From Leifsonia sp. PS1209 (lineage in GTDB: Bacteria > Actinomycetota > Actinomycetes > Actinomycetales > Microbacteriaceae): a stretch of 64,000 bases of DNA. The stretch covers positions 3,286,001-3,350,000 of the forward strand of contig NZ_CP051154.1 of NCBI RefSeq assembly GCF_012317045.1, in the 5' to 3' direction. The position numbers and the translations under genes were made by a program. The notes under the pieces were generated by a model. That model ran no database searches. It was not told the DNA's origin and saw only the letters and a program-made list of their open reading frames with translations. How positions within the stretch are numbered: the stretch's first letter is position 1; every line of letters begins with the position of its first letter. Positions 1 to 64,000 of the stretch are shown in pieces.

Positions 1-22
1 GCAGAAGGTCCCCGGCAAGTAA
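1..22 (+). CDS. C-terminal end of an upstream gene, probably the ABC solute-binding protein
   Basis: Only the last residues (QKVPGK) and a TAA stop are in the window. The stop overlaps the ATG of the next gene (TAATG), which suggests translational coupling. From its position before two permeases and an ATPase it is probably the substrate-binding protein of the same importer. This is inferred from gene order, because too little sequence is visible to test it. Confidence 0.5.
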
Positions 23-969
23 TGGCCACCGTCACCGCCGCCCCGGCGGCGACCACCGCGGTCCGCAGCGCCAGCACGGCGCGGCGGTCCGCGGTGACCG
101 GCTTCCTGCTCGCGCTGCCTCCCGTGGTGGTGATCGCCCTGTTCGTCGGGGTGCCCGTGGTGCTCGCCCTCGCGTTCAGCGTCGGCTTCACGGGCGGCCT
201 GAACTCCGTGATCGCGGCCGTCGGTCAGAACGTGCACCACGCGGACGGCGCCCTGCCGACCTTCGCCGCATACGGCGACGTGTTCGCCACCGAGGCGTTC
301 TGGCAGGACCTCGGGCTGACGCTCGGGGTGACCGTCGCGAGCACCGCGATCGTCGTCGTCCTCGCGGGCGGCATCGGCCTGTATCTGCGGCTGCGCGGCG
401 GCTGGCTCGCCCGGTTCCTGTCCGCCATCGCCATCGTGCCGCTGTTCATCCCCGTGGTCATCGCCTCCTGGGCGATTCTCACCTTCTACTCCGCCGACGG
501 CTTCCTCCGGAGCCTGCTCGCGCAGATCGGCGTCGACGGCCCGGTGTGGGCGTACACGGCGACCGCCATCGTCATCGGCTCCGCGTGGACGTCCCTTCCG
601 TTCGCCGTGCTGATGATCGTGTCCGGGCTGCAGTCCGTTCCCGACGCTCTGATCGAGGCGGCCAGGGATGCGGGAGCGGGCACCGTGCGGATCGTGCGCA
701 CCATCCTGCTGCCGATGAGTGCCGTCCCGATCGTGATCGCCGTCACCTTCACCGCCATCGGCGTGATCGGCTCGTACACGGTCCCGTACTTCACCGGTCC
801 GAACGCTCCGACCATGCTCGGCGTCGCTCTCGCCAGCTACTTCACCTCGTACAACCAGCCGCAACAGTCGCTCGTGATGGCCTTCGTGGTCTTCCTCGCC
901 GCGGCGGGCATCGGCGCGCTGTACGTCTGGGCGAACTTCCGCAGCGCCCGCCGCGAGGGGAGGATCTGA
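22..969 (+). CDS. ABC transporter permease, first subunit
   Basis: A 315-residue inner-membrane permease of a binding-protein-dependent importer. A cytoplasmic Ala/Thr-rich N-terminus of about 25 residues leads into a hydrophobic segment (28-53), with further membrane segments near 100-120, 133-155, 180-203 and 232-256. The EAA loop that contacts the ATPase is visible at about 212-232 (EAARDAGAG followed by a hydrophobic stretch). The ATG overlaps the preceding stop and the TGA overlaps the next ATG, so it belongs to a tightly coupled operon. It resembles permeases of the polyamine, iron and phosphonate importer group. The substrate is not shown by the sequence. Confidence 0.85.
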   Translation: MATVTAAPAATTAVRSASTARRSAVTGFLLALPPVVVIALFVGVPVVLALAFSVGFTGGLNSVIAAVGQNVHHADGALPTFAAYGDVFATEAFWQDLGLTLGVTVASTAIVVVLAGGIGLYLRLRGGWLARFLSAIAIVPLFIPVVIASWAILTFYSADGFLRSLLAQIGVDGPVWAYTATAIVIGSAWTSLPFAVLMIVSGLQSVPDALIEAARDAGAGTVRIVRTILLPMSAVPIVIAVTFTAIGVIGSYTVPYFTGPNAPTMLGVALASYFTSYNQPQQSLVMAFVVFLAAAGIGALYVWANFRSARREGRI

Positions 970-1790
970 TGCCGGGCGCCGTCTCCGCCGTGCTCCGCGC
1001 ATCCGGTGCCACGCTGTTCGCGATCGTGCTGCTGGTGTTCGTGCTCGGCCCGCTGCTCTGGCTGGGCGCCCACGCGTTCGCGGACACCTGGACGTACCCG
1101 CACCTGCTTCCAGACTCGTGGACGCTGCGCTGGTGGTCGACGGTGTTCAGCGATCCGGCGCTCGGCTCGTCCATCCAGAACTCGCTGCTCATCACGCCTG
1201 TGGTCGTGCTCGTCTCCGCCGTGGTCTGTCTGCCCGCCGCATACGCCTTCGCGCGGTTCGAGTTCCCCGGTCGCCGGCTCTTCCTGATCGGCCTGTTCGC
1301 CACGAACGCGTTCCCGCGGATGGGGCTGTTCGCGACCCTCGCCTCCCTCTACTACGCGCTCGGCCTGATGAACACGATCGCGGGTGTCGTGGTGGTGCAG
1401 CTCCTCGGGACCATCGTGTTCATGACCTGGATCCCGGCCGCCGCGTTCTCCGCCGTCCCCCGCTCGCTGGAGGAGGCCGCGCGCGACGCGGGAGCATCCC
1501 GGGCGCGCGTGTTCTTCACCGTCACGCTGCGACTGGCGCTCCCCGGCATCCTGGTCGGCGCCGTGATGGCGTTCCTCGCGGCGTTCGACGAGGCGCAGGG
1601 CACGTACCTGGTCGGCGCACCGGACATCCTCACCATGCCGACCGAGATGTACAGCCTCGTCCTCAACTTCCCCAAGCAGGTCGCCGCCGTCTTCTCGATC
1701 CTCCTCGCCATCCCCTCCGTCGTGCTGCTGCTCACCGTGCGCAAGCACGTGATGGGCGGCCAGCTCGCCGAAGGCTTCCAACTCAAATGA
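969..1790 (+). CDS. ABC transporter permease, second subunit
   Basis: A 273-residue partner permease. A hydrophobic N-terminal segment (12-35) is followed by about five more membrane segments and an EAA loop at about 168-190 (EEAARDAGAS). The start chosen is the ATG that overlaps the previous stop (TGATG). A longer reading frame in the same phase extends upstream but lies inside the first permease gene and is not credible. The TGA stop overlaps an ATG in the next gene. It should form the heterodimeric channel with the preceding permease. The substrate is unknown. Confidence 0.85.
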   Translation: MPGAVSAVLRASGATLFAIVLLVFVLGPLLWLGAHAFADTWTYPHLLPDSWTLRWWSTVFSDPALGSSIQNSLLITPVVVLVSAVVCLPAAYAFARFEFPGRRLFLIGLFATNAFPRMGLFATLASLYYALGLMNTIAGVVVVQLLGTIVFMTWIPAAAFSAVPRSLEEAARDAGASRARVFFTVTLRLALPGILVGAVMAFLAAFDEAQGTYLVGAPDILTMPTEMYSLVLNFPKQVAAVFSILLAIPSVVLLLTVRKHVMGGQLAEGFQLK

Positions 1791-1819
1791 CCGTCCGACT
1801 CACGAACAAGGAGCACTCC

Positions 1820-2872
1820 GTGACCTCCCTCTCCGCCGCGACCGGCGGCTCCGGTGCAGGCGGCCTGCGTCTCTCCGGGCTCAGCAAGACGCTGGGCGGC
1901 CGCACCATCATCGACGACCTCGACCTCACCGTGCAGAGCGGCGAACTGGTCTCCCTGCTCGGTCCGTCCGGCTGCGGCAAGACCACCACGCTCCGGATGA
2001 TCGCCGGGTTCCTCGCTCCGGACGCCGGCAGCATCACGATGGCAGGCCGCGACGTCACGCGGCTCGGGCCGGACAAGCGGCCGAGCGCGATGGTGTTCCA
2101 GAACTACGCGCTCTGGCCGCACCTGACCGTGGCGAAGAACGTGGCGTACCCGCTGAAGCTGCGCACGCTGTCGCGCGCGCAGATCGCGGAACGGGTGGAT
2201 GCGATCCTGACCCTGGTCAATCTCCTGCACCACCGGGACTCGCGCCCTCCGCGCATCTCCGGCGGCGAGCAGCAGCGCGTCGCCCTCGCGCGCGCTCTCG
2301 TGCAGGAGCCGGACGTGCTGCTGCTCGACGAGCCGCTCAGCAACCTGGACGCGAAGCTGCGCGTGAAGGTGCGCGAGGACATCCGGGACCTGCAGCAGCG
2401 GCTCGGGATCACCACGGTCATCGTCACGCACGACCAGGAGGAGGCACTCTCCATCTCGGACAGGGTGGCGGTGATGAACGCGGGCAGGATCGAGCAGTTC
2501 TCGACACCGACGGAGCTCTACGCCCGCCCGGCGACCGAGTTCGTCGCGACCTTCATCGGCTCCCTCAACCGCTTCGACGGCTCGTTCGACGGCTCACGCG
2601 TCGTGGACGGTCCCGGCGTCGTCGGCATCCGGCCGGAGGACGTGGTGTTCACGCAGGCGCCCGTGCCCGGCGGGGTGCGCGCCGTGGTCGAGCGGGTGGT
2701 GCCGCACGGTCACTTCCACGAGCTGCGGCTGCGCCGCGACGACATCACGCTGAACGCGTACGTCACCGGCCAGCCGCCGCAGCTGGGGAGTGTCGGCTTC
2801 GCCACCGTCGAGTCCGCCCTCCTGTACCACGACGGCCGTCTGGTCGAGCGCGCAGAGGCGGTGGTCGCATGA
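1820..2872 (+). CDS. ABC transporter ATP-binding protein (PotA/FbpC type)
   Basis: ATPase subunit of the importer, 350 residues from the GTG start. Walker A GPSGCGKTT is at 48-56, the Q-loop glutamine near 94, signature SGGEQ at 147-151, Walker B LLLDEP at 167-172 and the switch histidine near 204. A C-terminal TOBE-like region follows (about 260-350, with the GIRPEDV motif). The GTG at 1820 has AAGGAG six bases upstream. An in-frame ATG at 1787 overlaps the permease stop and is the alternative, adding 11 residues. The family powers uptake of polyamines, iron or phosphonate-type substrates. Confidence 0.88.
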   Translation: MTSLSAATGGSGAGGLRLSGLSKTLGGRTIIDDLDLTVQSGELVSLLGPSGCGKTTTLRMIAGFLAPDAGSITMAGRDVTRLGPDKRPSAMVFQNYALWPHLTVAKNVAYPLKLRTLSRAQIAERVDAILTLVNLLHHRDSRPPRISGGEQQRVALARALVQEPDVLLLDEPLSNLDAKLRVKVREDIRDLQQRLGITTVIVTHDQEEALSISDRVAVMNAGRIEQFSTPTELYARPATEFVATFIGSLNRFDGSFDGSRVVDGPGVVGIRPEDVVFTQAPVPGGVRAVVERVVPHGHFHELRLRRDDITLNAYVTGQPPQLGSVGFATVESALLYHDGRLVERAEAVVA

Positions 2873-3576
2873 CCCCGCGCGCCTGCGCCCACCGCGGCGA
2901 CTCGTCGGTCTTCCGCGAGAACACCATCCGGGCCGTGCGGTCGGCTTTCGACAAACGTGCAGAGGTGGTCGAGATCGACGTGCGGCTCACCGCCGACGGC
3001 GACGTGGTCGTGCTGCACGATCCGACGCTCGAACGGCTCTGGAACGATCACCGCGCGATCGACGACGTGCCGACGGCCGACCTCGCGTCCTTCGGAGCGG
3101 CCGACGACCGGCCTCCCCTGCTCGCCGAGCTGCTGCCGCTCTTCGCCGACGCGGAGAGCAGGCTGGTGATCGACCTGGAGGAGGCGCGTTTCGCCGCCCC
3201 CGCGCTCGCCGTCGTCGCGGCATCCGGGATCACCGTGGACTGGTGCGGCGACCTCGACGGGATGCGCACCATCCGCTCCCTCGACCGGGATGCGCGCATC
3301 TGGTACCCCTGGGCCGCGCCCATCGCACCGACCGCCGACGACATCGCGAGCCTCGCTCCCGTGACGATCAACATCCCCTTCGCCATCGCCGACGACGCCT
3401 TCGTCCGAGCGGTCCACGACCTCGGCCTCACCGTCACCGCGTGGACTATCGACGACCCGGCCGACCTCGCGGCGGCCGTCGCCCTCGGCGTCGACACCGT
3501 CACCACGAACCAGCTCGACCGGCTCCAGGCGATGCGGTCGCAGCCCGTCTCCTCCCGTGCGGAGGTGGCGCGATGA
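2869..3576 (+). CDS. glycerophosphodiester phosphodiesterase
   Basis: A 235-residue GDPD-family TIM-barrel enzyme hydrolysing glycerophosphodiesters to glycerol-3-phosphate and an alcohol. The N-terminal HRGDS..ENT motif (8-19) and EIDVRLTADGDVVVLHD (35-51) carry the family's catalytic His, Arg, Glu and Asp residues. No signal peptide is seen, so it is probably cytoplasmic and acts on imported substrate. The ATG overlaps the ATPase stop (ATGA), placing it in the importer operon, which suggests the importer brings in a glycerophosphodiester. Confidence 0.85.
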   Translation: MTPRACAHRGDSSVFRENTIRAVRSAFDKRAEVVEIDVRLTADGDVVVLHDPTLERLWNDHRAIDDVPTADLASFGAADDRPPLLAELLPLFADAESRLVIDLEEARFAAPALAVVAASGITVDWCGDLDGMRTIRSLDRDARIWYPWAAPIAPTADDIASLAPVTINIPFAIADDAFVRAVHDLGLTVTAWTIDDPADLAAAVALGVDTVTTNQLDRLQAMRSQPVSSRAEVAR

Positions 3577-4367
3577 CCCCGGCCGAACTCGTCGACGCCC
3601 GCGACCGCGCCCGCGAGCTCGGGGCCTGGGCCGCCGAGCAGATCCGCACGAGCAGGATCACCGAGGTCTCCACCAAGGCGAACCCGGCCGACCTCGTCAC
3701 CGAGCTCGACCAGTCGATCGAGCGGCACGTGCGCGAGCGGATCTCCGCCTGGTACCCGGATCACGCGTTCGTCGGCGAGGAGTACGGCGGCGAGTCTGCG
3801 CCCGGCCGCCCGACCTGGTACCTCGACCCGGTCGACGGCACCACCAACCTCGCCAACGGCGTGCCGTGGACGGCGTTCTCCCTCGCGCTCGCCCTGGACG
3901 ACGTGCCCCTCGTCGGCGTGGTCGCCGACCCGTGGCAGAACGCGCTGTTCGACGCCATCGCCGGTGAGGGCGCTCGTCGCGACGGCGCAGCCATCGCGGT
4001 CGCGCCCGGCGGATCCCTCTCGGGAGGCGTGGTCGGCAGCGAGCTGGCCGGGCATCAGGCCTGGACGGGGATGCGCGAGCTCGCGCAGGCGCTCACCGAT
4101 CGGTTCTGCACCCTCCGAGTGATGGGTTCGGGCACGCTCACCCTGCTCGGGCCGGCGGCGGCGCGCGGGGTCGGCGCGGTCATCCACCGGTTCAGCCCGA
4201 TCGACCACCTGGCCGCCTGCCTCATCGCGGCGGAGGCCGGGGCGGTCGTGCTCGGCGAGGACGGGCAACCAGCCGTGTTCCCCGCGACCGGCGGCGTGCT
4301 GGTCGCCGCACCGGAGGTCAGCGAGGAACTGTACGACCTGTGGCGGGCTGCACTCGCCGGGCGATGA
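3573..4367 (+). CDS. inositol monophosphatase family phosphatase
   Basis: A 264-residue Mg-dependent phosphatase of the IMPase/SuhB/HisN superfamily. Metal-binding motifs are GEEYGG near 68-73, DPVDGTTN at 85-92 and a late aspartate in PIDHLAACLIAAEAG (D210). Family substrates include inositol phosphates, histidinol phosphate and phosphoadenosine phosphate. The ATG overlaps the GDPD stop (ATGA), so it is the last gene of the importer operon. Beside a GDPD, an inositol-phosphate substrate is reasonable but inferred. Its 3' end overlaps the opposite-strand membrane gene by about 50 bp. Confidence 0.8.
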   Translation: MTPAELVDARDRARELGAWAAEQIRTSRITEVSTKANPADLVTELDQSIERHVRERISAWYPDHAFVGEEYGGESAPGRPTWYLDPVDGTTNLANGVPWTAFSLALALDDVPLVGVVADPWQNALFDAIAGEGARRDGAAIAVAPGGSLSGGVVGSELAGHQAWTGMRELAQALTDRFCTLRVMGSGTLTLLGPAAARGVGAVIHRFSPIDHLAACLIAAEAGAVVLGEDGQPAVFPATGGVLVAAPEVSEELYDLWRAALAGR

Positions 4368-4791
4368 TCAACGACGCCGGGATGTGCCCGGCCGCGAGGA
4401 CCAGCGCCGCCGCGGCGATCCAGAGGTTGCCGAGCCAGGCCGCCGTGCTCAGGAACACCACGACGGGCAGTACGGCCATCGGGACCGGGATCACCCACCA
4501 GCGCCGGTAGAGCGTCTCTCCCGCTCGCCCCGTTGCGAGGTACCGCGCCCACAGGGCGTAGTAGCCCGCCAGCGCGGCGAGCGCCGGAACCGCCCACCAG
4601 CCGACCAGCTCGCCGGGCTCGGTGATCGGCGGGACGACCAGGCAAAGCGCCTGCCCCGCGCGTTCCAGCCACCCGAGCAGCCGGGGCACACGCGCCTCCG
4701 GCATCGGGGAGAGCGGCGGGAACCACACCAGCAGCAGGTTGGGAGCGAGCACGGCGAGCGCCATGATCAGACCCAGCAGAGAGAAGCCCAC
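4318..4791 (-). CDS. integral membrane protein of unknown function
   Basis: A 157-residue hydrophobic protein with about four membrane segments (near 5-24, 45-60, 65-85 and 97-140) and a basic C-terminal tail. No enzymatic motif was recognised. It is convergent with the phosphatase gene and the two 3' ends overlap by about 50 bp, so neither has room for a separate terminator. It could be a lone DUF-type membrane protein; function unknown. Confidence 0.65.
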   Translation of the reverse strand: MGFSLLGLIMALAVLAPNLLLVWFPPLSPMPEARVPRLLGWLERAGQALCLVVPPITEPGELVGWWAVPALAALAGYYALWARYLATGRAGETLYRRWWVIPVPMAVLPVVVFLSTAAWLGNLWIAAAALVLAAGHIPASLIIARRVQPATGRTVPR

Positions 4792-4834
4792 GCATGAAGG
4801 CTAGCGGTGCGCGATCTTCCTCTCCCGCATCCGG

Positions 4835-6157
4835 TCAGTCGTCGGCGGCGGCCTTCCCGTCCCCTGCGCCCTGATCGCGGAGCTTCGCCCACTGCCGGAG
4901 GCGTTCCGCGACGTTGCGTTCGTACCCGTTCTCGGTCGGTTCGTAGAACGTCTCGCGGGCCATATCGTCCGGGAAGTAGTTCGCGCCGGAGAATCCGGTC
5001 TCGGTGTCCGGGTCGTACTGGTATCCCTTGCCGTAGCCGAGGTCTTTCATCATCCGGGTGGGGGCGTTCAGGATGTGCGCGGGCGGCATCAGCGATCCCG
5101 TGCGCTTCGCCGCGGCGTTCGCCCTACTGAACCCGCGGTATACGCCGATCGACTTCGGCGCCGTCGCCAGGTAGAGCACGGCCTGGGCGATCGCGAGCTC
5201 GCCCTCCGGCGATCCGAGGCGTTCGTAGACGTCCCACGCGGCGAGCGCCTGCTGCACCGCGTTCGGGTCGGCCATCCCGATGTCTTCCGTGGCGAACCGG
5301 GTGATTCGGCGGGCGATGAACAGCGGGTCCTCTCCGCCGGCGAGCATCCGGGCCAGCCAGTACAGAGCGGCGTCCGGATCGGAGCCGCGCATCGACTTGT
5401 GGAGGGCGGAGATGAGGTTGTAGTGCCCCTCCTGCGACTTGTCGTACAGCGGGGCGCGCTTCTGCACGGCCGCGGCGAGCGCCGCCGAATCCACGGGTGC
5501 TGGTAGCGACTGCACCTGCTCGATCATGTTCAGCAGGTACCGGCCGTCGCCGTCCGCCATCGCGATGAGGGCCTGCCGGGCGTCGTCGTCGAGCGGCAGC
5601 GATGCGCCGAGCAGTTCCTCCGCACGTGTGATGAGGATGCCAAGGGCCGCGTCGTCGAGGCGTTTGAGCACGAACACCTGGCAGCGGGACAGGAGGGCGC
5701 CGTTGAGTTCGAAGCTGGGATTCTCGGTGGTCGCTCCGACGAGCACGATCGTGCCGTCTTCGACGTACGGCAGGAACGAGTCTTGCTGCGCCCGGTTGAA
5801 CCGGTGGATCTCGTCGACGAACAGCAGCGTGCCCTGCCCGATCTCGCGCCGCCGCTGCGCGGCCTGGAACACCTTGCGGAGGTCGGCGACGCCGGAGAAC
5901 GTGGCGGAGAGCGGTTCGAACGCCAGGTTCGTCTGCTCGGCGAGGAGGCGCGCGATGGTGGTCTTCCCGCAGCCGGGCGGTCCCCACAGGATCATCGACA
6001 CGAGCCGCTGCGCAGCGACCATCCGCCCGATCGGCGCATCCTGGGCGAGCAGGTGGTCCTGGCCGACCACGTCCGCCAGGGTGTGCGGGCGCAGCCGATC
6101 GGCGAGCGGACGGGATGCGTCGTCCACGTCGAACAGAGAAGGCGGTAGCTCGCTCAC
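4835..6157 (-). CDS. rarA: replication-associated recombination protein A (RarA/MgsA, AAA ATPase)
   Basis: A 440-residue AAA+ ATPase of the RarA/MgsA/WRNIP1 family, which acts at stalled replication forks. Walker A GPPGCGKTT is at 59-67, Walker B and DEIH box near 112-118 (LLFVDEIHRFN), the sensor GATTENPSFELN near 140, and the C-terminal tetramerisation region with the typical DLGYGKGYQYDPD motif. Length and order match the family. It is a single-gene unit convergent with nothing close by. This is an ordinary chromosomal housekeeping gene. Confidence 0.93.
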   Translation of the reverse strand: MSELPPSLFDVDDASRPLADRLRPHTLADVVGQDHLLAQDAPIGRMVAAQRLVSMILWGPPGCGKTTIARLLAEQTNLAFEPLSATFSGVADLRKVFQAAQRRREIGQGTLLFVDEIHRFNRAQQDSFLPYVEDGTIVLVGATTENPSFELNGALLSRCQVFVLKRLDDAALGILITRAEELLGASLPLDDDARQALIAMADGDGRYLLNMIEQVQSLPAPVDSAALAAAVQKRAPLYDKSQEGHYNLISALHKSMRGSDPDAALYWLARMLAGGEDPLFIARRITRFATEDIGMADPNAVQQALAAWDVYERLGSPEGELAIAQAVLYLATAPKSIGVYRGFSRANAAAKRTGSLMPPAHILNAPTRMMKDLGYGKGYQYDPDTETGFSGANYFPDDMARETFYEPTENGYERNVAERLRQWAKLRDQGAGDGKAAADD

Positions 6158-6213
6158 GATCGCAGACTACCGTGGGGACCACCGCATCCCCAGCTGAGAG
6201 AAGGGAACACGAC

Positions 6214-6810
6214 ATGAGACTCACGATCAGCCTGCAGGTCACTCTGGACGGCGTCGCCCAGGCGAACGGCGGCAACAACGAGGAGATGGACCCCGGTTTC
6301 ACCCGCGGCGGCTGGGCGCTGCCGCTGGGCGACGACGAGGCGGTGCAGTACATCCTCGACACCTGGCGACGCCCGGATGCGTTCCTCCTCGGCCGGAAGA
6401 CCTACGGCCTGTTCGAGACATACTGGGGCGCGCGCAGCGACGACGACGGCTTCGGTGCCGCAATCAGCTCGAAGCCGAAGTACCTGGTCTCCAGCACGGT
6501 GTCCGACCCCACCTGGCAGAAGACCACCGTGATCTCCGGCGACGTCGCCGAGCGCGTGCGCGAGCTGAAGGCGCAGCCGGGCGGCGAGCTGCTCGTGGTC
6601 GGGAGCGTCGCCCTCGCCCGCTGGCTCCTCGAGAACGAGCTGGTCGACGAGCTGAACCTCATCCAGTTCCCGGTGATCGTCGGCGAGGGCGAGCGCCTAT
6701 TCCCTGAGCGCGGTCTCGACTTCGCCCTGGACCTGCTCGACTCCCGGGTGTTCGGCACCGGTATCGTCGCCCTCACGTACGGAGTGGGAGGGCGGCCGGA
6801 GTACGCCTGA
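6214..6810 (+). CDS. dihydrofolate reductase family protein (RibD C-terminal-like)
   Basis: A 198-residue protein with the DHFR/RibD C-terminal fold. The N-terminal strand MRLTISLQVTLDGVAQ, the LLGRKTYGLFETYW motif and GGELLVVGSVALARWLLE nucleotide-binding region are characteristic. Members are NADPH-dependent reductases of mostly unknown substrate and are not true folate enzymes. The ATG at 6214 follows GAGAGAAGGGA and is preferred over an upstream in-frame start that lies inside the rarA 5' region. It stands alone between rarA and marR. Confidence 0.8.
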   Translation: MRLTISLQVTLDGVAQANGGNNEEMDPGFTRGGWALPLGDDEAVQYILDTWRRPDAFLLGRKTYGLFETYWGARSDDDGFGAAISSKPKYLVSSTVSDPTWQKTTVISGDVAERVRELKAQPGGELLVVGSVALARWLLENELVDELNLIQFPVIVGEGERLFPERGLDFALDLLDSRVFGTGIVALTYGVGGRPEYA

Positions 6811-6848
6811 GCGACGACGACGACGACGGCTGCGGCCGGCGCGGAACC

Positions 6849-7313
6849 TCACCCCACCGGGATGCCGGCCTTCGCTGCCTCCAGCGAAGCGCGCAGCTCG
6901 GACAGGACCGCCGCGACGGCCTCCCGCCGCTCCCGCGGGATCGGGATGAGGGCATCCAGCTGCGCAAGGAACACCGCCTCCGCCTCGTCGACCAGGCGCT
7001 CCCCCTCCTCGGTGAGGCTGACCAGGGACGACCTCCCGTCCGACGGGTTCGGGTGGCGCCGGGCCAGGCCGCGCTGCACCAGGCGGTCCACCCCCTTGCT
7101 GATGGCCCCGACCCCGGCGACGAAGTTCTCCGCGATGTCGATCACCCGCGCGCCCGGCTTGGCCGCGAGGTAGCGGAGCATCTCGAACTGGGATGCAGCG
7201 ATCCCGTGCTCGGCGCGCAGTGCGTCGTCGACCGCGTTGTACAACCGCGTCTCGGAGCGGACGAGGTCGTCGAAGAAGGCGGCCAGGTCGTCGCTCGCGC
7301 TTTTGTATGCCAT
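6849..7313 (-). CDS. MarR family transcriptional regulator
   Basis: A 154-residue winged-helix repressor of the MarR type, with the recognition region near 55-75 (IDIAENFVAGVGAISKGVDRLVQRGL) and the wing DGRSSLVSLTEEG near 90-102. The start is taken at the ATG inside the left operator palindrome. An upstream extension of 37 residues would run through both operators and is rejected. It is divergent from the esterase gene, and two copies of ATGCC-N2-GGCAT lie between them, so it likely represses itself and the esterase until a ligand binds. Confidence 0.85.
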   Translation of the reverse strand: MAYKSASDDLAAFFDDLVRSETRLYNAVDDALRAEHGIAASQFEMLRYLAAKPGARVIDIAENFVAGVGAISKGVDRLVQRGLARRHPNPSDGRSSLVSLTEEGERLVDEAEAVFLAQLDALIPIPRERREAVAAVLSELRASLEAAKAGIPVG

Positions 7314-7346
7314 GGCATATAGTCTAATAACTGCATGCCTCGGCAT
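7307..7346. promoter_or_regulatory. twin MarR operator, two ATGCC-N2-GGCAT palindromes
   Basis: Perfect 12-bp palindromes at 7307-7318 and 7335-7346 have centres 28 bp apart. The first covers the marR start codon and the second lies just before the esterase ribosome site. The pairing and placement are seen in the sequence; assignment to the adjacent MarR protein is inferred. Confidence 0.75.
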
Positions 7347-7369
7347 ATATCCACGCGATCGGAGAGACC

Positions 7370-8263
7370 ATGACCACGGAACAACGGAGAACCCTCGCCG
7401 AGCAGCTGCGGCTCGCCCCAGCACAGCATCCGACGACGATCGACGAGATGCGGGCCGGGTTCGCCGCCCTCATGGGCTCCTTCCCCGTGCCGGGCGGCAT
7501 CCGCACCACCCCCACCCGCCTCGCGGACCGTGACGCCGTGCTGGTCGAGCCGGAGGCGGACCAGCGCCCGGGCACTCTGCTCTACTTCCACGGCGGCTCC
7601 TTCATCCTCGGTTCGCCGACGACCGCCCTGAGCATCACGGCGCAGCTAGTGCTCCGATCCGGGATGCGGGCGCTCTCGCTGGACTACCGCCTGGCGCCCG
7701 AGCATCCCTTCCCGTCCGCCATCGACGACGGCGTCGCCGCATACCGGGAACTCCTCTCCCAGGGCACGCCGCCGTCGTCCATCGCCTTCGTGGGCGACTC
7801 GGCGGGCGGCGGGCTGTCGGTCACCACCTGCCTGGCCGCCCGGGATGCGGGCCTGCCGCTCCCGGCGGCGATCGTCGCATTCTCCCCCGGCCTGGACCAC
7901 ACCCGGTCAGGGAGCAGCATGGTCGCCAAGGACGGCGTGGACCCCTTCTTCACCGCCGAGGCGATGCGACGCACCGGCGAGCTCTACCTCGCCGGCCAGG
8001 ACCCGGCCCAGCCACTGCTCGCCCCCGCGGTGCACGCCGACCTTCACGGCCTGCCGCCGATGCTGCTGCAGGTGGGGACGAACGAGCTCCTGCTGGACGA
8101 CTCCGTCCGCCTGGCCGAGCGCGCTCGCGACGCCGGCGTCGACGTCATCCTGGATGTCACCGCCGACGTGCCCCACGTGTTCCAGGCATACGTCGGCGTG
8201 CTGGACGAGGCGGCGGAAGCGCTCGACCGGGCAGCGCTGTTCCTCCGCCAGCGGGTGGAATGA
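7370..8263 (+). CDS. alpha/beta hydrolase, hormone-sensitive-lipase family esterase
   Basis: A 297-residue esterase of the HSL (family IV) group. The oxyanion motif HGGSF is near 69-73 (a variant of HGGG), the nucleophile elbow GDSAGG near 143-148, and a late His in DVPHVFQAY completes the triad. It cleaves short acyl or aryl esters in the cytoplasm, with no signal peptide. It is divergent from marR across the twin operator, so induction by a phenolic or ester-type ligand is likely. The substrate is unknown. Confidence 0.85.
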   Translation: MTTEQRRTLAEQLRLAPAQHPTTIDEMRAGFAALMGSFPVPGGIRTTPTRLADRDAVLVEPEADQRPGTLLYFHGGSFILGSPTTALSITAQLVLRSGMRALSLDYRLAPEHPFPSAIDDGVAAYRELLSQGTPPSSIAFVGDSAGGGLSVTTCLAARDAGLPLPAAIVAFSPGLDHTRSGSSMVAKDGVDPFFTAEAMRRTGELYLAGQDPAQPLLAPAVHADLHGLPPMLLQVGTNELLLDDSVRLAERARDAGVDVILDVTADVPHVFQAYVGVLDEAAEALDRAALFLRQRVE

Positions 8264-8306
8264 TGAAGCGACCGCGCTGAGCCGCGCCCACCGACAGGAG
8301 ACCGCC

Positions 8307-9128
8307 GTGACCACCATCGCCGCCAATCTGGAGTGGCTGTTCACCGAAACGGCCGACTGGACCGCCGACCGCATCCGGGCAGCAGCGGCCCACGGTCTCG
8401 ACGCCGTCGAGATCTGGGGATGGCGCGACAAGGATGTTGAGGCCATCCGGGCGGCGCTCGACGAGACCGGCGTCACGCTGCTGTCGCTCATCGTGGACCC
8501 ACAGCTGCAGCTCACCGACCCGTCCACGCACGAGCCGTATCTCGACGGGGTGCGCGATTCGCTGGAGGTCGCGATCGCGCTCGGCGCCCCCAACCTCGTG
8601 GTGGTGGCCGGCCAGGAGCGGGATGGGGTGCCCCGGCAGGACCAGCACGATGCGGTCGCCTCCGTGCTCTCGCGCGCGGCGGCGATCGTCGCGGGCAGCG
8701 GGGTCACGCTGCTCCTCGAGCCGTTGAACTCGCGTGTCGACCACGTCGGGACGTACCTCTGGTCGACGAGGGAGGGACTCGACATCGTGCGCGAGGTCGG
8801 CTCCCCGCAGGTGCGCCTCCTGCTCGACGCCTACCACGCGCTCGTCATGGGCGAGGATCTCGCGGCCGTGGTCGGCGACGACATCGCCCTGGTCGGCCAC
8901 GTGCAGGTGGCCGATGCCCCCGGCCGGCACGAACCGGGCACAGGGACGATCGACTGGCAGGCGCAGTTCCGTCTCCTCCGCGACCTCGGCTACTCGGGCC
9001 GCTGGGGCATGGAGTACACCCCGAGCCGCGAGACGGCCGCCTCGCTCCGCCACGTCGAAGACCTGGCAGCACTGGTCGACGGACCGCGCGCGTCGGGAAC
9101 CACGGCGTTCGTCGCGGACACTACTTAG
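8307..9128 (+). CDS. sugar phosphate isomerase/epimerase, hydroxypyruvate-isomerase-like TIM barrel
   Basis: A 273-residue xylose-isomerase-like TIM-barrel protein. ..GLDAVEIWGW.. near the N-terminus, LLLEPLNSRVDHVG in the middle and GHVQVADAPGRHEPGTGTIDW near 198-218 match hydroxypyruvate isomerase-type enzymes. The GTG start follows GACAGGAG with a short spacer. It lies 43 bp after the esterase in the same direction and may share its transcript. The substrate cannot be told from the sequence. Confidence 0.75.
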   Translation: MTTIAANLEWLFTETADWTADRIRAAAAHGLDAVEIWGWRDKDVEAIRAALDETGVTLLSLIVDPQLQLTDPSTHEPYLDGVRDSLEVAIALGAPNLVVVAGQERDGVPRQDQHDAVASVLSRAAAIVAGSGVTLLLEPLNSRVDHVGTYLWSTREGLDIVREVGSPQVRLLLDAYHALVMGEDLAAVVGDDIALVGHVQVADAPGRHEPGTGTIDWQAQFRLLRDLGYSGRWGMEYTPSRETAASLRHVEDLAALVDGPRASGTTAFVADTT

Positions 9129-9130
9129 AT

Positions 9131-9787
9131 ATGAGGGGTATTCGACTGGACGAGCCGACTGTGCTCGAACGCGTGCGGGGCGGTGACGCCGACGCGTTCG
9201 GGGAGCTGTTCGACCTGCACCACGATCGTGTCTTCCGCCAGGCCATGCGACTGACGGCGTCCATCCACGACGCTGAGGACGTGACGGCCGTGGTGTTCCT
9301 GGAGGCCTGGCGCCGCAGGGATGCGATGCGCGAGGTGAACGATTCGGTCATCGGCTGGCTGCTGGTGATGACGAACTTCGTGTTCCGCAACTATGCGCGC
9401 GCATCCCGCCGCTACCGCACCGGGCTGGAGCAGCTGCCACCGCCCGAGCACGCGCCGGATCACGCGGACGCCGTGGACGAGCGCATCGACCGCGACTCCC
9501 GCCGTGCGGCACTGCGCCGTGCGCTGGCCACGCTGCCGCGACGCGACCAGGACATCCTGACGCTGTGCGTGCTGGAGGAGCTGAGCACGGCCGACGCCGC
9601 CGCGGCGCTCGGCATTGCGCCGGGCACGGTCAAATCGCGCCTCTCCCGGGCGAAGACCCGGCTCACCGAACTGCTGCAGCAGGACCCCACCGCGGCGGAA
9701 CCTGCCACGAGTCCCGCCGCGACGGAACCCACCACGACGAACCCCACTACGACGAACCCCACTACGACGAACGGAGGAGAGCGATGA
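9131..9787 (+). CDS. ECF-type RNA polymerase sigma factor
   Basis: A 218-residue extracytoplasmic-function sigma factor. Sigma-2 covers about 10-80 (FGELFDLHHDRVFRQAMRL) and sigma-4 about 115-168, with the helix-turn-helix around STADAAAALGIAPGTVKSRLSRAK. The C-terminal 30 residues are a Thr/Asn/Pro repeat (TTTNP units) encoded by tandem 15-bp copies at about 9727-9773, an unusual tail. The stop overlaps the start of the next gene (ATGA), which encodes a membrane-anchored partner that may be its anti-sigma or regulated product. The start lies two bases after the previous stop. Confidence 0.87.
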   Translation: MRGIRLDEPTVLERVRGGDADAFGELFDLHHDRVFRQAMRLTASIHDAEDVTAVVFLEAWRRRDAMREVNDSVIGWLLVMTNFVFRNYARASRRYRTGLEQLPPPEHAPDHADAVDERIDRDSRRAALRRALATLPRRDQDILTLCVLEELSTADAAAALGIAPGTVKSRLSRAKTRLTELLQQDPTAAEPATSPAATEPTTTNPTTTNPTTTNGGER

Positions 9788-10593
9788 GCACCGAGCCCAC
9801 CTTCGACCCGCGCCGCAAGGCCGCGATCCGCGACCTGGTCGTCACGCACGCGGCCGCAACGCAACCAGGCACCGCCCGCAAACGCACAGCGCTGATCGTG
9901 GCCCTGGTGCTGCTCGCCGTCAGCATCTCCGGCGGCACGGTGGCATACGCCCTCGGCACCGGACTTCTCGACCCGGCCCCGGTGGCGACCGCGACGCCGA
10001 CACCGACACCCACTCCGACGCCGACGCCGACCGAGACACCGACCCCGACGTCCACACCCACCACGGTGGCGCCCGTCGACGATCCGGCAGATCCGTCCAC
10101 CTGGACCATCCGTTTCGATGGTGTCGGTCCGGTCAGTCTCGGGACGCCTTTCGCGGCGCAGCACCAGATCATCCCCGCGTTCTCCGACGCCACCGACCCG
10201 ATCTGTGTCCCAGAACTGGCGTTCTTGCTCGCCCCCAACGGCCTCCGCTTCAGGTTCGTGGGCGCAGCCGACGGCTCCGACCAGACCGCGGCCATCGAGT
10301 TCGGCAATTTCGGAACCGGCGCCGACGACCACGCGAATACCCCGAAGACGCCTGAGGGCATCGGTATCAGTTCCACGGCCGAGGAACTGCTCGCCGCGTA
10401 TCCGAACATCCAGCAGACGGGCACGTACAACGACCTCGTCACCTACTACGGCCTGACGGACAACCAGGGCGGCTGGATCGTCTTCGCCGTGATGAACGGC
10501 GCGGTCACCGACATCCAGATCGCCAACGAAGCTGTCCTGCCGATCGGTCAGAAAAGAGTCAATTCCATCCCTTCCGAGCGCTGCCCCGCCTGA
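9784..10593 (+). CDS. membrane-anchored protein with Thr-Pro linker, coupled to the sigma factor
   Basis: A 269-residue protein. A cytoplasmic N-terminus (1-33) is followed by one membrane helix (34-56), then a (TP)n linker at about 68-95 and an extracytoplasmic domain of about 170 residues with two cysteines. It overlaps the sigma gene by four bases. Anti-sigma factors often have this order, but no zinc-binding HxxxCxxC motif is seen in the short cytoplasmic part, so its role as anti-sigma is only a guess. No known extracellular domain was recognised. Confidence 0.7.
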   Translation: MSTEPTFDPRRKAAIRDLVVTHAAATQPGTARKRTALIVALVLLAVSISGGTVAYALGTGLLDPAPVATATPTPTPTPTPTPTETPTPTSTPTTVAPVDDPADPSTWTIRFDGVGPVSLGTPFAAQHQIIPAFSDATDPICVPELAFLLAPNGLRFRFVGAADGSDQTAAIEFGNFGTGADDHANTPKTPEGIGISSTAEELLAAYPNIQQTGTYNDLVTYYGLTDNQGGWIVFAVMNGAVTDIQIANEAVLPIGQKRVNSIPSERCPA

Positions 10594-10654
10594 CGGGTGG
10601 GCCAGGACGCCCACATCACCTGCGGCATCCCGAGCCCTCTCCATCCGGCCCCAC

Positions 10655-10691
10655 TTGACACAATTTCTGACTGCACTCATAATTGAGTGCA
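10655..10691 (+). promoter_or_regulatory. sigma-70-type promoter with overlapping operator palindrome
   Basis: TTGACA at 10655-10660 and CATAAT at 10678-10683 are 17 bp apart. An 8-bp inverted repeat, TGCACTCA-TAAT-TGAGTGCA (10672-10691), sits on the -10 element. The layout is that of a repressed promoter. The TetR regulator at the end of the operon is the obvious candidate to bind it (inference). Confidence 0.8.
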
Positions 10692-10721
10692 ATCACTAAT
10701 CCTGTCAAGAAGGGCACACTC

Positions 10722-11738
10722 GTGCACGCACTCTCCCTGACCGCATATAAGGAGCCGCTCCAGCGCTCGGAGGTTCCCGAGCCGACCGTCGGCCCGGACG
10801 ACGTGCTCGTCGCGGTGCAGGCGGCCGGGCTCAACCGGCTGGACGAAGGGATCCGGCAGGGGCAGTTCACGCAGATCGTGCCCCTGCAGCTTCCGCACAC
10901 GCTCGGGCTCGACCTTGCGGGCACGGTCATCGAAGTCGGTTCCGCCGTCCGGAGATTCACCCCGGGCGACGAGGTCTTCGCCCGGCCGCGGGATGGTCGC
11001 ATCGGCACGTTCGCCGAACGCATCGCCGTCTCCGAGGACGATGTCGCGCGCAAGCCTGCCTCCGTCGACATGATCGAAGCGGCATCCCTCCCCCTCGTCG
11101 CGCTGACCGCCTGGCAGGCGTTCGTCGAGCGAGGCCACCTGCAGGCGGGTCAGAAGGTCCTCATCCACGCGGGTGCGGGAGGGGTGGGCACGATCGCCAT
11201 TCAGTTGGCGAAGCATCTCGGCGCAACCGTTGCCACCACCGTCAGCGCGGCCGACCGCGACTTCGTTCGCGGGCTCGGGGCGGATGTGGTGATCGACTAC
11301 CGCACAGAAGACTTCGAAACCCTTCTCAGCGGTTACGACCTCGTGCTCGACAGCCTCGGAGGTGAGAACCTCGAGAAGTCGCTGCGCATCCTCAAGCCCG
11401 GTGGCACCGCGATCGGCATCGCCGGTCCCCCTGACCCAGCGTTCGCTCGACGGATCGGGATGAATCCGCTTCTGCGGACGGCGGTCGCCGGGCTGAGCCG
11501 GAAGATCCGCGCACAGGCGAAGCGCCTGGGCGTGACGTACGAGTTCCTCTTCATGCGCGCGGACGGCACGCAGCTCGAGCAGATCGCCGCGCTGGTCGAC
11601 GAGCAGGTGCTCCGGCCGGTCGTCGGCCGTGTCGTCCCGTTCGAGCAGATCCCAGCCGAACTCGGTTCGCTCGCTCGCGGCGTTCGAGGCAAGTCCGTCG
11701 CCGCCATCTCCGGCCCGTCGCCGCGCGCCGACCGCTGA
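10722..11738 (+). CDS. zinc-free alcohol dehydrogenase / quinone oxidoreductase family protein
   Basis: A 338-residue MDR-superfamily NADPH-dependent oxidoreductase. A GroES-like N-terminus includes LGLDLAGTVIEVG, and the Rossmann motif HAGAGGVGTIAIQLAKHLGA is near 145-165. The cysteines of the structural zinc site are missing, as in quinone oxidoreductases. The GTG start has AAGAAGGG eight bases upstream; the frame is open back through the operator but that part is not expected to be translated. It is the first gene of a four-gene operon ending in tetR. Confidence 0.85.
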   Translation: MHALSLTAYKEPLQRSEVPEPTVGPDDVLVAVQAAGLNRLDEGIRQGQFTQIVPLQLPHTLGLDLAGTVIEVGSAVRRFTPGDEVFARPRDGRIGTFAERIAVSEDDVARKPASVDMIEAASLPLVALTAWQAFVERGHLQAGQKVLIHAGAGGVGTIAIQLAKHLGATVATTVSAADRDFVRGLGADVVIDYRTEDFETLLSGYDLVLDSLGGENLEKSLRILKPGGTAIGIAGPPDPAFARRIGMNPLLRTAVAGLSRKIRAQAKRLGVTYEFLFMRADGTQLEQIAALVDEQVLRPVVGRVVPFEQIPAELGSLARGVRGKSVAAISGPSPRADR

Positions 11739-11766
11739 TCGTCACCCACCACCGAAGGAGCCCACC

Positions 11767-12618
11767 ATGAGCACGGAACCCGTCGTCACCGCATACCGTG
11801 ACGCCCCCACACGCACCATCCGCGTCGGCGACACGACCGTCGCCTACCGGGAGCTGGGACCGGCAGGCGGCATCCCGGTCGTCTTCTTCGTGCACCTGGC
11901 CGGAACGCTCGACAACTGGGATCCACGGATCGTCGACCCGATCGCGAAGCACCGGCACGTCATCGCCTTCGATCAGCGCGGGGTCGGCGGTTCCTCCGGG
12001 AAGGTTCCCACGACCCTCGAGGCCGCAGCGGACGACGCATACGCGTTCATCACGGCGCTGGGATACGACCTGATCGACGTCTTCTCCTTCTCCATGGGCG
12101 GGATGATCGCGCAAGACCTCATCCTGAAGCACCCCGGCCTGGTCCGCAGGCTCGTCCTCACGGGAACCGGCCCGCGCGGCGGCAAGGACATGGACAAAGT
12201 GCTTTGGACCACGTACTGGGACATCCTCCGCGCCGCGCTCACCCGGTCCGACCCCAAGGAGTTCCTCTTCTTCAACCGCAACGCGACGGGCAAAGAGGCC
12301 GGAAAGGCCTTCATCGGGCGGCTCACGGAACGCGTGACCGACCGCGACAAGGACCTCTCGCTCTCCTCGTTCCACACCCAGCTGAAAGCCATCCAGAGGT
12401 TCGGCAGATCGGCACCGTCCGACCTGTCACGGATCACGCAGCCCACGCTCATCGCCAACGGCGACAACGACCGGATGGTGCCCTCCGTCCTCTCGGAGGA
12501 CCTCCACCGGCGCATCGCCGGCTCCGAGCTCGTCATCTACCCGGACTCCGGCCACGGTGCGATCTTCCAGTACCACGAGCAATTCGCGCCGGTCGCCGTC
12601 GACTTCCTCGGCGCCTAG
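11767..12618 (+). CDS. alpha/beta hydrolase
   Basis: A 283-residue alpha/beta-hydrolase fold protein. The nucleophile elbow FSMGG lies near 112-117, preceded by AFDQRGVGGSSG (typical of haloperoxidase-type members), and the C-terminal GHGAIFQYH supplies the His. Asp in NGDNDRMVP near 235 may complete the triad. The ATG follows GAAGGAG with good spacing. It is the second gene of the TetR-regulated operon. The reaction is not predictable. Confidence 0.85.
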   Translation: MSTEPVVTAYRDAPTRTIRVGDTTVAYRELGPAGGIPVVFFVHLAGTLDNWDPRIVDPIAKHRHVIAFDQRGVGGSSGKVPTTLEAAADDAYAFITALGYDLIDVFSFSMGGMIAQDLILKHPGLVRRLVLTGTGPRGGKDMDKVLWTTYWDILRAALTRSDPKEFLFFNRNATGKEAGKAFIGRLTERVTDRDKDLSLSSFHTQLKAIQRFGRSAPSDLSRITQPTLIANGDNDRMVPSVLSEDLHRRIAGSELVIYPDSGHGAIFQYHEQFAPVAVDFLGA

Positions 12619-12671
12619 CCGAGGCCGCACCCCTCACCCGCACCGCTACCCCGAACAGTCAAGGAACCCTC

Positions 12672-13388
12672 ATGCCATCGCTCAGCAATGCCGTCGTCCT
12701 CGTTACAGGCGCGAACGGAGGAATCGGCACCGAATTCGTCCGTGCCGCCCTCGACCGCGGTGCATCCAAGGTCTATGCGACCGCGCGCAACCCACAGACG
12801 TGGACGGACGATCGCATCGTCCCGCTCCCCCTCGATGTGACGGACGCCGACTCCATCGAAGCGGCCGTCAGCGCGGCGGGCGATGTCACCGTGGTGATCA
12901 ACAACGCGGGAGGGGTCCCGCCGACGGCGAGCATGCTCGACATCTCCGAAGCCGACCTTCGAGCCAACCTGGAGCTCAACTTCTTCGCCCCGGTGCGCGT
13001 GTCACGCGCGTTCGCCCCCACCCTGATCGCGGCCGACGGCGCTGCACTGGTGAACATCCACTCTGTCGCCAGCTGGTACGCCTTCGGCGGGACGTACAGC
13101 GCGTCGAAGGCCGCACTCTGGTCCGCGACCAACTCGCTGCGGCTGGAACTCGACCCACTCGGCGTGCTCGTCACGGGAGTGCACGTCGGATACGTCGACA
13201 CCCGGATGGCCGCGCACGCGGACGGCCCGAAGATGCTGCCCGGCGACCTTGTCGCCGCGGTGTACGACGCCGTCGAGGCCGGCGCGTACGAGGTCGTCGC
13301 CGACGACATCAGCGCCCGCATCAAGTCCGGCCTCGCCGCGCCCATCGAGGTCCTCTACCCGGAGTTGAGGACTGCGGGCGGCAACTAA
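12672..13388 (+). CDS. short-chain dehydrogenase/reductase
   Basis: A 238-residue classical SDR. TGANGGIG (12-19) binds the dinucleotide, NNAG is near 77-80, the catalytic Ser lies in NIHSVAS and YSASK (about 139-143) holds Tyr and Lys. An ATG with AAGGAA upstream is used. Third gene of the operon. Together with the MDR oxidoreductase and hydrolase it suggests processing of a ketone, quinone or ester compound, an inference from gene content. Confidence 0.87.
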   Translation: MPSLSNAVVLVTGANGGIGTEFVRAALDRGASKVYATARNPQTWTDDRIVPLPLDVTDADSIEAAVSAAGDVTVVINNAGGVPPTASMLDISEADLRANLELNFFAPVRVSRAFAPTLIAADGAALVNIHSVASWYAFGGTYSASKAALWSATNSLRLELDPLGVLVTGVHVGYVDTRMAAHADGPKMLPGDLVAAVYDAVEAGAYEVVADDISARIKSGLAAPIEVLYPELRTAGGN

Positions 13389-13429
13389 ACTCGTCTCCGA
13401 GCCGACCGACCACGTCGAAGGAACCCGAA

Positions 13430-14035
13430 ATGAGCGACGTCACCGCCGAACTGGGGCGGCGCGAACGGAACAAGCGCGCCAAACTGGACCGCATCACCGC
13501 GGCAGCCTCCGAGCTGTTCGCCGTGCACGGGGTCGACGACGTCACCACGCAGCAGATCGCAGAGCTCGCCGATGTCGGCACCGGCACCGTGTTCCTCTAT
13601 GCGAAATCCAAGGGCGAACTCCTCCTGCTCGTCCAGAACGCCCACTACGCCGAGGCGCTCGAGGAAGGGCGGGCCGCGGCCGCAACAGCACCGGATGCGC
13701 TCGAAGCGCTGCTCGCCGTCGCCCGCCCGATCGTCGCCTGCAACCGGGTCCAGATCGACAACGGACGCACTTACCTGAAAGAGATGGCCTTCGGCGATGC
13801 CGACGAGCCCCACCACCGCGCCGCGCTCGACATCGTCGCGCGGACCGAGGAGCTCCTGAGCGAGACCTTGCTGAGACACGAAGCGAGTACTCCGGCGGAC
13901 GCGCCCGTGCTCGCCCACGTCATCTCCGCGATCATGCTCCTCTCCATGGCGTCGGCCCCGGATCCGGAGACCTCCGTCGACGACGTCGTGCGCGAGATCG
14001 CAACACAGCTCGCCGCGGTGCTCGCGCAGCGGTGA
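13430..14035 (+). CDS. TetR/AcrR family transcriptional regulator
   Basis: A 201-residue repressor with an N-terminal TetR helix-turn-helix at about 18-62 (ITAAASELFAVHGVDDVTTQQIAELADVGTGTVFLY) and a helical ligand domain. It is the last gene of the 10.7-14.0 kb operon. The 20-bp palindrome on the operon's -10 element is the likely operator, giving negative autoregulation. The 3' end is 3 bp from the convergent XRE gene. Confidence 0.87.
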   Translation: MSDVTAELGRRERNKRAKLDRITAAASELFAVHGVDDVTTQQIAELADVGTGTVFLYAKSKGELLLLVQNAHYAEALEEGRAAAATAPDALEALLAVARPIVACNRVQIDNGRTYLKEMAFGDADEPHHRAALDIVARTEELLSETLLRHEASTPADAPVLAHVISAIMLLSMASAPDPETSVDDVVREIATQLAAVLAQR

Positions 14036-14038
14036 GCG

Positions 14039-14923
14039 TCAGAGCTGCCGCGCCGCCTCCCGGCCGGCGTGCGGCTCGTCGACGTCGCGCCCCAGGAGTT
14101 CGATCGCTTCCTCGGCGGGCGAACCGCTCTCCGGGGTGAACATCAACAGGCGGTGCATGGACTCGTCGGCAGGGGTGAGCACCTCGAACGCGAGTTCGAC
14201 GTCGCCGACCTCGGGATGGTGGAACTGCTTGACGCCTGACACGCACAGCGCGACGGGGTGCCGCGCCCACAGCCTGCCGAATTCCGGGCTCTTGAGGCTC
14301 AGCTCACCGACCAGCGCGGTCAGTTCGGGATCGTCGGGGTTCCGCGCCGCGAGGACGCGCAGCGACGCGACCGCGCGCTCCGCCTCCTCCTCCCAGCGCC
14401 CGTAGAGCTCCCGGGTGTGCCCGTCGAGGAAGAGCATCCTGGTCGTGTTCGGCCTGTCGCGGGGACGTTCCGGGCTGTCGACGTGGAGGTGGCCGGCGAC
14501 GAGCCGGTGACCGAGGGTGTTCCAGCCGAGCACCTCGCTGCGCTTGCCCAGGATGACGGCGGGGGTGTTCGTGAGCGAGTGGATGAGGCGAAGGGTGCCC
14601 GGTCGCGCGTAGTCCGGCTTCGCGGCGCCGGTGCGCCGGACGGGACGCTGGGGTCGTGCCAGGTCGAACAGGTGGGCCCGTTCATCCGGAGTCAGGTTCA
14701 GGGCGCGCGCGATGGAGTCGATGACGGACTCCGATGCGTTCACGCTCAGCCCCTGCTCGAGGCGTGTGTAATACGTCGCGCTCACCCCGGCGAGCATCGC
14801 GAGTTCCTCACGGCGCAGCCCGGGAACCCGGCGTGCGCCGTATCCGACGACTCCCACGTCCTCGGGCTGGAGTGCACCGCGACGGAGGCGGAGAAATTCG
14901 CCCAGCTCGCTCGGATTCGTCAT
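14039..14923 (-). CDS. XRE family regulator with MmyB-like ligand domain
   Basis: A 294-residue regulator. The N-terminal HTH (about 5-75) has the diagnostic RRVPGLRREELAMLAGVS and YYTRLEQG motifs. A C-terminal PAS-like MmyB ligand-binding domain (about 100-285) follows. Members control neighbouring reductases and exporters. It is divergent from the drug exporter, and a compound palindrome at 14,953-14,979 lies between them, so it probably controls both genes. Confidence 0.87.
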   Translation of the reverse strand: MTNPSELGEFLRLRRGALQPEDVGVVGYGARRVPGLRREELAMLAGVSATYYTRLEQGLSVNASESVIDSIARALNLTPDERAHLFDLARPQRPVRRTGAAKPDYARPGTLRLIHSLTNTPAVILGKRSEVLGWNTLGHRLVAGHLHVDSPERPRDRPNTTRMLFLDGHTRELYGRWEEEAERAVASLRVLAARNPDDPELTALVGELSLKSPEFGRLWARHPVALCVSGVKQFHHPEVGDVELAFEVLTPADESMHRLLMFTPESGSPAEEAIELLGRDVDEPHAGREAARQL

Positions 14924-14952
14924 GGTCTCATTCTGCTCTCTCGCCGCCGCTC

Positions 14953-14979
14953 GTGCCTGTCACTGCCAGTGCTAGGCAC
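14953..14979. promoter_or_regulatory. compound palindrome between the XRE regulator and the MFS exporter
   Basis: Nested inverted repeats share one centre: GTGCCT..AGGCAC as outer arms (14953-14958 and 14974-14979) and CACTG-C-CAGTG inside (14961-14971). This is a probable operator for the divergent XRE regulator. Confidence 0.7.
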
Positions 14980-15048
14980 GGCCGGGTGTGGTTGCCGTTC
15001 CCGCACGACGGCATCGTTGGCGGAGTCAGCACACGAGAAAGGCTCACC

Positions 15049-16491
15049 ATGACCACCAACGCAACGCCGGCTCACACCACCGGCACCGGGCCGACAGGGA
15101 AGGCGGCCGCGATGTCCGGCCGGCAGCGGGTTGCCCTCACGGTGCTGCTGACCGCGAGCTTCACACTCGCTGTCGACTTCTCCATCCTGAACGTCGCGCT
15201 GCCGAGCATCGGCGCCGATGTGGGCTTCGCGATCCAGAACCTGCAGTGGATCGCCACTGCGTTCGCTCTCTGCTCGGCCGGTTTCACCCTGCTGATGGGT
15301 CGCGTGGCCGACCTCGCGGGGCGCCGCAGGATGTTCCTGATCGGGATAGCGCTGCTCGGCGCCGGCTCGCTCGCCGGCGGCCTCGCCACGACCCCCGCAC
15401 TGCTCGTGATCGCCCGCGTCGCACAGGGCCTCGCCACCGCGATCGTGGTCCCCGCGGCCCTCGCCCTGCTCCTCAGCGCCTTCCCGGAGGGGCGCGCCCG
15501 TGAGAAGGCCCTGGGCCTGAACGGTTCGCTCATGGCCGCCGGGTTCACGACCGGCGCGATCCTGGGCGGCCTGCTCACCGACCTTCTCTCCTGGCGCTGG
15601 GCGTTCCTCATCAACGTGCCCATCGCGGTCGGGGTACTGATCGTCGCGCCTCTGGTGCTCACAGAGAGCAGGGCGGTCGCGCGGATGAAGCTCGACGTTC
15701 CCGGCGCGATCACGGTGACCGCTGGACTGCTCGCGCTCGTGTTCGGGCTCACCACCGCGGCCGCGAGCTCGTGGGCGAATCCGACCACCGTGGTCTCACT
15801 CGCCGCCGCGCTGGCGTTCCTGATCCGGTTCGTCCTGATCGAGCGGAAGGCCGCGCATCCACTGCTGCCGCTCGCCATCCTCGCTCGTTCGAACGTGTCC
15901 TGGGGCAACATGACGGGGCTCGTAGCGTTCGCGACGGAGACGTCCCTCGTGTTCCTGCTGACGCTCTACCTGCAGCAGGTGCTCGGCTTCACACCTCTCG
16001 CGGCCGGGCTCTCCTTCGCCGTGCTGGGCGCCGGCACGGTGATCGGCGGTCTGGCCGGACCAGCGCTGATCGCCCGGTTCGGCAACAAGACCGCGATCGT
16101 CGGCGGCTTCCTCGTCCAGGGGGCGGCGACACTGGCCCTCGTCCTGCTGTCGTCGTCAGCAGCATCCATTTGGCTCCTCCTCGGCGCCACGTTCGTCGGC
16201 GGCGTCGCCAACCTGGTCGTGATCGTCGGGTTCATGGTCACCGCCACGTCAGGACTCGCCCCGGATGAGCAAGGGCTCGCCACCGGACTCACCACGATGA
16301 GCCAGCAGGTCGGCATCACCCTCGGAACGCCGATCATGAGCGCCGTCTTCACCGCCGTCGTCGTCGGCAGCACCGCGCCGCTCGCCGAAACGGTCCTCCG
16401 CGGTGTCTCGACCGCCATCTGGGTGAACGGCGGCCTGTGCATCGTGGCCGCGGTCGTGATCGCGCTGTTCCTCCGGAGGCGCGCCGAGTGA
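15049..16491 (+). CDS. MFS drug exporter, DHA2/EmrB-type 14-TM family
   Basis: A 480-residue proton-linked exporter of the DHA2 group. The first helix holds LDFSILNVALPSI-like residues (VDFSILNVALPSIG), and motif A GRVADLAGRRRMF lies between helices 2 and 3. About 14 membrane segments are visible. The ATG follows GAGAAAGG. It is divergent from the XRE/MmyB regulator, indicating ligand-induced efflux of a toxic organic compound. Substrate unknown. Confidence 0.88.
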   Translation: MTTNATPAHTTGTGPTGKAAAMSGRQRVALTVLLTASFTLAVDFSILNVALPSIGADVGFAIQNLQWIATAFALCSAGFTLLMGRVADLAGRRRMFLIGIALLGAGSLAGGLATTPALLVIARVAQGLATAIVVPAALALLLSAFPEGRAREKALGLNGSLMAAGFTTGAILGGLLTDLLSWRWAFLINVPIAVGVLIVAPLVLTESRAVARMKLDVPGAITVTAGLLALVFGLTTAAASSWANPTTVVSLAAALAFLIRFVLIERKAAHPLLPLAILARSNVSWGNMTGLVAFATETSLVFLLTLYLQQVLGFTPLAAGLSFAVLGAGTVIGGLAGPALIARFGNKTAIVGGFLVQGAATLALVLLSSSAASIWLLLGATFVGGVANLVVIVGFMVTATSGLAPDEQGLATGLTTMSQQVGITLGTPIMSAVFTAVVVGSTAPLAETVLRGVSTAIWVNGGLCIVAAVVIALFLRRRAE

Positions 16492-16640
16492 CGGCGAGGA
16501 GTCGCAACCTCCGTCCTGTTACGCCACCAGCCCGCCAGACAGATCCTTGGCCGCCCCCACCGAGAAACTCACCGGCCGTTATGCTCCGAACATGAGCAAC
16601 ACTCGCCCGGCGATGGTCGCCGTATCGGTTTCAGATAGCC

Positions 16641-16850
16641 ATGCCCGAGAAGCATTCGCGTAAACCGAGAGCGCTCCAGCGCTGGCGTCTCGCCGGCGTC
16701 GCATCGTATGCCGTCGGGATCGCAGTCGGCGCTTGCATTCTCTTCTTCACCCCGTACCCGAACTGGGCGGCGCTCTCGATCGTGCCATTCACCTCGCTGG
16801 GCAGCTGGCTGTTCTGGCGCGGCACCACGGGCCCGCGCCAGAGACGCTGA
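16641..16850 (+). CDS. small membrane protein, hypothetical
   Basis: A 69-residue open frame with a basic N-terminus, two hydrophobic segments (about 18-37 and 42-60) and a basic C-terminus. No family was recognised and the ribosome site is weak, so the gene is likely but not certain. It is the last chromosomal gene before the island. Confidence 0.45.
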   Translation: MPEKHSRKPRALQRWRLAGVASYAVGIAVGACILFFTPYPNWAALSIVPFTSLGSWLFWRGTTGPRQRR

Positions 16851-16921
16851 CATACTCTGCCCCGCCACACATCAGCCACTCACACCGGCCACGGCTGCGC
16901 CCACACCCATACAGAAAGCAG

Positions 16922-16947
16922 AAAACCCCTGGCTAACCAGGGGTTTT
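16922..16947. terminator. bidirectional terminator hairpin at the island's left end
   Basis: AAAACCCCTGG-CTAA-CCAGGGGTTTT is a perfect 11-bp stem with A/T tracts on both sides. Its right arm runs into the 31-bp attachment repeat. It probably terminated the gene left of the integration site. Confidence 0.8.
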
Positions 16948-16973
16948 CGTGGCGGTACCGGTGGGATTTGAAC
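16943..16973. repeat. left attachment site (distal copy of the tRNA-Ser 3' end)
   Basis: Thirty-one bases are identical to 60067-60097. The copy contains 24 bp of the tRNA 3' end (T-arm and acceptor stem, CCA as TGG on this strand) plus 7 bp beyond. After it the sequence changes to TCTAG and the tRNA is not continued, so no functional tRNA exists here. Confidence 0.9.
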
Positions 16974-17079
16974 TCTAGTTTGGGCCTTGGCGACTCGTGC
17001 GATGTGGTCGAACTCCCGCGGAAATTCAACGAATTTGACCTTCTGTGATCTCGTAGGACCTCATAGGAACTCACACGTT

Positions 17080-17102
17080 TGTAGTCAAAATGTAGTCAAA
17101 CG
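17080..17102. repeat. tandem integrase arm-type repeat, left end
   Basis: Two TGTAGTCAAA units with an 11-bp period. The same 23-bp sequence recurs at 59986-60008 near the right end. Short tandem direct repeats flanking a core site are typical arm-binding sites of tyrosine integrases; the role is inferred. Confidence 0.7.
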
Positions 17103-17171
17103 GCGCTTTCGTGAGGATCGGCTTTGCCGGCGCGTAGTTGGACAAATGCCTCGACACGACGTGCGTTGCGC

Positions 17172-17311
17172 GCGTGGGTTCTGAACTCTAGCCAAGGGTC
17201 TTGTGACGTCGGGGGCCACGAGCAAAACCGCAGAATCTGGCTGGTCCTTGACGCTCCTTGACCTCGCTCGACACTCTCTGGTTTCGCCCAAGTGTTGTCA
17301 AAGTGTTGTCA
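17172..17311. repeat. second attachment-like module (core relic plus arm repeats)
   Basis: GTGGG-TTCTGAACTCTAG near 17174-17191 matches the left core (GTGGG-ATTTGAACTCTAG) at 16 of 18 bases. TGTTGTCA is repeated with an 11-bp period at 17293-17311. The distance from AACTCTAG to the arm repeats is 109 bp, exactly as in the first module (16971 to 17080). It looks like the end of a second, related element. Confidence 0.6.
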
Positions 17312-17481
17312 CGCCGACCGCCCGACGGGACACCGGGCGTTAGTAAAAGGCATGCAGGGTGGAAATGCGTGCGCACCGCTGAAGTGCTATCGGGCTCGCA
17401 TTAGACGACCGAGTATGCACACCTGAGCCAGGCGCGGCAGCGCACTGCAGATCAGCTGCGCGCCGCGGCAATCAAAGGGAG

Positions 17482-17655
17482 TCAGTGAGCCCGGGCGCCG
17501 AGCGACGCTAGGAGCGTTTCGGTGTCCGAGTCTGTTATTTCAGTAATTTGCCTCTGCGCGGCACGCACGTCCTCTAGGACCTGGACAGCGTCGCGCGGAA
17601 AATACTGGCTGACGAATTCCTGGAGCTCTTGCACCCTGACCTTCTCATCACTCAT
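17482..17655 (-). CDS. small acidic protein, 57 aa, coupled to the Ntn-hydrolase gene
   Basis: A 57-residue frame (MSDEKVRVQELQEF.. to ..GARAH) whose ATG lies inside the last codons of the upstream hydrolase gene (8-bp overlap), so it should be translationally coupled. It is charged, appears helical (VQELQEFVSQ, VQVLEDVRAAQRQITEI) and has no cysteines or membrane segment. No family recognised. The position suggests a partner or regulator of the hydrolase. Confidence 0.6.
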   Translation of the reverse strand: MSDEKVRVQELQEFVSQYFPRDAVQVLEDVRAAQRQITEITDSDTETLLASLGARAH

Positions 17656-18988
17656 TGATGCGCCTCCCTCGAGCCGGTACAGCGGAGTGTGTGCTGGACC
17701 ATGACGGATTCAGTTCTTGGTCGAAGTAGTGCTTTCGTTTCAACCATACAAAACCATCCCCCCGTGACACCACTGCGACGTCAACCGCACCACCAACAGT
17801 TTGGGCCTCGTTAATCGAGACCCGTCGTTTCAACGTCGTGAGATTTACAAGGCTTTCGGCCATCGCGCCCAACTCGTCCTTCGGCAAGAACGCGACACTT
17901 TGAAGAAGAGGACCCTTCACGCTTGCCTGTTCATACTCAGCCATGTGGCTGAGGAAGTCCCCGACGGCGGCAGTGGACAAGTCGTTAACCGCTTCGACCA
18001 CGCCGGCCCGATCGGCCGGCGAAAGCCCCGCGAGCCGCGCATCTGCACTTACTGCGCCGCTCCCTTGTCCGCTCGCCCAGTCTGTCCAGAATTTGATCAT
18101 CTCTCCGCGAACCTGATCCTGGATCCCATCGGTAAAGGATCGAATCATGTCGCCTTGGGCGAAAGACTTGATGTCGCCCGGTACCGTCACAGCGATATCG
18201 GTTCTCGACTCCGAGACATCGAACGCGAGGAGGCGATCGTCATACATGGCTTTAGTGCGGAACTCGCGGAGACGCGGGTAGTACTCGTCATCACCGAAGC
18301 CGGCAAGGACGACTCCGGAATAGACCCCGTCGGCGTCGTTGCGCCCGAAAGCGCGAAGCAAGAGTCCCACTCTCAAATTCGCCCGAAGCGCGTCAACCAG
18401 AGGCAAGTTCTCAAACACTTGGTCGATCAAGGAATCCAGGAGTTGGCGGTGTCGGGTCCCCAGTGTCCGGAGGCTTGGTAACGGCTCTGGCCAGGCATCA
18501 AGGGCGTAATTCTTTCGCGCAAAGCCCCAATAGTCGCGGATATGCTGCGCAACCAGCCTCGCACCCCTCCGCTCGGTTATTTCCTTGCCGCTTGCGATTT
18601 CGCCCTGAACGCTCACGACGATGCTGGTCCGAATGCTTATCAAATCGCCAATGATTGTCTGAGTGAACGCCTCGTCTTGCTGGCGCCGGGAGAACAGTTC
18701 AGCATGGTCGCGTATGAACGCCTTGAAGTCTTCTACGTAGTCGTCGAGCGTTGGCATAGAGACGTCGCAGCGCTCCTCGCGGTACGCCTTGATGATCGAT
18801 TCCCAGGGGCGGAACGAGAGCTCCGCTGCGTTATAGATCATCACTCCGACGGGACGGCCCTTGATGAGCTCAAACAGCTTGTTGACCCCGTCGTAGACCT
18901 TAAGCCCAGTCGGCGTTGAGATGCTCACGGCGCTGTCCGCTGCAAGCGCCACGGCACTACGATTCAGAATCGCGATTTCCGTCGTCAA
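17648..18988 (-). CDS. putative proteasome-like Ntn-hydrolase
   Basis: A 446-residue protein. The start is a TTG with AGAGGAG seven bases upstream, giving an N-terminus of Met-Thr-Thr-Glu-Ile-Ala. Removal of Met would expose Thr2. The following VALAADSAV places an Asp exactly 16 residues after that Thr, as Asp17 stands to Thr1 in proteasome beta and HslV subunits, and KVYDGVNKLFEL then VGVMIYNAAEL resemble the next strands. The remaining 330 residues are largely helical and not recognised. Longer starts exist but would bury the Thr. Third gene of an XRE/ImmA operon, divergent from ubiquitin-like genes. Protease activity is inferred only. Confidence 0.6.
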   Translation of the reverse strand: MTTEIAILNRSAVALAADSAVSISTPTGLKVYDGVNKLFELIKGRPVGVMIYNAAELSFRPWESIIKAYREERCDVSMPTLDDYVEDFKAFIRDHAELFSRRQQDEAFTQTIIGDLISIRTSIVVSVQGEIASGKEITERRGARLVAQHIRDYWGFARKNYALDAWPEPLPSLRTLGTRHRQLLDSLIDQVFENLPLVDALRANLRVGLLLRAFGRNDADGVYSGVVLAGFGDDEYYPRLREFRTKAMYDDRLLAFDVSESRTDIAVTVPGDIKSFAQGDMIRSFTDGIQDQVRGEMIKFWTDWASGQGSGAVSADARLAGLSPADRAGVVEAVNDLSTAAVGDFLSHMAEYEQASVKGPLLQSVAFLPKDELGAMAESLVNLTTLKRRVSINEAQTVGGAVDVAVVSRGDGFVWLKRKHYFDQELNPSWSSTHSAVPARGRRINE

Positions 18989-19099
18989 AGATGCTCCTCT
19001 GGAAAGGAATGACCATAATCTAGCGGACACCGCGGCGACGCTCGCAGCACCCAAACGGGGCGGGATAAGCGCACAGGCTGAGCAACTCCTGGCACGAAT

Positions 19100-19657
19100 T
19101 CAGTGGCGAAACTTCTGGGAGGCACGAGCTGCGCGGACACGTTGACCCTTCATCTGATTCTGGGCAAACTGAGTGCTCACGTTGTAAGCGCTAGCGACCC
19201 GATTGTTGTCCCATCCGTCGAAGGCCATCCGCTCGGCAGCCTTCAACGGAATCAGGAGTTCACCCGCAAGGAAGTCCGCTTGCTTTTCTTGCTCGGCGCT
19301 GAAAACAAGGCTGTGGTTGTCTCCGAGGATGACGCCACTGAAGCGGTGTTCCAAAAGATGGTGTCCAAGCTCGTGAGCGATACTCGATCGCCTGCGGACG
19401 ATCGCGTGAGCATGGTTTTCGACGATTAGGCGAACCGATCCGAGCGGGATGAGCGCTGCGGACCACGCTGAAGCTCGCACTTGGGTGAAATGATCGACCG
19501 CCTCGGGGCACATCTCATGGAGCTCCGCCAACGAGTAGACCGAGATACCGTGCTGGTCGCAGAGCTGATAGGGGTCAAAGGGATCGCGAGGGCTGAGACC
19601 AAGCTCGGTTCTTTCCTCCACCGCGATCTCTCGCATCAGCTTCTGCGTCCACCTCAC
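19100..19657 (-). CDS. ImmA/IrrE family metallopeptidase
   Basis: A 185-residue zinc metallopeptidase. HELGH at 95-99 gives two zinc ligands and the catalytic Glu; EKQADFLAGELLIP supplies the third ligand region. In this family the protease cleaves its paired XRE repressor on a signal such as DNA damage. The GTG start overlaps the stop of the XRE gene (GTGA), the usual arrangement. It probably controls the divergent operons on both sides. Confidence 0.85.
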   Translation of the reverse strand: MRWTQKLMREIAVEERTELGLSPRDPFDPYQLCDQHGISVYSLAELHEMCPEAVDHFTQVRASAWSAALIPLGSVRLIVENHAHAIVRRRSSIAHELGHHLLEHRFSGVILGDNHSLVFSAEQEKQADFLAGELLIPLKAAERMAFDGWDNNRVASAYNVSTQFAQNQMKGQRVRAARASQKFRH

Positions 19658-20043
19658 TGGGTCCAGCTCCGCGCTTCACGCTCCGCTTCGAAGCGCTTCG
19701 CCGCAGCCCCGATGATCTCCTGGAGATAGTCGATGTCCTTATCGTCGAGATCCTTGCGGGCCCGCAGAAGCGGGACCAAACTCGCGACAAGCTCCGGTTC
19801 CGTGGTCTGGTCATGGTCGGAGGCGCGTTGCCGATAGAACGCCTCTGCCGGCATTTTTAGCCAGAGCGTCATTGCCGCGAACGCAGTTACGTCGGGTCTA
19901 AATCCATTAGCCATACGGGAGATCGTCGATGCGCTGACGCCTAGTTCTTTCGCCAGTTGACGCCAGGATAGATCCTTTGCCGTACGCGCAGCGTCCAGTG
20001 CGGAGTGTAGCGCTTTGACGTCAACGGTCGGAGCCTCGTCCAT
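19654..20043 (-). CDS. XRE family HTH regulator paired with ImmA/IrrE
   Basis: A 129-residue protein with an HTH at about 22-48 (SWRQLAKELGVSASTISRMANG) and a charged helical C-terminus ending in a coiled-coil-like EAEREARSW. It overlaps the ImmA gene by four bases. Two near-identical palindromes just upstream (20069-20124) are its likely operators, controlling its own operon and the divergent ubiquitin-like operon. Confidence 0.85.
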   Translation of the reverse strand: MDEAPTVDVKALHSALDAARTAKDLSWRQLAKELGVSASTISRMANGFRPDVTAFAAMTLWLKMPAEAFYRQRASDHDQTTEPELVASLVPLLRARKDLDDKDIDYLQEIIGAAAKRFEAEREARSWTQ

Positions 20044-20068
20044 GTGCTCGCCTTCTTGTTTCTCTCAC

Positions 20069-20124
20069 TGCTCGAAATGTCGAGCATTATCGTGTTAGTC
20101 TACTACTGCTCGATATTTCGAGCA
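20069..20124. promoter_or_regulatory. twin operators TGCTCGA-N4-TCGAGCA
   Basis: Perfect 7-bp inverted repeats with 4-bp spacers occur at 20069-20086 and 20107-20124, 38 bp centre to centre, in the 140-bp divergent region between the XRE gene and the ubiquitin-like gene. Probable XRE binding sites. Confidence 0.8.
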
Positions 20125-20183
20125 CCGAGCGATATCCGGCGCGTATCGAATCGGCAGCGAAAAAGCGCCAGAAGGGTTTCGCC

Positions 20184-20474
20184 ATGGACACCACAGCAAA
20201 CGGGAACGGTCAGGAGCACGACTCCGACATCGCTCACGAGCCGATCACCATCATCGTCAACACCCGGCCGCAAGCCTGGGCGAGGAAGAAGATCTCGTTC
20301 GAGGAGGTGGTCGCCCTTGCCTATCCGGGACAGCCGACTACCGAGCAGGACACCTTCACTGCCCGTTACAGCCGCGGCAACGACGGCCACGGGGCCGGTA
20401 CTCTCACGTCCGGCCAGGAAGTCGCCGTCAAGAAAGGGATGGTGTTCGATGTCCACCGCACCACTCGTTCGTAG
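20184..20474 (+). CDS. ubiquitin-like protein of the multi-ubiquitin family
   Basis: A 96-residue protein. A disordered N-terminus of about 20 residues leads into a beta-grasp-like domain with the family hallmarks ITIIVNTRP, ISFEEVVALAYPG, and GxLTSGQEVAVKKGMVFDV. It ends in HRTTRS with no di-glycine, which is common in this family. AGAAGGG precedes the ATG. The E1-like gene starts inside its last 26 bp. As a putative conjugated modifier it is the substrate of the downstream enzyme; conjugation has not been shown for this protein. Confidence 0.75.
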   Translation: MDTTANGNGQEHDSDIAHEPITIIVNTRPQAWARKKISFEEVVALAYPGQPTTEQDTFTARYSRGNDGHGAGTLTSGQEVAVKKGMVFDVHRTTRS

Positions 20475-21624
20475 CGCGGATCTTTCCCGCCTGCTTGACG
20501 ACGGATACGAGGTGGCCATCGCGGGTGGCCACCTCGTGGTCCGCCACATCCCTTACGTGACCGCCACCGGAGACGTCGAGTACGGATTCCTTACGTACCC
20601 CGTTACGGTCTCCGGTGACACGATCGTGTCCGGCACGGATCACCGCATCTGGTTCGGCGGCACCCTGCCGCACGCTGCAACCGGAAAGCCCTTGGGCTTC
20701 GCGACCCCGGAGCTGCATCCTGTGACCGAGTCAATCCAGGCTTCCTTCATGCTCTCGAGCAAGCCTGGTCCGGAGGGGTACGCCGATGAGTACTCCAAGG
20801 TCACCGCGTACTCCGACATGCTCGCTCACCCGGCCTACGCGGTTGACCCTTTAGCCACGGCCACGCCTGGCGCCTCCTGGACCGAGGTCGAGGAGGACAG
20901 CCCCTTCGTGTTTCGGGATACCGCGACAACCAGGGCCGGCCTCGCAGCCCTGTCGAACGCGTTCAGGAACGAGAAGGTCGTCATCGTCGGCGTTGGAGGA
21001 ACGGGAAGCTACATCCTCGACTTTGTCGCGAAGACACCCGTTGCCTCGATCACCCTCATCGACGGCGATCCCCTGGAGAACCACAACGCATTTCGAGCAC
21101 CCGGCGCCGTACCTCTTGACATACTTCGCCATCGACCCAAGAAGGTGGACTACTTCGGAGCGGTCTACTCGAACATGCATCGTAATGTCATCACGCACGG
21201 CGAATTCCTGGACGAAACAAACCTCCATCTTCTCGATGGCGCCACCTTCGTTTTCCTCGCATCCGACGACCCAACCAGCAAGACAGCGGCGATCGCCTGG
21301 CTGGAGGACAACGATGTGCCATTCATCGACGTCGGCATGGGAGTCGACGAGCTGGACGGCAAGCTCAGCGGGCTTCTCCGAGTCGTAACGAGTCTTCCTG
21401 GGCAGCGAGACCACGTGCACCGCCGCAATCTCATCCCGAATGCCGCCGCCCACGAGGACGACTACGGACGCAACATCCAGATCGCCGACCTCAATGCCCT
21501 GAACGCGGCTCTTGCCGTCATCCGATGGAAGCGGCATCTCGGCTTCTACGCGGATGCCACGGTTGAAGGCTCATCTACCTACTCGATCTTCGTAGGCGAC
21601 ATTGCGACCGAGGGGTTCGAGTGA
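20449..21624 (+). CDS. DUF6791-like plus ThiF/E1-like adenylyltransferase, cysteine-free
   Basis: A 391-residue fusion. The N-terminal domain (about 1-150) resembles DUF6791 (DDGYEVAIAGGHLVVRHIPYV, SSKPGPEGYADEY). The C-terminal E1/ThiF fold (about 172-375) has GVGGTGS at 181-187, IDGDPLENHNAFR at 204-216 and ASDD at 271-274, the ATP-binding and adenylation residues. The whole protein contains no cysteine, so it cannot form the usual E1 thioester. The start overlaps the ubiquitin-like gene by 26 bp and its stop overlaps the next GTG. It probably activates the modifier by adenylation. Confidence 0.78.
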   Translation: MSTAPLVRSADLSRLLDDGYEVAIAGGHLVVRHIPYVTATGDVEYGFLTYPVTVSGDTIVSGTDHRIWFGGTLPHAATGKPLGFATPELHPVTESIQASFMLSSKPGPEGYADEYSKVTAYSDMLAHPAYAVDPLATATPGASWTEVEEDSPFVFRDTATTRAGLAALSNAFRNEKVVIVGVGGTGSYILDFVAKTPVASITLIDGDPLENHNAFRAPGAVPLDILRHRPKKVDYFGAVYSNMHRNVITHGEFLDETNLHLLDGATFVFLASDDPTSKTAAIAWLEDNDVPFIDVGMGVDELDGKLSGLLRVVTSLPGQRDHVHRRNLIPNAAAHEDDYGRNIQIADLNALNAALAVIRWKRHLGFYADATVEGSSTYSIFVGDIATEGFE

Positions 21625-22034
21625 ACGCGCCCATCGACCGCCTACGGCCCGAGTTCGTCAGCTCCTTCCCCAGCTCCTTGCAACCCGGGGTGCTCTACGT
21701 GTCTACCGCGTATCGCACTTGCGGACATCTTTGTGCCTGCGGGTGCGGTGCCGAAGTGATTACCCCACTGGACTCGAATCAGTGGGCGATCACATTCGAC
21801 GGGCAAGACGTCACGCTGTCACCGTCGGTTGGCAACTGGGCATTGCCGTGCAAATCCCACTACCTGGTCAGTCGCGGACGGATTGTTTGGAGTCGGCGCT
21901 ATACCGACACACAGATCCAAGCTGCTCGCGATTTCGACCGCATCGCCCTTGGCATCGACACCCCATCTCCACAGGTCTCGACTCCGCAGACGAAATGGTG
22001 GCGTCGCTTGACTCGAGGGGGAAGGGCAAAATGA
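21621..22034 (+). CDS. DUF6527-like putative metal-binding protein
   Basis: A 137-residue protein with a cysteine/histidine cluster: C34, H36, C38, C40, C42, then C77 and H80 (PCKSHY). LSPSVGNW and the cluster match DUF6527 proteins, which are found with bacterial ubiquitin-like genes. The GTG overlaps the E1 stop (GTGA). It may act as a transfer (E2/E3-like) or substrate-binding component, which is inference. The C-terminus is basic. Confidence 0.72.
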   Translation: MNAPIDRLRPEFVSSFPSSLQPGVLYVSTAYRTCGHLCACGCGAEVITPLDSNQWAITFDGQDVTLSPSVGNWALPCKSHYLVSRGRIVWSRRYTDTQIQAARDFDRIALGIDTPSPQVSTPQTKWWRRLTRGGRAK

Positions 22035-22216
22035 GCTCTCTGCTTCGGACCATCGAGGCGTATCTGCCCACCGTTCTCGCTGCCGGGGTGACGACGGCGG
22101 CAGCGTGGCTAATGAAGAAGATTCTTCTCGGCATTCTGGTCGGCATTGGCCGGGCCTTCGGAGGTTTGATGCACATGCTCTGGAACGCGATCAAGTGGAA
22201 GATCGGCTGGTACTGA
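22031..22216 (+). CDS. 61-aa hydrophobic protein ending the ubiquitin-like operon
   Basis: The ATG overlaps the DUF6527 stop (ATGA). The protein has a helix at about 11-27 (LPTVLAAGVTTAAAWLM) and a second amphipathic, glycine- and tryptophan-containing region (31-60). No family recognised. The tight coupling suggests it belongs to the system, as a membrane effector, anchor or conjugation substrate. Confidence 0.6.
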   Translation: MSSLLRTIEAYLPTVLAAGVTTAAAWLMKKILLGILVGIGRAFGGLMHMLWNAIKWKIGWY

Positions 22217-22628
22217 GTTCAGAGCCAAAAACGCTTCCCTCCAGCTTCAATGTCAACGGCCGTAGCGACACCTCACGTCAGCTGGAAGCAAGATGTCTTT
22301 TGGTTGCAGGTCGTCCGGTGCGCGGATGTCTACCCTCCTCCCATCGCAGTCTTTTGCTCAGCCGGGTCACCATCGAGCCGTCGGTCGCGGTTATGGAAGG
22401 GAAGGATCTGAGTTGAGCCGCGAGCCGCGCTCTGCTTGCCGGGTTGTCCGTCTGCCTGGCCGTCGATCGTAGTTCGCTCCCGCAGGCTCCGTTCCGGGCT
22501 TTCGCGGCATATCCTCACTCGCTGCGCTCCCTGTGGTATTCCACGTCCCGGCACTGCGCTCCGCTTCCGCTCACCCTCGATCCCCTTGCCAGACAGGCGA
22601 ACAAAAACAGTTGATCGGAGAAGCAGAA
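22217..22628. other. intergenic region before the parB-like gene
   Basis: No convincing gene in 412 bp. It holds a 29-bp segment at about 22495-22523 that recurs inverted at 25186-25214 with two mismatches, and C/G-rich short repeats near CGCTGCGCTCC. It may contain the promoter of the parB-like gene. Confidence 0.5.
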
Positions 22629-24032
22629 ATGAGCGACACCACCACTGTGGTCGACACCATCGAACACCTTGACCCCCAAACCCTCATCATCGAAACCAAC
22701 GTGCGACCCACGGCCCCCATCACCCCCGCCTTCGTACAGAGCATCAAGGAGAACGGGGTCCTCACCCCTGTCCTCGGACACCGCAGCGACGACGGTGCCG
22801 TCACAGTCCGGGCGGGACAGCGTCGGGTCTTCGCCGCCCGCGAGGCAGGACTGACCACCATCCCCGTCTACCTCGTGCACGCCGAAGACGTGACAGCGGA
22901 ACGGATCGTGCAGCAGATGGTTGAGAACGACCAGCGCGAAGCCCTCACCGACGGCGACCGCGCCGCCGCGTTTCAGCAGCTCGCGTTCGAAGGTCTCAGC
23001 GTGACCGCGATCGCCCGGCGCACCGGCTCCAAAGCAAAAGAGGTCAAGACCGCGCTCGCGGTCACAGAGAACGAGTCGGCGGCGAGCGCGATCCAGGAGC
23101 ATCAGCTGACCCTGGACCAGGCGGCCGCGTTGATCGAGTTCGATGGCGATGACGAGATCCGCGCCGAACTGATCCAAGTCGCGACCACGGACCCGGCGCA
23201 GTTCGCACATACGGCCCAGCGGGCACGCGACGAGAAAGCGCGGGCAAAGACCAAGGCAGACACGGAAGCGGAGCTCTCGGGACGCGGCTATGTGATCCTG
23301 GACAGCGATCCCGGCTACTACGACACCGAGTACACCAGGATCAGCGAACTCCAGACCACCGACGACCAGCGCGTCACCGTCGAGCAGATCGAGGACCAGG
23401 ACGGACGAGCCGCCCACGTGCGCGTCTACGCGGAGGGTGACGCCAACATCAGCTACTTCCTCCCGGACGCGAAAGCGGCCGGATTCCACACCTACGGCGG
23501 CACCCAGTCCAAGTCCGGCCCGATGACGGACGAGGAGAAGGCTGAGCGGCGCACCCTGATCGCCAACAACAAGGCGTGGGCGTCCGCCGAGATCGTCCGC
23601 CGCGAATGGCTCACCACCCTCCTCTCCCGCAAGACCCTCCCCAAGGACGCAGCGGTCGTGATCGCCAAGGGACTCACCGTCCACCGGCAGGCGATCAGCA
23701 CCGCCACCCGCGAGGGGAACGAACTCGCCCACCAGCTGCTCGGGATGGAGCCGTCCGGCTACTTCGAGAACGACAAGCTGACCGCTCTGATTGAGCAGGC
23801 TCCGGCCAAGGCGCAGCACGTCGCTCTCGCGATCGTGCTCGGAGCGTGCGAATCCGTCACCAGCAAGCAGACCTGGCGGTACCCGTCTTCCACCGACACC
23901 GACTACTTCGCCCTGCTCGCTAGGTGGGGATACAGCCTCAGCGACGTCGAGCAGATCGTGACCGCCGACACGGCAGCCCCGGAGGAAACAGACGCTGCTC
24001 AGGTCAGTGCGGCGCCTGGCGAAGGCGACTGA
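22629..24032 (+). CDS. ParB/Spo0J-like nuclease-domain protein
   Basis: A 467-residue protein. The N-terminal ParB domain (about 12-110) has the signature RAGQRRVFAAREAG near 60-73 and MVENDQREALTDGDRAAA near 97-114, followed by an HTH near 125-145 (LSVTAIARRTGSKAKEVKTAL). The long C-terminal half is not recognised. No parA is nearby, so a simple partition role is doubtful. Such stand-alone ParB-like proteins are common on actinobacterial mobile elements. The gene ends at a strong terminator. Confidence 0.78.
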   Translation: MSDTTTVVDTIEHLDPQTLIIETNVRPTAPITPAFVQSIKENGVLTPVLGHRSDDGAVTVRAGQRRVFAAREAGLTTIPVYLVHAEDVTAERIVQQMVENDQREALTDGDRAAAFQQLAFEGLSVTAIARRTGSKAKEVKTALAVTENESAASAIQEHQLTLDQAAALIEFDGDDEIRAELIQVATTDPAQFAHTAQRARDEKARAKTKADTEAELSGRGYVILDSDPGYYDTEYTRISELQTTDDQRVTVEQIEDQDGRAAHVRVYAEGDANISYFLPDAKAAGFHTYGGTQSKSGPMTDEEKAERRTLIANNKAWASAEIVRREWLTTLLSRKTLPKDAAVVIAKGLTVHRQAISTATREGNELAHQLLGMEPSGYFENDKLTALIEQAPAKAQHVALAIVLGACESVTSKQTWRYPSSTDTDYFALLARWGYSLSDVEQIVTADTAAPEETDAAQVSAAPGEGD

Positions 24033-24045
24033 TCACGCAGAACGG

Positions 24046-24072
24046 AAGCGGGCCCGCGCACCGGGCCCGCTT
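24046..24072 (+). terminator. rho-independent terminator after the parB-like gene
   Basis: AAGCGGGCCCG (24046-24056) pairs perfectly with CGGGCCCGCTT (24062-24072) across a 5-base loop, followed by CTCGTTT. Confidence 0.85.
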
Positions 24073-24085
24073 CTCGTTTGCGCGG

Positions 24086-24388
24086 TCAGGCGACGCCGCG
24101 AGTCGTGGCGCCGACCATCGATGGCCCGACGACCGGACCTCCTCGCTCGGCTACCCGGTTGAAGGCGACGAACGGCACACACGCCGTCTCGGCCGTCAGC
24201 GCGGCCAGCCGGCCGATCGGTGTGCGCGGATCAGCGGCTATCGCCCACCCGTCAACGGCATACTGGCTCACCGTTTCGACGCACTCCCGCTTCTCCTCCG
24301 CAGTCGGGCTCGTCGACCCGACCACCCCAATCAATCCGCCCTGCAGTTCCGGACCCATGTTTCTCGTATCGATGGCGAATACGCGCAT
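24086..24388 (-). CDS. hypothetical protein, 100 aa
   Basis: MRVFAIDTRNMGPEL..GVA. A small, probably cytoplasmic alpha/beta protein with two cysteines and no recognised family. The ATG at 24388 has AGGGGAG eight bases upstream; a GTG three codons earlier is an alternative. Its leader contains one copy of a 200-bp sequence also found before ardC, so the two genes may be co-regulated. Convergent with the parB-like gene. Confidence 0.6.
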   Translation of the reverse strand: MRVFAIDTRNMGPELQGGLIGVVGSTSPTAEEKRECVETVSQYAVDGWAIAADPRTPIGRLAALTAETACVPFVAFNRVAERGGPVVGPSMVGATTRGVA

Positions 24389-24478
24389 CCTGATCACTCC
24401 CCTGGTTGATCGACCCTTTTATTTGCCGTGTCAAATTGGTTTGCTGGAGCGGCTTGTCCTGCCTCTGATCGTTTTTCT

Positions 24479-24675
24479 TGCCGTTCCGGCACAAAGATCG
24501 AGAGCGGGCGGAGGCAGCGCAGTGCCCGGAGGGAGTGGTTGCTAAGCGCAGGGAGCGCAGCGAGTGGAGTCTGCAAAAAGCAACCGGAGGGCACGGAGCT
24601 GGCGGAACTCGCTATGATCGGCTGCCGGATCGGAAAGAAAACTGAGGAAGACAGCACGCCGGAGGCGTTCCATCC
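24479..24675 (-). repeat. long leader repeat, copy A
   Basis: About 200 bp that is similar, in inverted orientation, to 54106-54302. Shared landmarks are GCCGTTCCGGCACAAAGATCGA, split here as GCCGTTCCGG and CACAAAGATCGA, GTGGAGTCTGCAAA, and GCTGCCGGATCGGA. It lies upstream of the 100-aa gene on this strand as copy B lies upstream of ardC. Confidence 0.8.
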
Positions 24676-24800
24676 GACATGACAGCGCCGCCTCCGTGCG
24701 GCTCCACGTCCCTGGCCGCATTGGACACAGCGCCAGCGGTGTCCGGCTCACTCGCCACGCGATGAGAACGCATACAGCTGTCTAGTGGCAACAGGGCACG

Positions 24801-25037
24801 GTGGATCATCCTGTCGGCATGAGTGGGACAGCCGACAACATCTTCTTGGCCAGAACTGACGACAGCGGGGCGTCGCTGTTGACGCTGCACTTCTCCCCAC
24901 GGGAGCGCATCGAGATTCTGAGATTGGCTGCCACGCTCAACACGACATCCGAGCAACTGATCGAACAGTTCATCCGCAGACGCTTTCCCAGCAATGCCCG
25001 CCTCGAACAGTCGGGCCTCATCCCGCCTTGGATGTGA
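24801..25037 (+). CDS. hypothetical small protein, 78 aa
   Basis: A GTG start with AACAGGG upstream; a second start at 24819 (MSGTADN) is possible. The C-terminal half (LLTLHFSPRERIEILRLAATL, then EQLIEQFIRRR) resembles a ribbon-helix-helix or short helical DNA-binding unit, but the match is weak. No partner gene. Confidence 0.4.
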   Translation: MDHPVGMSGTADNIFLARTDDSGASLLTLHFSPRERIEILRLAATLNTTSEQLIEQFIRRRFPSNARLEQSGLIPPWM

Positions 25038-25046
25038 GCGCCGCGG

Positions 25047-25165
25047 TCACGCCATACCCGAGCCCAGGTGGCGGAATAGCTGCCGGGCGATATCGCGCTC
25101 CAGGCTGCGACTGACCTCACGCTTGCTCTTGCCTTCGGCCAGCCGCCTCGAGAAATGGTCGCGGG
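25047..25165 (-). pseudogene. remnant of a transposase C-terminus
   Basis: The reading frame DHFSRRLAEGKSKREVSRSL..ARQLFRHL resembles the C-terminus of IS110-like transposases, where an AEGKxxREAxRxLKR motif is common. Nothing upstream continues the gene; the frame runs into the short repeat at 25186-25214. Family assignment is tentative. No terminal repeats were found. The rest of the gap up to 25327 shows nothing else. Confidence 0.4.
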
Positions 25166-25327
25166 ACGGAGGATCACAGCTCAACCGCGAGCGAGAATAT
25201 GCCGCGAAAGCCCGGGAAGGAGCTACGAGCCGGCAGCGCGAAGTCACACAAACCGGCAAGAACTGCGCCAGATGCTAGATCCTTTGGCAGTCGCCACTGA
25301 GCACAGGCGAGCCGGAGGTCCCCGACC

Positions 25328-26107
25328 TCATCGCTGCCCGATAGTCGTCGCCCCAGCTATCGGATTCGGGACGGGGCCGATCCTATCGATCCAGGGGATC
25401 CGGTTGAGGACAGCAAGTCCGATCCGGTTCCAGACTCCGCTGAAGAAGACTGCCGCTGTGCTGGCTACAAGCACCGATCCGACAACGTCGGTGAGGTAGT
25501 GGGCACTGACATAGAGACGGACAGCGCCCATGCCGACAATTGCAACGATACCGAGAACGGCGACCGGGATCTCGAACCGGGTACGCCGCGCGAGCACGTA
25601 GCAGGCGATCGCGTACGCCGCGACGTAGGTCGTATGGCCGCTCGGGAAGCTGCTGTACCCGATCTCCGCCAGCAGCGGGTGATCCAGCAACCCCGCGGGC
25701 GGGCGCGGCTCAGCGACCGCGAGTTTGAAGACCTCCGAACACAGCCAACCGAAGGTGGCGAGACCGGTGAAGGCGAACGCATTGACCGGTGAACGTCGCA
25801 CGACCAGCAAGAACAGAAACGATGCGACCAGAACGACGATGATCCCAGGTGGGGAGAAGACGGTGGAGACGGCGACAGCGACCACGTTCAACGCCGGACC
25901 TTGATGGTCGGTGAGCGCCTCATCCAGCGCGAGCTCAGCGGGTAGGACTCCGGGGACAAGCTTGGCGCTAAATCCCAGTATCAAAACGGCAAGGACACCC
26001 ATCAGGCTCATCAGCAACCAGTGCCGCGGCTGAGGCATGATGGCCAGCCGAATTCGAGGATCGCCCGAATCGTCCACAGGGGGCGTGGGATGGTGTGTAG
26101 GGAGCAT
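25328..26107 (-). CDS. PAP2 superfamily membrane phosphatase
   Basis: A protein of about 259 residues with six membrane segments. The acid-phosphatase motifs are complete: KLAVAEPRPP, PSGHTT, and SAHYLTDVVG. Such enzymes dephosphorylate undecaprenyl pyrophosphate or phosphatidic acid type lipids on the membrane. The start is uncertain: ATG 26107 or ATG 26038, neither with a clear ribosome site. It is divergent from a two-component system that may control it. Confidence 0.8.
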   Translation of the reverse strand: MLPTHHPTPPVDDSGDPRIRLAIMPQPRHWLLMSLMGVLAVLILGFSAKLVPGVLPAELALDEALTDHQGPALNVVAVAVSTVFSPPGIIVVLVASFLFLLVVRRSPVNAFAFTGLATFGWLCSEVFKLAVAEPRPPAGLLDHPLLAEIGYSSFPSGHTTYVAAYAIACYVLARRTRFEIPVAVLGIVAIVGMGAVRLYVSAHYLTDVVGSVLVASTAAVFFSGVWNRIGLAVLNRIPWIDRIGPVPNPIAGATTIGQR

Positions 26108-26216
26108 CCGGACAGCTTCAGCGTGCCCCTCCCAGAATCCTCTGAGATGGTTCCTAGGCGAATTCTGGGCCTGCCACCACCATGCTGAAGAGACGCGACG
26201 GGACCCGGAGGTGCGG

Positions 26217-26879
26217 ATGAGCGACAGGATGCGCGTACTCCTGGTGGAGGACGACCCACAACTGGGACCGCTCATCGAACAGGTCCTCGCCGAGGTCTAC
26301 GACGTCCTCAGGGTGACCGATGGCGAACGTGCACTGGTCGAGGGGACCACACACGACTTCGATGCGATGGTCGTGGACCGGAGACTGCCCGGGGTGGACG
26401 GCGCGCAGCTCGTGACCGCCCTCCGCGAACGGGGCGTCGTCTCCCCGATCCTGATGCTCACCGCTCTCGGCGCGTTGCGCGACCGCGTGCAGGGATTGGA
26501 TGCGGGAGCCGACGACTACCTCGTCAAACCCTTCGAGTTCGACGAGCTCCTCGCCCGCCTTCGGGCGCTGACACGCACCTTCACCGGGGAGGGCCGGGAA
26601 GTCGCGATCGGCGAATGGACGTTCTACCCGGAAAGCCGGGCGCTGTACTCCCCGTACGACGGACGCATCCTGCTCACCGAGCGCGAGAACGACCTGCTAC
26701 GACTATTGGCGGAGAATCCACTGCGTACCTTCTCCCGCGGCCAGATTCTGGAAGCCGTGTTCGCCCCCGACGAGCAGCCGGGCACCGTGGACACGTACGT
26801 CCACTACCTGCGCCGCAAGGCGGATCCGGAACTGATCTCCACGGTCCGCGGACACGGCTACCGGCTGGGACGACTATGA
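26217..26879 (+). CDS. OmpR/PhoB family response regulator
   Basis: A 220-residue regulator. The receiver domain (about 5-115) has acidic residues EDD at 11-13, phosphoacceptor D54 in VVDRRLPGVDG and the conserved Lys in DDYLVKPFEF. The winged-helix DNA-binding domain (about 128-218) ends with DTYVHYLRRKADPELISTVRGHGYRL. GGAGG precedes the ATG by six bases. Its stop overlaps the kinase start (ATGA). Confidence 0.9.
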   Translation: MSDRMRVLLVEDDPQLGPLIEQVLAEVYDVLRVTDGERALVEGTTHDFDAMVVDRRLPGVDGAQLVTALRERGVVSPILMLTALGALRDRVQGLDAGADDYLVKPFEFDELLARLRALTRTFTGEGREVAIGEWTFYPESRALYSPYDGRILLTERENDLLRLLAENPLRTFSRGQILEAVFAPDEQPGTVDTYVHYLRRKADPELISTVRGHGYRLGRL

Positions 26880-27856
26880 AGAAGACGCCGACCGACCCCG
26901 CTGTACGGGAAGTGCGGCGGGCATCCCGGATGGTCGGCCTCCAGCTCGCCATCGCCTCCGGCGCCCTCGTGGTCGCTGCCATCGGCGCCGCCTTTGTCTT
27001 TGTGCTGAACCAGCTGCGCCCTTCGGAAGTGAGCGAGCCGCCCCGGCCCGGCGAGCAGAAGATCTACCTCGACGCCCCCGAGGCCCTGATCGCTTTCGCA
27101 ATGGTCGGCGTGCTCGCCGTCGCGATCGCGGGCGTGCTCAGCGTGATCGCGACCCGGCGAGCCGTGCGCCCGCTCGCACGTGCGCTGCAGATCCAACGCG
27201 ACTTCGTCGCCGACGCCAGCCACGAGCTCCGCACACCGCTGGCGGTCCTCGACGCCCGGCTGCAGGTGCTCCAACGCGGCCTTGCACCGGACGATCCGTC
27301 GAAACCCGCGGTCGCCGACCTTCGCACCGATACGCGCATCCTGATCGACGTCGTCGACGATCTGCTTCTCGCTGCAGACCCCGAACGCACCGAACCCGCC
27401 GAACCCGTGTCACTGCGCGACGCGGTCACCCGATCACTGCACTCACTCGAAGTGCTGGCCCGCGACGCCGGCGTCGAACTGGTCCTCGGCAGCCGCGACG
27501 ACGTGCGGACCACGGTTCCGGCCACGACACTAACGCGCTGCGCCACCGCCCTGATCGACAACGCGCTGGTGCACTCACCGGCCGGCTCGAGCATCACCGT
27601 CGACGTCCGACTTCAGGGCGACCAGGCCGTCCTCACGGTCACCGATGATGGCGCCGGAATCGTCGGCATCAACCCAACACGGATCTTCGACCGGTTCGCG
27701 CGGGCGCACCCTGCTGCACCGGGGAGAACACGTGCGGGATTCGGGATCGGGCTGGCGCTTGTTCGCGACGTCGCGACACGGCACGGCGGCGATGTCGCGG
27801 TGACCCGCACCGGCCCGACTGGAACAGCTATCGAGCTGAGGCTCCCGGCCGGCTAA
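26876..27856 (+). CDS. sensor histidine kinase
   Basis: A 326-residue membrane kinase with helices at about 20-45 and 68-93 and a very short external loop (about 22 residues), so it probably senses the membrane or a partner protein. H116 lies in DASHELRTPLAVL, the N box around N228, the G1 box DDGAGI near 258 and a G2 box GFGIGLALV. Overlaps the response regulator by four bases. Likely targets are the flanking PAP2, DedA and Lgt genes (inference). Confidence 0.9.
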   Translation: MKKTPTDPAVREVRRASRMVGLQLAIASGALVVAAIGAAFVFVLNQLRPSEVSEPPRPGEQKIYLDAPEALIAFAMVGVLAVAIAGVLSVIATRRAVRPLARALQIQRDFVADASHELRTPLAVLDARLQVLQRGLAPDDPSKPAVADLRTDTRILIDVVDDLLLAADPERTEPAEPVSLRDAVTRSLHSLEVLARDAGVELVLGSRDDVRTTVPATTLTRCATALIDNALVHSPAGSSITVDVRLQGDQAVLTVTDDGAGIVGINPTRIFDRFARAHPAAPGRTRAGFGIGLALVRDVATRHGGDVAVTRTGPTGTAIELRLPAG

Positions 27857-27873
27857 AACGCTCGGCCGCGAGA

Positions 27874-28515
27874 TTACGAACCTGCTCGGGAACTCCGACG
27901 GACGGTGACGAGGCGAATCACCAGCGGCACCACCGAGAGCACGACGATGCCGATCAGCACGAGGTCGAGGTACTTCGCCACGAAATCCGCGACCCCGGGA
28001 ATGTGCCCGAGGCCGTACCCGCCGAGGATGACTGCACTGGCCCAGACGGCAGCCCCAACGATGTTGAAGATCGTGAACACCGACCAGCGCATCCGGCCCA
28101 CCCCTGCCGCGACCGGTGCGATCGTGCGCACCACGGCGACGAAGCGTGCGACCATGACTGCCGAACCGCCGAACCGGTCGAAGAACTGCGCCGTACGCTC
28201 GACGCTTGCTCGACTGAAGAAGCCGGAGTTCCGCCGTTCGAACACGGCAGGTCCCGAGCGCCGGCCGATCGCGTAACCGACTTGATCTCCTAGCGCTGCC
28301 GCCACCACAACGGCCAGGATGATCACCCACAGCGGTTCGACAAAGTGGCCCGTCAGGCTGAGCACCCCCGTGAGGAAGAGGAGCGTATCCCCCGGCAGGA
28401 AGAAGCCCACGAGCAGACCCGTCTCGATGAACACCAGCACGCACACACCGACGAGCGCCCACGGGCCGGCCGCTTGGATGATGGTCTGCGGGTCGATGAG
28501 ACCGGTATGGATCAT
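27874..28515 (-). CDS. DedA/SNARE-associated family membrane protein
   Basis: A 213-residue DedA protein. Markers are ETGLLVGFFLPGDTLLFLTG near 30-49, GDQVGYAIGRRSG, and RFVAVVRTIAPVAAGVGRMRW near 122-142. DedA proteins move lipid carriers or phospholipids across the membrane. The ATG has GAGAGGA upstream. Convergent with the kinase gene, 17 bp apart. Confidence 0.88.
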   Translation of the reverse strand: MIHTGLIDPQTIIQAAGPWALVGVCVLVFIETGLLVGFFLPGDTLLFLTGVLSLTGHFVEPLWVIILAVVVAAALGDQVGYAIGRRSGPAVFERRNSGFFSRASVERTAQFFDRFGGSAVMVARFVAVVRTIAPVAAGVGRMRWSVFTIFNIVGAAVWASAVILGGYGLGHIPGVADFVAKYLDLVLIGIVVLSVVPLVIRLVTVRRSSRAGS

Positions 28516-28829
28516 GGTGTCCTCTCTCAGGCGGATGGCATTAAGGCCCAGTGAACCCTCGTGGTCCCCAGAAACCTCGAAGACCAGGAGCACCGGCTCT
28601 CCCCAACGCGCCGACCGTGTGAACTCTCGCAGACCCCGGCACCCTCGCAGCACCGCTTGCCGGGCGCTGGTCAGGACCCGTCCCCTAGGGTCGGGAACGT
28701 CAGTGGGGACGACGCACAGCTGCAAACGGACGGGAAGCCGAAAGCACTTGAACGCGGAGCGCTCACTGCTTTGTCCCGCCGCTCGTTCGCATTGACCGAG
28801 TTCGTCCTGATGACTACAAGGAGATCCCC
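28516..28829. other. divergent intergenic region between dedA-like and lgt
   Basis: 314 bp without a convincing gene. It should hold the promoters of both flanking genes. No repeat or strong operator was recognised. Confidence 0.5.
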
Positions 28830-29774
28830 GTGCACGCGCTCAGCATCCCCAGCCCGCCCCCACAATGGGCGCAATTCCAGCTCGGACCGCTCACCGTGCA
28901 CACCTACGCGCTGTGCATCCTCAGCGGCATCATCGCAGCCTCCCTCATCACCGCGCACCGGCTCGGCCACCGCGGCGTCGACCGCGGAATCGTGCTCGAT
29001 GTCGTCCTCTGGGCCGTGCCGCTCGGCATCGTCTGCGCCCGCCTCTACCACGTGTTCACCCACGTCGGCGATTACTTCTACCCCGGCGCGAACCTCTGGA
29101 ACGTCTTCGCTATCTGGGACGGCGGCAACGCCCTTTACGGCTCCCTCCTCGGCGGCGCACTCGGCGTCTACATCGCCTCCCGACGCGCCGGCCTCCGGTT
29201 CTGGGCCTTCGCCGACGCACTCGCCCCGGCCCTCCTCGTAGCCCAGTCACTCGGCCGGTTCGGCAACTACTTCAACCACGAACTCTTCGGCCTGCCGACG
29301 ACCCTGCCGTGGGGCCTGCAGATCGAGGCCACCAACGCCAAATTCCCGGCAGGGATGCCACCCGGAACACTCTTCCACCCGCTCTTCCTCTACGAGATCA
29401 TCTGGAACCTCACCGGCGTCGCCGTCATCCTTCTGCTCGAACGACGCTTCCGCCTGCAATGGGGCCGGGTGCTCGCGCTCTACCTCATCTGGTACGGACT
29501 CGGCCGCAGCTGGCTCGAAGCGATCCGCATCGACCCCACCAGCGACGGATGGCTGGGAATCCCCGCAAACGTGTGGGCCTCCTTCGCCGCCGTCGCCATC
29601 GGAATCACCCTGTTCGTCATACAGACCCGTCGACACCCCGGCGCCGAACCTTCGCCATACGTGCTATCGACTTCCACCGATATGGCGCCGGACACGGACG
29701 ACGAACTGGCTAGCCATCGAGGTGCCGAGCCCGACGCTCACGCCCACCGATCGCGCCGAATCGACGTGAGATAG
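28830..29774 (+). CDS. lgt: prolipoprotein diacylglyceryl transferase
   Basis: A 314-residue integral membrane enzyme that transfers diacylglycerol from phosphatidylglycerol to the lipobox cysteine of prolipoproteins. The hallmark GRFGNYFNHELFG is at 142-154, with HTYALCILSG near 24-33 and WDGGNALYGSLLGG near 96-109. The GTG start has AAGGAG at 28818-28823. The hydrophilic C-terminal tail of about 45 residues is His/Asp-rich. As a chromosomal copy is expected, this is probably an extra island copy. Confidence 0.9.
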   Translation: MHALSIPSPPPQWAQFQLGPLTVHTYALCILSGIIAASLITAHRLGHRGVDRGIVLDVVLWAVPLGIVCARLYHVFTHVGDYFYPGANLWNVFAIWDGGNALYGSLLGGALGVYIASRRAGLRFWAFADALAPALLVAQSLGRFGNYFNHELFGLPTTLPWGLQIEATNAKFPAGMPPGTLFHPLFLYEIIWNLTGVAVILLLERRFRLQWGRVLALYLIWYGLGRSWLEAIRIDPTSDGWLGIPANVWASFAAVAIGITLFVIQTRRHPGAEPSPYVLSTSTDMAPDTDDELASHRGAEPDAHAHRSRRIDVR

Positions 29775-29783
29775 CCTGAAAGG

Positions 29784-29978
29784 ATGGGAGTATTGCTGGC
29801 TCGTACGTTTCGTGTGGTACTCGGCATTCTCCTTTGCGGTGTCGGGGGTTTGGGCGCTATCGCCCTCATGGTTGTGACGATCCAGCAGGCGTGGGGATGG
29901 ATCTTTCTCGTCGGACCGGTTTCAATTCTGGTTGCGGTACTGCTGATTCGCGCGGGGACGAAACTTCTGGCTGCCTGA
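29784..29978 (+). CDS. small two-helix membrane protein, 64 aa (paralogue of 53668-53862)
   Basis: Two hydrophobic helices separated by QQAWGWIF. The AWGWIF-xVGPV motif and length are shared with the protein at 53668-53862. GAAAGG lies directly before the ATG, so a TTG three codons later may be the true start. It follows lgt by 9 bp and may share its transcript. Function unknown. Confidence 0.6.
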   Translation: MGVLLARTFRVVLGILLCGVGGLGAIALMVVTIQQAWGWIFLVGPVSILVAVLLIRAGTKLLAA

Positions 29979-30063
29979 TGCGCGCGCCGGTCGTCAGCCG
30001 GGTGCCCGTGTCGGTGCTGCGATGTGGGGACGTAGCCGCCTGGTCTGCAGCTAGCATCGACCT

Positions 30064-31317
30064 GTGAGAGGCCCGACCCTGCCCGCATCCCCGAGCTGGT
30101 TGCTGCGCCTGGCGGTCGTCACGCTCCTTGTCGGTGTGGGAGCCGGCGTGGGTGGGTTGCTGGTTGCCATCTGCTTGCACTTGATCCAGCATGTCGCGTA
30201 CGGATACACGGAGGGCACCTTCCTCGATGGTCTGCTTCACGCCCCACCTGTCACGCGCGTCGTCGCACTGACGCTCGCGGGCGTCATCGGCGCGGTCGGT
30301 TGGTGGGCGTTGCGCCGATGGGGGCCGCCGTTCGTCTCTGTCGAGCAGAGCGTCGGCGGTCGGCGGATGCCCCCCTTCGTCACTGTGATCAATGCCGGCT
30401 TGCAGGTGGTGATCGTCGGTCTCGGCGCTTCGATCGGCCGAGAAGTTGCGCCGCGAGAGCTGGGCGCGCTGGTGTCGGGATGGTTGAGCGAGAAGGCCGG
30501 CCTCACCGCACGTGAGCGTCGGATTCTCGTTGCATGCGGTGCCGGCGCCGGACTCGCCGCCGTCTACAGCGTGCCACTCGGGGGCGCGATCTTCACTGTG
30601 GAGATTCTCTTGGCGGAGGTGAGCTTCGCGACGGTGCTTCCGGCCTTGGCGACGTCGGCGATCGCGACCCTGATCGGGCACCTGGTCGTGCCGGCGACCC
30701 CGCTGTACTCGTTGCCGCAGTTCACGCTTTCGCCGTCGATGGTGGTCTGGTCCATCATCGTGGGGCCGATCATGGGGTTCGCGGCCATCGGGTTCGTGCG
30801 GCTTGCCCAGTTCGCGCAGGCGCACCGGCCGGCATCATGGGGCATTCTCATCGTCATGCCCCTCACGTTCGCTGCCGTGGGTGTGTTGTCGCTTGCATTC
30901 CCGGCGATTCTCGGAAACGGTCGCGCTCTGGGTCAGATCGCGTTCGATGTGGCCATCCCGGTCGGATTGCTGGCAGCGTTGCTCGTCTTCAAAGTGGTTG
31001 CGACGGTCGGCACGATCGGCAGCGGCGCCGCCGGTGGAACGCTGACGCCGTCATTGGCCATCGGTGCCGCTGCGGGTGCTCTCGCCGGCTGGGCGTGGAG
31101 TGCTCTGTGGCCCGGTGTTCCTCCGCCCGCGTTCGCGTTGATCGGGGCTGCGGCGTTCCTCGCTTCGTCGATGAGGGCACCGTTGACGGCGTTGGTGCTT
31201 GTCATCGAGTTCACCAATGAAGGCCCCTCGATGCTGGTCCCGATGATGCTCGCCATCGCCGGGAGCGTGATGGTCGGCTACGTGCTCGGGCGCCGCCGCC
31301 TCACCGGCGTTGACTGA
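30064..31317 (+). CDS. ClC family chloride/anion channel or antiporter
   Basis: A 417-residue ClC-type transporter with about 10-12 membrane segments. The region normally reading GREGP is GREVAPRE (about 123-130), and GAGAGLAAVYSVPLGGAIFTVE near 158-179 is the other hallmark. The altered filter raises the possibility of a fluoride-selective CLC-F antiporter, which would fit the fluoride cargo, but no fluoride riboswitch is visible upstream. GTG start. Could equally be an ordinary chloride transporter. Confidence 0.82.
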   Translation: MRGPTLPASPSWLLRLAVVTLLVGVGAGVGGLLVAICLHLIQHVAYGYTEGTFLDGLLHAPPVTRVVALTLAGVIGAVGWWALRRWGPPFVSVEQSVGGRRMPPFVTVINAGLQVVIVGLGASIGREVAPRELGALVSGWLSEKAGLTARERRILVACGAGAGLAAVYSVPLGGAIFTVEILLAEVSFATVLPALATSAIATLIGHLVVPATPLYSLPQFTLSPSMVVWSIIVGPIMGFAAIGFVRLAQFAQAHRPASWGILIVMPLTFAAVGVLSLAFPAILGNGRALGQIAFDVAIPVGLLAALLVFKVVATVGTIGSGAAGGTLTPSLAIGAAAGALAGWAWSALWPGVPPPAFALIGAAAFLASSMRAPLTALVLVIEFTNEGPSMLVPMMLAIAGSVMVGYVLGRRRLTGVD

Positions 31318-31320
31318 CCG

Positions 31321-31704
31321 TCAGCGACGCAGGATCACAGCAAAGGCGACGAGATCGAGGATGGCTGCGCCGCTGATAACGAATGTAAGTGCCCACGCGA
31401 CGACGTGCGTGCCGCGCAGATGTTCAGACACATGTCTGTCTGACGACCGGTTGATAACACTCCAGACCAGAGTCACGGCGGACAAGAGTATCCCGGCCAG
31501 GCAGGATGTCAGACTGATCGCAAGCCCGAATCCGGAGTGCCCGAAGAGGGGGCGTGCAGAGTTCACGATAGCTGCAGAGGCGACCAGAACTATGGCTCCG
31601 GTCACAGCGGCGAGGGCGTATCGCTCTCGAGCAAACGTTCCGAGAACCGTCGCAACGATCTCCTCATCCGGAGACGGCCGCGAACTACTGCGATGGTGCG
31701 TCAC
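31321..31704 (-). CDS. hypothetical membrane protein, 127 aa
   Basis: About four membrane segments (near 30-48, 56-82, 98-125) after a hydrophilic, Ser-rich N-terminus of 28 residues. No family recognised. It is convergent with the ClC gene and the ends are 3 bp apart. Confidence 0.55.
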   Translation of the reverse strand: MTHHRSSSRPSPDEEIVATVLGTFARERYALAAVTGAIVLVASAAIVNSARPLFGHSGFGLAISLTSCLAGILLSAVTLVWSVINRSSDRHVSEHLRGTHVVAWALTFVISGAAILDLVAFAVILRR

Positions 31705-31937
31705 GGTGCCAGTGTAGGCCGCGACCGCTGAGGGACTGCGAAATTCTCCGAGACATGGGTGCGTTCGCCATCACCAGCCGTATCACGGAAATACTGGACG
31801 TTGGCTTACCGATTGGCCGGCTCATGAGGCCACCAACTGTGTCAGGGCCATTACGTCAGCCACCATCAAGGCGCTGCCGCTGGAATTCGCTCCGGCATCA
31901 GCCGCTAGGCAGTTCCACGCCGCTACGCCGCCCGGCG

Positions 31938-33449
31938 CTAGTGTCCGGCGCCGAGGTTCCCGGCGAGCCGCTCGTGCATCCGGGTGCTGGCGTCGTTCAG
32001 GCCTTCGATGGTGACCGTCTTGCCGTGGTTCCCGTATTTGGTGGTGATGCCGTCGAGGGCGGCGACGGTGGAGGCGTCCCAGATGTGCGAGCCGGCCATG
32101 TCGATGACAACCCGGTCGGGGTCTTCGGCGTAGTCGAACTGGGTGGTGAGGTCGTTGCTGGAGGCGAAGAACAGCTCCCCAGTCACGGTGTAATAGGCGA
32201 CCGCCTCGTCACCGTCCGACCGGATCGTGCGCTGCACGGTGGCGAAGTGGGCGACTCGCTTGGCGAAGATGACCATTGCGGCGATGACGCCGACGACGAC
32301 TCCGATGGCGAGGTTGTTGGTCAGGACGACGACGATCACGGTCAGCACCATGACGATGGTTTCGCCGAGCGGCATCCGCTTGAGGGTTACGGGTCGGATG
32401 CTGTGCCAGTCGAATGTGCCGACGGAGACCATGATCATCACCGCGACGAGGGCTGCCATGGGAATGATCGCGACGATGTCGCCGAGGGCTACGACGAGGA
32501 TGAGGAGGAACACGCCGGCGAGGAAGGTGGAGATGCGGGTGCGGGCGCCGGAGGCTTTGACGTTGATCATGGTTTGACCGATCATGGCGCAGCCGCCCAT
32601 GCCGCCGAACAGGCCGGAGAGCACGTTGGAGACGCCTTGACCGAGGGATTCGCGGGTCTTCCGGGAGTGGGTGTCGGTGATGTCATCCACGAGCTTGGCT
32701 GTCATCAGTGATTCGAGCAGACCGACCAGCGCCATCGCCAGCGCGTAGGGCGCGATGCGTCCCAGCGTTTCGAAGGTCAGGGGCACGGCGGGGAAGAGGA
32801 ACTGCGGCAAGCTGTGTGGCAGTTCGCCCTCGTCGCCGACGGTGGGTACGTTCAGGCCCGTGACGACGACAGCGACGGTGATCAGGATGATCGCGACCAG
32901 CGGTGCGGGAACGACCTTGGTCAGGCGCGGCATGAACACCATGATCAGGATGCCGGCCGCGACAAGCGGGTACACCAGCCAGGGGACGCCGATCAAGTGC
33001 GGCAACTGGGCGATGAAGATCAGGATTGCGAGGGCGTTGACGAAGCCGACCATCACGCTTCGCGGGATGAACCGCATGAGTTTGGCGACGCCGAGCAGCC
33101 CGAGAGCGACTTGGAAGATGCCCGCCAGGATGACGGTCGCGAACAGGTACTCGACGCCATAGTTCTTCACCACGGGGGCGACGACAAGCGCGACGGCGCC
33201 GGTCGCAGCGGAGATCATCGCGGGCCGGCCGCCGAGGAACGCGATGGAAACGGCCATCACGAACGAGGAGAACAGTCCGACCCGTGGGTCAACACCGGCG
33301 ATGATCGAAAAAGAGATCGCCTCCGGAATGAGTGCCATCGCGACCACGAGCCCGGCGAGGACCTCACGGGTCAGCAGGCGGGGGTTGCGCAGCGCTTCCA
33401 GGACGGTGGGATGCGCCCGGTAGGAGGCTGCCGTGATGGCGGAAGACAT
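31938..33449 (-). CDS. SulP family anion transporter with STAS domain
   Basis: A 503-residue SLC26/SulP transporter. The N-terminal motif VAMALIPEAISFSIIAGVDP (about 35-54) and GLFGGMGGCAMIGQTMINVKASGARTR, given here in part as GGMGGCAMIGQT, are typical. A C-terminal STAS domain (about 405-495) follows. Substrates in the family are sulfate, bicarbonate and other anions. It is divergent from a MerR regulator with a MerR-like dyad between. Confidence 0.88.
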   Translation of the reverse strand: MSSAITAASYRAHPTVLEALRNPRLLTREVLAGLVVAMALIPEAISFSIIAGVDPRVGLFSSFVMAVSIAFLGGRPAMISAATGAVALVVAPVVKNYGVEYLFATVILAGIFQVALGLLGVAKLMRFIPRSVMVGFVNALAILIFIAQLPHLIGVPWLVYPLVAAGILIMVFMPRLTKVVPAPLVAIILITVAVVVTGLNVPTVGDEGELPHSLPQFLFPAVPLTFETLGRIAPYALAMALVGLLESLMTAKLVDDITDTHSRKTRESLGQGVSNVLSGLFGGMGGCAMIGQTMINVKASGARTRISTFLAGVFLLILVVALGDIVAIIPMAALVAVMIMVSVGTFDWHSIRPVTLKRMPLGETIVMVLTVIVVVLTNNLAIGVVVGVIAAMVIFAKRVAHFATVQRTIRSDGDEAVAYYTVTGELFFASSNDLTTQFDYAEDPDRVVIDMAGSHIWDASTVAALDGITTKYGNHGKTVTIEGLNDASTRMHERLAGNLGAGH

Positions 33450-33597
33450 GGAGATGCTCCAACAGGTCGAGGCCCTCAGCGCGAGGACCGGATGGGCAAT
33501 GGCTGTGATCCGGCGCCTCGTCGCGCGCGCACCTGCCGCCGCAGCGGGAAGAATGGTGGGAAATGTGTTCGCTCGATCAGCGAACCTGCATAACTCT

Positions 33598-33613
33598 ACC
33601 CTAACGTGAGGGT
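33598..33613. promoter_or_regulatory. MerR-type dyad ACCCT-N6-AGGGT
   Basis: An inverted repeat in the 173-bp region between sulP and merR, 10-55 bp before the possible merR starts. Probable MerR operator (inference). Confidence 0.55.
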
Positions 33614-33622
33614 TGAGTTGAA

Positions 33623-34051
33623 ATGAGGGTCATGACTAGGGAACCGCGCAGCATGCACATCGGCGAGCTCGCCGAACGCACGGGACTGTCATTGCGTACG
33701 CTGCGCCACTACGACGAGGTCGGCCTGGTCAAGGCGTCAGGCCGAACTGACGGCGGCTTCCGCGTATACACCGAGACCGACTACGAACGGCTCATGCTAA
33801 TCCGGAGAATGAAGCCCCTCGGGTTCTCGCTGGAGGAAATGGCCGACCTCCTGTCGGTCGTCGACGACGGAGAATCGGCCACCGACGCCAGCCAGGCGCT
33901 CGATCAATTCGTCGCGCAAGCCATCGAGCGACGCGAGAAGCTGCGCGAGCAGATCGCAATGGCCGACGAGTTCATTGACCTCCTAGAATCACGCCGAAGT
34001 GTGTTCTCCAAGCAGGCAGAAGACGTACAGTCCACACCCAGACTGTCATAA
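33623..34051 (+). CDS. MerR family transcriptional regulator
   Basis: A protein of up to 142 residues with a MerR HTH (HIGELAERTGLSLRTLRHYDEVGLV), wing region and a coiled-coil dimer helix (about 90-130). No cysteine is present, so it is not a thiol-metal sensor of the classical type. Alternative starts are 33632 and 33653 (MHIGEL, the usual family start). It probably controls the divergent sulP gene. Confidence 0.85.
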   Translation: MRVMTREPRSMHIGELAERTGLSLRTLRHYDEVGLVKASGRTDGGFRVYTETDYERLMLIRRMKPLGFSLEEMADLLSVVDDGESATDASQALDQFVAQAIERREKLREQIAMADEFIDLLESRRSVFSKQAEDVQSTPRLS

Positions 34052-34330
34052 TCAGGTTCATCAGTGATTAATTCACGTGAGTTGCATTTGATGCAAAACC
34101 TCCCGCCAATCCGTCGCGACTGCAGATTTGCTGATGGCAGGCGTTTAGTTCCGCTGGCGGTCCTGTGATCCCGGCGCACGCTCGGCCAGGGATGCCGCTG
34201 ACCGTGTGGATTCCTGCATCTAATGCAGGTTTCCACGGAACGAGGCGGCCCGACGCTACTGTTTGCAGCTATCGGCCCGAACAAGTTGAATCGAACATTC
34301 GGTCGTGGTCGACCCGTCCTGGCATCGCAA
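34052..34330. other. intergenic region with two TGCAT-type palindromes
   Basis: TTGCAT-TTG-ATGCAA at 34082-34096 and CCTGCAT-CTA-ATGCAGG at 34213-34229 share the core TGCAT-N3-ATGCA. They look like binding sites of one regulator. No gene is seen in between. Confidence 0.5.
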
Positions 34331-34912
34331 CTACGCGCGGAAGATGTGGATTGCCTCGCGTGCGGCGTAGAAGACGATGATGAGCCCGGCTACCGGGTCG
34401 GCCCACCACCAGCCGAAGGTGTAGTTCAGCAGGATCCCGAGCAGCACGCTGGTCGCGAGGATTCCGTCGATGAGGGTGACCCGTCCCTCGGTGAGAAGCG
34501 CGGGGTTGTCCAGGCGCTTGCCGACGACCCACTTGCCCCAGGCGAGGGTGAACATGGCGAGCGCGGTCGCCCCGGTCCAGGTGATTCCACCGATCAGGGG
34601 GGTGGCGTGGTGCCCCAGCACCAGCGCCATTACCGCTTGCACTAGGAGGTAGAGGGCCAGGAGGATGAACGCCCAGCCGATGAGACGTAGGGCCACGCGT
34701 TGCCGGGACGGGCTGGTGTCGGTGAGCTCCCAGATGACGACGGTGCTCGCGCCGATCTCGATCAAACTGTCGAGCCCGAAGCCGAGCAGAGCGACGGACG
34801 CCGACTGGTAGGCGAGGATCGCCAGCAACACGACGCCGACCACGTTCCAACCGAGGGTGACGATCTCCAGCGCGATGCCGGATCGGCGGAGTTTCATCGC
34901 GGGGTCGGTCAC
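34331..34912 (-). CDS. cation-diffusion-facilitator-like transporter, 193 aa
   Basis: A protein with six membrane segments and the CDF metal-site pattern: GFGLDSLIE near 45-53 and LTEGRVTLIDGILA near 140-153 carry Asp residues in helices 2 and 5 like other CDF proteins. It lacks the C-terminal cytoplasmic domain. It is divergent from another CDF gene (51 bp between starts). The metal is not predictable. Confidence 0.75.
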   Translation of the reverse strand: MTDPAMKLRRSGIALEIVTLGWNVVGVVLLAILAYQSASVALLGFGLDSLIEIGASTVVIWELTDTSPSRQRVALRLIGWAFILLALYLLVQAVMALVLGHHATPLIGGITWTGATALAMFTLAWGKWVVGKRLDNPALLTEGRVTLIDGILATSVLLGILLNYTFGWWWADPVAGLIIVFYAAREAIHIFRA

Positions 34913-34962
34913 TCGACGACCGTACTCGATGCCGCCTTCTGAGGGGATGAAACAATGGTCAG

Positions 34963-35643
34963 GTGTCCGGTGCTCCGAATCCGCCCGAGTCCAACCACGT
35001 GACCGTGAAGGTGCCGAGGTGGAGTCAGCGTCGTCGGATCCTGATCGTGCTCGGTCTCAACCTGGTGCTGATCGTCGGGCTTGTTGTCGCGGGGATATTC
35101 GCTCATTCCGTGAGCGTTCTCGCCGCCGCTGGCGACACCGTCGCCGACTGCTTTGCTCTGATGCTCGGCCTCGTTGCGATCGCGCTTCGGGACCATGACC
35201 CGGACCATCCGCACGCACAACGACCGATCGCCATCGCGGCGCTCGTGAATGCCACCCTCCTGCTCGCGGTGACAGTAACCGTGACGATCGAGGCGATCTC
35301 GCGGTTGCGTGAAGGTTCACCGCCCGTTGAGGGCTTGCCGATGGTGATCGTCAGCCTGGTCACTGTTGTCGTGATGCTCACCGGTGCACTAGTCCTCGGC
35401 CGCTCGGCCGCCGGCGAGGACCTGCATATGCGGTCGGTCCTGATCGACGCGCTTGCGGATGCTGCGGCAGCAGCGGCGATCGCCGTGGCCGGCGTCATTA
35501 TTTTGGTCACGAACGGGCTCTACTGGCTGGACCCGGTTTTGGCGCTGGCGGTCTCGGTCCTGATCGCCATCGCGGCGATCCAGCTGATCGTGAAGGCGAT
35601 CTCGGCACTACGTGGGAAAGCAGTCGACTTCGACGGCGACTGA
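34963..35643 (+). CDS. cation diffusion facilitator transporter, 226 aa
   Basis: A six-helix CDF protein: SVSVLAAAGDTVADCFALMLGL (helix 2, partly given as AGDTVADCFALM) and LHMRSVLIDALADAAAAAAI (helix 5) bear the paired Asp and His residues. The HDPDHPHAQRP loop after helix 2 is a candidate metal entry loop. GTG start. It is followed 74 bp later by an ArsR regulator and a third CDF gene. Confidence 0.8.
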   Translation: MSGAPNPPESNHVTVKVPRWSQRRRILIVLGLNLVLIVGLVVAGIFAHSVSVLAAAGDTVADCFALMLGLVAIALRDHDPDHPHAQRPIAIAALVNATLLLAVTVTVTIEAISRLREGSPPVEGLPMVIVSLVTVVVMLTGALVLGRSAAGEDLHMRSVLIDALADAAAAAAIAVAGVIILVTNGLYWLDPVLALAVSVLIAIAAIQLIVKAISALRGKAVDFDGD

Positions 35644-35717
35644 CTTTTGCAGTGAAGGCGTGTGCCGGTCGGGTCGCGCAATTTGCATCGCACACCGTGT
35701 TGATCTTTAATCTGCGT

Positions 35718-36098
35718 ATGGATGCAGATAAAGCGATATGTGGAAGACTGCCTGACAGCCAGTACGTCGAGCTCGCAGTGGAGGTGTTCGGCATGCTGGC
35801 CGACGCAACGCGGGTGCGGATTGTGCTAGCGCTGAAGGACGCGGGCGAGCTCTCGGTGAACCACCTGGCGGACATCCTCGACAAGCAGCCTGCCGCGGTC
35901 TCCCAGCACCTCGCGAAGCTGCGCCTGGCTCGCATTGTCTCGACCCGCCAGGACGGTCAGCGAGTGTTCTACCGGCTCGAGAACGAACACACGAGCAGAC
36001 TCGTGACGGACGCGATCTTCCAGGCCGAGCACTCGCTCGGCGGCACGCCGCGGCACCATCACGCCGAGGCCAAGCTCGGCGCGGAGACGAGCGCGTGA
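35718..36098 (+). CDS. ArsR/SmtB family metalloregulator
   Basis: A 126-residue winged-helix repressor: MLADATRVRIVLAL near 26-39 and recognition helix PAAVSQHLAKLRLARIV near 58-74. C8 at the N-terminus and a C-terminal PRHHHAE tail are possible Ni, Co or Zn ligands, as in NmtR/KmtR-type sensors. The ATG at 35718 lies inside an ATCTGC..GCAGAT inverted repeat (35709-35728) that may be its operator. Overlaps the next gene by four bases (GTGA). Confidence 0.87.
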   Translation: MDADKAICGRLPDSQYVELAVEVFGMLADATRVRIVLALKDAGELSVNHLADILDKQPAAVSQHLAKLRLARIVSTRQDGQRVFYRLENEHTSRLVTDAIFQAEHSLGGTPRHHHAEAKLGAETSA

Positions 36099-37180
36099 GC
36101 GGGACACACGCCCACGAGCACGACGAACACGGCCACACGCACGAACACGGCCACGGCCACGGCCACGGCCACGGCCACGGCCACGGCCACGGCCATGATC
36201 ATGAGCACGGCCACCAGCACCCGACCGGTTTCAAAGGATTCCTGTACGGGCTGTTCGTCCCGCACTCGCATGACGCCGCCGACTCCATCGACGACGCGCT
36301 GGAGGCGAGCACCGAGGGTGTCCGTGCACTGAAGATCAGCCTGTTCGTACTGCTGGGCACCACCGTGCTGCAGGCGATCATTGTCGCCTTCAGCGGGTCT
36401 GTCGCCCTTCTTGCCGACACCATCCACAACTTCTCGGACGCGCTCACGGCCGTGCCACTCTGGGTTGCGTTCGTGCTCGGGCGTCGGGTCGCCTCCCGCC
36501 GCTACACCTACGGCTACGGGCGCGCCGAGGATCTCGCCGGGCTATTCATCATCGCCGTCGTCGCTCTCTCTGCGGTCGTCGCCGCGTGGCAGTCGATCGA
36601 CAGGCTCTTCCATCCCCACCCGCTCGAAAACCTCGGCTGGGTGATCGCCGCCGGCCTCATCGGCTTCGCCGGCAACGAAGCAGTCGCGATCTACCGCATC
36701 CGAGTCGGCCAGCGGATCGGCTCCGCCGCCCTCGTCGCCGACGGCGTGCACGCGCGCATCGACGGGTTCACCTCGCTCGCCGTCGTCCTCGGCGCTCTCG
36801 GCGTCATGCTCGGCTTCCCATTGGCCGACCCGATCGTGGGTCTGCTGATCTCGGCCGCGATCATCGTCCTGCTCGGGGGCACCGTCCGCAGCATCGGACG
36901 GCGCCTGCTCGACGGCATCGAGCCCGAGCTGGTGGACCGTCTAGAGCATGCTCTTGAAGAGACGCCCGGCGTCACTGCTGTCCCGCGCGTACAGCTGCGC
37001 TGGGTCGGGCACCGGTTGCACGGTAGTGCGCAACTCGGCGTGGATGCGGAGAGCCTAAACGATGCACAGCACATCGTTGGCGCAGCACGTACCAATGCGC
37101 GGGAACACCTGCGAAATCTGGATGAACTCCACATCGAGGTCGGGGACGCTATCGCTGCTTGCCGCTCAACTCCCTCCTGA
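36095..37180 (+). CDS. cation diffusion facilitator with His-rich N-terminus (CzcD/DmeF type)
   Basis: A 361-residue metal efflux protein. Residues 5-42 are mostly His and Gly repeats (GH units encoded by tandem GGCCAC at about 36149-36196), a metal-gathering region. Six membrane helices follow, with HNFSDALTAVP and HARIDGFTSLAVV metal-site helices and a C-terminal cytoplasmic domain with two-fold conserved GV..PRVQLRWVGH. Coupled to the ArsR gene, so probably induced by Zn, Co or Ni. Confidence 0.9.
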   Translation: MSGTHAHEHDEHGHTHEHGHGHGHGHGHGHGHGHDHEHGHQHPTGFKGFLYGLFVPHSHDAADSIDDALEASTEGVRALKISLFVLLGTTVLQAIIVAFSGSVALLADTIHNFSDALTAVPLWVAFVLGRRVASRRYTYGYGRAEDLAGLFIIAVVALSAVVAAWQSIDRLFHPHPLENLGWVIAAGLIGFAGNEAVAIYRIRVGQRIGSAALVADGVHARIDGFTSLAVVLGALGVMLGFPLADPIVGLLISAAIIVLLGGTVRSIGRRLLDGIEPELVDRLEHALEETPGVTAVPRVQLRWVGHRLHGSAQLGVDAESLNDAQHIVGAARTNAREHLRNLDELHIEVGDAIAACRSTPS

Positions 37181-37323
37181 GTAACTCCCGCTCCTGCCAG
37201 TTCAGAGGACGGTCGTAAAGGCATCTTTCACAAGAGAATTGCGGCAACCGTCTTCGCAGATCTGGCGAGTTCGTTGGCCACACCGGAACGGTCTGGCATG
37301 CTGTGACTTGCGCGTTCTCGCGG

Positions 37324-37410
37324 CGGCGGTGGGGCTCACCGTAGGTAACTTCGGCATCATCGCCGACAAGAGTCCCTATCTCAAGGATTTGTGCTGTCTG
37401 GAGATAGGGG
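37324..37410 (+). ncRNA. fluoride (crcB) riboswitch 1, before the MFS gene
   Basis: P1 arms 37324-37328 and 37337-37341 enclose the loop GTGGGGCT; P3 is TCGGC/GCCGA (37351-37355, 37362-37366); the loop GGGGC (37331-37335) can form the pseudoknot with GTCCC (37372-37376). One C-A mismatch is present in P1. The alternative hairpin CCCTATCTC (37374-37382) with GAGATAGGG (37401-37409) uses up the pseudoknot strand and covers the ribosome site AGGGG. Confidence 0.8.
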
Positions 37411-37414
37411 AACT

Positions 37415-37456
37415 GTGAACATGATCGCGCCCGCCATTGCTAGGGCTTCATCGTGA
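37415..37456 (+). CDS. short leader peptide between riboswitch and MFS gene
   Basis: GTG (37415) or ATG (37421) starts a frame of 13 or 11 codons ending in TGA at 37454-37456. That stop overlaps the GTG of the MFS gene. The riboswitch-controlled ribosome site is at the right distance for this peptide but not for the MFS start, so the MFS protein may be made by translational coupling. Confidence 0.5.
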   Translation: MNMIAPAIARASS

Positions 37457-38709
37457 CCACAGAGTCGGACTCGCCCGAGCCGGTGCACGAAGCGGCTGAT
37501 ACAGAAGCAGACCAGCACTGGTTGACGCCGGGCGTTGGGAGTGTGGCTGCGGCAAGCTTCTTCTCGGATTCCGGCCATGAGATCGCAACCTCTGTGCTTC
37601 CGAGTTTTCTCACCAGTGTTCTTCACGGGTCAGCGGCGTCATTGGGCGTGATCGAAGGGGTCAGCGATGCGCTGACCGGCGTGGCGAAGTTGATCGGCGG
37701 TCCGCTGGCGAACGATCCGCCCCGCAGGCGTGTGATGGCTACTGGCGGCTACTTGGTGACCGCTCTTGCAACTGCGGCGATCGGCCTCGCCACTGCTGTG
37801 TGGCAGGTCGCCATCCTTCGCGCTCTGGCGTGGGCGTCGCGAGGCGTCCGTTCACCGGCTCGGGACGCGATGCTTTCCTCGCTGGCGCCGCAGCGCGCCT
37901 ACGGGCGCGCGTTCGGGCTGGAACGTGCAGGGGACAATTTGGGCGCGGTGGTGGGACCCCTCGGGGCCGCCGGGCTTGTCGCCTGGCTGGGCATTCGGCC
38001 GGCGATCTGGTTCGCGTTGATCCCCGGCGTTCTTGCCGCGATCGCGATCGGATTCGCCGCACGCGAGGCGCGCCGGCACGGGAACGGTGTCCGACAGCGG
38101 ATCCGGTTCGACCTGGCCGGCCTACGCGGCGCAGGTCTAGGCCGGCCGTTGTTGCCGATCGTGCTGTTCGAGTGTGGAAACTTGGCGAGCACGCTGCTGA
38201 TCCTGCGGGCGACGCAATTGTTCCAAGGGCAGGGAATGTCCGCCCCCAGTGCGGTGTCCACCGCCATCCTGATCTATGCGGCACACAATGCGGTGGCGGC
38301 CGGAGTGTCGATCCTGGGCGGGCGATGGATTGATCAAACCGGGCCACGGCGGGTGTTCGCGGCAGGAGCGCTGGTCTACGTGCTGGGTTACGCGGTATTC
38401 GCGTTTGGGCCGACACCGTGGTGGGCGATTCTGCTGGCCTTCGCGCTTGCCGGCGCGGGCATCGGATTCGCTGAGACAGCAGAGTCTGCGCTGGTGGCTC
38501 AGATCCTTCCCGATCATCTGCGCGGCAGCGGCTTCGGCGTCATCGGCGGCGTCCAAGCGATCGGAAACATCGTTGGGACCGTCGTCGCCGGCATCTTGTA
38601 CACGACCGTCTCACCGACCGCCGGTTTCCTCTACGCGGCGGCGTGGATGCTGCTCTCCTTTACCGGGTCGATCGTGCTTCGGGTCCCGGGCGGGAGCCGG
38701 CGTGCCTGA
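37453..38709 (+). CDS. MFS transporter under fluoride riboswitch control
   Basis: A 418-residue, about 12-helix major facilitator protein. Motif A-like sequence lies after helix 2 (GGPLANDPPRRRVMATGGYL), and RGVRSPARDAMLSSLAP and a C-terminal DHLRGSGFGVIGGVQAIGN are conserved in a group often annotated only as MFS transporters. The N-terminus of about 25 residues is acidic. GTG start overlapping the leader peptide. Role in fluoride stress is inferred from the riboswitch; substrate unknown. Confidence 0.8.
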   Translation: MTTESDSPEPVHEAADTEADQHWLTPGVGSVAAASFFSDSGHEIATSVLPSFLTSVLHGSAASLGVIEGVSDALTGVAKLIGGPLANDPPRRRVMATGGYLVTALATAAIGLATAVWQVAILRALAWASRGVRSPARDAMLSSLAPQRAYGRAFGLERAGDNLGAVVGPLGAAGLVAWLGIRPAIWFALIPGVLAAIAIGFAAREARRHGNGVRQRIRFDLAGLRGAGLGRPLLPIVLFECGNLASTLLILRATQLFQGQGMSAPSAVSTAILIYAAHNAVAAGVSILGGRWIDQTGPRRVFAAGALVYVLGYAVFAFGPTPWWAILLAFALAGAGIGFAETAESALVAQILPDHLRGSGFGVIGGVQAIGNIVGTVVAGILYTTVSPTAGFLYAAAWMLLSFTGSIVLRVPGGSRRA

Positions 38710-39481
38710 CCCGGTGGAGGGCGATGAGCGGTTCGACCGACCGTTGGGCCGAGACTCTGGTGCGCTGTTGAGCTCGGAGGAGGTGCGGGTGTTGTGGGAC
38801 TTTGTCCACGGCGACATCATGAGCGGCCCGACCCGGCAGCGGCTGAAGGAGTACTGGGGCATGTGTCCCCGGCACTCCTGGGCCTACGCGGTCGTGGAGA
38901 TCGAACTGTGGGAGGCCGGCGCCGGTGCACGCGGCGGCCACCAACCCTTTGACCTCACGGTCCTCTACACCGATCTTCTGCAGACGATGGCCGGCCGGCT
39001 CCGCACCGGCCGGCGTCGGGGCCAGGTCAAGGCGCTCGAGCGGCACGGGCAGTGCGTGATCTGTGCCGACGTGCGCGGCGGCGCACTAGCCGGAATCCTG
39101 GTCACGCACGCCGGCATGGACCTGCAGCAGCTCACCAGCGAAGCGAACGAGATGCGCTTCACCGCAGACTGGTTGACCGAAACCCGGCCGATGTGGGCGG
39201 CGACCGTCTGCCCCGACTGCGCGGAAGCACACTCGGTGGCCGCACAGCCCGGGACGCTCCCATGCCGTGCGCATCTGCTGTCCGGTCTGGCGATCAGTGA
39301 CGCGTCTGTGGAGCTGACCCGCACAACGCTGATGGAGTTGGCGGGGCGGGTGCGGGCGCTGACGGACTCGATGACGCAATCGGGGCGGCCGACGACGGAA
39401 TTGGTGAACGCGTCGTGGGTTCAAGCGGTGAGCTGGTTCAACGGTTGGGACTTCCCGCTGACGCTCACCCGGTCATCGTAG
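38702..39481 (+). CDS. hypothetical Cys/His-rich protein, 259 aa
   Basis: A cytoplasmic-looking protein with four paired metal-ligand motifs: CPRH at 55-58, CVIC at 118-121, CPDC at 170-173 and CRAH at 188-191, which could form two zinc sites. No known family recognised. The GTG overlaps the MFS stop by 8 bp, so both are controlled by riboswitch 1. Its 3' end overlaps the convergent phosphatase gene by 17 bp. Confidence 0.7.
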   Translation: MPDPVEGDERFDRPLGRDSGALLSSEEVRVLWDFVHGDIMSGPTRQRLKEYWGMCPRHSWAYAVVEIELWEAGAGARGGHQPFDLTVLYTDLLQTMAGRLRTGRRRGQVKALERHGQCVICADVRGGALAGILVTHAGMDLQQLTSEANEMRFTADWLTETRPMWAATVCPDCAEAHSVAAQPGTLPCRAHLLSGLAISDASVELTRTTLMELAGRVRALTDSMTQSGRPTTELVNASWVQAVSWFNGWDFPLTLTRSS

Positions 39482-40052
39482 AGGGAACGAGATCCACCAC
39501 TTGGATCCTCCAAGCCCCGTCGAGGCGCAGCAGCTCGTTAACCGATCCGGTGGGTGCCGCAACCGGACCCACTTCCGGATCGAGTTCGGTCAGTAGCGGT
39601 CGGATCACCGCGTCATGGGTGACCACGACGACGGCCCCCTCCGGGTACTGGTCCAGCACAGCATCAAGCGCCGGGCGCGCGCGAGCCATCACCTGGCTGA
39701 CGGGTTCAACGCCGGGGGCGGCGTCGACACTGCCGAATTCTGCGATCACGTCGGCCTTGATGTGTCCGGTCCACGGGCCGTAGTCACGGTCGTTGAAGCG
39801 GTCATCCGCGTACGAGTCAACGCCGGCAGCATCAGCGATGGCCTGAGCAGTGGTCACAGCTCGGGTGAGGGGGCTGGAAAACGCGGCGACCACGCCCTTG
39901 TTCTGCAAGTACTGTCCGAGCGCGGCGGCCTCTGCCCGCCCGGTCTCGTCAAGCGGCGGATTCGCCAACCCGCGCAGCCGACCCTCGGCGTTGAACGCGG
40001 TCTGCCCGTGCCGCACCAGATAGAGTTGCTGCCCATTCTCCTGCTGCGACAT
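39465..40052 (-). CDS. histidine phosphatase family protein (phosphoglycerate-mutase-like)
   Basis: A 195-residue enzyme with the phosphohistidine motif LVRHGQT near 12-18, a second Arg in SSPLTRAVTTA, the acid/base Glu region replaced by NDRDYGPWTG, and HD in VVTHDAVIRP. It removes phosphate from small molecules or acts as a cofactor-dependent mutase. It follows the second MutS-like gene by 11 bp and so belongs to the transcript controlled by riboswitch 2. Confidence 0.85.
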   Translation of the reverse strand: MSQQENGQQLYLVRHGQTAFNAEGRLRGLANPPLDETGRAEAAALGQYLQNKGVVAAFSSPLTRAVTTAQAIADAAGVDSYADDRFNDRDYGPWTGHIKADVIAEFGSVDAAPGVEPVSQVMARARPALDAVLDQYPEGAVVVVTHDAVIRPLLTELDPEVGPVAAPTGSVNELLRLDGAWRIQVVDLVPSTMTG

Positions 40053-40063
40053 GTGTTCTCCTC

Positions 40064-41578
40064 TCAGGGCACCGGCTGGGTCAGCGGCGCCGAGTCTTTT
40101 GCGTCGAAAATCCGGTGATAGATGTCTTCCCCGAAACTGGTGGGAAGCGGTGGCCCGACGACAAGCCGGAAATCGCGGTTCCCACTCTGGTCCCTGTTGG
40201 CTCGCAGGAACAGCGCATCTGCGTCGCCCTGGTCAAATTGGCGGTGCGCGAAGTCATAGAGGTGAGTGACGACGGCAACTCGGATTCCTGCTGCGGTGAG
40301 CGCCCCAACGATGTGGCGGAGGATTTCGGAGCCCTCCCGTTCGTTCGTGGATGCGAACGATTCGTTGAGCAGCAACAGGCTGCCGGGGGTGAGCTGGTCG
40401 ACGATGCTGCTCATGCGGGCGAGTTCTTCATCAAGCTTGCCGCTTTGCATCAAGGGATCTTCTTCCCGTTTGAAATGGGTGAAGATCCCGGCGCGCACCC
40501 CGGTTTCGAAGCGGTCGGCGGGGACGAAAAAGCCGCATTGGGCCAGGAGTTGCGCTAGTCCCAAGCTGCGCAAGAACGTGGACTTCCCACCACGGTTCGC
40601 GCCGGTGATGATCAGGGTCGAACAGCCGGAGGCATCCACATCGTTCCCGATCACCGTGCTCTGGCTGATCAGCGCGAGCGCCGCATCGTAGAGATTCGTT
40701 GACCGGAAGCCGGCGTCGCTGGTGAGTAGGGGAATGCAGGTGCCGGCGCCGGTGCCTGTCAGCGCGTCCTGGAGGTTGATCGCTGCGAGGTAGAAGCCGA
40801 GTTCGGTGCGCAGCATGGTGAAGAAATTCTTGATGTGCTCGGTGGACTGGGCAAGAGCGTTGGCCACCAGGCTCAGGCCGTGGTTGCGCAGATCCGCGAG
40901 AGCGTTGAATCCGGCCTCGTCCCGGTCCGCGATGGTCATCGAGTGGGCAGGGTGGGCGAAACCGAGCCGTTCGAAGAGGGTCACTTTCTGCTGCAGCGGT
41001 CGCCGCAGCACCAGTTCGGTGCCCTTGTTTGCGTGTCCGAGACGGGCCCTGATCAGCACGCCGTGTCGGAACCGCAGCCGGCGCAGATGGTCGTCGATTT
41101 CGGCGAAGTAGTCGTCGGAGAGTTCGGCGCTCAGCATCCGGCAGAGCTCGGTGAAGGCTGGCGAGTGGAAGCCGGCGGCGTGCTCATCGGCGATCAGCCG
41201 GAGTTGGCGCAGGTGGAGGATGAACATTTCCAAGGCCTCGACCGAGCGATGCAGGCTCGAGGTGGGCGAGCCCAGCCCCCAGCCGTAGATCTTCTTTTCT
41301 TCGACCAACGTTTGCACGCACACGGCATACAGGCTCCGGAGCACCTCCGGACGGTTCAGTGCGTCGGTCAGCGCCTGTTGCCGGTAGGTGATGCGCTCCG
41401 GGTCGGTCAGCGGTTGCAGCAACGCGGCCTCGGCGACGTTGCGGAGGAACGCGTCGTCGTTTGCCATCACGGTCACGATCGCGTTCAGTTCCAGGTCGGC
41501 ACCGAGCTGGAGCTGCAGCCTGGTGGGGCGGATCGAAGTATCGAAGTCGATGTCCTTGAAAAGCAGGTGGGCTTTCAT
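40064..41578 (-). CDS. MutS-like ATPase A, 504 aa
   Basis: A protein keeping only the MutS core/lever region and ATPase domain, without the N-terminal mismatch-recognition domain. Walker A TGANRGGKST is at 325-334, Walker B LLLLNESF at 401-408, and the signature SSIVDQLTPGS and VTHLYDFA follow. The ATG overlaps the stop of the partner gene (ATGA). It probably forms a heterodimer with it. MutS-like genes are among those known to be linked to fluoride riboswitches; their role is unclear. Confidence 0.83.
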   Translation of the reverse strand: MKAHLLFKDIDFDTSIRPTRLQLQLGADLELNAIVTVMANDDAFLRNVAEAALLQPLTDPERITYRQQALTDALNRPEVLRSLYAVCVQTLVEEKKIYGWGLGSPTSSLHRSVEALEMFILHLRQLRLIADEHAAGFHSPAFTELCRMLSAELSDDYFAEIDDHLRRLRFRHGVLIRARLGHANKGTELVLRRPLQQKVTLFERLGFAHPAHSMTIADRDEAGFNALADLRNHGLSLVANALAQSTEHIKNFFTMLRTELGFYLAAINLQDALTGTGAGTCIPLLTSDAGFRSTNLYDAALALISQSTVIGNDVDASGCSTLIITGANRGGKSTFLRSLGLAQLLAQCGFFVPADRFETGVRAGIFTHFKREEDPLMQSGKLDEELARMSSIVDQLTPGSLLLLNESFASTNEREGSEILRHIVGALTAAGIRVAVVTHLYDFAHRQFDQGDADALFLRANRDQSGNRDFRLVVGPPLPTSFGEDIYHRIFDAKDSAPLTQPVP

Positions 41579-43119
41579 GCGTGGATCCTTTCCCGCAACC
41601 GTGTCGCCGTCAGCCCGTATCGGGCCGCCATCGCCGTGGCGTGCGCGAGCCCGTCCGCCGGCCGACGACGGATGCGGAAGGTGCGCGTGGTGACCTCAGC
41701 CGGGTCGACCTCAGCGACCATGCTGACCGTACCCGGCCCGAGCGCTGAGAGCTCGTCGACGAACGTGACATACACCCCGAGTGCCCCCAGGGTGATGATC
41801 CGGTCGAGGATCTGTGTGCCGAGGAAGAGGGCGTCGCTCACGGTGGTCGAGGTGAAGATCTCATTCAGGATCACGATGCTCTCCCCGCTCGCCTGCTGAA
41901 GGATCGCGTGAACACGCAGCAGGTCGTCCTCGAGCTTGCCGGTGAGGTTCTGTAGGTTCTCCTGCCGTTCGAAGTGGGTGAAGACGCGGTCGAACAGGTG
42001 CAGCGTCGCAGAGGACGCCGCAACCGGCAGACCCAGCGCTGCCAGATAATGCAGCTGCCCGAAGGCGCGGGCAAACGTGGTCTTGCCGCCCTGGTTCGCG
42101 CCGGTGACGACAAGAACGCGCTCCTCACCGGTGAGCGAGAAGTCGTTGCCGACAACCGGGTGTGCTCCTCCGGCGAGCTTCGCGGCCAGCACCAGGTCGA
42201 CGGCGTCGCGCACCGAACTCGTGGGCTCTCTGGTCACCGTCGGAAGACACGTGGCCAGGTCGGGTATCCGTTCCAGATACTCCAGGTAGGCGAGGTAGAA
42301 CTGCACCTCCCGGTCGAAGCGTGCGATCATCGCGGATTGGAACACGGCGTGCTTCTGCACGAACCGGGCAAGAGCATCGAACTGATCGGGGAACACCTCA
42401 CCGACCAGGCCGAGGATCCCAGCCTCGACGTGGTTCATCGCAACCGGATCCTGCCGGCTCTGCAGCTTGGACGCGACCTCGCTCTGCCGAAACTTCGAGA
42501 ACGTAGCGGCGACGTCGGCGCTGTAGTCGGCTTCCTCGGTCAGCGGGAACACGCTGATTCTGCCGCCCTCGATCAGGAACTCATACCGGATCTGCTCGAG
42601 CCGGTCAGTGGTCTGGTCGGCATCCTCCGCGAGCGTCGAGAACGCCTCGGAGGCCACGTATTGATCCAACTGGTCGCGGAATCGCAGCATGCCCGAGGAG
42701 GCCAGGTCGGCGTCCATGAACCCGGAGGCCAGGCCGCCAACGGCTCGCAGATAGCAGGTCACCGCCTCCAAAGCGACCCGCTGCTTCTGTTGCCGGTAGC
42801 GCAGGGAGTCGGCCTCTGCCAGCAGGGTCCGCATGGCGCGCATTCCCTCCGCGAAACCGTGGATGCTCTTCCTCACCCGCGGTTGGGCGAGGTCCTGGAT
42901 GACAGCGTGCCGGAACTGCACCGCGGCAGCACTAGTTAGCGGTGTGAAGAAGTACGGCCTCAACTCGTACTGGTCACGGCCGGCAGTCACATCAGCGACC
43001 AGTTGGTCAAGATTCAAGTCGCCGAACGCATCCGACTCGACCTCCACCAGCTCGATGGCGGGCTCGTTTGGGGAGGATACGAAGAGGATGCTGGCCGAAG
43101 GTGCAGTGTTCTCTGCCAA
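41575..43119 (-). CDS. MutS-like ATPase B, 514 aa
   Basis: Second MutS-like ATPase, with Walker A TGANQGGKTT at about 339-348, Walker B IVILNEIF and switch-like YVTFVDELS. No mismatch-binding domain. The start is set at TTG 43119, six bases after GAGGAG. A longer frame opens at 43173 but its extra 18 codons lie in the fluoride riboswitch and are rejected. First gene of the minus-strand fluoride-controlled operon. Confidence 0.83.
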   Translation of the reverse strand: MAENTAPSASILFVSSPNEPAIELVEVESDAFGDLNLDQLVADVTAGRDQYELRPYFFTPLTSAAAVQFRHAVIQDLAQPRVRKSIHGFAEGMRAMRTLLAEADSLRYRQQKQRVALEAVTCYLRAVGGLASGFMDADLASSGMLRFRDQLDQYVASEAFSTLAEDADQTTDRLEQIRYEFLIEGGRISVFPLTEEADYSADVAATFSKFRQSEVASKLQSRQDPVAMNHVEAGILGLVGEVFPDQFDALARFVQKHAVFQSAMIARFDREVQFYLAYLEYLERIPDLATCLPTVTREPTSSVRDAVDLVLAAKLAGGAHPVVGNDFSLTGEERVLVVTGANQGGKTTFARAFGQLHYLAALGLPVAASSATLHLFDRVFTHFERQENLQNLTGKLEDDLLRVHAILQQASGESIVILNEIFTSTTVSDALFLGTQILDRIITLGALGVYVTFVDELSALGPGTVSMVAEVDPAEVTTRTFRIRRRPADGLAHATAMAARYGLTATRLRERIHA

Positions 43120-43125
43120 TGGGTT

Positions 43126-43212
43126 CTCCTCTACCTGGACGCCGTGCAGCGCGGTGGTGCAGGTAGAAGCCATTAGCGGACGGTCCGCGGTTGCTGGCGA
43201 GCTTCATCGCCA
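43126..43212 (-). ncRNA. fluoride (crcB) riboswitch 2, before the MutS-like operon
   Basis: The closest match to the consensus. P1 is TGGCG/CGCCA around loop ATGAAGCT (43195-43212); P3 is GCGGA/TCCGC; the loop GAAGC can pair with GCTTC (43166-43170) in TAATGGCTTCTACC. The alternative hairpin CTACCTG (43160-43166) with CAGGTAG (43131-43137) consumes the pseudoknot end and adjoins GAGGAG (43126-43131), so translation is likely controlled. Confidence 0.9.
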
Positions 43213-43298
43213 CTGACCAGTGTGCACCCGGACGGTGCACGCCACAAGATGTTGACCGCTGTGAAGGATCTGGCAGACTAGGCGCAGCGCACAGCGCT

Positions 43299-43386
43299 GC
43301 GGTGGTGGGGCTCACCGCGAACAACCTCGGCGCAGCCGACAACGGTCCCTATCTCAACTTTCGGGCGCGCCGAAACGAGATAGGAG
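43299..43386 (+). ncRNA. fluoride (crcB) riboswitch 3, before the usp-crcB operon
   Basis: P1 is GCGGTG/CACCGC (43299-43304, 43313-43318) around GTGGGGCT; P3 is TCGGC/GCCGA (43327-43339); GGGGC can pair with GTCCC (43345-43349). The alternative hairpin CCTATCTC (43348-43355) with GAGATAGG (43377-43384) covers the ribosome site AGGAG (43382-43386), six bases before the ATG. Confidence 0.88.
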
Positions 43387-43392
43387 CCGGTC

Positions 43393-43908
43393 ATGACCGA
43401 ACACACCCCAACCGATCCCCGCCGAGTAATCCTGGTCGGCGTTGAAGGCAGCCGCCCCGACACGGTTCTCCAGCAGGCCGGGGAACTGGCGCGCGACCTC
43501 GGCTGTGAACTGGTGTGCGCACACGTCGACCTCGGGCGTTACACCGTCGAAGAAAACCCCGACGGTTCCGTGCACTCACTCCCTCTGGACCCCGACCTTC
43601 CCGAACTGGACGAGGACAGCTTCGACCCGAAACTGGCGGCTCAGATCGAACGCGTGCTGGCGCCCACCGGGGTGAGCTGGAGCGTGCGGGCCCTCGCCGG
43701 TGAACCCGCCCGGGCGCTCGCCCACCTCGCGAACACACTGAACGCGCGGATGATCATCGTCGGCACCCACGAAGCGAGCCTCCGACGTGGGATGCGCGAA
43801 TTCTTCCGCAGCTCGGTCGCTGTACATCTCGCCCACCGCCAGAACCGGCCGGTCCTGGTCATTCCGCTCTCCCCGGTGACCGACGGCGGAGCGCTGCCGT
43901 GGGAGTGA
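43393..43908 (+). CDS. universal stress protein family (UspA-like)
   Basis: A 171-residue alpha/beta protein: ILVGVEGSRPD near 14-24 begins the fold, and IIVGTHEASLRRGMREFFRSSVAVHLAHRQNRPVLVIP, given in part as GTHEASLRRG and SSVAVHLAHRQ, is the ATP-binding-type C-terminal region. It starts the transcript under riboswitch 3. UspA-like genes are known neighbours of fluoride riboswitches. Exact role unknown. Confidence 0.85.
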   Translation: MTEHTPTDPRRVILVGVEGSRPDTVLQQAGELARDLGCELVCAHVDLGRYTVEENPDGSVHSLPLDPDLPELDEDSFDPKLAAQIERVLAPTGVSWSVRALAGEPARALAHLANTLNARMIIVGTHEASLRRGMREFFRSSVAVHLAHRQNRPVLVIPLSPVTDGGALPWE

Positions 43909-44660
43909 GACTCGCTGAGCTCCACCTTCTCCGGCATGGGGAGAGCACCGCGAACGCGGACGGGCTGTTCACCGGCATCACCGACGTGCATCTGACCGCC
44001 GCCGGCGTCACCGAAGCCGAACACGCCGCACAGCTCCTGGTCCAATCCGGGGCCGTCCCTGATCGGATCTGGATATCCAGCCTGTCGCGGACAGCCGAAA
44101 CTGTGGCCGGGATGCTGCCCCTCTTCCTCCCGAAAACTCCCCCGGTGATCGCGGACTGGCGGCTGAACGAACGCAACTATGGAGCGCTGACCGGCCTCTC
44201 GAAAGCCGCCGTCGCCACGACGTACGGTCGCCAGCAATTCCTCACCTGGCGGCGCTCCTACGCCACCGCACCCCCGCCAATGGACGTGGCCCGGCTGGAC
44301 GAGTTCGCACGCACCGAACCCTTCCGATCCCTCCCCCCAGAAGCCCTGACCAGCACCGAATCATTGGGTGACGTGGTCAAGCGGGTCACCCCTTTCTGGC
44401 AGGAGCAGCTCAGCCCCGGCCTCATCCTCAGTGCCCGCACCCTGGTTGTCGGGCACGGGAACTCGTTGCGAGCCCTGGCGATGCTCATCCAAAACCTCAG
44501 CATCCCCGCCGTTGAGCAGCTGAACCTTCCGACCGGCCACCCGTTGAGGTATCGTTTCGACCTCTCCCCCAGAACGCCCGAACTGCTTTCGGCCACGTAT
44601 CTGGACCCCGCCGCTGCCGTCGAAGCTGCCACTCTGCTCGCCCGCCAAGGCGGAACCTAG
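43899..44660 (+). CDS. 2,3-bisphosphoglycerate-dependent phosphoglycerate mutase-like protein
   Basis: A 253-residue histidine phosphatase superfamily member closer to true phosphoglycerate mutase than the protein at 39465: LLRHGEST near 9-16, SSLSRTAETV near 64-73, LNERNYGALTGLSKA near 93-107 (the Glu and Tyr motif) and VVGHGNSLRAL near 186-196. The GTG overlaps the usp gene by 10 bp. Glycolytic mutase and enolase encoded together suggest bypass of fluoride-inhibited lower glycolysis. Confidence 0.87.
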   Translation: MGVRLAELHLLRHGESTANADGLFTGITDVHLTAAGVTEAEHAAQLLVQSGAVPDRIWISSLSRTAETVAGMLPLFLPKTPPVIADWRLNERNYGALTGLSKAAVATTYGRQQFLTWRRSYATAPPPMDVARLDEFARTEPFRSLPPEALTSTESLGDVVKRVTPFWQEQLSPGLILSARTLVVGHGNSLRALAMLIQNLSIPAVEQLNLPTGHPLRYRFDLSPRTPELLSATYLDPAAAVEAATLLARQGGT

Positions 44661-44705
44661 CGCCAGCCCTCCCTGCCCCGAATCCCCCGAATCGAACCGG
44701 AACGC

Positions 44706-45233
44706 ATGACCTACGAACGCCTGAACAAGCGCGAACCCGACCGTGCCGACGACCTGCCCATCGACCCCGACCTGGAGGTCGAAGAGCCACAACGTCGCGC
44801 GCCGCGGCCGATCCATTTGCACTGGAAGTACATCGGTCTGGTCTTCGTCGGCGGGGCCATCGGAACCTGCATCCGTTACCTGCTTTCCACCGCGATCCCC
44901 GCCTGGCAGGGGCTGCCGATCGCGACCTTCACCATCAATGTGACCGGCGCGTTTGCGCTCGGCTGGCTGCTGGAAACACTCTCCCGTGGCGGCCCCGACC
45001 AAGGCCTGCGCCGGGCGGTGCGCCTGTTCGTGGGAACCGGGGTCCTCGGCGGTTACACCACTTACAGTTCCTTCGCCGTCGACACCGACGGGCTCATCGC
45101 CTCCGCCCAAATCGGCAACAGCATCCTCTACGGTGTGGCCACTGTCCTCATGGGCGCTGCCGCGTCTCTGGCCGGCATCATCATCGGCGCCGCCGTGCAC
45201 CGTGCTGCACGGATGAAGGCGGGTGCACGGTGA
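44706..45233 (+). CDS. crcB: CrcB/Fluc fluoride channel subunit 1
   Basis: A 175-residue CrcB protein with an N-terminal hydrophilic extension of about 40 residues. Four membrane helices carry GGAIGTCIRYLLS, TFTINVTGAFALG (the conserved Asn) and GVLGGYTTYSSFAVD (central Na-site loop and Phe/Thr/Ser track). Fluc channels are dual-topology dimers that let fluoride leave the cell. Paired with crcB2, whose start overlaps its stop, it should form a heterodimer. Confidence 0.93.
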   Translation: MTYERLNKREPDRADDLPIDPDLEVEEPQRRAPRPIHLHWKYIGLVFVGGAIGTCIRYLLSTAIPAWQGLPIATFTINVTGAFALGWLLETLSRGGPDQGLRRAVRLFVGTGVLGGYTTYSSFAVDTDGLIASAQIGNSILYGVATVLMGAAASLAGIIIGAAVHRAARMKAGAR

Positions 45234-45607
45234 TCGCCTGGGTTGTGCTCGCCCTCTCCGCAGCTGGTGGTGCCGGAGCGGCCCTCCGCCTGATCACCGA
45301 CGGCCTGGTCAAAGCCCGCGTTCGCATCGCCTACCCACTGGGCACCACCGTCATCAATATCACCGGGTCTTTCCTGCTCGGCCTGGTCACCGGGCTCACG
45401 CTGTCGCATTTCCTCCCCACCGAGTGGCGGCTGATTCTCGGCACCGGGTTCCTCGGCGGATACACCACGTTCAGCACCGCCAGCTTCGAAACCGTACGCC
45501 TGGCCCAAGACGGCCGCTACGCCGCGTCCGCGATCAACGGGTTCGGAATGCTCGCCGGGGCGCTCCTGGCCGCGGGCCTCGGCCTCTGGCTGGGCGGCCT
45601 TTTCTGA
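45230..45607 (+). CDS. crcB: CrcB/Fluc fluoride channel subunit 2
   Basis: A 125-residue CrcB protein: GGAGAALRLITD, TTVINITGSFLLG and GFLGGYTTFSTASFE in four helices. GTG overlaps the TGA of crcB1. The unequal pair is typical of Gram-positive bacteria, where two oppositely oriented subunits form one channel. It is the last gene controlled by riboswitch 3. Confidence 0.93.
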   Translation: MIAWVVLALSAAGGAGAALRLITDGLVKARVRIAYPLGTTVINITGSFLLGLVTGLTLSHFLPTEWRLILGTGFLGGYTTFSTASFETVRLAQDGRYAASAINGFGMLAGALLAAGLGLWLGGLF

Positions 45608-45676
45608 GAGAGAACAAACTCGCCCTTCCACCCGGCGTGGTTCTCTGGCATGCTGACGCGTGACGCTTCGGCGTCT

Positions 45677-45758
45677 CGGCGGTGGGGCTCGCCGACACCA
45701 ACCTCGATGCCGACAACAGTCCCTATCTCAAGCGATCCCCCATGCTCAGAGATAGGAG
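45677..45758 (+). ncRNA. fluoride (crcB) riboswitch 4, before enolase
   Basis: P1 is CGGCG/CGCCG (45677-45681, 45690-45694) around GTGGGGCT; GGGGC (45684-45688) can pair with GTCCC (45719-45723). P3 is weak (TCG/CGA). The alternative hairpin CCTATCTC (45722-45729) with GAGATAGG (45749-45756) overlaps the ribosome site AGGAG (45754-45758), five bases before the ATG. Confidence 0.85.
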
Positions 45759-45763
45759 ACCCC

Positions 45764-47137
45764 ATGGTCGACCACGGCTACACCGGACACATCGATCCCA
45801 CCCATCAGGGCCACTACGTCAGCCACCCCGACGTCCACCCGATCCACATCGAACGAGTGGACGCCCGGCAGATTCTGGACTCCCGGGGATACCCCACAGT
45901 CGCCGTGACAATGCACCTTGGCGACGGAGCCGTGGTTACCGCGTCAGCTCCCGCGGGCGCATCCACCGGAGCTTTCGAAGCCGCCGAGCTGCGCGATGAC
46001 GGGCCGTCCTACTCCGGTCGCAGCGTCCACCGTGCCGTAAGTTCGGTCACCGAGGAAATCTCTCCGCTGCTCTCCCGCAGCCGCTGGTCCAACATCCGCG
46101 AGGTCGACGACGCGATCGGGGCGCTTGACGGAACAGAGAACCTGGCACGCCTCGGCGCGAACGCCGTGGTCGCGGTTTCTATCGCTACTGCGCGGGCGTT
46201 CGCGCACGCCGCGGAAGTTCCGCTGCATGTCTGGATCGCACGAGTCACCGACAGCACCGAACGGATGCCCGTCCCCCACTTCAACGTCCTGAACGGTGGC
46301 GCACACGCCGCCAACCCGCTCGAGTTCCAAGAGTTCATGATCGCTCCCGTGGGCGCCGCTCACGAGGAAGCCGCCGTCGAAGCCGGCGCCGAGATCTATC
46401 ACGCCCTTGCCGCCCGCGTGAAAGCGAAGTTCCACACCGCCGGCCTCGGCGACGAGGGCGGATTCGCCCCCGACATCGCCAGCCCCGAAGAAGCGATGAC
46501 TCTCCTTGTCGCTGCCATCCAAGACGCCGGCTACACACCGGGCCTGGATGATGTGGCGATCGCCATCGACCCGGCCGCGAACGGCTTCTACGAACGTGAT
46601 GGCCAATACAAGATCGCCGGCAACCTGCTCTCCCGTGACCAGCTTGTCGACTACTACCTGCGCCTGCTCGACGAGTTCCCCCTGCGCAGCATCGAAGATG
46701 GCTTCGCCGAAGACGACCACCAAAGCTGGAAACTTCTCTTCGACGCGGTCGGCGACCGAACACAGCTCGTCGGCGATGATCTCTACGTCACCGACATGCG
46801 CCGCATCGCAGACGGGGCGAAGAACCGGTACTCCAACGCAGCCCTCATCAAGCCGAACCAGATCGGCACTGTCACCGGCACACTGGACGCCATCGAGACG
46901 GCCAAACATCTCGGCATGCAGGCGATGGTGTCACACCGCTCCGGTGAAACCCTCGACACCTTCATCGCCGACCTCGTCGTCGGCACCGGCGTCGGCCAGA
47001 TCAAATCCGGTGCGCCCGCCCGCGGCGAACGGGTCGCGAAATACAACCGCCTCACGGAAATCGAAGCCATGGCCCCGCGGATTCCGTACGGCCTGCTGCC
47101 TATCCCCACCCCGGCGACCGAAACGGTCTCCCCCTAA
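45764..47137 (+). CDS. eno: enolase (phosphopyruvate hydratase), riboswitch-controlled extra copy
   Basis: A 457-residue enolase. DSRGYPTV, GASTGAFEAAELRD, FNVLNGGAHA, GDEGGFAPDI, SIEDGFAEDD, GDDLYVT, LIKPNQIGTVTGTL, VSHRSGET and KSGAPARGERVAKYNRL, shown here in short pieces, cover the metal and catalytic residues (second Glu, both Lys). About 28 residues at the N-terminus precede the usual start and are rich in His (8 in total), a possible metal-binding extension. Enolase is inhibited by fluoride with Mg and phosphate; an induced extra copy fits a resistance role. Confidence 0.93.
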   Translation: MVDHGYTGHIDPTHQGHYVSHPDVHPIHIERVDARQILDSRGYPTVAVTMHLGDGAVVTASAPAGASTGAFEAAELRDDGPSYSGRSVHRAVSSVTEEISPLLSRSRWSNIREVDDAIGALDGTENLARLGANAVVAVSIATARAFAHAAEVPLHVWIARVTDSTERMPVPHFNVLNGGAHAANPLEFQEFMIAPVGAAHEEAAVEAGAEIYHALAARVKAKFHTAGLGDEGGFAPDIASPEEAMTLLVAAIQDAGYTPGLDDVAIAIDPAANGFYERDGQYKIAGNLLSRDQLVDYYLRLLDEFPLRSIEDGFAEDDHQSWKLLFDAVGDRTQLVGDDLYVTDMRRIADGAKNRYSNAALIKPNQIGTVTGTLDAIETAKHLGMQAMVSHRSGETLDTFIADLVVGTGVGQIKSGAPARGERVAKYNRLTEIEAMAPRIPYGLLPIPTPATETVSP

Positions 47138-47177
47138 GCCGCTCGCGACTCTCAGGAGTCCACGCCTGACGCGAGCC

Positions 47178-47214
47178 GAGAGGGAGCGCTTCCCTACACC
47201 AAGCGCTCCCTCTC
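47178..47214 (+). terminator. terminator hairpin after enolase
   Basis: GAGAGGGAGCGCTT (47178-47191) pairs perfectly with AAGCGCTCCCTCTC (47201-47214) around a 9-base loop. No long T tract follows. Confidence 0.75.
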
Positions 47215-47258
47215 ACCTTCCTGATGCCGGCAAGAGACTTCCTTGACCGTAATGTTTT

Positions 47259-47283
47259 CGCCCGCGAAAGCGGGCGCATTTTT
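47259..47283 (+). terminator. second terminator before the toxin-antitoxin genes
   Basis: CGCCCGC-GAAA-GCGGGCG followed by CATTTTTA is a compact stem with a stable GAAA loop and a T tract. Confidence 0.85.
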
Positions 47284-47321
47284 AGGTGCATTTTAAGTGT
47301 GCCGGCAGCTACACTAGCCAT

Positions 47322-47723
47322 ATGGTCAAGCTCCCAACGGTCTCGGATCAGCGGCCAGGTCTCCGTGCTCATGAGGAGTCGATCGGTCTCCCGTTCAATG
47401 ATCTGGTGACTCGGCTGCGCGACGTCCTCGGCGTACGTCTGGTCGGCTACATCGGTGGCGTGAAGTCGGCCCGCTCGGTCTCCAGCTGGGCCGACGGCCA
47501 AGGCTCGCCCGGCGAGAAAGACCAGGAGCGCCTGCGCCACGCGTACCACGCGGCCGCACTACTGCGGGAGCGCTACGACGCCATCACCGTTCAGTCCTGG
47601 TTCAAAGGCATGAACCCCTCGCTTGGCGACCAAGCCCCGGCACAGGTGCTGCGCGAGGGCGAGCCGCTGGAGGTCGCGCGCGAGGTGCTCGCCGCGGCGA
47701 AGTCGTTCGCCTACATCGGATGA
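47322..47723 (+). CDS. Xre/MbcA/ParS-type antitoxin
   Basis: A 133-residue antitoxin of RES-type toxin systems. The N-terminal part (about 20-60) is an HTH-like region (DLVTRLRDVLGVRLVGYIGGV), the C-terminal toxin-binding domain contains TVQSWFKGMNPSLGDQAPAQVL near 92-113 in its conserved form (WFKGMNPSLGDQAP). A TACACT element at 47310-47315 sits so close to the ATG that the mRNA may be leaderless. The toxin start overlaps its stop (ATGA). Confidence 0.85.
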   Translation: MVKLPTVSDQRPGLRAHEESIGLPFNDLVTRLRDVLGVRLVGYIGGVKSARSVSSWADGQGSPGEKDQERLRHAYHAAALLRERYDAITVQSWFKGMNPSLGDQAPAQVLREGEPLEVAREVLAAAKSFAYIG

Positions 47724-48445
47724 GCCCGGTCGAGCTGAACGTCTCGGGCGACCCGGGACGGGTTTGGCGTGTCGGGTTCGAGCCGGACATATGGGCGTGG
47801 ACGCCGTGGCGGTATGCGACAGACGACGGCCTGTTCAACGGGCGGTGGGACGATCAGCTCGGGCAATTCCGCACGCTCTACACCTCCGACACCCTGCTCG
47901 GATGTTTTCTGGAGATGCTTGCAAAGCTGCAGCCATCAACCGCTCTCGAGGCAGAACTGGACGACTTCGAGGACGACGGAAGTATCGCCCATCACCCTGA
48001 GGGCGGGAGTGGCGAGGTAGGCCATTCCTGGCTGAACGGCCGAATGTACGGGGACGCCGAACAGACCGGCCGGTACTGCTTCATCACGCACTCCGATAGC
48101 CTCGCCACACTCAAAGCCCATTACCGGTTCGACCGGCACGACATCGCACTCGTTGACGTCGACAGCGCGCTCCTGAAGGACGCCCGAGACCGGGTACTGA
48201 CCCGGTCGATCGCGCACTGGGTCTACGACCTGCGCGGCGAGGACCGCACCGAACTCGTTGACGGCATCGAGTTCCGATCCCGCCACGGCGACGAGATCCG
48301 CATGTGGGCGATGTTCGAGCGCTCTGACGATGAGCAGCGCAGCAGCCACATCGACCCCCACAGCGACCCACACCGCGTCACGCGGGAGACCGATGAGCTA
48401 ATCGAGGCGTTCCGACGCCTCGGCCTGCGCTGGATCGACGACTGA
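47720..48445 (+). CDS. RES domain toxin (NAD-degrading type)
   Basis: A 241-residue RES domain protein: VWRVGFEP near 14-21, NGRWDDQLGQFRTLYTSDTLLGCFLEML (in part GRWDD and LYTSDT) provide the conserved Arg and Tyr residues. Family toxins consume NAD+ and stop growth. The antitoxin directly upstream overlaps by four bases. A maintenance role for the island is likely. Confidence 0.87.
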   Translation: MSPVELNVSGDPGRVWRVGFEPDIWAWTPWRYATDDGLFNGRWDDQLGQFRTLYTSDTLLGCFLEMLAKLQPSTALEAELDDFEDDGSIAHHPEGGSGEVGHSWLNGRMYGDAEQTGRYCFITHSDSLATLKAHYRFDRHDIALVDVDSALLKDARDRVLTRSIAHWVYDLRGEDRTELVDGIEFRSRHGDEIRMWAMFERSDDEQRSSHIDPHSDPHRVTRETDELIEAFRRLGLRWIDD

Positions 48446-48577
48446 CTGGCATGGAAGACTCCAGGCGGCCGAACAGGCGGCCATCGAAGGTTCGCGGGGC
48501 TGACCGGTGGCCGCCCGGCCGAGGGACCGCTGCGCCGAGGAGGGATAGCGTGGGCGGGTGCGAAGACTGAGGCGTTC

Positions 48578-49468
48578 GTGGACATTGCAGGCCTGAGGCT
48601 GTTGGTGGCGGTCGCCCGGACGGGTAGCATCTCCTCTGCAGCCCGCGAAGCAGGCGTCACGCAACAGGCGGCGTCGATGCGGCTCGCGGCGCTGGAACTG
48701 GATCTGGGTGCTGCTCTGCTCGTTCGCAGCACTCGGGGCGCGCATCCGACCGAGACCGGCGCCCTCATCGTGGAGTGGGCCGCCGACCTCCTGGACGCCA
48801 CGGAACGGTTCGACGCCTCCGTCGCCTCCCTGCGCCAGGCGACGGACGACACGCTGCGTATCGCCGCCAGCATGACGATCGCGGAGCATCTCGCGCCGCG
48901 CTGGCTCACGGCGCTGAGTACCGGCGGGCGGGGGCCGCGCATCGAGCTGACGGCCGCGAACAGCGAAGCGGTCCTCCTGGCCGTCCGCAGCTCGGCGGCG
49001 ACGATCGGGTTCATCGAGACGCCGGATGTGCCCACCGATCTGGCGACTATGGAGTTCGCGTCGGATGAGCTGGTCGTGGTCGTCGGACGCACCCATCCGT
49101 GGGCGCGGCGGCCCCGCGGCATCTCAGCGGAGGAGCTCGCCGGCGCTCCCCTGGTCTCCCGCGAACGCGGCTCGGGCACCCGTCTCGCATTGGAGCGCGC
49201 CCTGACGGGCGCCGGTCATCCGCCGGTTCGGCCGGCGCTGGAGCTCTCCTCCACCAGTGCGATCCGCGCGACCGCTGCGGCAGGCGACCACCCTGCCGTG
49301 CTGAGCATCCTCGCTGTGCGCGAGCAGATCGCCGCCGGGACCCTCGTCAAAGTCCCGATCCGGCAGTTGCGCATCACCCGGCCGCTGACCGCGGTGTGGC
49401 GACGCAGCGGGTCGGGCGTGCCCGCGAGCGCACGTCCGCTGCTGGAGGTCGTGCACGCGATCTCGTGA
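48578..49468 (+). CDS. LysR family transcriptional regulator
   Basis: A 296-residue LysR regulator with an N-terminal winged HTH (GLRLLVAVARTGSISSAAREAGVTQQAASMRLAALE, recognisable from TGSISSAAREAGVTQQAAS) and a periplasmic-binding-like effector domain. GTG start. It is convergent with a yeiH gene 6 bp away; LysR/YeiH pairs are usual (CysB-like YeiE), though normally divergent. Likely senses a sulfur compound (inference). Confidence 0.87.
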   Translation: MDIAGLRLLVAVARTGSISSAAREAGVTQQAASMRLAALELDLGAALLVRSTRGAHPTETGALIVEWAADLLDATERFDASVASLRQATDDTLRIAASMTIAEHLAPRWLTALSTGGRGPRIELTAANSEAVLLAVRSSAATIGFIETPDVPTDLATMEFASDELVVVVGRTHPWARRPRGISAEELAGAPLVSRERGSGTRLALERALTGAGHPPVRPALELSSTSAIRATAAAGDHPAVLSILAVREQIAAGTLVKVPIRQLRITRPLTAVWRRSGSGVPASARPLLEVVHAIS

Positions 49469-49474
49469 CGGCGG

Positions 49475-50512
49475 TCAGAGCTGCCCGGTGATGGCGAGCA
49501 CTCCCAAGCTGGTGACGGTGACGAGCGTCGACAGCACGGCGCCCAGCACCAGCGGCCGCCAGCCGGCGCGACGGATCGCCCCCACATCGGTGGACAGGCC
49601 GATCCCCCCGAGCGCCACCGCTACCAGGAACACGCTCGCCGTCACGAGCCCTTCGTGCACGTCGGCGGGAACCGCGATGAGCGTATTGGCTGTGGCGACG
49701 ACGAGGAATCCTACGAGGAACCAGGGGATGAGACCGATCAACCGCCGCGCGGTCAGCGGAGCGCCGGCGTTCGTCCGCCGGTGCTCGACCAAGGCGAGCG
49801 TGATGCTGATCGGGACGATCATGAGCGTGCGCACGAGCTTGACGACGACGGCGAATCCGAGCGCCGAGGTCGCGAACAGACTCGCGGCGGCGACCACCGA
49901 GCTCGTGTCGTTCACCGCAGTGCCCGCGAACAGACCGAATGCGTGGGTGCTCATCCCCAGCGCATGCCCGATGAGAGGGAACACCAGCACGGCGACCGCA
50001 TTGAACAGGAAGATCGTCGAGACCGCGTAGGCAATCTCGGAACTCGCGGCGCCGATGATGGGGGAGATCGCCGCGATCGCCGACGCGCCGCAGATCCCGG
50101 TCCCGACACCGATCAGGGTGCGTTCCCGGCGCGGAATGCGTAGAGCCCGGCCGGCGCCCCAGGCGGCGAGGAGGCACACCGCCAGCGTGGAGAGCATCAC
50201 GGGAAGGGACTGCACACCCACGACGAGCGCGCTCGACAACGAGAGCTGGACACCGAGCAGGACGACCGCGAGTTGAAGCACGAACTTTCCGGAAAAGCCG
50301 ATGCCCGGTGCGAATCGGCCGCCCGGCCGGCGAATCATGCTCCCCACGATTCCGATGATGAGGGCCGGGAGGGCGCTGCCGACCGCCGGCACCACGCGCG
50401 AGACACCAGTAGCGGCCAGCGCGATCAGAACGGTCAGACCGGCACCGGGCGCGACCTCGACTCCCCGGGCAGCGATCCTTCTCGGCAGAGTCCGGACGGG
50501 AGAGAATTCCAT
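49475..50512 (-). CDS. YeiH family putative sulfate/sulfur exporter (UPF0324)
   Basis: A 345-residue membrane protein with about 10 helices. PALIIGIVGSM, LQLAVVLLGVQLS, GTGICGASAIAAISPII (the signature) and GTAVNDTSSVVAAAS identify the family. Members are implicated in sulfite/sulfate or cysteine-related sensitivity. It sits beside a LysR regulator and a persulfide-processing module, supporting a sulfur anion role. Confidence 0.88.
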   Translation of the reverse strand: MEFSPVRTLPRRIAARGVEVAPGAGLTVLIALAATGVSRVVPAVGSALPALIIGIVGSMIRRPGGRFAPGIGFSGKFVLQLAVVLLGVQLSLSSALVVGVQSLPVMLSTLAVCLLAAWGAGRALRIPRRERTLIGVGTGICGASAIAAISPIIGAASSEIAYAVSTIFLFNAVAVLVFPLIGHALGMSTHAFGLFAGTAVNDTSSVVAAASLFATSALGFAVVVKLVRTLMIVPISITLALVEHRRTNAGAPLTARRLIGLIPWFLVGFLVVATANTLIAVPADVHEGLVTASVFLVAVALGGIGLSTDVGAIRRAGWRPLVLGAVLSTLVTVTSLGVLAITGQL

Positions 50513-50559
50513 GCTTCGACCGTGACGGATCTGCCCGAATCCGGCTAGATCAAGCCGGT

Positions 50560-50592
50560 TGTGGCGTCACAAGCAACGCTTGTGACGCCACA
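50560..50592 (-). terminator. hairpin downstream of the CoA-disulfide-reductase gene
   Basis: TGTGGCGTCACAAG and CTTGTGACGCCACA form a perfect 14-bp stem with a 5-base loop directly after the flavoprotein stop. No T tract is present, so it may also be an operator near the yeiH start (48 bp away). Confidence 0.6.
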
Positions 50593-50595
50593 CCA

Positions 50596-52251
50596 TCAAG
50601 CCGATCTGACCGGTACCTGCACCGCCAGCGACGTGCCGGCCACCCAGGTGCGGTAGCCCCCGTCGAGGTTGACGACGTCGAAACCGTGCTGGTCGAGGAT
50701 GCGCGCGGCGGTGTGACCGCGCTGGCCCACCTGGCAGTGCACCACGATCAGGCCGGCCGGCAGCTCGGCGAGCCGATCGCGCAGCTCGTCGACCGGGATG
50801 TTCACAGCGCCGGGGATCGAGCCGGCCGCGTGCTCACCGGCCGTGCGCACATCGACCAGGGTGGCGCCGGCGTCCAGCGCGGCGCCGAGCTCGTGCCACT
50901 GCAGGGAGCGGGTGGCACCGCTGCGGAGGTTGTCGGCGACGTAACCGAGCTGGTTGATCGGGTCCTTCGCCGACCCGAACTGAGGTGCATACGCCAACTC
51001 GAGACGCATCAGACCGGAGGCGGTGATCCCGCCCGCCATGGCGACCGCGATCACGTCGATACGCTTGTCGACACCCTCGCCGCCGACGATCTGCGCGCCC
51101 AGGATCGCATCCGTCGCCGGGTCCACGAGCAACTTCATCGACATGGACTGGGCACCCGGGTAGTAGGTGGCGTGCGAGGCAGGATGCGTGTGGATGACCC
51201 GGTGCGCCCGCCCGGCAGCGGTGAGCTGCCGCTCCCCCCAGCCCACCTTCGCCGCGACGGCGTCGAAGACCTTCACGATCGCGGTGCCGAGGGCGGGCGT
51301 GTTCTGCTCCTCCCGGCCGGCGATGACGTCGGCGACGGAGCGGCCGTGCCTGTTGGCGAGCCCGGCCATGGTGACGAGCGCCTCTGTCCCGCTGAGCGCA
51401 TCCACCTTCTCGACGCCATCACCGACAGCGAAGATGTGCGGGTCACTGGTGCGGTTGCGAGCATCGACCGCGATCCCGCCGGTCGGCCCCACCCGGAGCC
51501 CGGCCGAGCGCGCCAGATCCACGCTCGGCACGACACCCGACGCGTCGATGATGAAGTCCGGCCGAACCGTCGCGCCGTCGCTGAGCAGCACCGCGCCCGC
51601 CTCGACCGTGTCGACAGTGACGGAGGTGCGCACGTCGACGCCGTGACTGCGCAGCTGCGCCTCAACAGGCGCAACCATCTCTACATCCAACGGGCTCAGG
51701 ATGTGTGGGCCGCGCTGGATCAGCGTCACGTGGATGCCGCGGCGCACCAGGTTCTCGACGGCCTCGAGGCCGATGAAGCCGGCGCCGACGACCAAGGCGG
51801 AAGGGTTGTCCGCTGCCGCGTCCACCAGCACGCCGATCGCGTCGACATCCTCCACCGTGCGGAGGGTGTGCGTCGGGATGCCGGGATGCCCCGCGGCCTC
51901 CCGTGCAGATGCTCCGACGGCGAGGATCAGCTCGTCATAGCTCTCGGTCATGGTCTCGCCCGCGGCGAGGTCGAACACAGAGACAGTGCGCGCGACCGGG
52001 TCGATCGCGAGGACCTCGTGGCCGGTGCGCACATCGAGCCGGAACCGGGCCGCCAACGACTGCGGGGTCTGCAGCAGGAGCGATGACCGATCGGTGATCA
52101 CTCCGCCGACGTAATAGGGCAGCCCGCAGTTCGCATACGAGACGTACGGGCCGCGCTCGAACACCACGATCTCCGCAGTCTCGTCGAGCCGGCGCAATCG
52201 CGTCGCGGCCGACATTCCTCCGGCGACTCCGCCAACGATCACGGTCTTCAT
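50596..52251 (-). CDS. CoA-disulfide reductase / FAD-dependent NADH oxidase fused to rhodanese
   Basis: A 551-residue flavoprotein. The FAD motif VIVGGVAGGMSAATRLRR begins it, the redox Cys42 is in SYANCGLPYY, a central NAD fold has VVGAGFIGLEAVE, and a C-terminal rhodanese domain (about 450-545) has active-site HCQVGQRG. Such CoADR-Rhd enzymes reduce CoA persulfides and polysulfides. The ATG has GGGAGG eight bases upstream; a GTG nine bases earlier overlaps that site and is rejected. Divergent from the thioredoxin-CstR operon through a GATACC palindrome. Confidence 0.9.
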   Translation of the reverse strand: MKTVIVGGVAGGMSAATRLRRLDETAEIVVFERGPYVSYANCGLPYYVGGVITDRSSLLLQTPQSLAARFRLDVRTGHEVLAIDPVARTVSVFDLAAGETMTESYDELILAVGASAREAAGHPGIPTHTLRTVEDVDAIGVLVDAAADNPSALVVGAGFIGLEAVENLVRRGIHVTLIQRGPHILSPLDVEMVAPVEAQLRSHGVDVRTSVTVDTVEAGAVLLSDGATVRPDFIIDASGVVPSVDLARSAGLRVGPTGGIAVDARNRTSDPHIFAVGDGVEKVDALSGTEALVTMAGLANRHGRSVADVIAGREEQNTPALGTAIVKVFDAVAAKVGWGERQLTAAGRAHRVIHTHPASHATYYPGAQSMSMKLLVDPATDAILGAQIVGGEGVDKRIDVIAVAMAGGITASGLMRLELAYAPQFGSAKDPINQLGYVADNLRSGATRSLQWHELGAALDAGATLVDVRTAGEHAAGSIPGAVNIPVDELRDRLAELPAGLIVVHCQVGQRGHTAARILDQHGFDVVNLDGGYRTWVAGTSLAVQVPVRSA

Positions 52252-52279
52252 CCTGTGCACCTCCCGAGGGCGGTTTGGT

Positions 52280-52320
52280 GATACCCTCCCCGGTATCGTA
52301 CTATACGGAGGGGGGTATAC
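52280..52320. promoter_or_regulatory. CsoR/CstR-type operator between the flavoprotein and the small Cys protein
   Basis: GATACC-CTCCCC-GGTATC (52280-52297) is a perfect inverted repeat, followed by CTATAC (52301-52306) and GGGGGGTATAC (52310-52320). It matches the G-tract dyads bound by the CsoR/CstR family and lies 29 bp from the divergent flavoprotein start. Confidence 0.75.
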
Positions 52321-52364
52321 AGAACCAGCCCTCTACCGGACCCGAGAAAGAGAGTTCCAGACCC

Positions 52365-52547
52365 ATGTGCTACCCCGCCACCTGCAAAGTCTGCGGCAAG
52401 ACGACCTGGAGCGGCTGCGGTCAGCACGTCGCCGACGTTCGCCGGCGCGTGCCCGCAAACCAGTGGTGCAATGGCAACCACACCGACGCCGAGAAGGCTG
52501 CCGCCTCCGGTGGCGGGTTCTTCGGCCGGCTCTTCGGACGCGGCTGA
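52365..52547 (+). CDS. small Cys-rich protein, 60 aa
   Basis: MCYPATCKVCGKTTWSGCGQH.. with C2, C7, C10, C18, C35 and H21 can form a zinc knuckle. The C-terminus GGGFFGRLFGRG is glycine-rich. This short Cys protein is frequent in actinobacteria beside persulfide or metal genes. It precedes thioredoxin by 2 bp and shares the operator-controlled transcript. Confidence 0.7.
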   Translation: MCYPATCKVCGKTTWSGCGQHVADVRRRVPANQWCNGNHTDAEKAAASGGGFFGRLFGRG

Positions 52548-52549
52548 CC

Positions 52550-53264
<715 letters not shown>

Positions 53265-53269
53265 AGGAG

Positions 53270-53623
53270 ATGACCGACGCCGTAACGTCCGGTGTGGTTG
53301 TTCACCTCGATGAGGCCGACTCCGCCAAGCACGCCGCCGTCCTCAGGAACGTCAGCAACCTCATCGACGCCCTCGAACAGGGAACAGACATCGAGCTAGT
53401 CGTCCACGGGCCAGGGATCAGCATCCTTCTGCTCGACAGCCCGCACTACGAAACCGTCCGCACGCTCCAACACCGCGGACTCACCGTCGACGCCTGCCGG
53501 AACACTCTCCGAAGCGAACACATCGACGCCGAGCAACTTGTGGCCGATACCGTCATCGTTCCTTCCGGCATCGCTCACCTCGTGATCCGTCAACGCGAAG
53601 GCTGGGCCTACCTACGGCCGTGA
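53270..53623 (+). CDS. DsrE/DsrF-like sulfur-transfer family protein
   Basis: A 117-residue protein with the DsrE fold: GVVVHLDEADSAKHAAVLRNVSNLIDAL, in part VVHLDEADSAKH and VSNLIDAL, IELVVHGPGI and LTVDACRNTL with a conserved Cys. DsrE-like proteins carry sulfur as persulfide. AAGGAG lies right before the ATG, so the start may be the GTG at 53261 that overlaps the regulator stop. Last gene of the sulfur operon. Confidence 0.78.
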   Translation: MTDAVTSGVVVHLDEADSAKHAAVLRNVSNLIDALEQGTDIELVVHGPGISILLLDSPHYETVRTLQHRGLTVDACRNTLRSEHIDAEQLVADTVIVPSGIAHLVIRQREGWAYLRP

Positions 53624-53667
53624 TGGCGGCGGGCGTGCCCCTCGGGTTATCTTGTAAGGTACGTCCG

Positions 53668-53862
53668 ATGGAGAGCACGACAGCGGGTCCATTCCGCGCC
53701 CTGCTGGGGCTTGTTATCTGCGTTGTGGGCGCTGGAATCGCTGTCATCGCGATCATCCTCACCGTCGAGTACGCCTGGGGATGGATCTTCCCCGTTGGGC
53801 CAGTCGCGCTTGTTCTCGCCGCGCTCTCCATTCGGTGGGGAACGCGCCTGATCTCGCACTAG
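53668..53862 (+). CDS. small two-helix membrane protein, 64 aa (paralogue of 29784-29978)
   Basis: Two membrane helices around EYAWGWIFPVGPV; about half identical to the 64-aa protein after lgt. TGTAAGG lies nine bases before the ATG. Function unknown. The presence of two copies on one island is unexplained. Confidence 0.65.
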   Translation: MESTTAGPFRALLGLVICVVGAGIAVIAIILTVEYAWGWIFPVGPVALVLAALSIRWGTRLISH

Positions 53863-54311
53863 GGCGACGCGCACCGACCCGGACCAGAGCGGGAGACCGC
53901 GCGGCTCTGCGAATCCGACATCGTGAGCACAATGGGCTGCGCTGCACGCACAGCCGCCCAATCTTCCCCGGCCAGCGATAAGAGAACGTTGAAGTCGAAG
54001 AACCCCTCCGGCCAGGACATCGACACCGTACGCCGACCATGACCTCATCCGAAGAGGAGTCAGCGGCCTGATCAACGCGCTCACCATCCAGATTGGACAG
54101 GGCTGGATCGGACGCCTTCGGCGTTCTGACTTCCTTACTCTTCTCTCCGATCCGGCAGCCGACCATAGCAAGCTCCGGCAACTCCAGGCCCCGGTCGTCG
54201 CTATTTGCAGACTCCACTCGTTGCGCTCACTCCGCTTAGCAACCGCCGCCTCCGGGCATTCCGCTGCCTCCACCCGCTATCGATCTTTGTGCCGGAACGG
54301 CCAGAAGAACG
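53863..54311. other. gap before ardC, containing leader repeat copy B
   Basis: 449 bp without a convincing gene. The right half (54106-54302) is the inverted partner of 24479-24675. Several short frames exist but are shadows of the repeat. Confidence 0.6.
54106..54302 (+). repeat. long leader repeat, copy B
   Basis: About 200 bp similar to copy A in inverted orientation. It ends 10 bp before the ardC start, so it is that gene's leader and probably includes its promoter. Confidence 0.8.
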
Positions 54312-55193
54312 ATGAGGGAGTTCAAGATCATGAGCGGCAAAGTCACCATCCGGAGCGCGAAGGAGCGACAGGCAGACACGGAGGCACTCCACGCGTCGAT
54401 CGCAGAGCAGGTCCAACAACTCGCCGAAAGCGGCCAGTGGCGGGCGTTCCTTGAGTTCGCCCGCTCCTTCCACAACTACAGCCTGAACAACCTCCTCCTG
54501 ATCCTCTCCCAGAACCCCAACGCGACCGTCGTCGCCGGCTTCCGACAGTGGCAGACCAGGGGACGACAAGTTCGCAAAGGCGAGAAGGCAATCAAGATCT
54601 TCGGCTACCGCGAGAGGAAGGCCAGCCGCGACGACGACAAAGACGAGACCGAAGGCGAACAACAAGTGGTGCGCTACTTCCCCACCCTTTCCGTGTTCGA
54701 CATTGCACAGACCGACCCAATCGAAGGAGCCGAACCTCTCCCCCAGAACCCAACCCGCCGCCTAACCGGCCACGACGACCACGGCGTCATCGCTCCGCTG
54801 ACCACGCACCTCCAAGCCAACGGCTGGAGTGTCCAACGCGCACCGCTCATGAACGCGAGCGGGTACACGGATCCCGGACTGCACCGGGTGACCCTGGCGG
54901 AAAACCTGGCAATCGAGCACGCGGCCAAAACACTCATTCACGAAACCGCGCATATCAAGCTGCGCCACGTCGAGGATCTCGACGAGTACCACGCCCACCG
55001 GGGGCAGATGGAGGTGGAAGCCGAATCGGTCGCCTACATCGTCGCCGGCCTGTCCGGGTTCGATACCAGCGCGTACAGCATCGGCTACATCACGGGTTGG
55101 TCCGGCGAGGACACGGCCCTCGTTCGAGACACGGCCGCGCGAGTACTAAAGGCAGCGCACACGATTGCGGCAGTCATCGAAAAGCCTCACTAG
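54312..55193 (+). CDS. ArdC-like antirestriction protein with zincin-like peptidase domain
   Basis: A 293-residue protein. The N-terminal ssDNA-binding domain (about 20-125) has FLEFARSFHNYSLNNLLLI (in part FHNYSLNNLLLI), GFRQWQTRGRQVRKGEKAIKI, in part GFRQW and VRKGEKAI, and the C-terminal zincin domain has HETAH at about 211-215. ArdC proteins shield incoming single-stranded DNA from restriction. It precedes the relaxase, as expected for early transfer genes. The start may be 54330. Confidence 0.87.
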   Translation: MREFKIMSGKVTIRSAKERQADTEALHASIAEQVQQLAESGQWRAFLEFARSFHNYSLNNLLLILSQNPNATVVAGFRQWQTRGRQVRKGEKAIKIFGYRERKASRDDDKDETEGEQQVVRYFPTLSVFDIAQTDPIEGAEPLPQNPTRRLTGHDDHGVIAPLTTHLQANGWSVQRAPLMNASGYTDPGLHRVTLAENLAIEHAAKTLIHETAHIKLRHVEDLDEYHAHRGQMEVEAESVAYIVAGLSGFDTSAYSIGYITGWSGEDTALVRDTAARVLKAAHTIAAVIEKPH

Positions 55194-55210
55194 GCCGTCA
55201 GTCGCAACGC

Positions 55211-55244
55211 GAAGAGCCCCGATCCGCTCGGACCGGGGCTCTTC
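55211..55244 (+). terminator. terminator after ardC
   Basis: GAAGAGCCCC (55211-55220) pairs with GGGGCTCTTC (55235-55244); the inner TCCG/CGGA extends the stem. Confidence 0.8.
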
Positions 55245-55474
55245 GCTGTCGGGGAACGGAACCGCGTTGAAGCGGCTCGAAGAACAGATCGGGCGAGACG
55301 TGGTGAGAATGACGCCAAGCGAAGAAGCGAGGACAAGAAGAGAAGGACGCAGATCGAGAGAACCACAACAGAGAACTACAAATACAACTGCCAAGGCTAG
55401 AACCGACGGAGCAAGACGAGAAACGACGAAAAAGAGCGAATGCACGTAGGCACTCTTCGAGATGTGCGCGCGCG
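55245..55474. other. gap before the relaxase, candidate origin of transfer
   Basis: 230 bp with an A/G-rich strand (about 55310-55440) unlike the flanks, ending in GC-rich dyads (CGCGCGCGG-TGCGCGCCG). No gene is supported. Its position between ardC and the relaxase makes it a candidate oriT; no nic site was recognised. Confidence 0.35.
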
Positions 55475-58240
55475 GTGCGCGCCGAAATGAGCGCGCGCCC
55501 GGAAGTTCTAAGTGTGAGAGGTGGAGTGGCGCGCTGGAAGCGCGGGCAGGCGGCCCAAGGGGTCAAGCAGGCGGTGCGCTACGCGTTCGGCGGCGTCTGC
55601 GACGCGACACTGACAGCCAAGACCGCCGACGGTGCCCTCGCGGCGGCCGGGTACGCGGACGCGGTGATGACCCGGTACATCGTCGAGAACGGTGCGATCC
55701 GCGACGACCTACTCACCCGTTCACAATTAAAGGATTGGGTCGACGGTGTCGACCCGCTGACCGGTCAGCGGAAAGGACGAGACCTCGAGTCGCCAGTCGC
55801 GGACCTGGTTCTGGACGCGACGATCAACGCCCCGAAGTCGTTCTCAATCGCTGCGATGCTTGACCCGGAGTTGGCTGCCGCATACGAGGATCTGCAGGAC
55901 CGACTGCGGGATCGGATCATCAAGCTGTGGCAGGCCGAACTCAACGCCCGCCGCGGAAAGCAGGGCGTCATCCGGGAGGACCTCGCCCGGATCGAGGTCG
56001 TCGAGTTGCGACACGAACGTTCGCGTTCGTTGGACCCGCACAAGCACCGCCACCTGTGGCTTAACGTCAAGGTCCAGGGCGTCGACGGAAAGTGGTCGAA
56101 CGTCGACACCCGGGTCGCGTTGCGATTCCAGAACGTCATCAACGCCGAAGGGGACCTCGCCTCGCGCACCGATCCAGCATGGGTCGCGGCGCTGGCAGCG
56201 AAGGGCTTCACGCTGAACGCCGATGGGGAGATCGCGCAGCTGCAACATCTTGTGCGGCCACTCTCGAAGCGGTCAGCTCAGATCGAGGCCAACAAGGCAA
56301 GTCACCTCCGCACCTGGAGAGACGAACACGCGGGCCAGGAACCGTCTCCGACAGTGCTGACGCAGATCGATCAGTGGGCGTGGGCGGCCGGTCGGCCGAA
56401 CAAGCCCAGCAGCCTGGACGAGGAGGATTGGGCTGCGCTGGTCCGCAACGAGCTCTTCGCCGCCGATCCCACGCTTCCTCACCGGCGGCCCCTTGGGGCG
56501 GTTCCTACTCTTTCAATCGAGGACCTCGACATCGAACTGTTAGCGGCCAAAGCCGTCGTCGACGCTGACGCACGATCATCCCGCACCGGAGGCCGGTTCA
56601 GCATGATGGACGTCCGGGCCGGCACGCTTCGGGCACTCGCAGCAACCGGCGTCGTCGCAGATCGAGAGAGGCTCACAGAGCTCGCTGAGGAAGTCGTTGC
56701 GCACTCGCACACGGTCACACTGATCTCCGAATCGAACGCCCCGCAGCACATCAAGCACCTCATGGCAGTGTCCACCGCCACACTGAAGGCCACCCTCGCC
56801 CAAAAGGTCGACGGCTTCTCCGCGCCCGGACAGATCCTCGACACGGAAGAAGTCGCCGCAATCGGTCGCGCCATTGAGCCCGAGCGGACGCTCGATGAGG
56901 GCCAGCTCGCTGGTGCGGCCGCGATTGGCGGCACATCGCGCAACGTCGTCGTCTCCGGCCCGGCCGGCACGGGAAAGACCACCATGCTCAAGGTCGCGGG
57001 CGCTGCGCTCCGCCGACGCGGGCACAAGATGATCATCGTCGCGCCGACCAAAAAGGCTTCAGCGGTAGCGGGACGCGAGACGATGAGTTCCTCGTCGTCG
57101 CTTCACCAGCTTCTGCATGAGTTCGGATGGCGCTGGACGTCCGACGCAGCCGGCGCAACGATCTGGAACCGACTATCAATCGGTGAGACGGACTCGACGT
57201 CTGGTGGCATCTATCGCGGCCCACGCATCAGCATCTACCCCGGGGATCGCATCGTCGTGGACGAGGCCGGCATGCTGGACCTCGAGGCCGCGTCAGCCCT
57301 TCTGGATGTCGTGCAGGGCACTGGCGCAGGTGTCGCTTTGGTCGGGGACCAGCGACAGGCGTTGCCAATCGGACACTCGGGCGCGATGGCGCTCTTCTCT
57401 CGCCGTTCGCTTCGGCTCGTGGAGCTCACGACTACTCACCGATTCAACGATCCCGAGTGGGCTGACCTTGCGATGCGACTTCGCGAGCCGCGGAGCGAAG
57501 ACGAAATGCGTGGCGTAGCTGATGACCTGATCGGCACAGACCATGTCGTGATGACCAATAGCGACGTCGCGGCGCGTGAGGCGATGGTCGACGCATGGTT
57601 TGACGCGATGCGGCGTCGCGAGACGATCTCGTTGGTGACCGCTACCCACGCTGAGGCGCAGGAGATAAGCGAAGCTATCCAAAGCCGCCGAATCGAGGCC
57701 GGAATTGTGTCCACCGAGTCGGCGTTCTCTGGGCAGTCAGGCCAAACCATATTCATAGGTGATGTGGTTCAGACCCGGCGCAACGACTCTGCTGCTGACG
57801 TCCAGAACCGTCAGAACTGGATCGTGAAGGCGATCGGCATATCCCACGTGATCCTTGCGGCGAGCGCCGACTCAACTGACCTGCGGAAAGTCACCCTCGG
57901 TTACGCCGGATCGCACATCCACCTCGCGTACGCGACGACCGTTTACGGAGTCCAAGGCGAGACAACCGACCGGTCCCTGGTCGGACCCGGAGTCGATGCA
58001 GCTGGCTTGTACGTCGGTCTAACTCGCGGGAAGCAGCACAACGCCGCGGTGCTTGTGGCTCCTACCGAGAGCGCCGCAAAGTCCAAGTTGGTCGAGATGT
58101 TGCAACACGAGACCGTAGAAGAGACGCTGGAAAAGTCGCGCGCAGCGGCGCAGACCGAATTCCGACGCTCTGCTCAGTCGGTCGGTGGACCGACAATCGC
58201 GGCGCCGGATCAGCAACTTACGTCGGCTGGCCTCAAATGA
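55475..58240 (+). CDS. MobF-family relaxase/helicase (TrwC/TraI-like)
   Basis: A protein of about 921 residues. The relaxase domain (about 20-330) has the three-histidine motif DPHKHRHLWLN at 187-197. The nicking Tyr is probably Y35 or another early Tyr. A RecD-like helicase follows, with Walker A GPAGTGKTT at 495-503, DEAGMLD near 595 and TVYGVQGETTDRS near 823. It nicks and unwinds DNA during mobilization. GTG start at 55475 is uncertain (ATG 55487 possible). No coupling protein is present. Confidence 0.9.
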   Translation: MRAEMSARPEVLSVRGGVARWKRGQAAQGVKQAVRYAFGGVCDATLTAKTADGALAAAGYADAVMTRYIVENGAIRDDLLTRSQLKDWVDGVDPLTGQRKGRDLESPVADLVLDATINAPKSFSIAAMLDPELAAAYEDLQDRLRDRIIKLWQAELNARRGKQGVIREDLARIEVVELRHERSRSLDPHKHRHLWLNVKVQGVDGKWSNVDTRVALRFQNVINAEGDLASRTDPAWVAALAAKGFTLNADGEIAQLQHLVRPLSKRSAQIEANKASHLRTWRDEHAGQEPSPTVLTQIDQWAWAAGRPNKPSSLDEEDWAALVRNELFAADPTLPHRRPLGAVPTLSIEDLDIELLAAKAVVDADARSSRTGGRFSMMDVRAGTLRALAATGVVADRERLTELAEEVVAHSHTVTLISESNAPQHIKHLMAVSTATLKATLAQKVDGFSAPGQILDTEEVAAIGRAIEPERTLDEGQLAGAAAIGGTSRNVVVSGPAGTGKTTMLKVAGAALRRRGHKMIIVAPTKKASAVAGRETMSSSSSLHQLLHEFGWRWTSDAAGATIWNRLSIGETDSTSGGIYRGPRISIYPGDRIVVDEAGMLDLEAASALLDVVQGTGAGVALVGDQRQALPIGHSGAMALFSRRSLRLVELTTTHRFNDPEWADLAMRLREPRSEDEMRGVADDLIGTDHVVMTNSDVAAREAMVDAWFDAMRRRETISLVTATHAEAQEISEAIQSRRIEAGIVSTESAFSGQSGQTIFIGDVVQTRRNDSAADVQNRQNWIVKAIGISHVILAASADSTDLRKVTLGYAGSHIHLAYATTVYGVQGETTDRSLVGPGVDAAGLYVGLTRGKQHNAAVLVAPTESAAKSKLVEMLQHETVEETLEKSRAAAQTEFRRSAQSVGGPTIAAPDQQLTSAGLK

Positions 58241-58254
58241 TCCGGCTGTTCGCC

Positions 58255-58653
58255 CTACCTGGCAAGACCAGTCGCACACAGCTCTCGACCGAGCAGATTC
58301 CCTCCGTCCAGAGTTCCACCGTGAGGATCGAACCGGAAGATGGCGATGCCGAGTTCGTCCGCCCTATCGACAGCCTGCGGCAGCACGCCATGGCGAACGA
58401 AGATCAGGCCCCGGCGTCCGTCGGCCGCCGAAACCGATGCCGCTCTCGTCACCTGAGCCATGTCGAGGTTGCCACGCTGATTGTCGACCCACGCAAGGTA
58501 ACCCGCACTGTAGAGCTCGCACGCCTGAACCGCAGCTCCGGCGGCCACGACCGTGTCTGCAGCGCCGAGGTAGATCATCCACTCGCGGCACAGTTCGATT
58601 GCTTCATTGTCCGAAGCGCCCCGAGGCTTCGGCTCTGGAGGCTGCCGTTCCAC
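58255..58653 (-). CDS. hypothetical protein, 132 aa, possible nuclease-fold
   Basis: An alpha/beta protein with LYSAGYLAWVDNQRGNLDMAQVTRAASVS (in part YLAWVDNQRGN), GRRGLIFVRHGV and ALGIAIFRFDPHGGTLDG. This pattern resembles restriction-endonuclease-like (PD-(D/E)XK) small proteins seen near actinobacterial integrases, but the match is weak. GTG start. Encoded opposite to the relaxase and integrase genes, 14 bp from the relaxase stop. Confidence 0.6.
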   Translation of the reverse strand: MERQPPEPKPRGASDNEAIELCREWMIYLGAADTVVAAGAAVQACELYSAGYLAWVDNQRGNLDMAQVTRAASVSAADGRRGLIFVRHGVLPQAVDRADELGIAIFRFDPHGGTLDGGNLLGRELCATGLAR

Positions 58654-58790
58654 GGAACCAGTCTGCCCGAGACTGCTGTCCTTGTTACCCGCGATGCCTC
58701 TCCGGAAGACGAAATGTCAGCGCTCGCACGTAGCCTGGCGCCGCTCACTTCATCGCGGCGCAAAGCCACGATCGGCGATTGGAGCTGAGG

Positions 58791-59903
58791 ATGGGGAGCG
58801 TACATCCATACGAGACAGCCGGCGGCAAGCGCTACCGGGTCCAGTACAGAACACCCGAGCGCGACCTGACCGGGAAGCGCGGCTTTCGAACAAAGCGAGA
58901 CGCTGAACTCTTCTTGGCCTCCGTTGAAGTCGCGAAGGCGCGAGGCGAGTTCGTCGACGCTCGGGCGTCACGATCTACGATCAGTACGCTCGGTACCGAG
59001 TGGCTGGCCAACCAGCATCATCTGAAGCCATCGTCACTCCGGCCGGTTGAGATCGCCTGGCGTTTGCACGTGGAGCCCAAATGGGGAAACCGCCACGTTG
59101 GCGAGATCCGTCATTCGGAAGTTCAGAACTGGGTTACGGCTTTCACCAAGGGCGAAGACAGACCGCGCTCAGCGACAACCGTCCTTCGTGCCTACGGTGT
59201 TCTTGCGGGAATCCTAGACACCGCCGTAATGGACCGTCGGATCCCTTCAAACCCTGCTCGCGGCGTCAACCTCCCTCGCAAGCTGAAAGGCAAGCATAAG
59301 TACCTCACCCATTCGCAGGTGGATCTCCTGGCCAATAAGGCGAAGAAGCACAAGCCTTTAGTTCTCTTTCTCGCCTACACCGGGCTGCGTTGGGGCGAGG
59401 CGACCGCACTTCGGGTTCGGGACATCGACCTCTCTCGGCGACGCGTGGATGTTCATGAAAACGCTGTCGAGGTGTCTGGCACCATTCATGTCGGCACGCC
59501 GAAAACAGGCGAGTCACGGAGTGTCCCCTTTCCTCCGTTCCTGGTGCCGCTGCTCGAAGCATTGTCGGAAACCAAGACGCCTTCACAGCTGCTATTCGGA
59601 GATGGCATCAGCTACCTGCACCAACCCGATCGCCGTCGCGGCTGGTATGTCTCGGCGATCGCCAGATCACAAGCGGCGGACCCAGAGTTCCCGCGAGTCA
59701 CGATTCACGACCTCAGGCACACGGCCGCAAGCCTGGCGATCAGCGCTGGTGCGAACGTGAAGGCCGTACAACGAATGTTGGGCCACTCTTCCGCCGCAAT
59801 GACGCTCGACACGTACGCCGATCTTTTCGACGACGACCTGGACTCCGTCGCGGTCGCGCTTGACGCTGCTCGTGACCGGGCCATCATGTCCGCGGGTCGA
59901 TGA
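58791..59903 (+). CDS. tyrosine site-specific integrase
   Basis: A 370-residue phage-type integrase. An N-terminal arm-binding domain (about 1-60), a core-binding domain (about 62-155) and a catalytic domain with R200 (TGLRWGE), H306-x-x-R309 (HDLRH), H332 (LGHSS) and Tyr342 (LDTYAD). The set is complete. ATG with GGAG six bases upstream; a TTG four codons earlier is the alternative. It lies beside the tRNA-Ser attachment site and should catalyse excision and integration of the island. Confidence 0.93.
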   Translation: MGSVHPYETAGGKRYRVQYRTPERDLTGKRGFRTKRDAELFLASVEVAKARGEFVDARASRSTISTLGTEWLANQHHLKPSSLRPVEIAWRLHVEPKWGNRHVGEIRHSEVQNWVTAFTKGEDRPRSATTVLRAYGVLAGILDTAVMDRRIPSNPARGVNLPRKLKGKHKYLTHSQVDLLANKAKKHKPLVLFLAYTGLRWGEATALRVRDIDLSRRRVDVHENAVEVSGTIHVGTPKTGESRSVPFPPFLVPLLEALSETKTPSQLLFGDGISYLHQPDRRRGWYVSAIARSQAADPEFPRVTIHDLRHTAASLAISAGANVKAVQRMLGHSSAAMTLDTYADLFDDDLDSVAVALDAARDRAIMSAGR

Positions 59904-59985
59904 CCCGCTTCATTCAGGGCTTTCGGATGAATTGCGCAACACAGTGTTGCGCAGGTCCCGCCGGTACCAGAGGGTCAATTCCAGA

Positions 59986-60008
59986 TGTAGTCAAAATGTA
60001 GTCAAACG
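59986..60008. repeat. tandem integrase arm-type repeat, right end
   Basis: The same 23 bp as 17080-17102 (two TGTAGTCAAA units, period 11), about 60 bp from the right attachment core. Confidence 0.7.
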
Positions 60009-60025
60009 TGCCAGCGCTAACATGC

Positions 60026-60071
60026 AAAACGCCCCGGATCCCAATGTTTATAAGGGATCGCGGGGCGTTTT
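60026..60071. terminator. terminator between integrase and tRNA-Ser
   Basis: AAAACGCCCCG-GATCCC pairs with GGGATC-G-CGGGGCGTTTT (one bulged base) around an 11-base loop; A and T tracts on both sides make it work in both directions. Confidence 0.85.
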
Positions 60072-60097
60072 CGTGGCGGTACCGGTGGGATTTGAAC
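60067..60097. repeat. right attachment site within the tRNA-Ser 3' end
   Basis: Thirty-one bases identical to 16943-16973, covering seven bases beyond the tRNA and 24 bases of its 3' end. Confidence 0.9.
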
Positions 60098-60163
60098 CCA
60101 CGGTGGGCTTTCACCCACACAACTTTTCGAGAGTTGCACCTTCGGCCGCTCGGACACGGTACC
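60074..60163 (-). tRNA. tRNA-Ser (anticodon CGA)
   Basis: A 90-nt gene. The acceptor stem is GGTACCG/CGGTACC with an encoded CCA, the anticodon loop CTCGAAA has anticodon CGA, there is a long variable arm typical of serine tRNAs (TGTGGGTGAAAGCCCAC, with the arms GTGGG and CCCAC), and the T-arm is GTGGG-TTCAAAT-CCCAC. It remains intact after integration. Confidence 0.95.
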
Positions 60164-60264
60164 GCGGACTATCGTACGCGAACGCCCCGCCGACCGCCAA
60201 TCGACAGCGAACGGTCAGCGCACCACCAGCGCGCGTCAGGATGCGCGCGAGTACAGTGCTGGGA

Positions 60265-61071
60265 ATGGGGACGAAGAGTCGTGTCGCTGTCGGTGCCGGT
60301 GTTTCCACGGTCGCGGTCGGGCTTCTCGCGTGGGCGCGGGTCAGGAAGGCTCAGGACGCGCTGGAGGCGAATCGGGTCCGGCTCAATGAGACGCTGCCCG
60401 TGCACTCCAAGTGGTGGCGGGACGCGGCCAAGGTGGACGGCGAGCTGTTGTACGTGGCCATCGGCGACAGTGCAGCGCAGGGCATCGGCGCCTCCGCCCC
60501 GCGCAACAGTTACGTCGGTGTGATCGCCGACCACATCAAGGCCGCGACCGGTCGCTCGGTCCGGATGGTCAACCTCAGCGTGTCCGGCGCCACCGTCGCC
60601 CTCGCGGTGGCCGATCAGCTACCGCGGTTCGCCGAGCTGAAACCGGATATCGTCACCGTCGCCATCGGCGCCAACGACATCGCCGCGTTCGACCCCGACC
60701 TGTTCGAGCAGGGCATCCGGAAGGTGTTCGACGCCGTCCCCCAGGATGCGATCGTGGCCGACCTGCCCTGCTTCTACCTGCCGTGGAACGAGAAGAAGGT
60801 CGCCGTCGGCAACGCCATCCTGCGCCGCGTCGCCGCCGAGCGCGGGCTCACCGTCGTCCCGCTGCACGACACCATGAAGCGGCAGGGGCTGCGCGGCATA
60901 GTCACCCAGTTCGCCGAAGACCTGTTCCATCCGAACGACCGCGGCTACCGGGTGTGGGCGTCCGCGTTCCTGCCGGCCGTCACCGCCCACGTGGTCCGCC
61001 GGTTCCCGCGCCGCCCCGTCACCGCGGCGACCCAGCAAGCGCAGCAGCTACCGGGGGCGCAGGCCAGCTGA
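60265..61071 (+). CDS. SGNH/GDSL-family hydrolase
   Basis: A 268-residue hydrolase with an N-terminal membrane anchor or signal-like helix (about 5-22). The GDSAAQG block is near 66-72 (catalytic Ser), GANDIA near 138-143 and DLFHPNDRGY near 227-236 with the Asp and His. It acts as esterase or acyl hydrolase, probably outside the membrane. First gene of the right chromosomal flank, downstream of tRNA-Ser. Confidence 0.85.
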   Translation: MGTKSRVAVGAGVSTVAVGLLAWARVRKAQDALEANRVRLNETLPVHSKWWRDAAKVDGELLYVAIGDSAAQGIGASAPRNSYVGVIADHIKAATGRSVRMVNLSVSGATVALAVADQLPRFAELKPDIVTVAIGANDIAAFDPDLFEQGIRKVFDAVPQDAIVADLPCFYLPWNEKKVAVGNAILRRVAAERGLTVVPLHDTMKRQGLRGIVTQFAEDLFHPNDRGYRVWASAFLPAVTAHVVRRFPRRPVTAATQQAQQLPGAQAS

Positions 61072-61136
61072 CCGGCAGCTGACCGGCAGTGGATGCCCGG
61101 GGCGGCGCAGCACGACGCCTTCCCGCCCCGGAGCCA

Positions 61137-62072
61137 TCACCCCTTCGACGTGCCCGGCGCCAGGTGCGACAGCACCCGCTCCCACGCGGGGATCACCACG
61201 AGGTGACCGGCGCCCGGCATCATCTCGACCCGTGCATCCGGGATCGCCTTCTGGTACCAGCTGGCGTGGGCGTTGCCAGCGAGCGGGTCGGCCTGGCCGT
61301 TGACGATGAGCGTCTTCGCCGCGATATCGGCGAGGTCGAAGCCCCAGGGGCGCGCGGTGTAGCTGAGGATGTCGGCCGCGACACCGCCAGGACCCTGCCG
61401 GAAGGCGTCTTTGAGCATCCGGCCGAGGCGGTCGCGGGCTCCCGGCCTGGCGAGCGCTGCGTCGTCGACCGGGGATGCGCCGAGCAGGTCGAGAGGCACG
61501 TCGGCTTCCTGGTCCGCGGCGTTCACCGCGTCGGCCTGCGGCTGCAGCATTCCGCTCAGCTGAGCGAGCGCGGCATCCGGTTCGAGCGTCGCCAGGTGGT
61601 CGGACATGGCCTGCAACTGCGGGTCGATCCACTCGACCGCGTCGTTCGGAGCAGGCGTGCCGATGATGGCGACGCGGTCGGCGATGTCGGGGTGCCTGGC
61701 CGCGAACGCGAGGGCGATGCGACCGCCGGCCGACCAGCCGGCGATGCCGATGGTCTTCGGGCGGTTGACGCCCATGCCCGACTCGTCCCTGTTCATCGAC
61801 CGCAGGTATTCGGCGATGTCGTCCGCCGCCTGCGTGATGCTCGGCCAGGTGCCGGCCGGGAGCGGGTCGCTCGAACCGTAGCCCGGGCGGTCGAATGACA
61901 GGATGTGCACGTTCCTGGTGCTCGACGCATCCGGATCCGGGTCGAAGACGGACGACCCGGGGGCCGGGTGGCAGAACACCACGATGCGCTCCGCCATCGA
62001 ATCGCCGAGCGCGGTCACGCCGAGCTTGCGGCCGGACGCCAGTGTGAAGGTCAGATTCGCCATGCCGCCCAT
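61137..62072 (-). CDS. alpha/beta hydrolase
   Basis: A 311-residue alpha/beta-hydrolase fold protein. CHPAPGSS (oxyanion region), SFDRPGYGSS, the nucleophile elbow GWSAGG near 104-109 and PGAGHLVVIPAW with the late His. The ATG at 62072 has GAGGGG four bases upstream; 62063 is an alternative. It is divergent from radA. Substrate unknown. Confidence 0.85.
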   Translation of the reverse strand: MGGMANLTFTLASGRKLGVTALGDSMAERIVVFCHPAPGSSVFDPDPDASSTRNVHILSFDRPGYGSSDPLPAGTWPSITQAADDIAEYLRSMNRDESGMGVNRPKTIGIAGWSAGGRIALAFAARHPDIADRVAIIGTPAPNDAVEWIDPQLQAMSDHLATLEPDAALAQLSGMLQPQADAVNAADQEADVPLDLLGASPVDDAALARPGARDRLGRMLKDAFRQGPGGVAADILSYTARPWGFDLADIAAKTLIVNGQADPLAGNAHASWYQKAIPDARVEMMPGAGHLVVIPAWERVLSHLAPGTSKG

Positions 62073-62178
62073 TGAACCCCTCACAACCGACACTGGCCAG
62101 CAGTTGTCCACAGTCCGCGCGATCCTCCGCCCGATGACGGTGGTCCCCCGTAGTGTGAAACCGGATCGAGGAGGTTGC

Positions 62179-63540
62179 GTGGCGAAGGCTCAGCTCAACT
62201 ATCGCTGCACGGAGTGCGGCTGGACGACGGCCAAGTGGGCCGGCCGCTGCGGCGAGTGCCAGGAGTGGGGCACCGTCACGGAGGCCACGGCGCCGACGGG
62301 AGTCCTGCGCGCGCTCAAGCCCGTCTCGATCGGGGCGGACCGCGCCGCCCGCTCCATCACCGACATCGACACGGCCACGGTCAGTCACTGGCCGAGCGGC
62401 ATCGCCGAGTTCGACCGCGTTCTGGGCGGCGGCATCGTGCCGGGCGCCGCCATCCTGCTGAGCGGAGAGCCCGGCGTCGGCAAGTCCACCCTCCTGCTCG
62501 AGGTCGCCTCCCGCGCGGCCCGCGCCCGGTCGCGCGTGCTCTACGTGAGCGCGGAGGAGTCGGTGAGCCAGGTCAGGATGCGCGCAGAGCGCACGGGGGC
62601 GATGCACGACCACCTCTTCCTCGCCTCGGAGACCGACCTCGCCACCATCGTCGGCCAGATCGACGCCGTCGACCCGCAACTCGTCATCGTCGACTCGGTG
62701 CAAACGGTGTCCAGCAGCAACGGCGAGGGTCTCGCGGGCGGACCGAGCCAAGTCAGAGAGGTCGCGAGCACGCTCATCCGGGTGGCGAAAGACCGCAACC
62801 TGCCCGTGCTGCTCGTCGGCCACGTCACCAAAGACGGCTCCATCGCCGGGCCGCGCCTGCTCGAACACCTGGTGGATGTGGTCTGCCAGTTCGAGGGAGA
62901 CCGCCAGACCGCGCTCCGCTTCGTCCGGGCGCTCAAGAACCGCTTCGGCCCCACCGACGAGGTCGGCTGCTTCGAGATGTCGGGCGACGGCATCGTGGAG
63001 GTCGCCGACCCGAGCGGGCTGTTCCTCAGCCGCACCACCACGCCGGTCTCCGGCACCTGCGTCACGGTCGCGATGGAGGGGCGCCGCCCGCTCCCGGTCG
63101 AGGTGCAGGCGCTCGTCGTGGCCACCACGGCCCCCAACCCGCGCCGCGTCACGAACGGCGTCGACTCCTCCAGGGTCGCCATGCTGCTCGCCGTCCTCGA
63201 ACGCCGCGCCGGCATCCGCCTCGGCGACAAAGACGTCTACGTCTCCACGGTCGGCGGCGTGCGCCTCACCGAGCCGGGCGCCGACCTGGCCATCGCCCTC
63301 GCCATCGCGTCCGCCGCCAACGAGAAGGCCATCCCGCACACGCTCGCGGCGTTCGGCGAGATCAGCCTGGCGGGCGAGATCCGTCCCGTCGCCAGCGGCA
63401 AGCAGCGGGCGGCGGAGGCCACCCGCCTCGGCTTCACCACCCGGGTGGATGCGCGCAGCGAGAGCATCCGCGAAGCCCTCCGCGTGGCGTTCACCGCCGC
63501 GATCTCCGACCGCGAGCGGGAGCTCGACGCCGCGTTCTGA
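62179..63540 (+). CDS. radA: DNA repair protein RadA
   Basis: A 453-residue branch-migration helicase-like protein. A zinc finger with C10, C13, C24 and C27 (CTECGW, CGECQEW) is followed by a RecA-like ATPase with Walker A GEPGVGKST at 97-105, the RadA motif KNRFGPTDE near 254-262 and a Lon-protease-like C-terminal domain. The GTG start has GAGGAGG four bases upstream. Housekeeping gene. Confidence 0.94.
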   Translation: MAKAQLNYRCTECGWTTAKWAGRCGECQEWGTVTEATAPTGVLRALKPVSIGADRAARSITDIDTATVSHWPSGIAEFDRVLGGGIVPGAAILLSGEPGVGKSTLLLEVASRAARARSRVLYVSAEESVSQVRMRAERTGAMHDHLFLASETDLATIVGQIDAVDPQLVIVDSVQTVSSSNGEGLAGGPSQVREVASTLIRVAKDRNLPVLLVGHVTKDGSIAGPRLLEHLVDVVCQFEGDRQTALRFVRALKNRFGPTDEVGCFEMSGDGIVEVADPSGLFLSRTTTPVSGTCVTVAMEGRRPLPVEVQALVVATTAPNPRRVTNGVDSSRVAMLLAVLERRAGIRLGDKDVYVSTVGGVRLTEPGADLAIALAIASAANEKAIPHTLAAFGEISLAGEIRPVASGKQRAAEATRLGFTTRVDARSESIREALRVAFTAAISDRERELDAAF

Positions 63541-63592
63541 CCCGCGGGGTCGCGCGCAGTTTCGCTGACCCGCGGGGGCGCGCGCAGTTTCG

Positions 63593-63768
63593 GCGAGATG
63601 CCAGTAACTGCAGCGAAACGCCCGGGATCCGCCACAGTTGGTGGCATCTCGCGAACGCGAGCGGGCGCTCGACGCCGCATCCTGACCCGGGGTGGCGCGC
63701 CAAGCTCGCGAGATGCCAGTAACTGTCGCAAAACGCCCGGGATGCGCGACAGTTACTGGCATCTCGCG
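63593..63768. repeat. two REP-like palindromic units
   Basis: Unit 1 has arms at 63593-63610 and 63635-63652 (one arm imperfect); unit 2 has perfect 23-bp arms at 63707-63729 and 63746-63768. Both share the arm sequence GCGAGATGCCAGTAACTG and a loop containing AAACGCCCGGGAT. A direct repeat GACCCGCGGGG..CGCGCGCAGTTTCG precedes them (about 63539-63592). Confidence 0.8.
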
Positions 63769-63816
63769 GCCGCAACCGCGACCCCAGCCGCAACCGCCGC
63801 CGCAACCGGCGCGGCC

Positions 63817-64000
63817 TCAGTCCAGGATGAACTGCTTCGACTCCGCCGACTCGATGCCGGACACCGACGTGGTCAAGTGGTACGACGCCCCGCCGGCCGG
63901 AACCTGCTCGCGCGTCTGCTGGCACGTGGCCGGGTCGGAGCGCGTCCTGTCCCACTCGATCGGCGTCTGCGACGACACCGTCTTGCCCGGTTGCAGCAGC
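63817..64000 (-). CDS. C-terminus of a gene running off the window
   Basis: The last 60 residues end in ESKQFILD and a TGA. The visible part (ATCQQTREQVPAG, YHLTTSV) looks like a beta-rich secreted or lipoprotein domain with a cysteine. No family recognised. The gene starts beyond 64,000. Confidence 0.6.
   Translation of the reverse strand, partial: LLQPGKTVSSQTPIEWDRTRSDPATCQQTREQVPAGGASYHLTTSVSGIESAESKQFILD

Follow-up and report, generated by a model that had tools for sequence, protein, structure and literature searches.

Two putatively separable cargo modules, a ubiquitin-like conjugation cassette and a PMI-4-like proteasome homolog, beside one XRE/ImmA-type regulator in a Leifsonia integrative element

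We have analysed a window of 64,000 nt from Leifsonia sp. PS1209 (GCF_012317045.1, NZ_CP051154.1, positions 3,286,001-3,350,000; all coordinates below are those of the window), in which two divergent gene arms flank a short intergenic region. Every gene that the original prediction had named in the two arms was recovered by ORF calls and profile searches. The locus sits close to the left border of an integrative element of 43 kb, and its features are as follows.

16943-16973: attL-like 31-bp repeat, left border of the host element
17482-17655, minus strand: 57-aa small ORF (ORF call), sharing 8 nt with the stop end of the hydrolase gene
17648-18988, minus strand: 446-aa proteasome-beta-like Ntn hydrolase, probably PMI-4-like (structure model, sequence)
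19100-19657, minus strand: 185-aa ImmA/IrrE-type metallopeptidase, CapP-like (Peptidase_M78, E 1.1e-14; PADLOC capP, 7.4e-12)
19654-20043, minus strand: 129-aa XRE-type repressor, CapH-like (HTH_3, 1.9e-8; PADLOC capH, 1.3e-4)
20067-20124: a pair of operator-like palindromes in the divergent intergenic region
20184-20474, plus strand: 96-aa single-domain Multi_ubiq-family modifier with a C-terminal Ser (Multi_ubiq, 2.3e-13)
20449-21624, plus strand: 391-aa E1-like DUF6791+ThiF protein (DUF6791, 1.7e-41; ThiF, 1.6e-10)
21621-22034, plus strand: 137-aa DUF6527 predicted metal-binding protein, CxCxC...CxSH (DUF6527, 1.1e-22)
22031-22216, plus strand: 61-aa hydrophobic ORF (ORF call; family matches all below the cut-off)
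58779-59903: phage-type integrase, beside the attR-like repeat
60067-60097: attR-like 31-bp repeat, exact copy of 16943-16973, over the 3' end of tRNA-Ser

The plus-strand genes resemble the 6e operons of Iyer, Burroughs and Aravind (2006; PMC1779556), which are described there as having a modifier of 1-3 Ub-like domains, an E1 whose N-terminal domain is either JAB or uncharacterised, and a putative metal protein rich in Cys and His; the window has a Multi-Ub modifier, an E1 whose N-terminal domain is DUF6791 and an adjacent Cys/His protein. In contrast to the window, the 6e operon descriptions in that paper include no proteasome-like hydrolase, and, unlike the operons described there, the window gave no match to an E2/RWD-like family in profile searches of the locus. 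Likeness was also seen to the Bub system (Citrobacter BubA, BubB and BubCD PDB chains), both in the modifier, which matched a solved multi-ubiquitin protein (1.7e-6), and in the ThiF part of the E1, which as a profile matched TcdA chains (7.9e-9) and then BubCD (2.9e-8). However, DUF6791 occupies the place in this E1 that JAB occupies in Bub-type E1s, and the family profile searches matched neither a BubB-like protein nor JAB in the window. DUF6791 alone gave no convincing match among solved chains; the AlphaFold pLDDT of the E1 was 86.9. The start of the E1 gene overlaps the modifier gene by 26 nt. Its product contains no Cys and has no canonical E1 (thioester) catalytic cysteine; at the best Cys column of the alignment (48 of 59 rows) the window has His. 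No relative of the 61-aa hydrophobic ORF was seen among the loci compared.

The place taken by DUF6791 could suggest that the hydrolase is the deconjugating or maturing peptidase of the cassette, replacing the JAB that the window's E1 lacks. Yet the modifier already ends in a conserved Ser, so that no tail is evident (13 of 14 relatives checked end in this residue, repeat views of one locus having been skipped by hand here and in the comparison of DUF6791 cassettes); the Rhizobium L002 cassette has a JAB match and a hydrolase both; and the hydrolase is absent from the DUF6791 cassettes among the 24 E1-first loci described below. We regard this role as very unlikely.

The intergenic region was confirmed as common to both arms; it is 140 nt long and holds two palindrome copies of 20 nt each (20067-20086 and 20105-20124), 90% alike and 38 nt apart. 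A shuffle test lent no support and was uninformative, since the real region contains no perfect 8-bp arms. The HTH repressor and M78 peptidase beside the operon resemble CapH+CapP, a small HTH repressor and M78 protease reported beside immune-type operons (PMC13373217), and they stand to the cassette as CapH+CapP neighbours are reported there to stand to Bub operons, 219 of 544 of which carry CapW or CapH+CapP. In contrast to that pair, the XRE protein of the window matches capH only weakly and is matched better by RmrA models (7.8e-8; PADLOC), and the ssDNA-activated cleavage of the repressor that belongs to such a switch is here putative.

The 446-aa protein had been called an Ntn hydrolase from sequence alone, and the structure model agrees, since it has the Ntn fold of a proteasome beta subunit; the fold-search rows shown for it are proteasome subunits and Anbu. 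Its gene starts with TTG, preceded by AGAGGAG (read by eye), and the protein begins Met-Thr-Thr-Glu. The predicted active site consists of T2 (Thr1), D18 (Asp17) and K37 (Lys33), and in the alignments the N-terminal nucleophile and the Asp17 and Lys33 equivalents are invariant across the rows counted (95 of 95 and 103 of 103). We take K37 to be in register with Lys33, having matched it by eye. The fold class is that of HslV, Anbu, BPH and 20S beta subunits; unlike them, the hydrolase is 446 aa long with two helical insertions, and no Pfam model matches it. A profile of the hydrolase ranked Cullin-3 (E 0.005) above proteasome beta (0.16), and the Cullin-3 matches, which fall inside a helical insertion, were taken as chance.

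The insertion helices lie within residues 101-214 and 291-366 of the model, that is, after H1/H2 and between H3/H4 when compared with section 3.3 of Fuchs, Alva and Lupas (2021; PMC8665760). This pattern makes the hydrolase probably PMI-4-like, both insertions being common to PMI-3 also. The proteasome fold, the Thr/Asp/Lys site and the distribution across bacteria, Euryarchaeota and phages are likewise as described there for PMI-4. That paper's account of PMI-4 genomic context reports nothing telling; unlike in its contexts, a small ORF adjoins the hydrolase here and, in a minority of cases, a Ub-like cassette. The same source describes connectase, a proteasome homolog that acts as a protein ligase, and by this precedent the Ntn protein might join peptides, for instance modifier to target, instead of destroying proteins. 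The Cys-free E1 and the lack of an E2 family match in the locus would suit such a ligase, whereas proteasome subunits and Anbu among the fold-search rows shown (in which the absence of connectase is no test) and the 24 E1-first cassettes without the hydrolase argue against it, and we consider it highly improbable.

Close relatives of the hydrolase (P0001-P0020) are 65-76% identical. The hydrolase also occurs in phages and satellite phages, and a broad viral scan gave 155 hydrolase loci. A viral scan with the E1 alignment gave 3 loci, a number not comparable with the former since its patterns came from close actinobacterial sequences. Among genomes we examined the best 80 of 467 hydrolase loci, a sample that leans towards the window's own protein; matches that were dropped or weak are the Actinomycetota match G232 (covering 24 residues), G263 and G366 (partial), and G419, G1147 and G1197 (partial or distant). 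A small ORF of at least 40 aa lies behind the hydrolase in 71 of these 80 loci and in 68 of 80 viral loci, as raw counts. The 57-aa ORF of the window is the positional equivalent of this small ORF. Kinship in sequence with the partner family was rejected for it, the match being not significant (E 8.0, profile built without actinobacteria); the 57 scoring loci include 51 training members, the first seeds were picked by motif, and this count is therefore partly circular. The other neighbours are diverse: with ORFs called crudely by length, the commonest Pfam families among the 137 nearest-neighbour ORFs taken from the best 80 of 467 loci reached 3 ORFs at most (23 of a possible 160 were left out for a contig end, a distance above 4 kb or a length above 900 aa), and a conserved unfoldase partner was rejected on this count. 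Also rejected was a fixed ImmA-hydrolase pair, as ImmA profile matches were found in 12 of 187 loci, some of them cassette-only.

The original prediction depended on the two arms being found together in other genomes, and they are. Besides the window, the hydrolase is paired with a cassette in Rhizobium (4 plasmid records), Mesorhizobium, a Caulobacter MAG, an Acidimicrobiaceae MAG and an HGW actinobacterium MAG; the pairing is rare but recurring. The E1 types differ, from DUF6791-type in the window to BubCD-like and JAB-bearing in Rhizobium, where the cassette adjoining the hydrolase has a full-length BubCD match (1.1e-133), BubA and BubB matches and, additionally, a ClpP/SDH-type serine protease. 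In L008 the genes form a same-strand run, with the E1 stop at 9986 and the hydrolase start at 10001. Among the best 80 of 467 hydrolase loci we counted 3 adjacent pairs against 0.05 expected under uniform placement, or 0.5 if a ten-fold island effect is assumed (P then being 0.015). These observations would favour a tag-and-degrade system, in which the modifier is put on proteins of the phage or the host and the resulting conjugates are degraded or trimmed by the hydrolase, and the added Rhizobium protease points the same way.

Against such a system, 70 of the same 80 hydrolase genomes lack a Multi_ubiq match, and 77 of the 80 loci have no visible adjacent cassette, contig ends cutting many flanks. 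L063, with a ThiF gene ~7 kb off in a genome without a Multi_ubiq match, was not counted as a pair, nor were seven further hydrolase genomes with Multi_ubiq on contigs that differ in length from the hydrolase's (for L057 and L058 the separation was also checked by translation). The hydrolase was found in 0 of 24 E1-first loci, a set that excludes short (~3 kb) alphaproteobacterial loci and comprises 11 plasmid loci, 3 viral contigs, 3 genomes of actinobacteria and 7 loci whose genomes have a hydrolase elsewhere. The plasmid loci were hand-chosen out of two lists (119 and 178 records), and pairs already known, H64 and H80 among them, fell outside the choice. Moreover, family profile searches matched no unfoldase among the locus's eight proteins, and the long insertions might, according to section 3.3 of PMC8665760, prevent ring assembly. 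XRE and ImmA were both matched in 9 of the 24 E1-first loci, all without the hydrolase, and in Arthrobacter L007 and the same-genus G403, for example, they are directly divergent to a hydrolase-free cassette. Since XRE/ImmA also partners such cassettes and the hydrolase mostly occurs without a cassette, tag-and-degrade is a proposal for a minority arrangement, and an unlikely one. The two-arm picture of the original prediction stands in that the arms recur together; its left/right split is not a natural division.

The E1-first count would also suit pure hitch-hiking, that is, unrelated modules gathered in one mobile-element cargo hot spot without a functional link. Both modules occur on plasmids or phage-type DNA, and they were never together in 336 alphaproteobacterial genomes (chosen centre aside). 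The common regulatory region of the window and the same-strand run behind immA speak against it, as does the run in L008; also, pairing changed at least 3 times on the tree and was clustered there (0 of 500 shuffles as low, to which near-copies contribute). Pairing in several lineages, the L008 run and this clustering go beyond what passive co-location needs, and we hold hitch-hiking to be a serious but rather unlikely account. It overlaps with the explanation that we prefer, which leaves room for cooperation.

We lean, with some reserve, towards two separable cargo modules under one stress-type switch: a 6e/Bub-like cassette (modifier, DUF6791-E1, DUF6527) that would have its own CapH/CapP-type regulator, and an autonomous PMI-4-like N-terminal-Thr hydrolase with its small following ORF, which, lying behind immA, may be co-expressed with the regulator. 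The fold and residues of the hydrolase, XRE/ImmA cassettes without it, hydrolases without a cassette, their diverse neighbours and phage occurrence, the borders and integrase of the element, the capP/capH similarity and the CapW or CapH+CapP genes reported for Bub operons all argue for this reading. Pairing in several lineages, the L008 run, the clustering on the tree and the weakness of the capH match, which other models outscore, argue against it. We infer that DNA damage or infection would activate ImmA and lead to cleavage of XRE, whose loss would derepress both arms from the paired operators. The E1 would adenylate the modifier and attach it by a route without an E1 cysteine, and the hydrolase, once its Met is removed, would cleave proteins with Thr1, Asp17 and Lys33. 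From the genomic context, an anti-phage function is plausible.

Bacterial Ub-like conjugation is established, and a dedicated protease that uses the tag lies outside the systems described in the literature compared here. It is a doubtful prospect, and one that would matter if borne out, that some bacteria have more than once coupled cysteine-free or Bub-type Ub-like conjugation to a dedicated proteasome homolog of one chain, both being governed by the same damage-responsive switch; this would be a minimal anti-phage analogue of the ubiquitin-proteasome system and the first function for PMI-4. That class is large and its proteasome homologs are uncharacterised; the small ORF behind the hydrolase and the Bub/6e neighbourhood that recurs beside it provide two handles, and the Rhizobium and Microbacterium-type loci would allow a direct test of whether a bacterial Ub-like tag feeds a proteasome homolog. 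The pairing on a mobile element raises a testable question, whether some bacteria may mark proteins for breakdown in a manner similar to that of our own cells.

Gene calls and family profiles bore out the gene content predicted for both arms of the divergent locus, and the surroundings of the locus (source G000:C1:3286001-3350000, in a single-contig genome of 4.09 Mb) include a repeated tRNA end. The features are as follows.

17482-22216, both strands: divergent locus, left arm and right arm
Left-going arm, in order: XRE repressor (129 aa), ImmA/IrrE protease (185 aa), hydrolase (446 aa), 57-aa ORF
Right-going arm, in order: Multi_ubiq modifier (96 aa), DUF6791+ThiF protein or E1 (391 aa), DUF6527 protein (137 aa), hydrophobic ORF (61 aa)
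16943-16973 and 60067-60097: 31-bp direct repeat, covering the tRNA-Ser 3' end
60074-60163, minus strand: tRNA-Ser

By their coordinates, the XRE/ImmA, E1/DUF6527 and DUF6527/61-aa gene pairs overlap by 4 nt each and the hydrolase/57-aa pair by 8 nt, while 111 nt separate ImmA from the hydrolase. The 140-nt region between the arms carries two 20-nt palindromic copies spaced by 38 nt, and the locus has a GC content of 0.58-0.61, versus about 0.69 before it. Four of the 10 inner element genes scanned were ParB-like, ArdC-like, a TrwC-type relaxase/helicase and a phage-type integrase, the last adjoining the right-hand repeat. Repeats over tRNA-Ser together with integrase- and relaxase-type genes therefore put the locus about 0.5 kb in from the left border of an integrative element of 43 kb (16943-60097), which targets tRNA-Ser and is probably mobilisable. 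Each of two overlapping genes inside the element (40064-41578 and 41575-43173) encodes a MutS domain V.

The multi-ubiquitin/E1/DUF6527 neighbourhood had been called a known one, and it matches the published 6e operon type, for which the available part of Iyer et al. 2006 (PMC1779556) describes 1-3 ubiquitin-like repeats, an E1 fused to a JAB or an uncharacterised N-terminal domain, a Cys/His-rich protein and, in some operons, an inactive E2/RWD domain. On that partial description the right arm fits 6e, with DUF6791 as the N-terminal domain of its E1; a family profile search gave no E2 match in this arm. Against the PDB, the ThiF part of the window's E1 profile matched TcdA chains first (7.9e-9) and Citrobacter BubCD next (2.9e-8), the modifier matched a solved multi-ubiquitin protein (1.7e-6), and profile searches with DUF6791 and DUF6527 found no convincing match. 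The E1 of a Rhizobium plasmid pair (L002) aligns with BubCD over its full length (1.1e-133), and the Rhizobium modifier matches BubA and BubB. Bub systems use oxyester intermediates. The window's E1 contains 0 cysteines, and because of this a Cys thioester on it is, as judged from the sequence, excluded. Cysteine-free E1s numbered 3 among the 120 relatives listed, and at the best Cys column of the E1 alignment (Cys in 48 of 59 rows) the window has His. Of 14 relatives checked, 13 have a C-terminal Ser on the modifier and 1 has Ala, and 11 show the 26-nt modifier/E1 gene overlap (20449-20474). On a Salmonella IncHI2 plasmid (L244), a Bub-type cassette adjoins the gamma-mobile-trio genes gmtX and gmtY.

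PADLOC models matched the XRE/ImmA switch as capP (7.4e-12) and capH (1.3e-4), RmrA models scoring better than the latter (7.8e-8); CapW or CapH+CapP accompany Bub in 219 of 544 operons, according to part of one report (PMC13373217). Of 24 loci selected through their E1 or modifier gene, 9 matched both the XRE and the ImmA profile at some point in the locus, and annotation added ImmA at L006 and L243 beyond these profile counts. The selection comprised 11 plasmid loci hand-chosen out of lists of 119 and 178 records, known pairs excluded, together with 3 genomes of actinobacteria, 3 viral contigs and 7 loci whose genomes have the hydrolase elsewhere. None of the 24 contains the hydrolase, and a same-genus genome (G403) likewise has XRE/ImmA, E1 and DUF6527 without it; the switch therefore goes with the cassette.

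Scanning a single genome for each species yielded 467 hydrolase relatives, from many bacterial phyla and archaea, of which the best 80 were examined as genome loci. Viral contigs gave 155 relatives (best 80 kept), plasmids 10 records and the phage collection 13, of which 9 were streptococcal (2 phages and 7 satellite phages); in 8 of these 9, one examined closely, the distance from the gene to the record end is at most a few hundred bases. At L185 a short ORF follows the hydrolase, and the PMI-4-like gene is end-of-record cargo in most streptococcal satellite phages found. Within a fixed range, a short ORF lies 3' of the hydrolase at 71/80 genome and 68/80 viral loci, counts for which a chance rate was not computed. 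A profile of 51 non-actinobacterial small ORFs, first selected by motif and place, matched in place at 57 loci, training members included; among 27,574 short ORFs it matched at just 2 other positions. When it was tried on actinobacterial cases, L048 (2.5e-9) and L038 (0.0028) scored; Jiangella L010 (E 2.6) and the window's 57-aa ORF (E 8.0) did not. Past the small ORF the neighbours are diverse, no Pfam family occurring more than 3 times in 137 nearest-neighbour ORFs (80 loci), and a small number of models for restriction-modification and other defence systems match among them.

The original prediction looked to co-occurrence of the two arms elsewhere; they do recur together, in several lineages, but rarely (0/24 on the E1 side). 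Among the 80 hydrolase genomes, which are the best matches to a window-led query and not a random sample, Multi_ubiq was present in 10, adjacent to the hydrolase in 3 (L008, L048 and the Caulobacter MAG locus L084) and on contigs other than the hydrolase's in 7. Uniform placement would give 0.05 adjacent cases; if islands are assumed to raise this ten-fold, 0.5 would be expected (P 0.015 for the 3 observed). The cassette is adjacent in 5 of the 10 plasmid records, four Rhizobium and one Mesorhizobium, which are not five independent cases; no cassette was found within 6-8 kb or the record end in Pantoea, Enterococcus, Ruegeria, a Hyphomicrobiales record and a Rhizobium WYJ-E13 fragment. In the Actinomycetota draw the hydrolase occurred in 5/396 genomes (three partial) and DUF6791 in 3/396, and in the genus draw each of the two in 2/28; in either, both occurred together only in the window's genome. 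The family draw had the hydrolase in 3/388. Alphaproteobacteria drawn around the Caulobacter MAG had the hydrolase in 16/337 and Multi_ubiq in 10/337. Two genomes had both, the MAG itself and G506, in the latter on separate contigs.

Pair layouts vary. In the window the hydrolase gene follows immA, and in L008 it follows E1 on the same strand at a distance of 14 nt; Mesorhizobium and Caulobacter have it within the divergent operon, and in Rhizobium it faces the regulator genes of the cassette. In a quick tree built from 111 hydrolases, the 8 cassette-linked rows require 4 changes (starred branches support at least 3), versus 7.8 under shuffling, with 0/500 shuffles as low; three Rhizobium rows are near-copies, and gains and losses are not separated in this test. 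Five of the 8 share one 14-row group (SH-aLRT 89). In this tree the sister of the window's hydrolase is Jiangella L010, which has no cassette within 10 kb on either side and no Multi_ubiq in its genome.

The pairing of hydrolase and cassette is real, rare and recurrent and probably not random, but neither module requires the other. Two modules under one damage-type switch is the best-supported account. A joint tag-and-degrade system, as originally proposed, in which the hydrolase would act on the cassette's conjugates, is favoured by the recurrence and disfavoured by the occurrence of each module without the other, and we retain it as a live minority hypothesis.

Between hydrolase and Bub cassette, the Rhizobium loci carry an HTH gene, a short ORF and a 205-215-aa protein (L002:6669-7316, L180:9426-10043) that appears ADP-ribosyltransferase-like by eye, with no Pfam match for L002. 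A related protein, by profile match, is common to the Mesorhizobium (L004:4931-5524) and Caulobacter (L084:9034-9660) pairings and appears sigma-factor-like by eye, with no Pfam match for L004. The hydrolase gene of L181 reads as two ORFs, and so does its modifier gene. A serine protease gene follows DUF6527 in the Rhizobium Bub cassettes, alongside the proteasome-like gene; it is annotated as ClpP and is of SDH type by Pfam in L002.

L002:10867-11751, ClpP-annotated serine protease gene
L180:13602-14210, the same
L181:13655-14203, the same
L248:10863-11423, the same

The Rhizobium cassettes, in which this ClpP/SDH-type serine protease is also encoded, are the best place to test tag-and-degrade.
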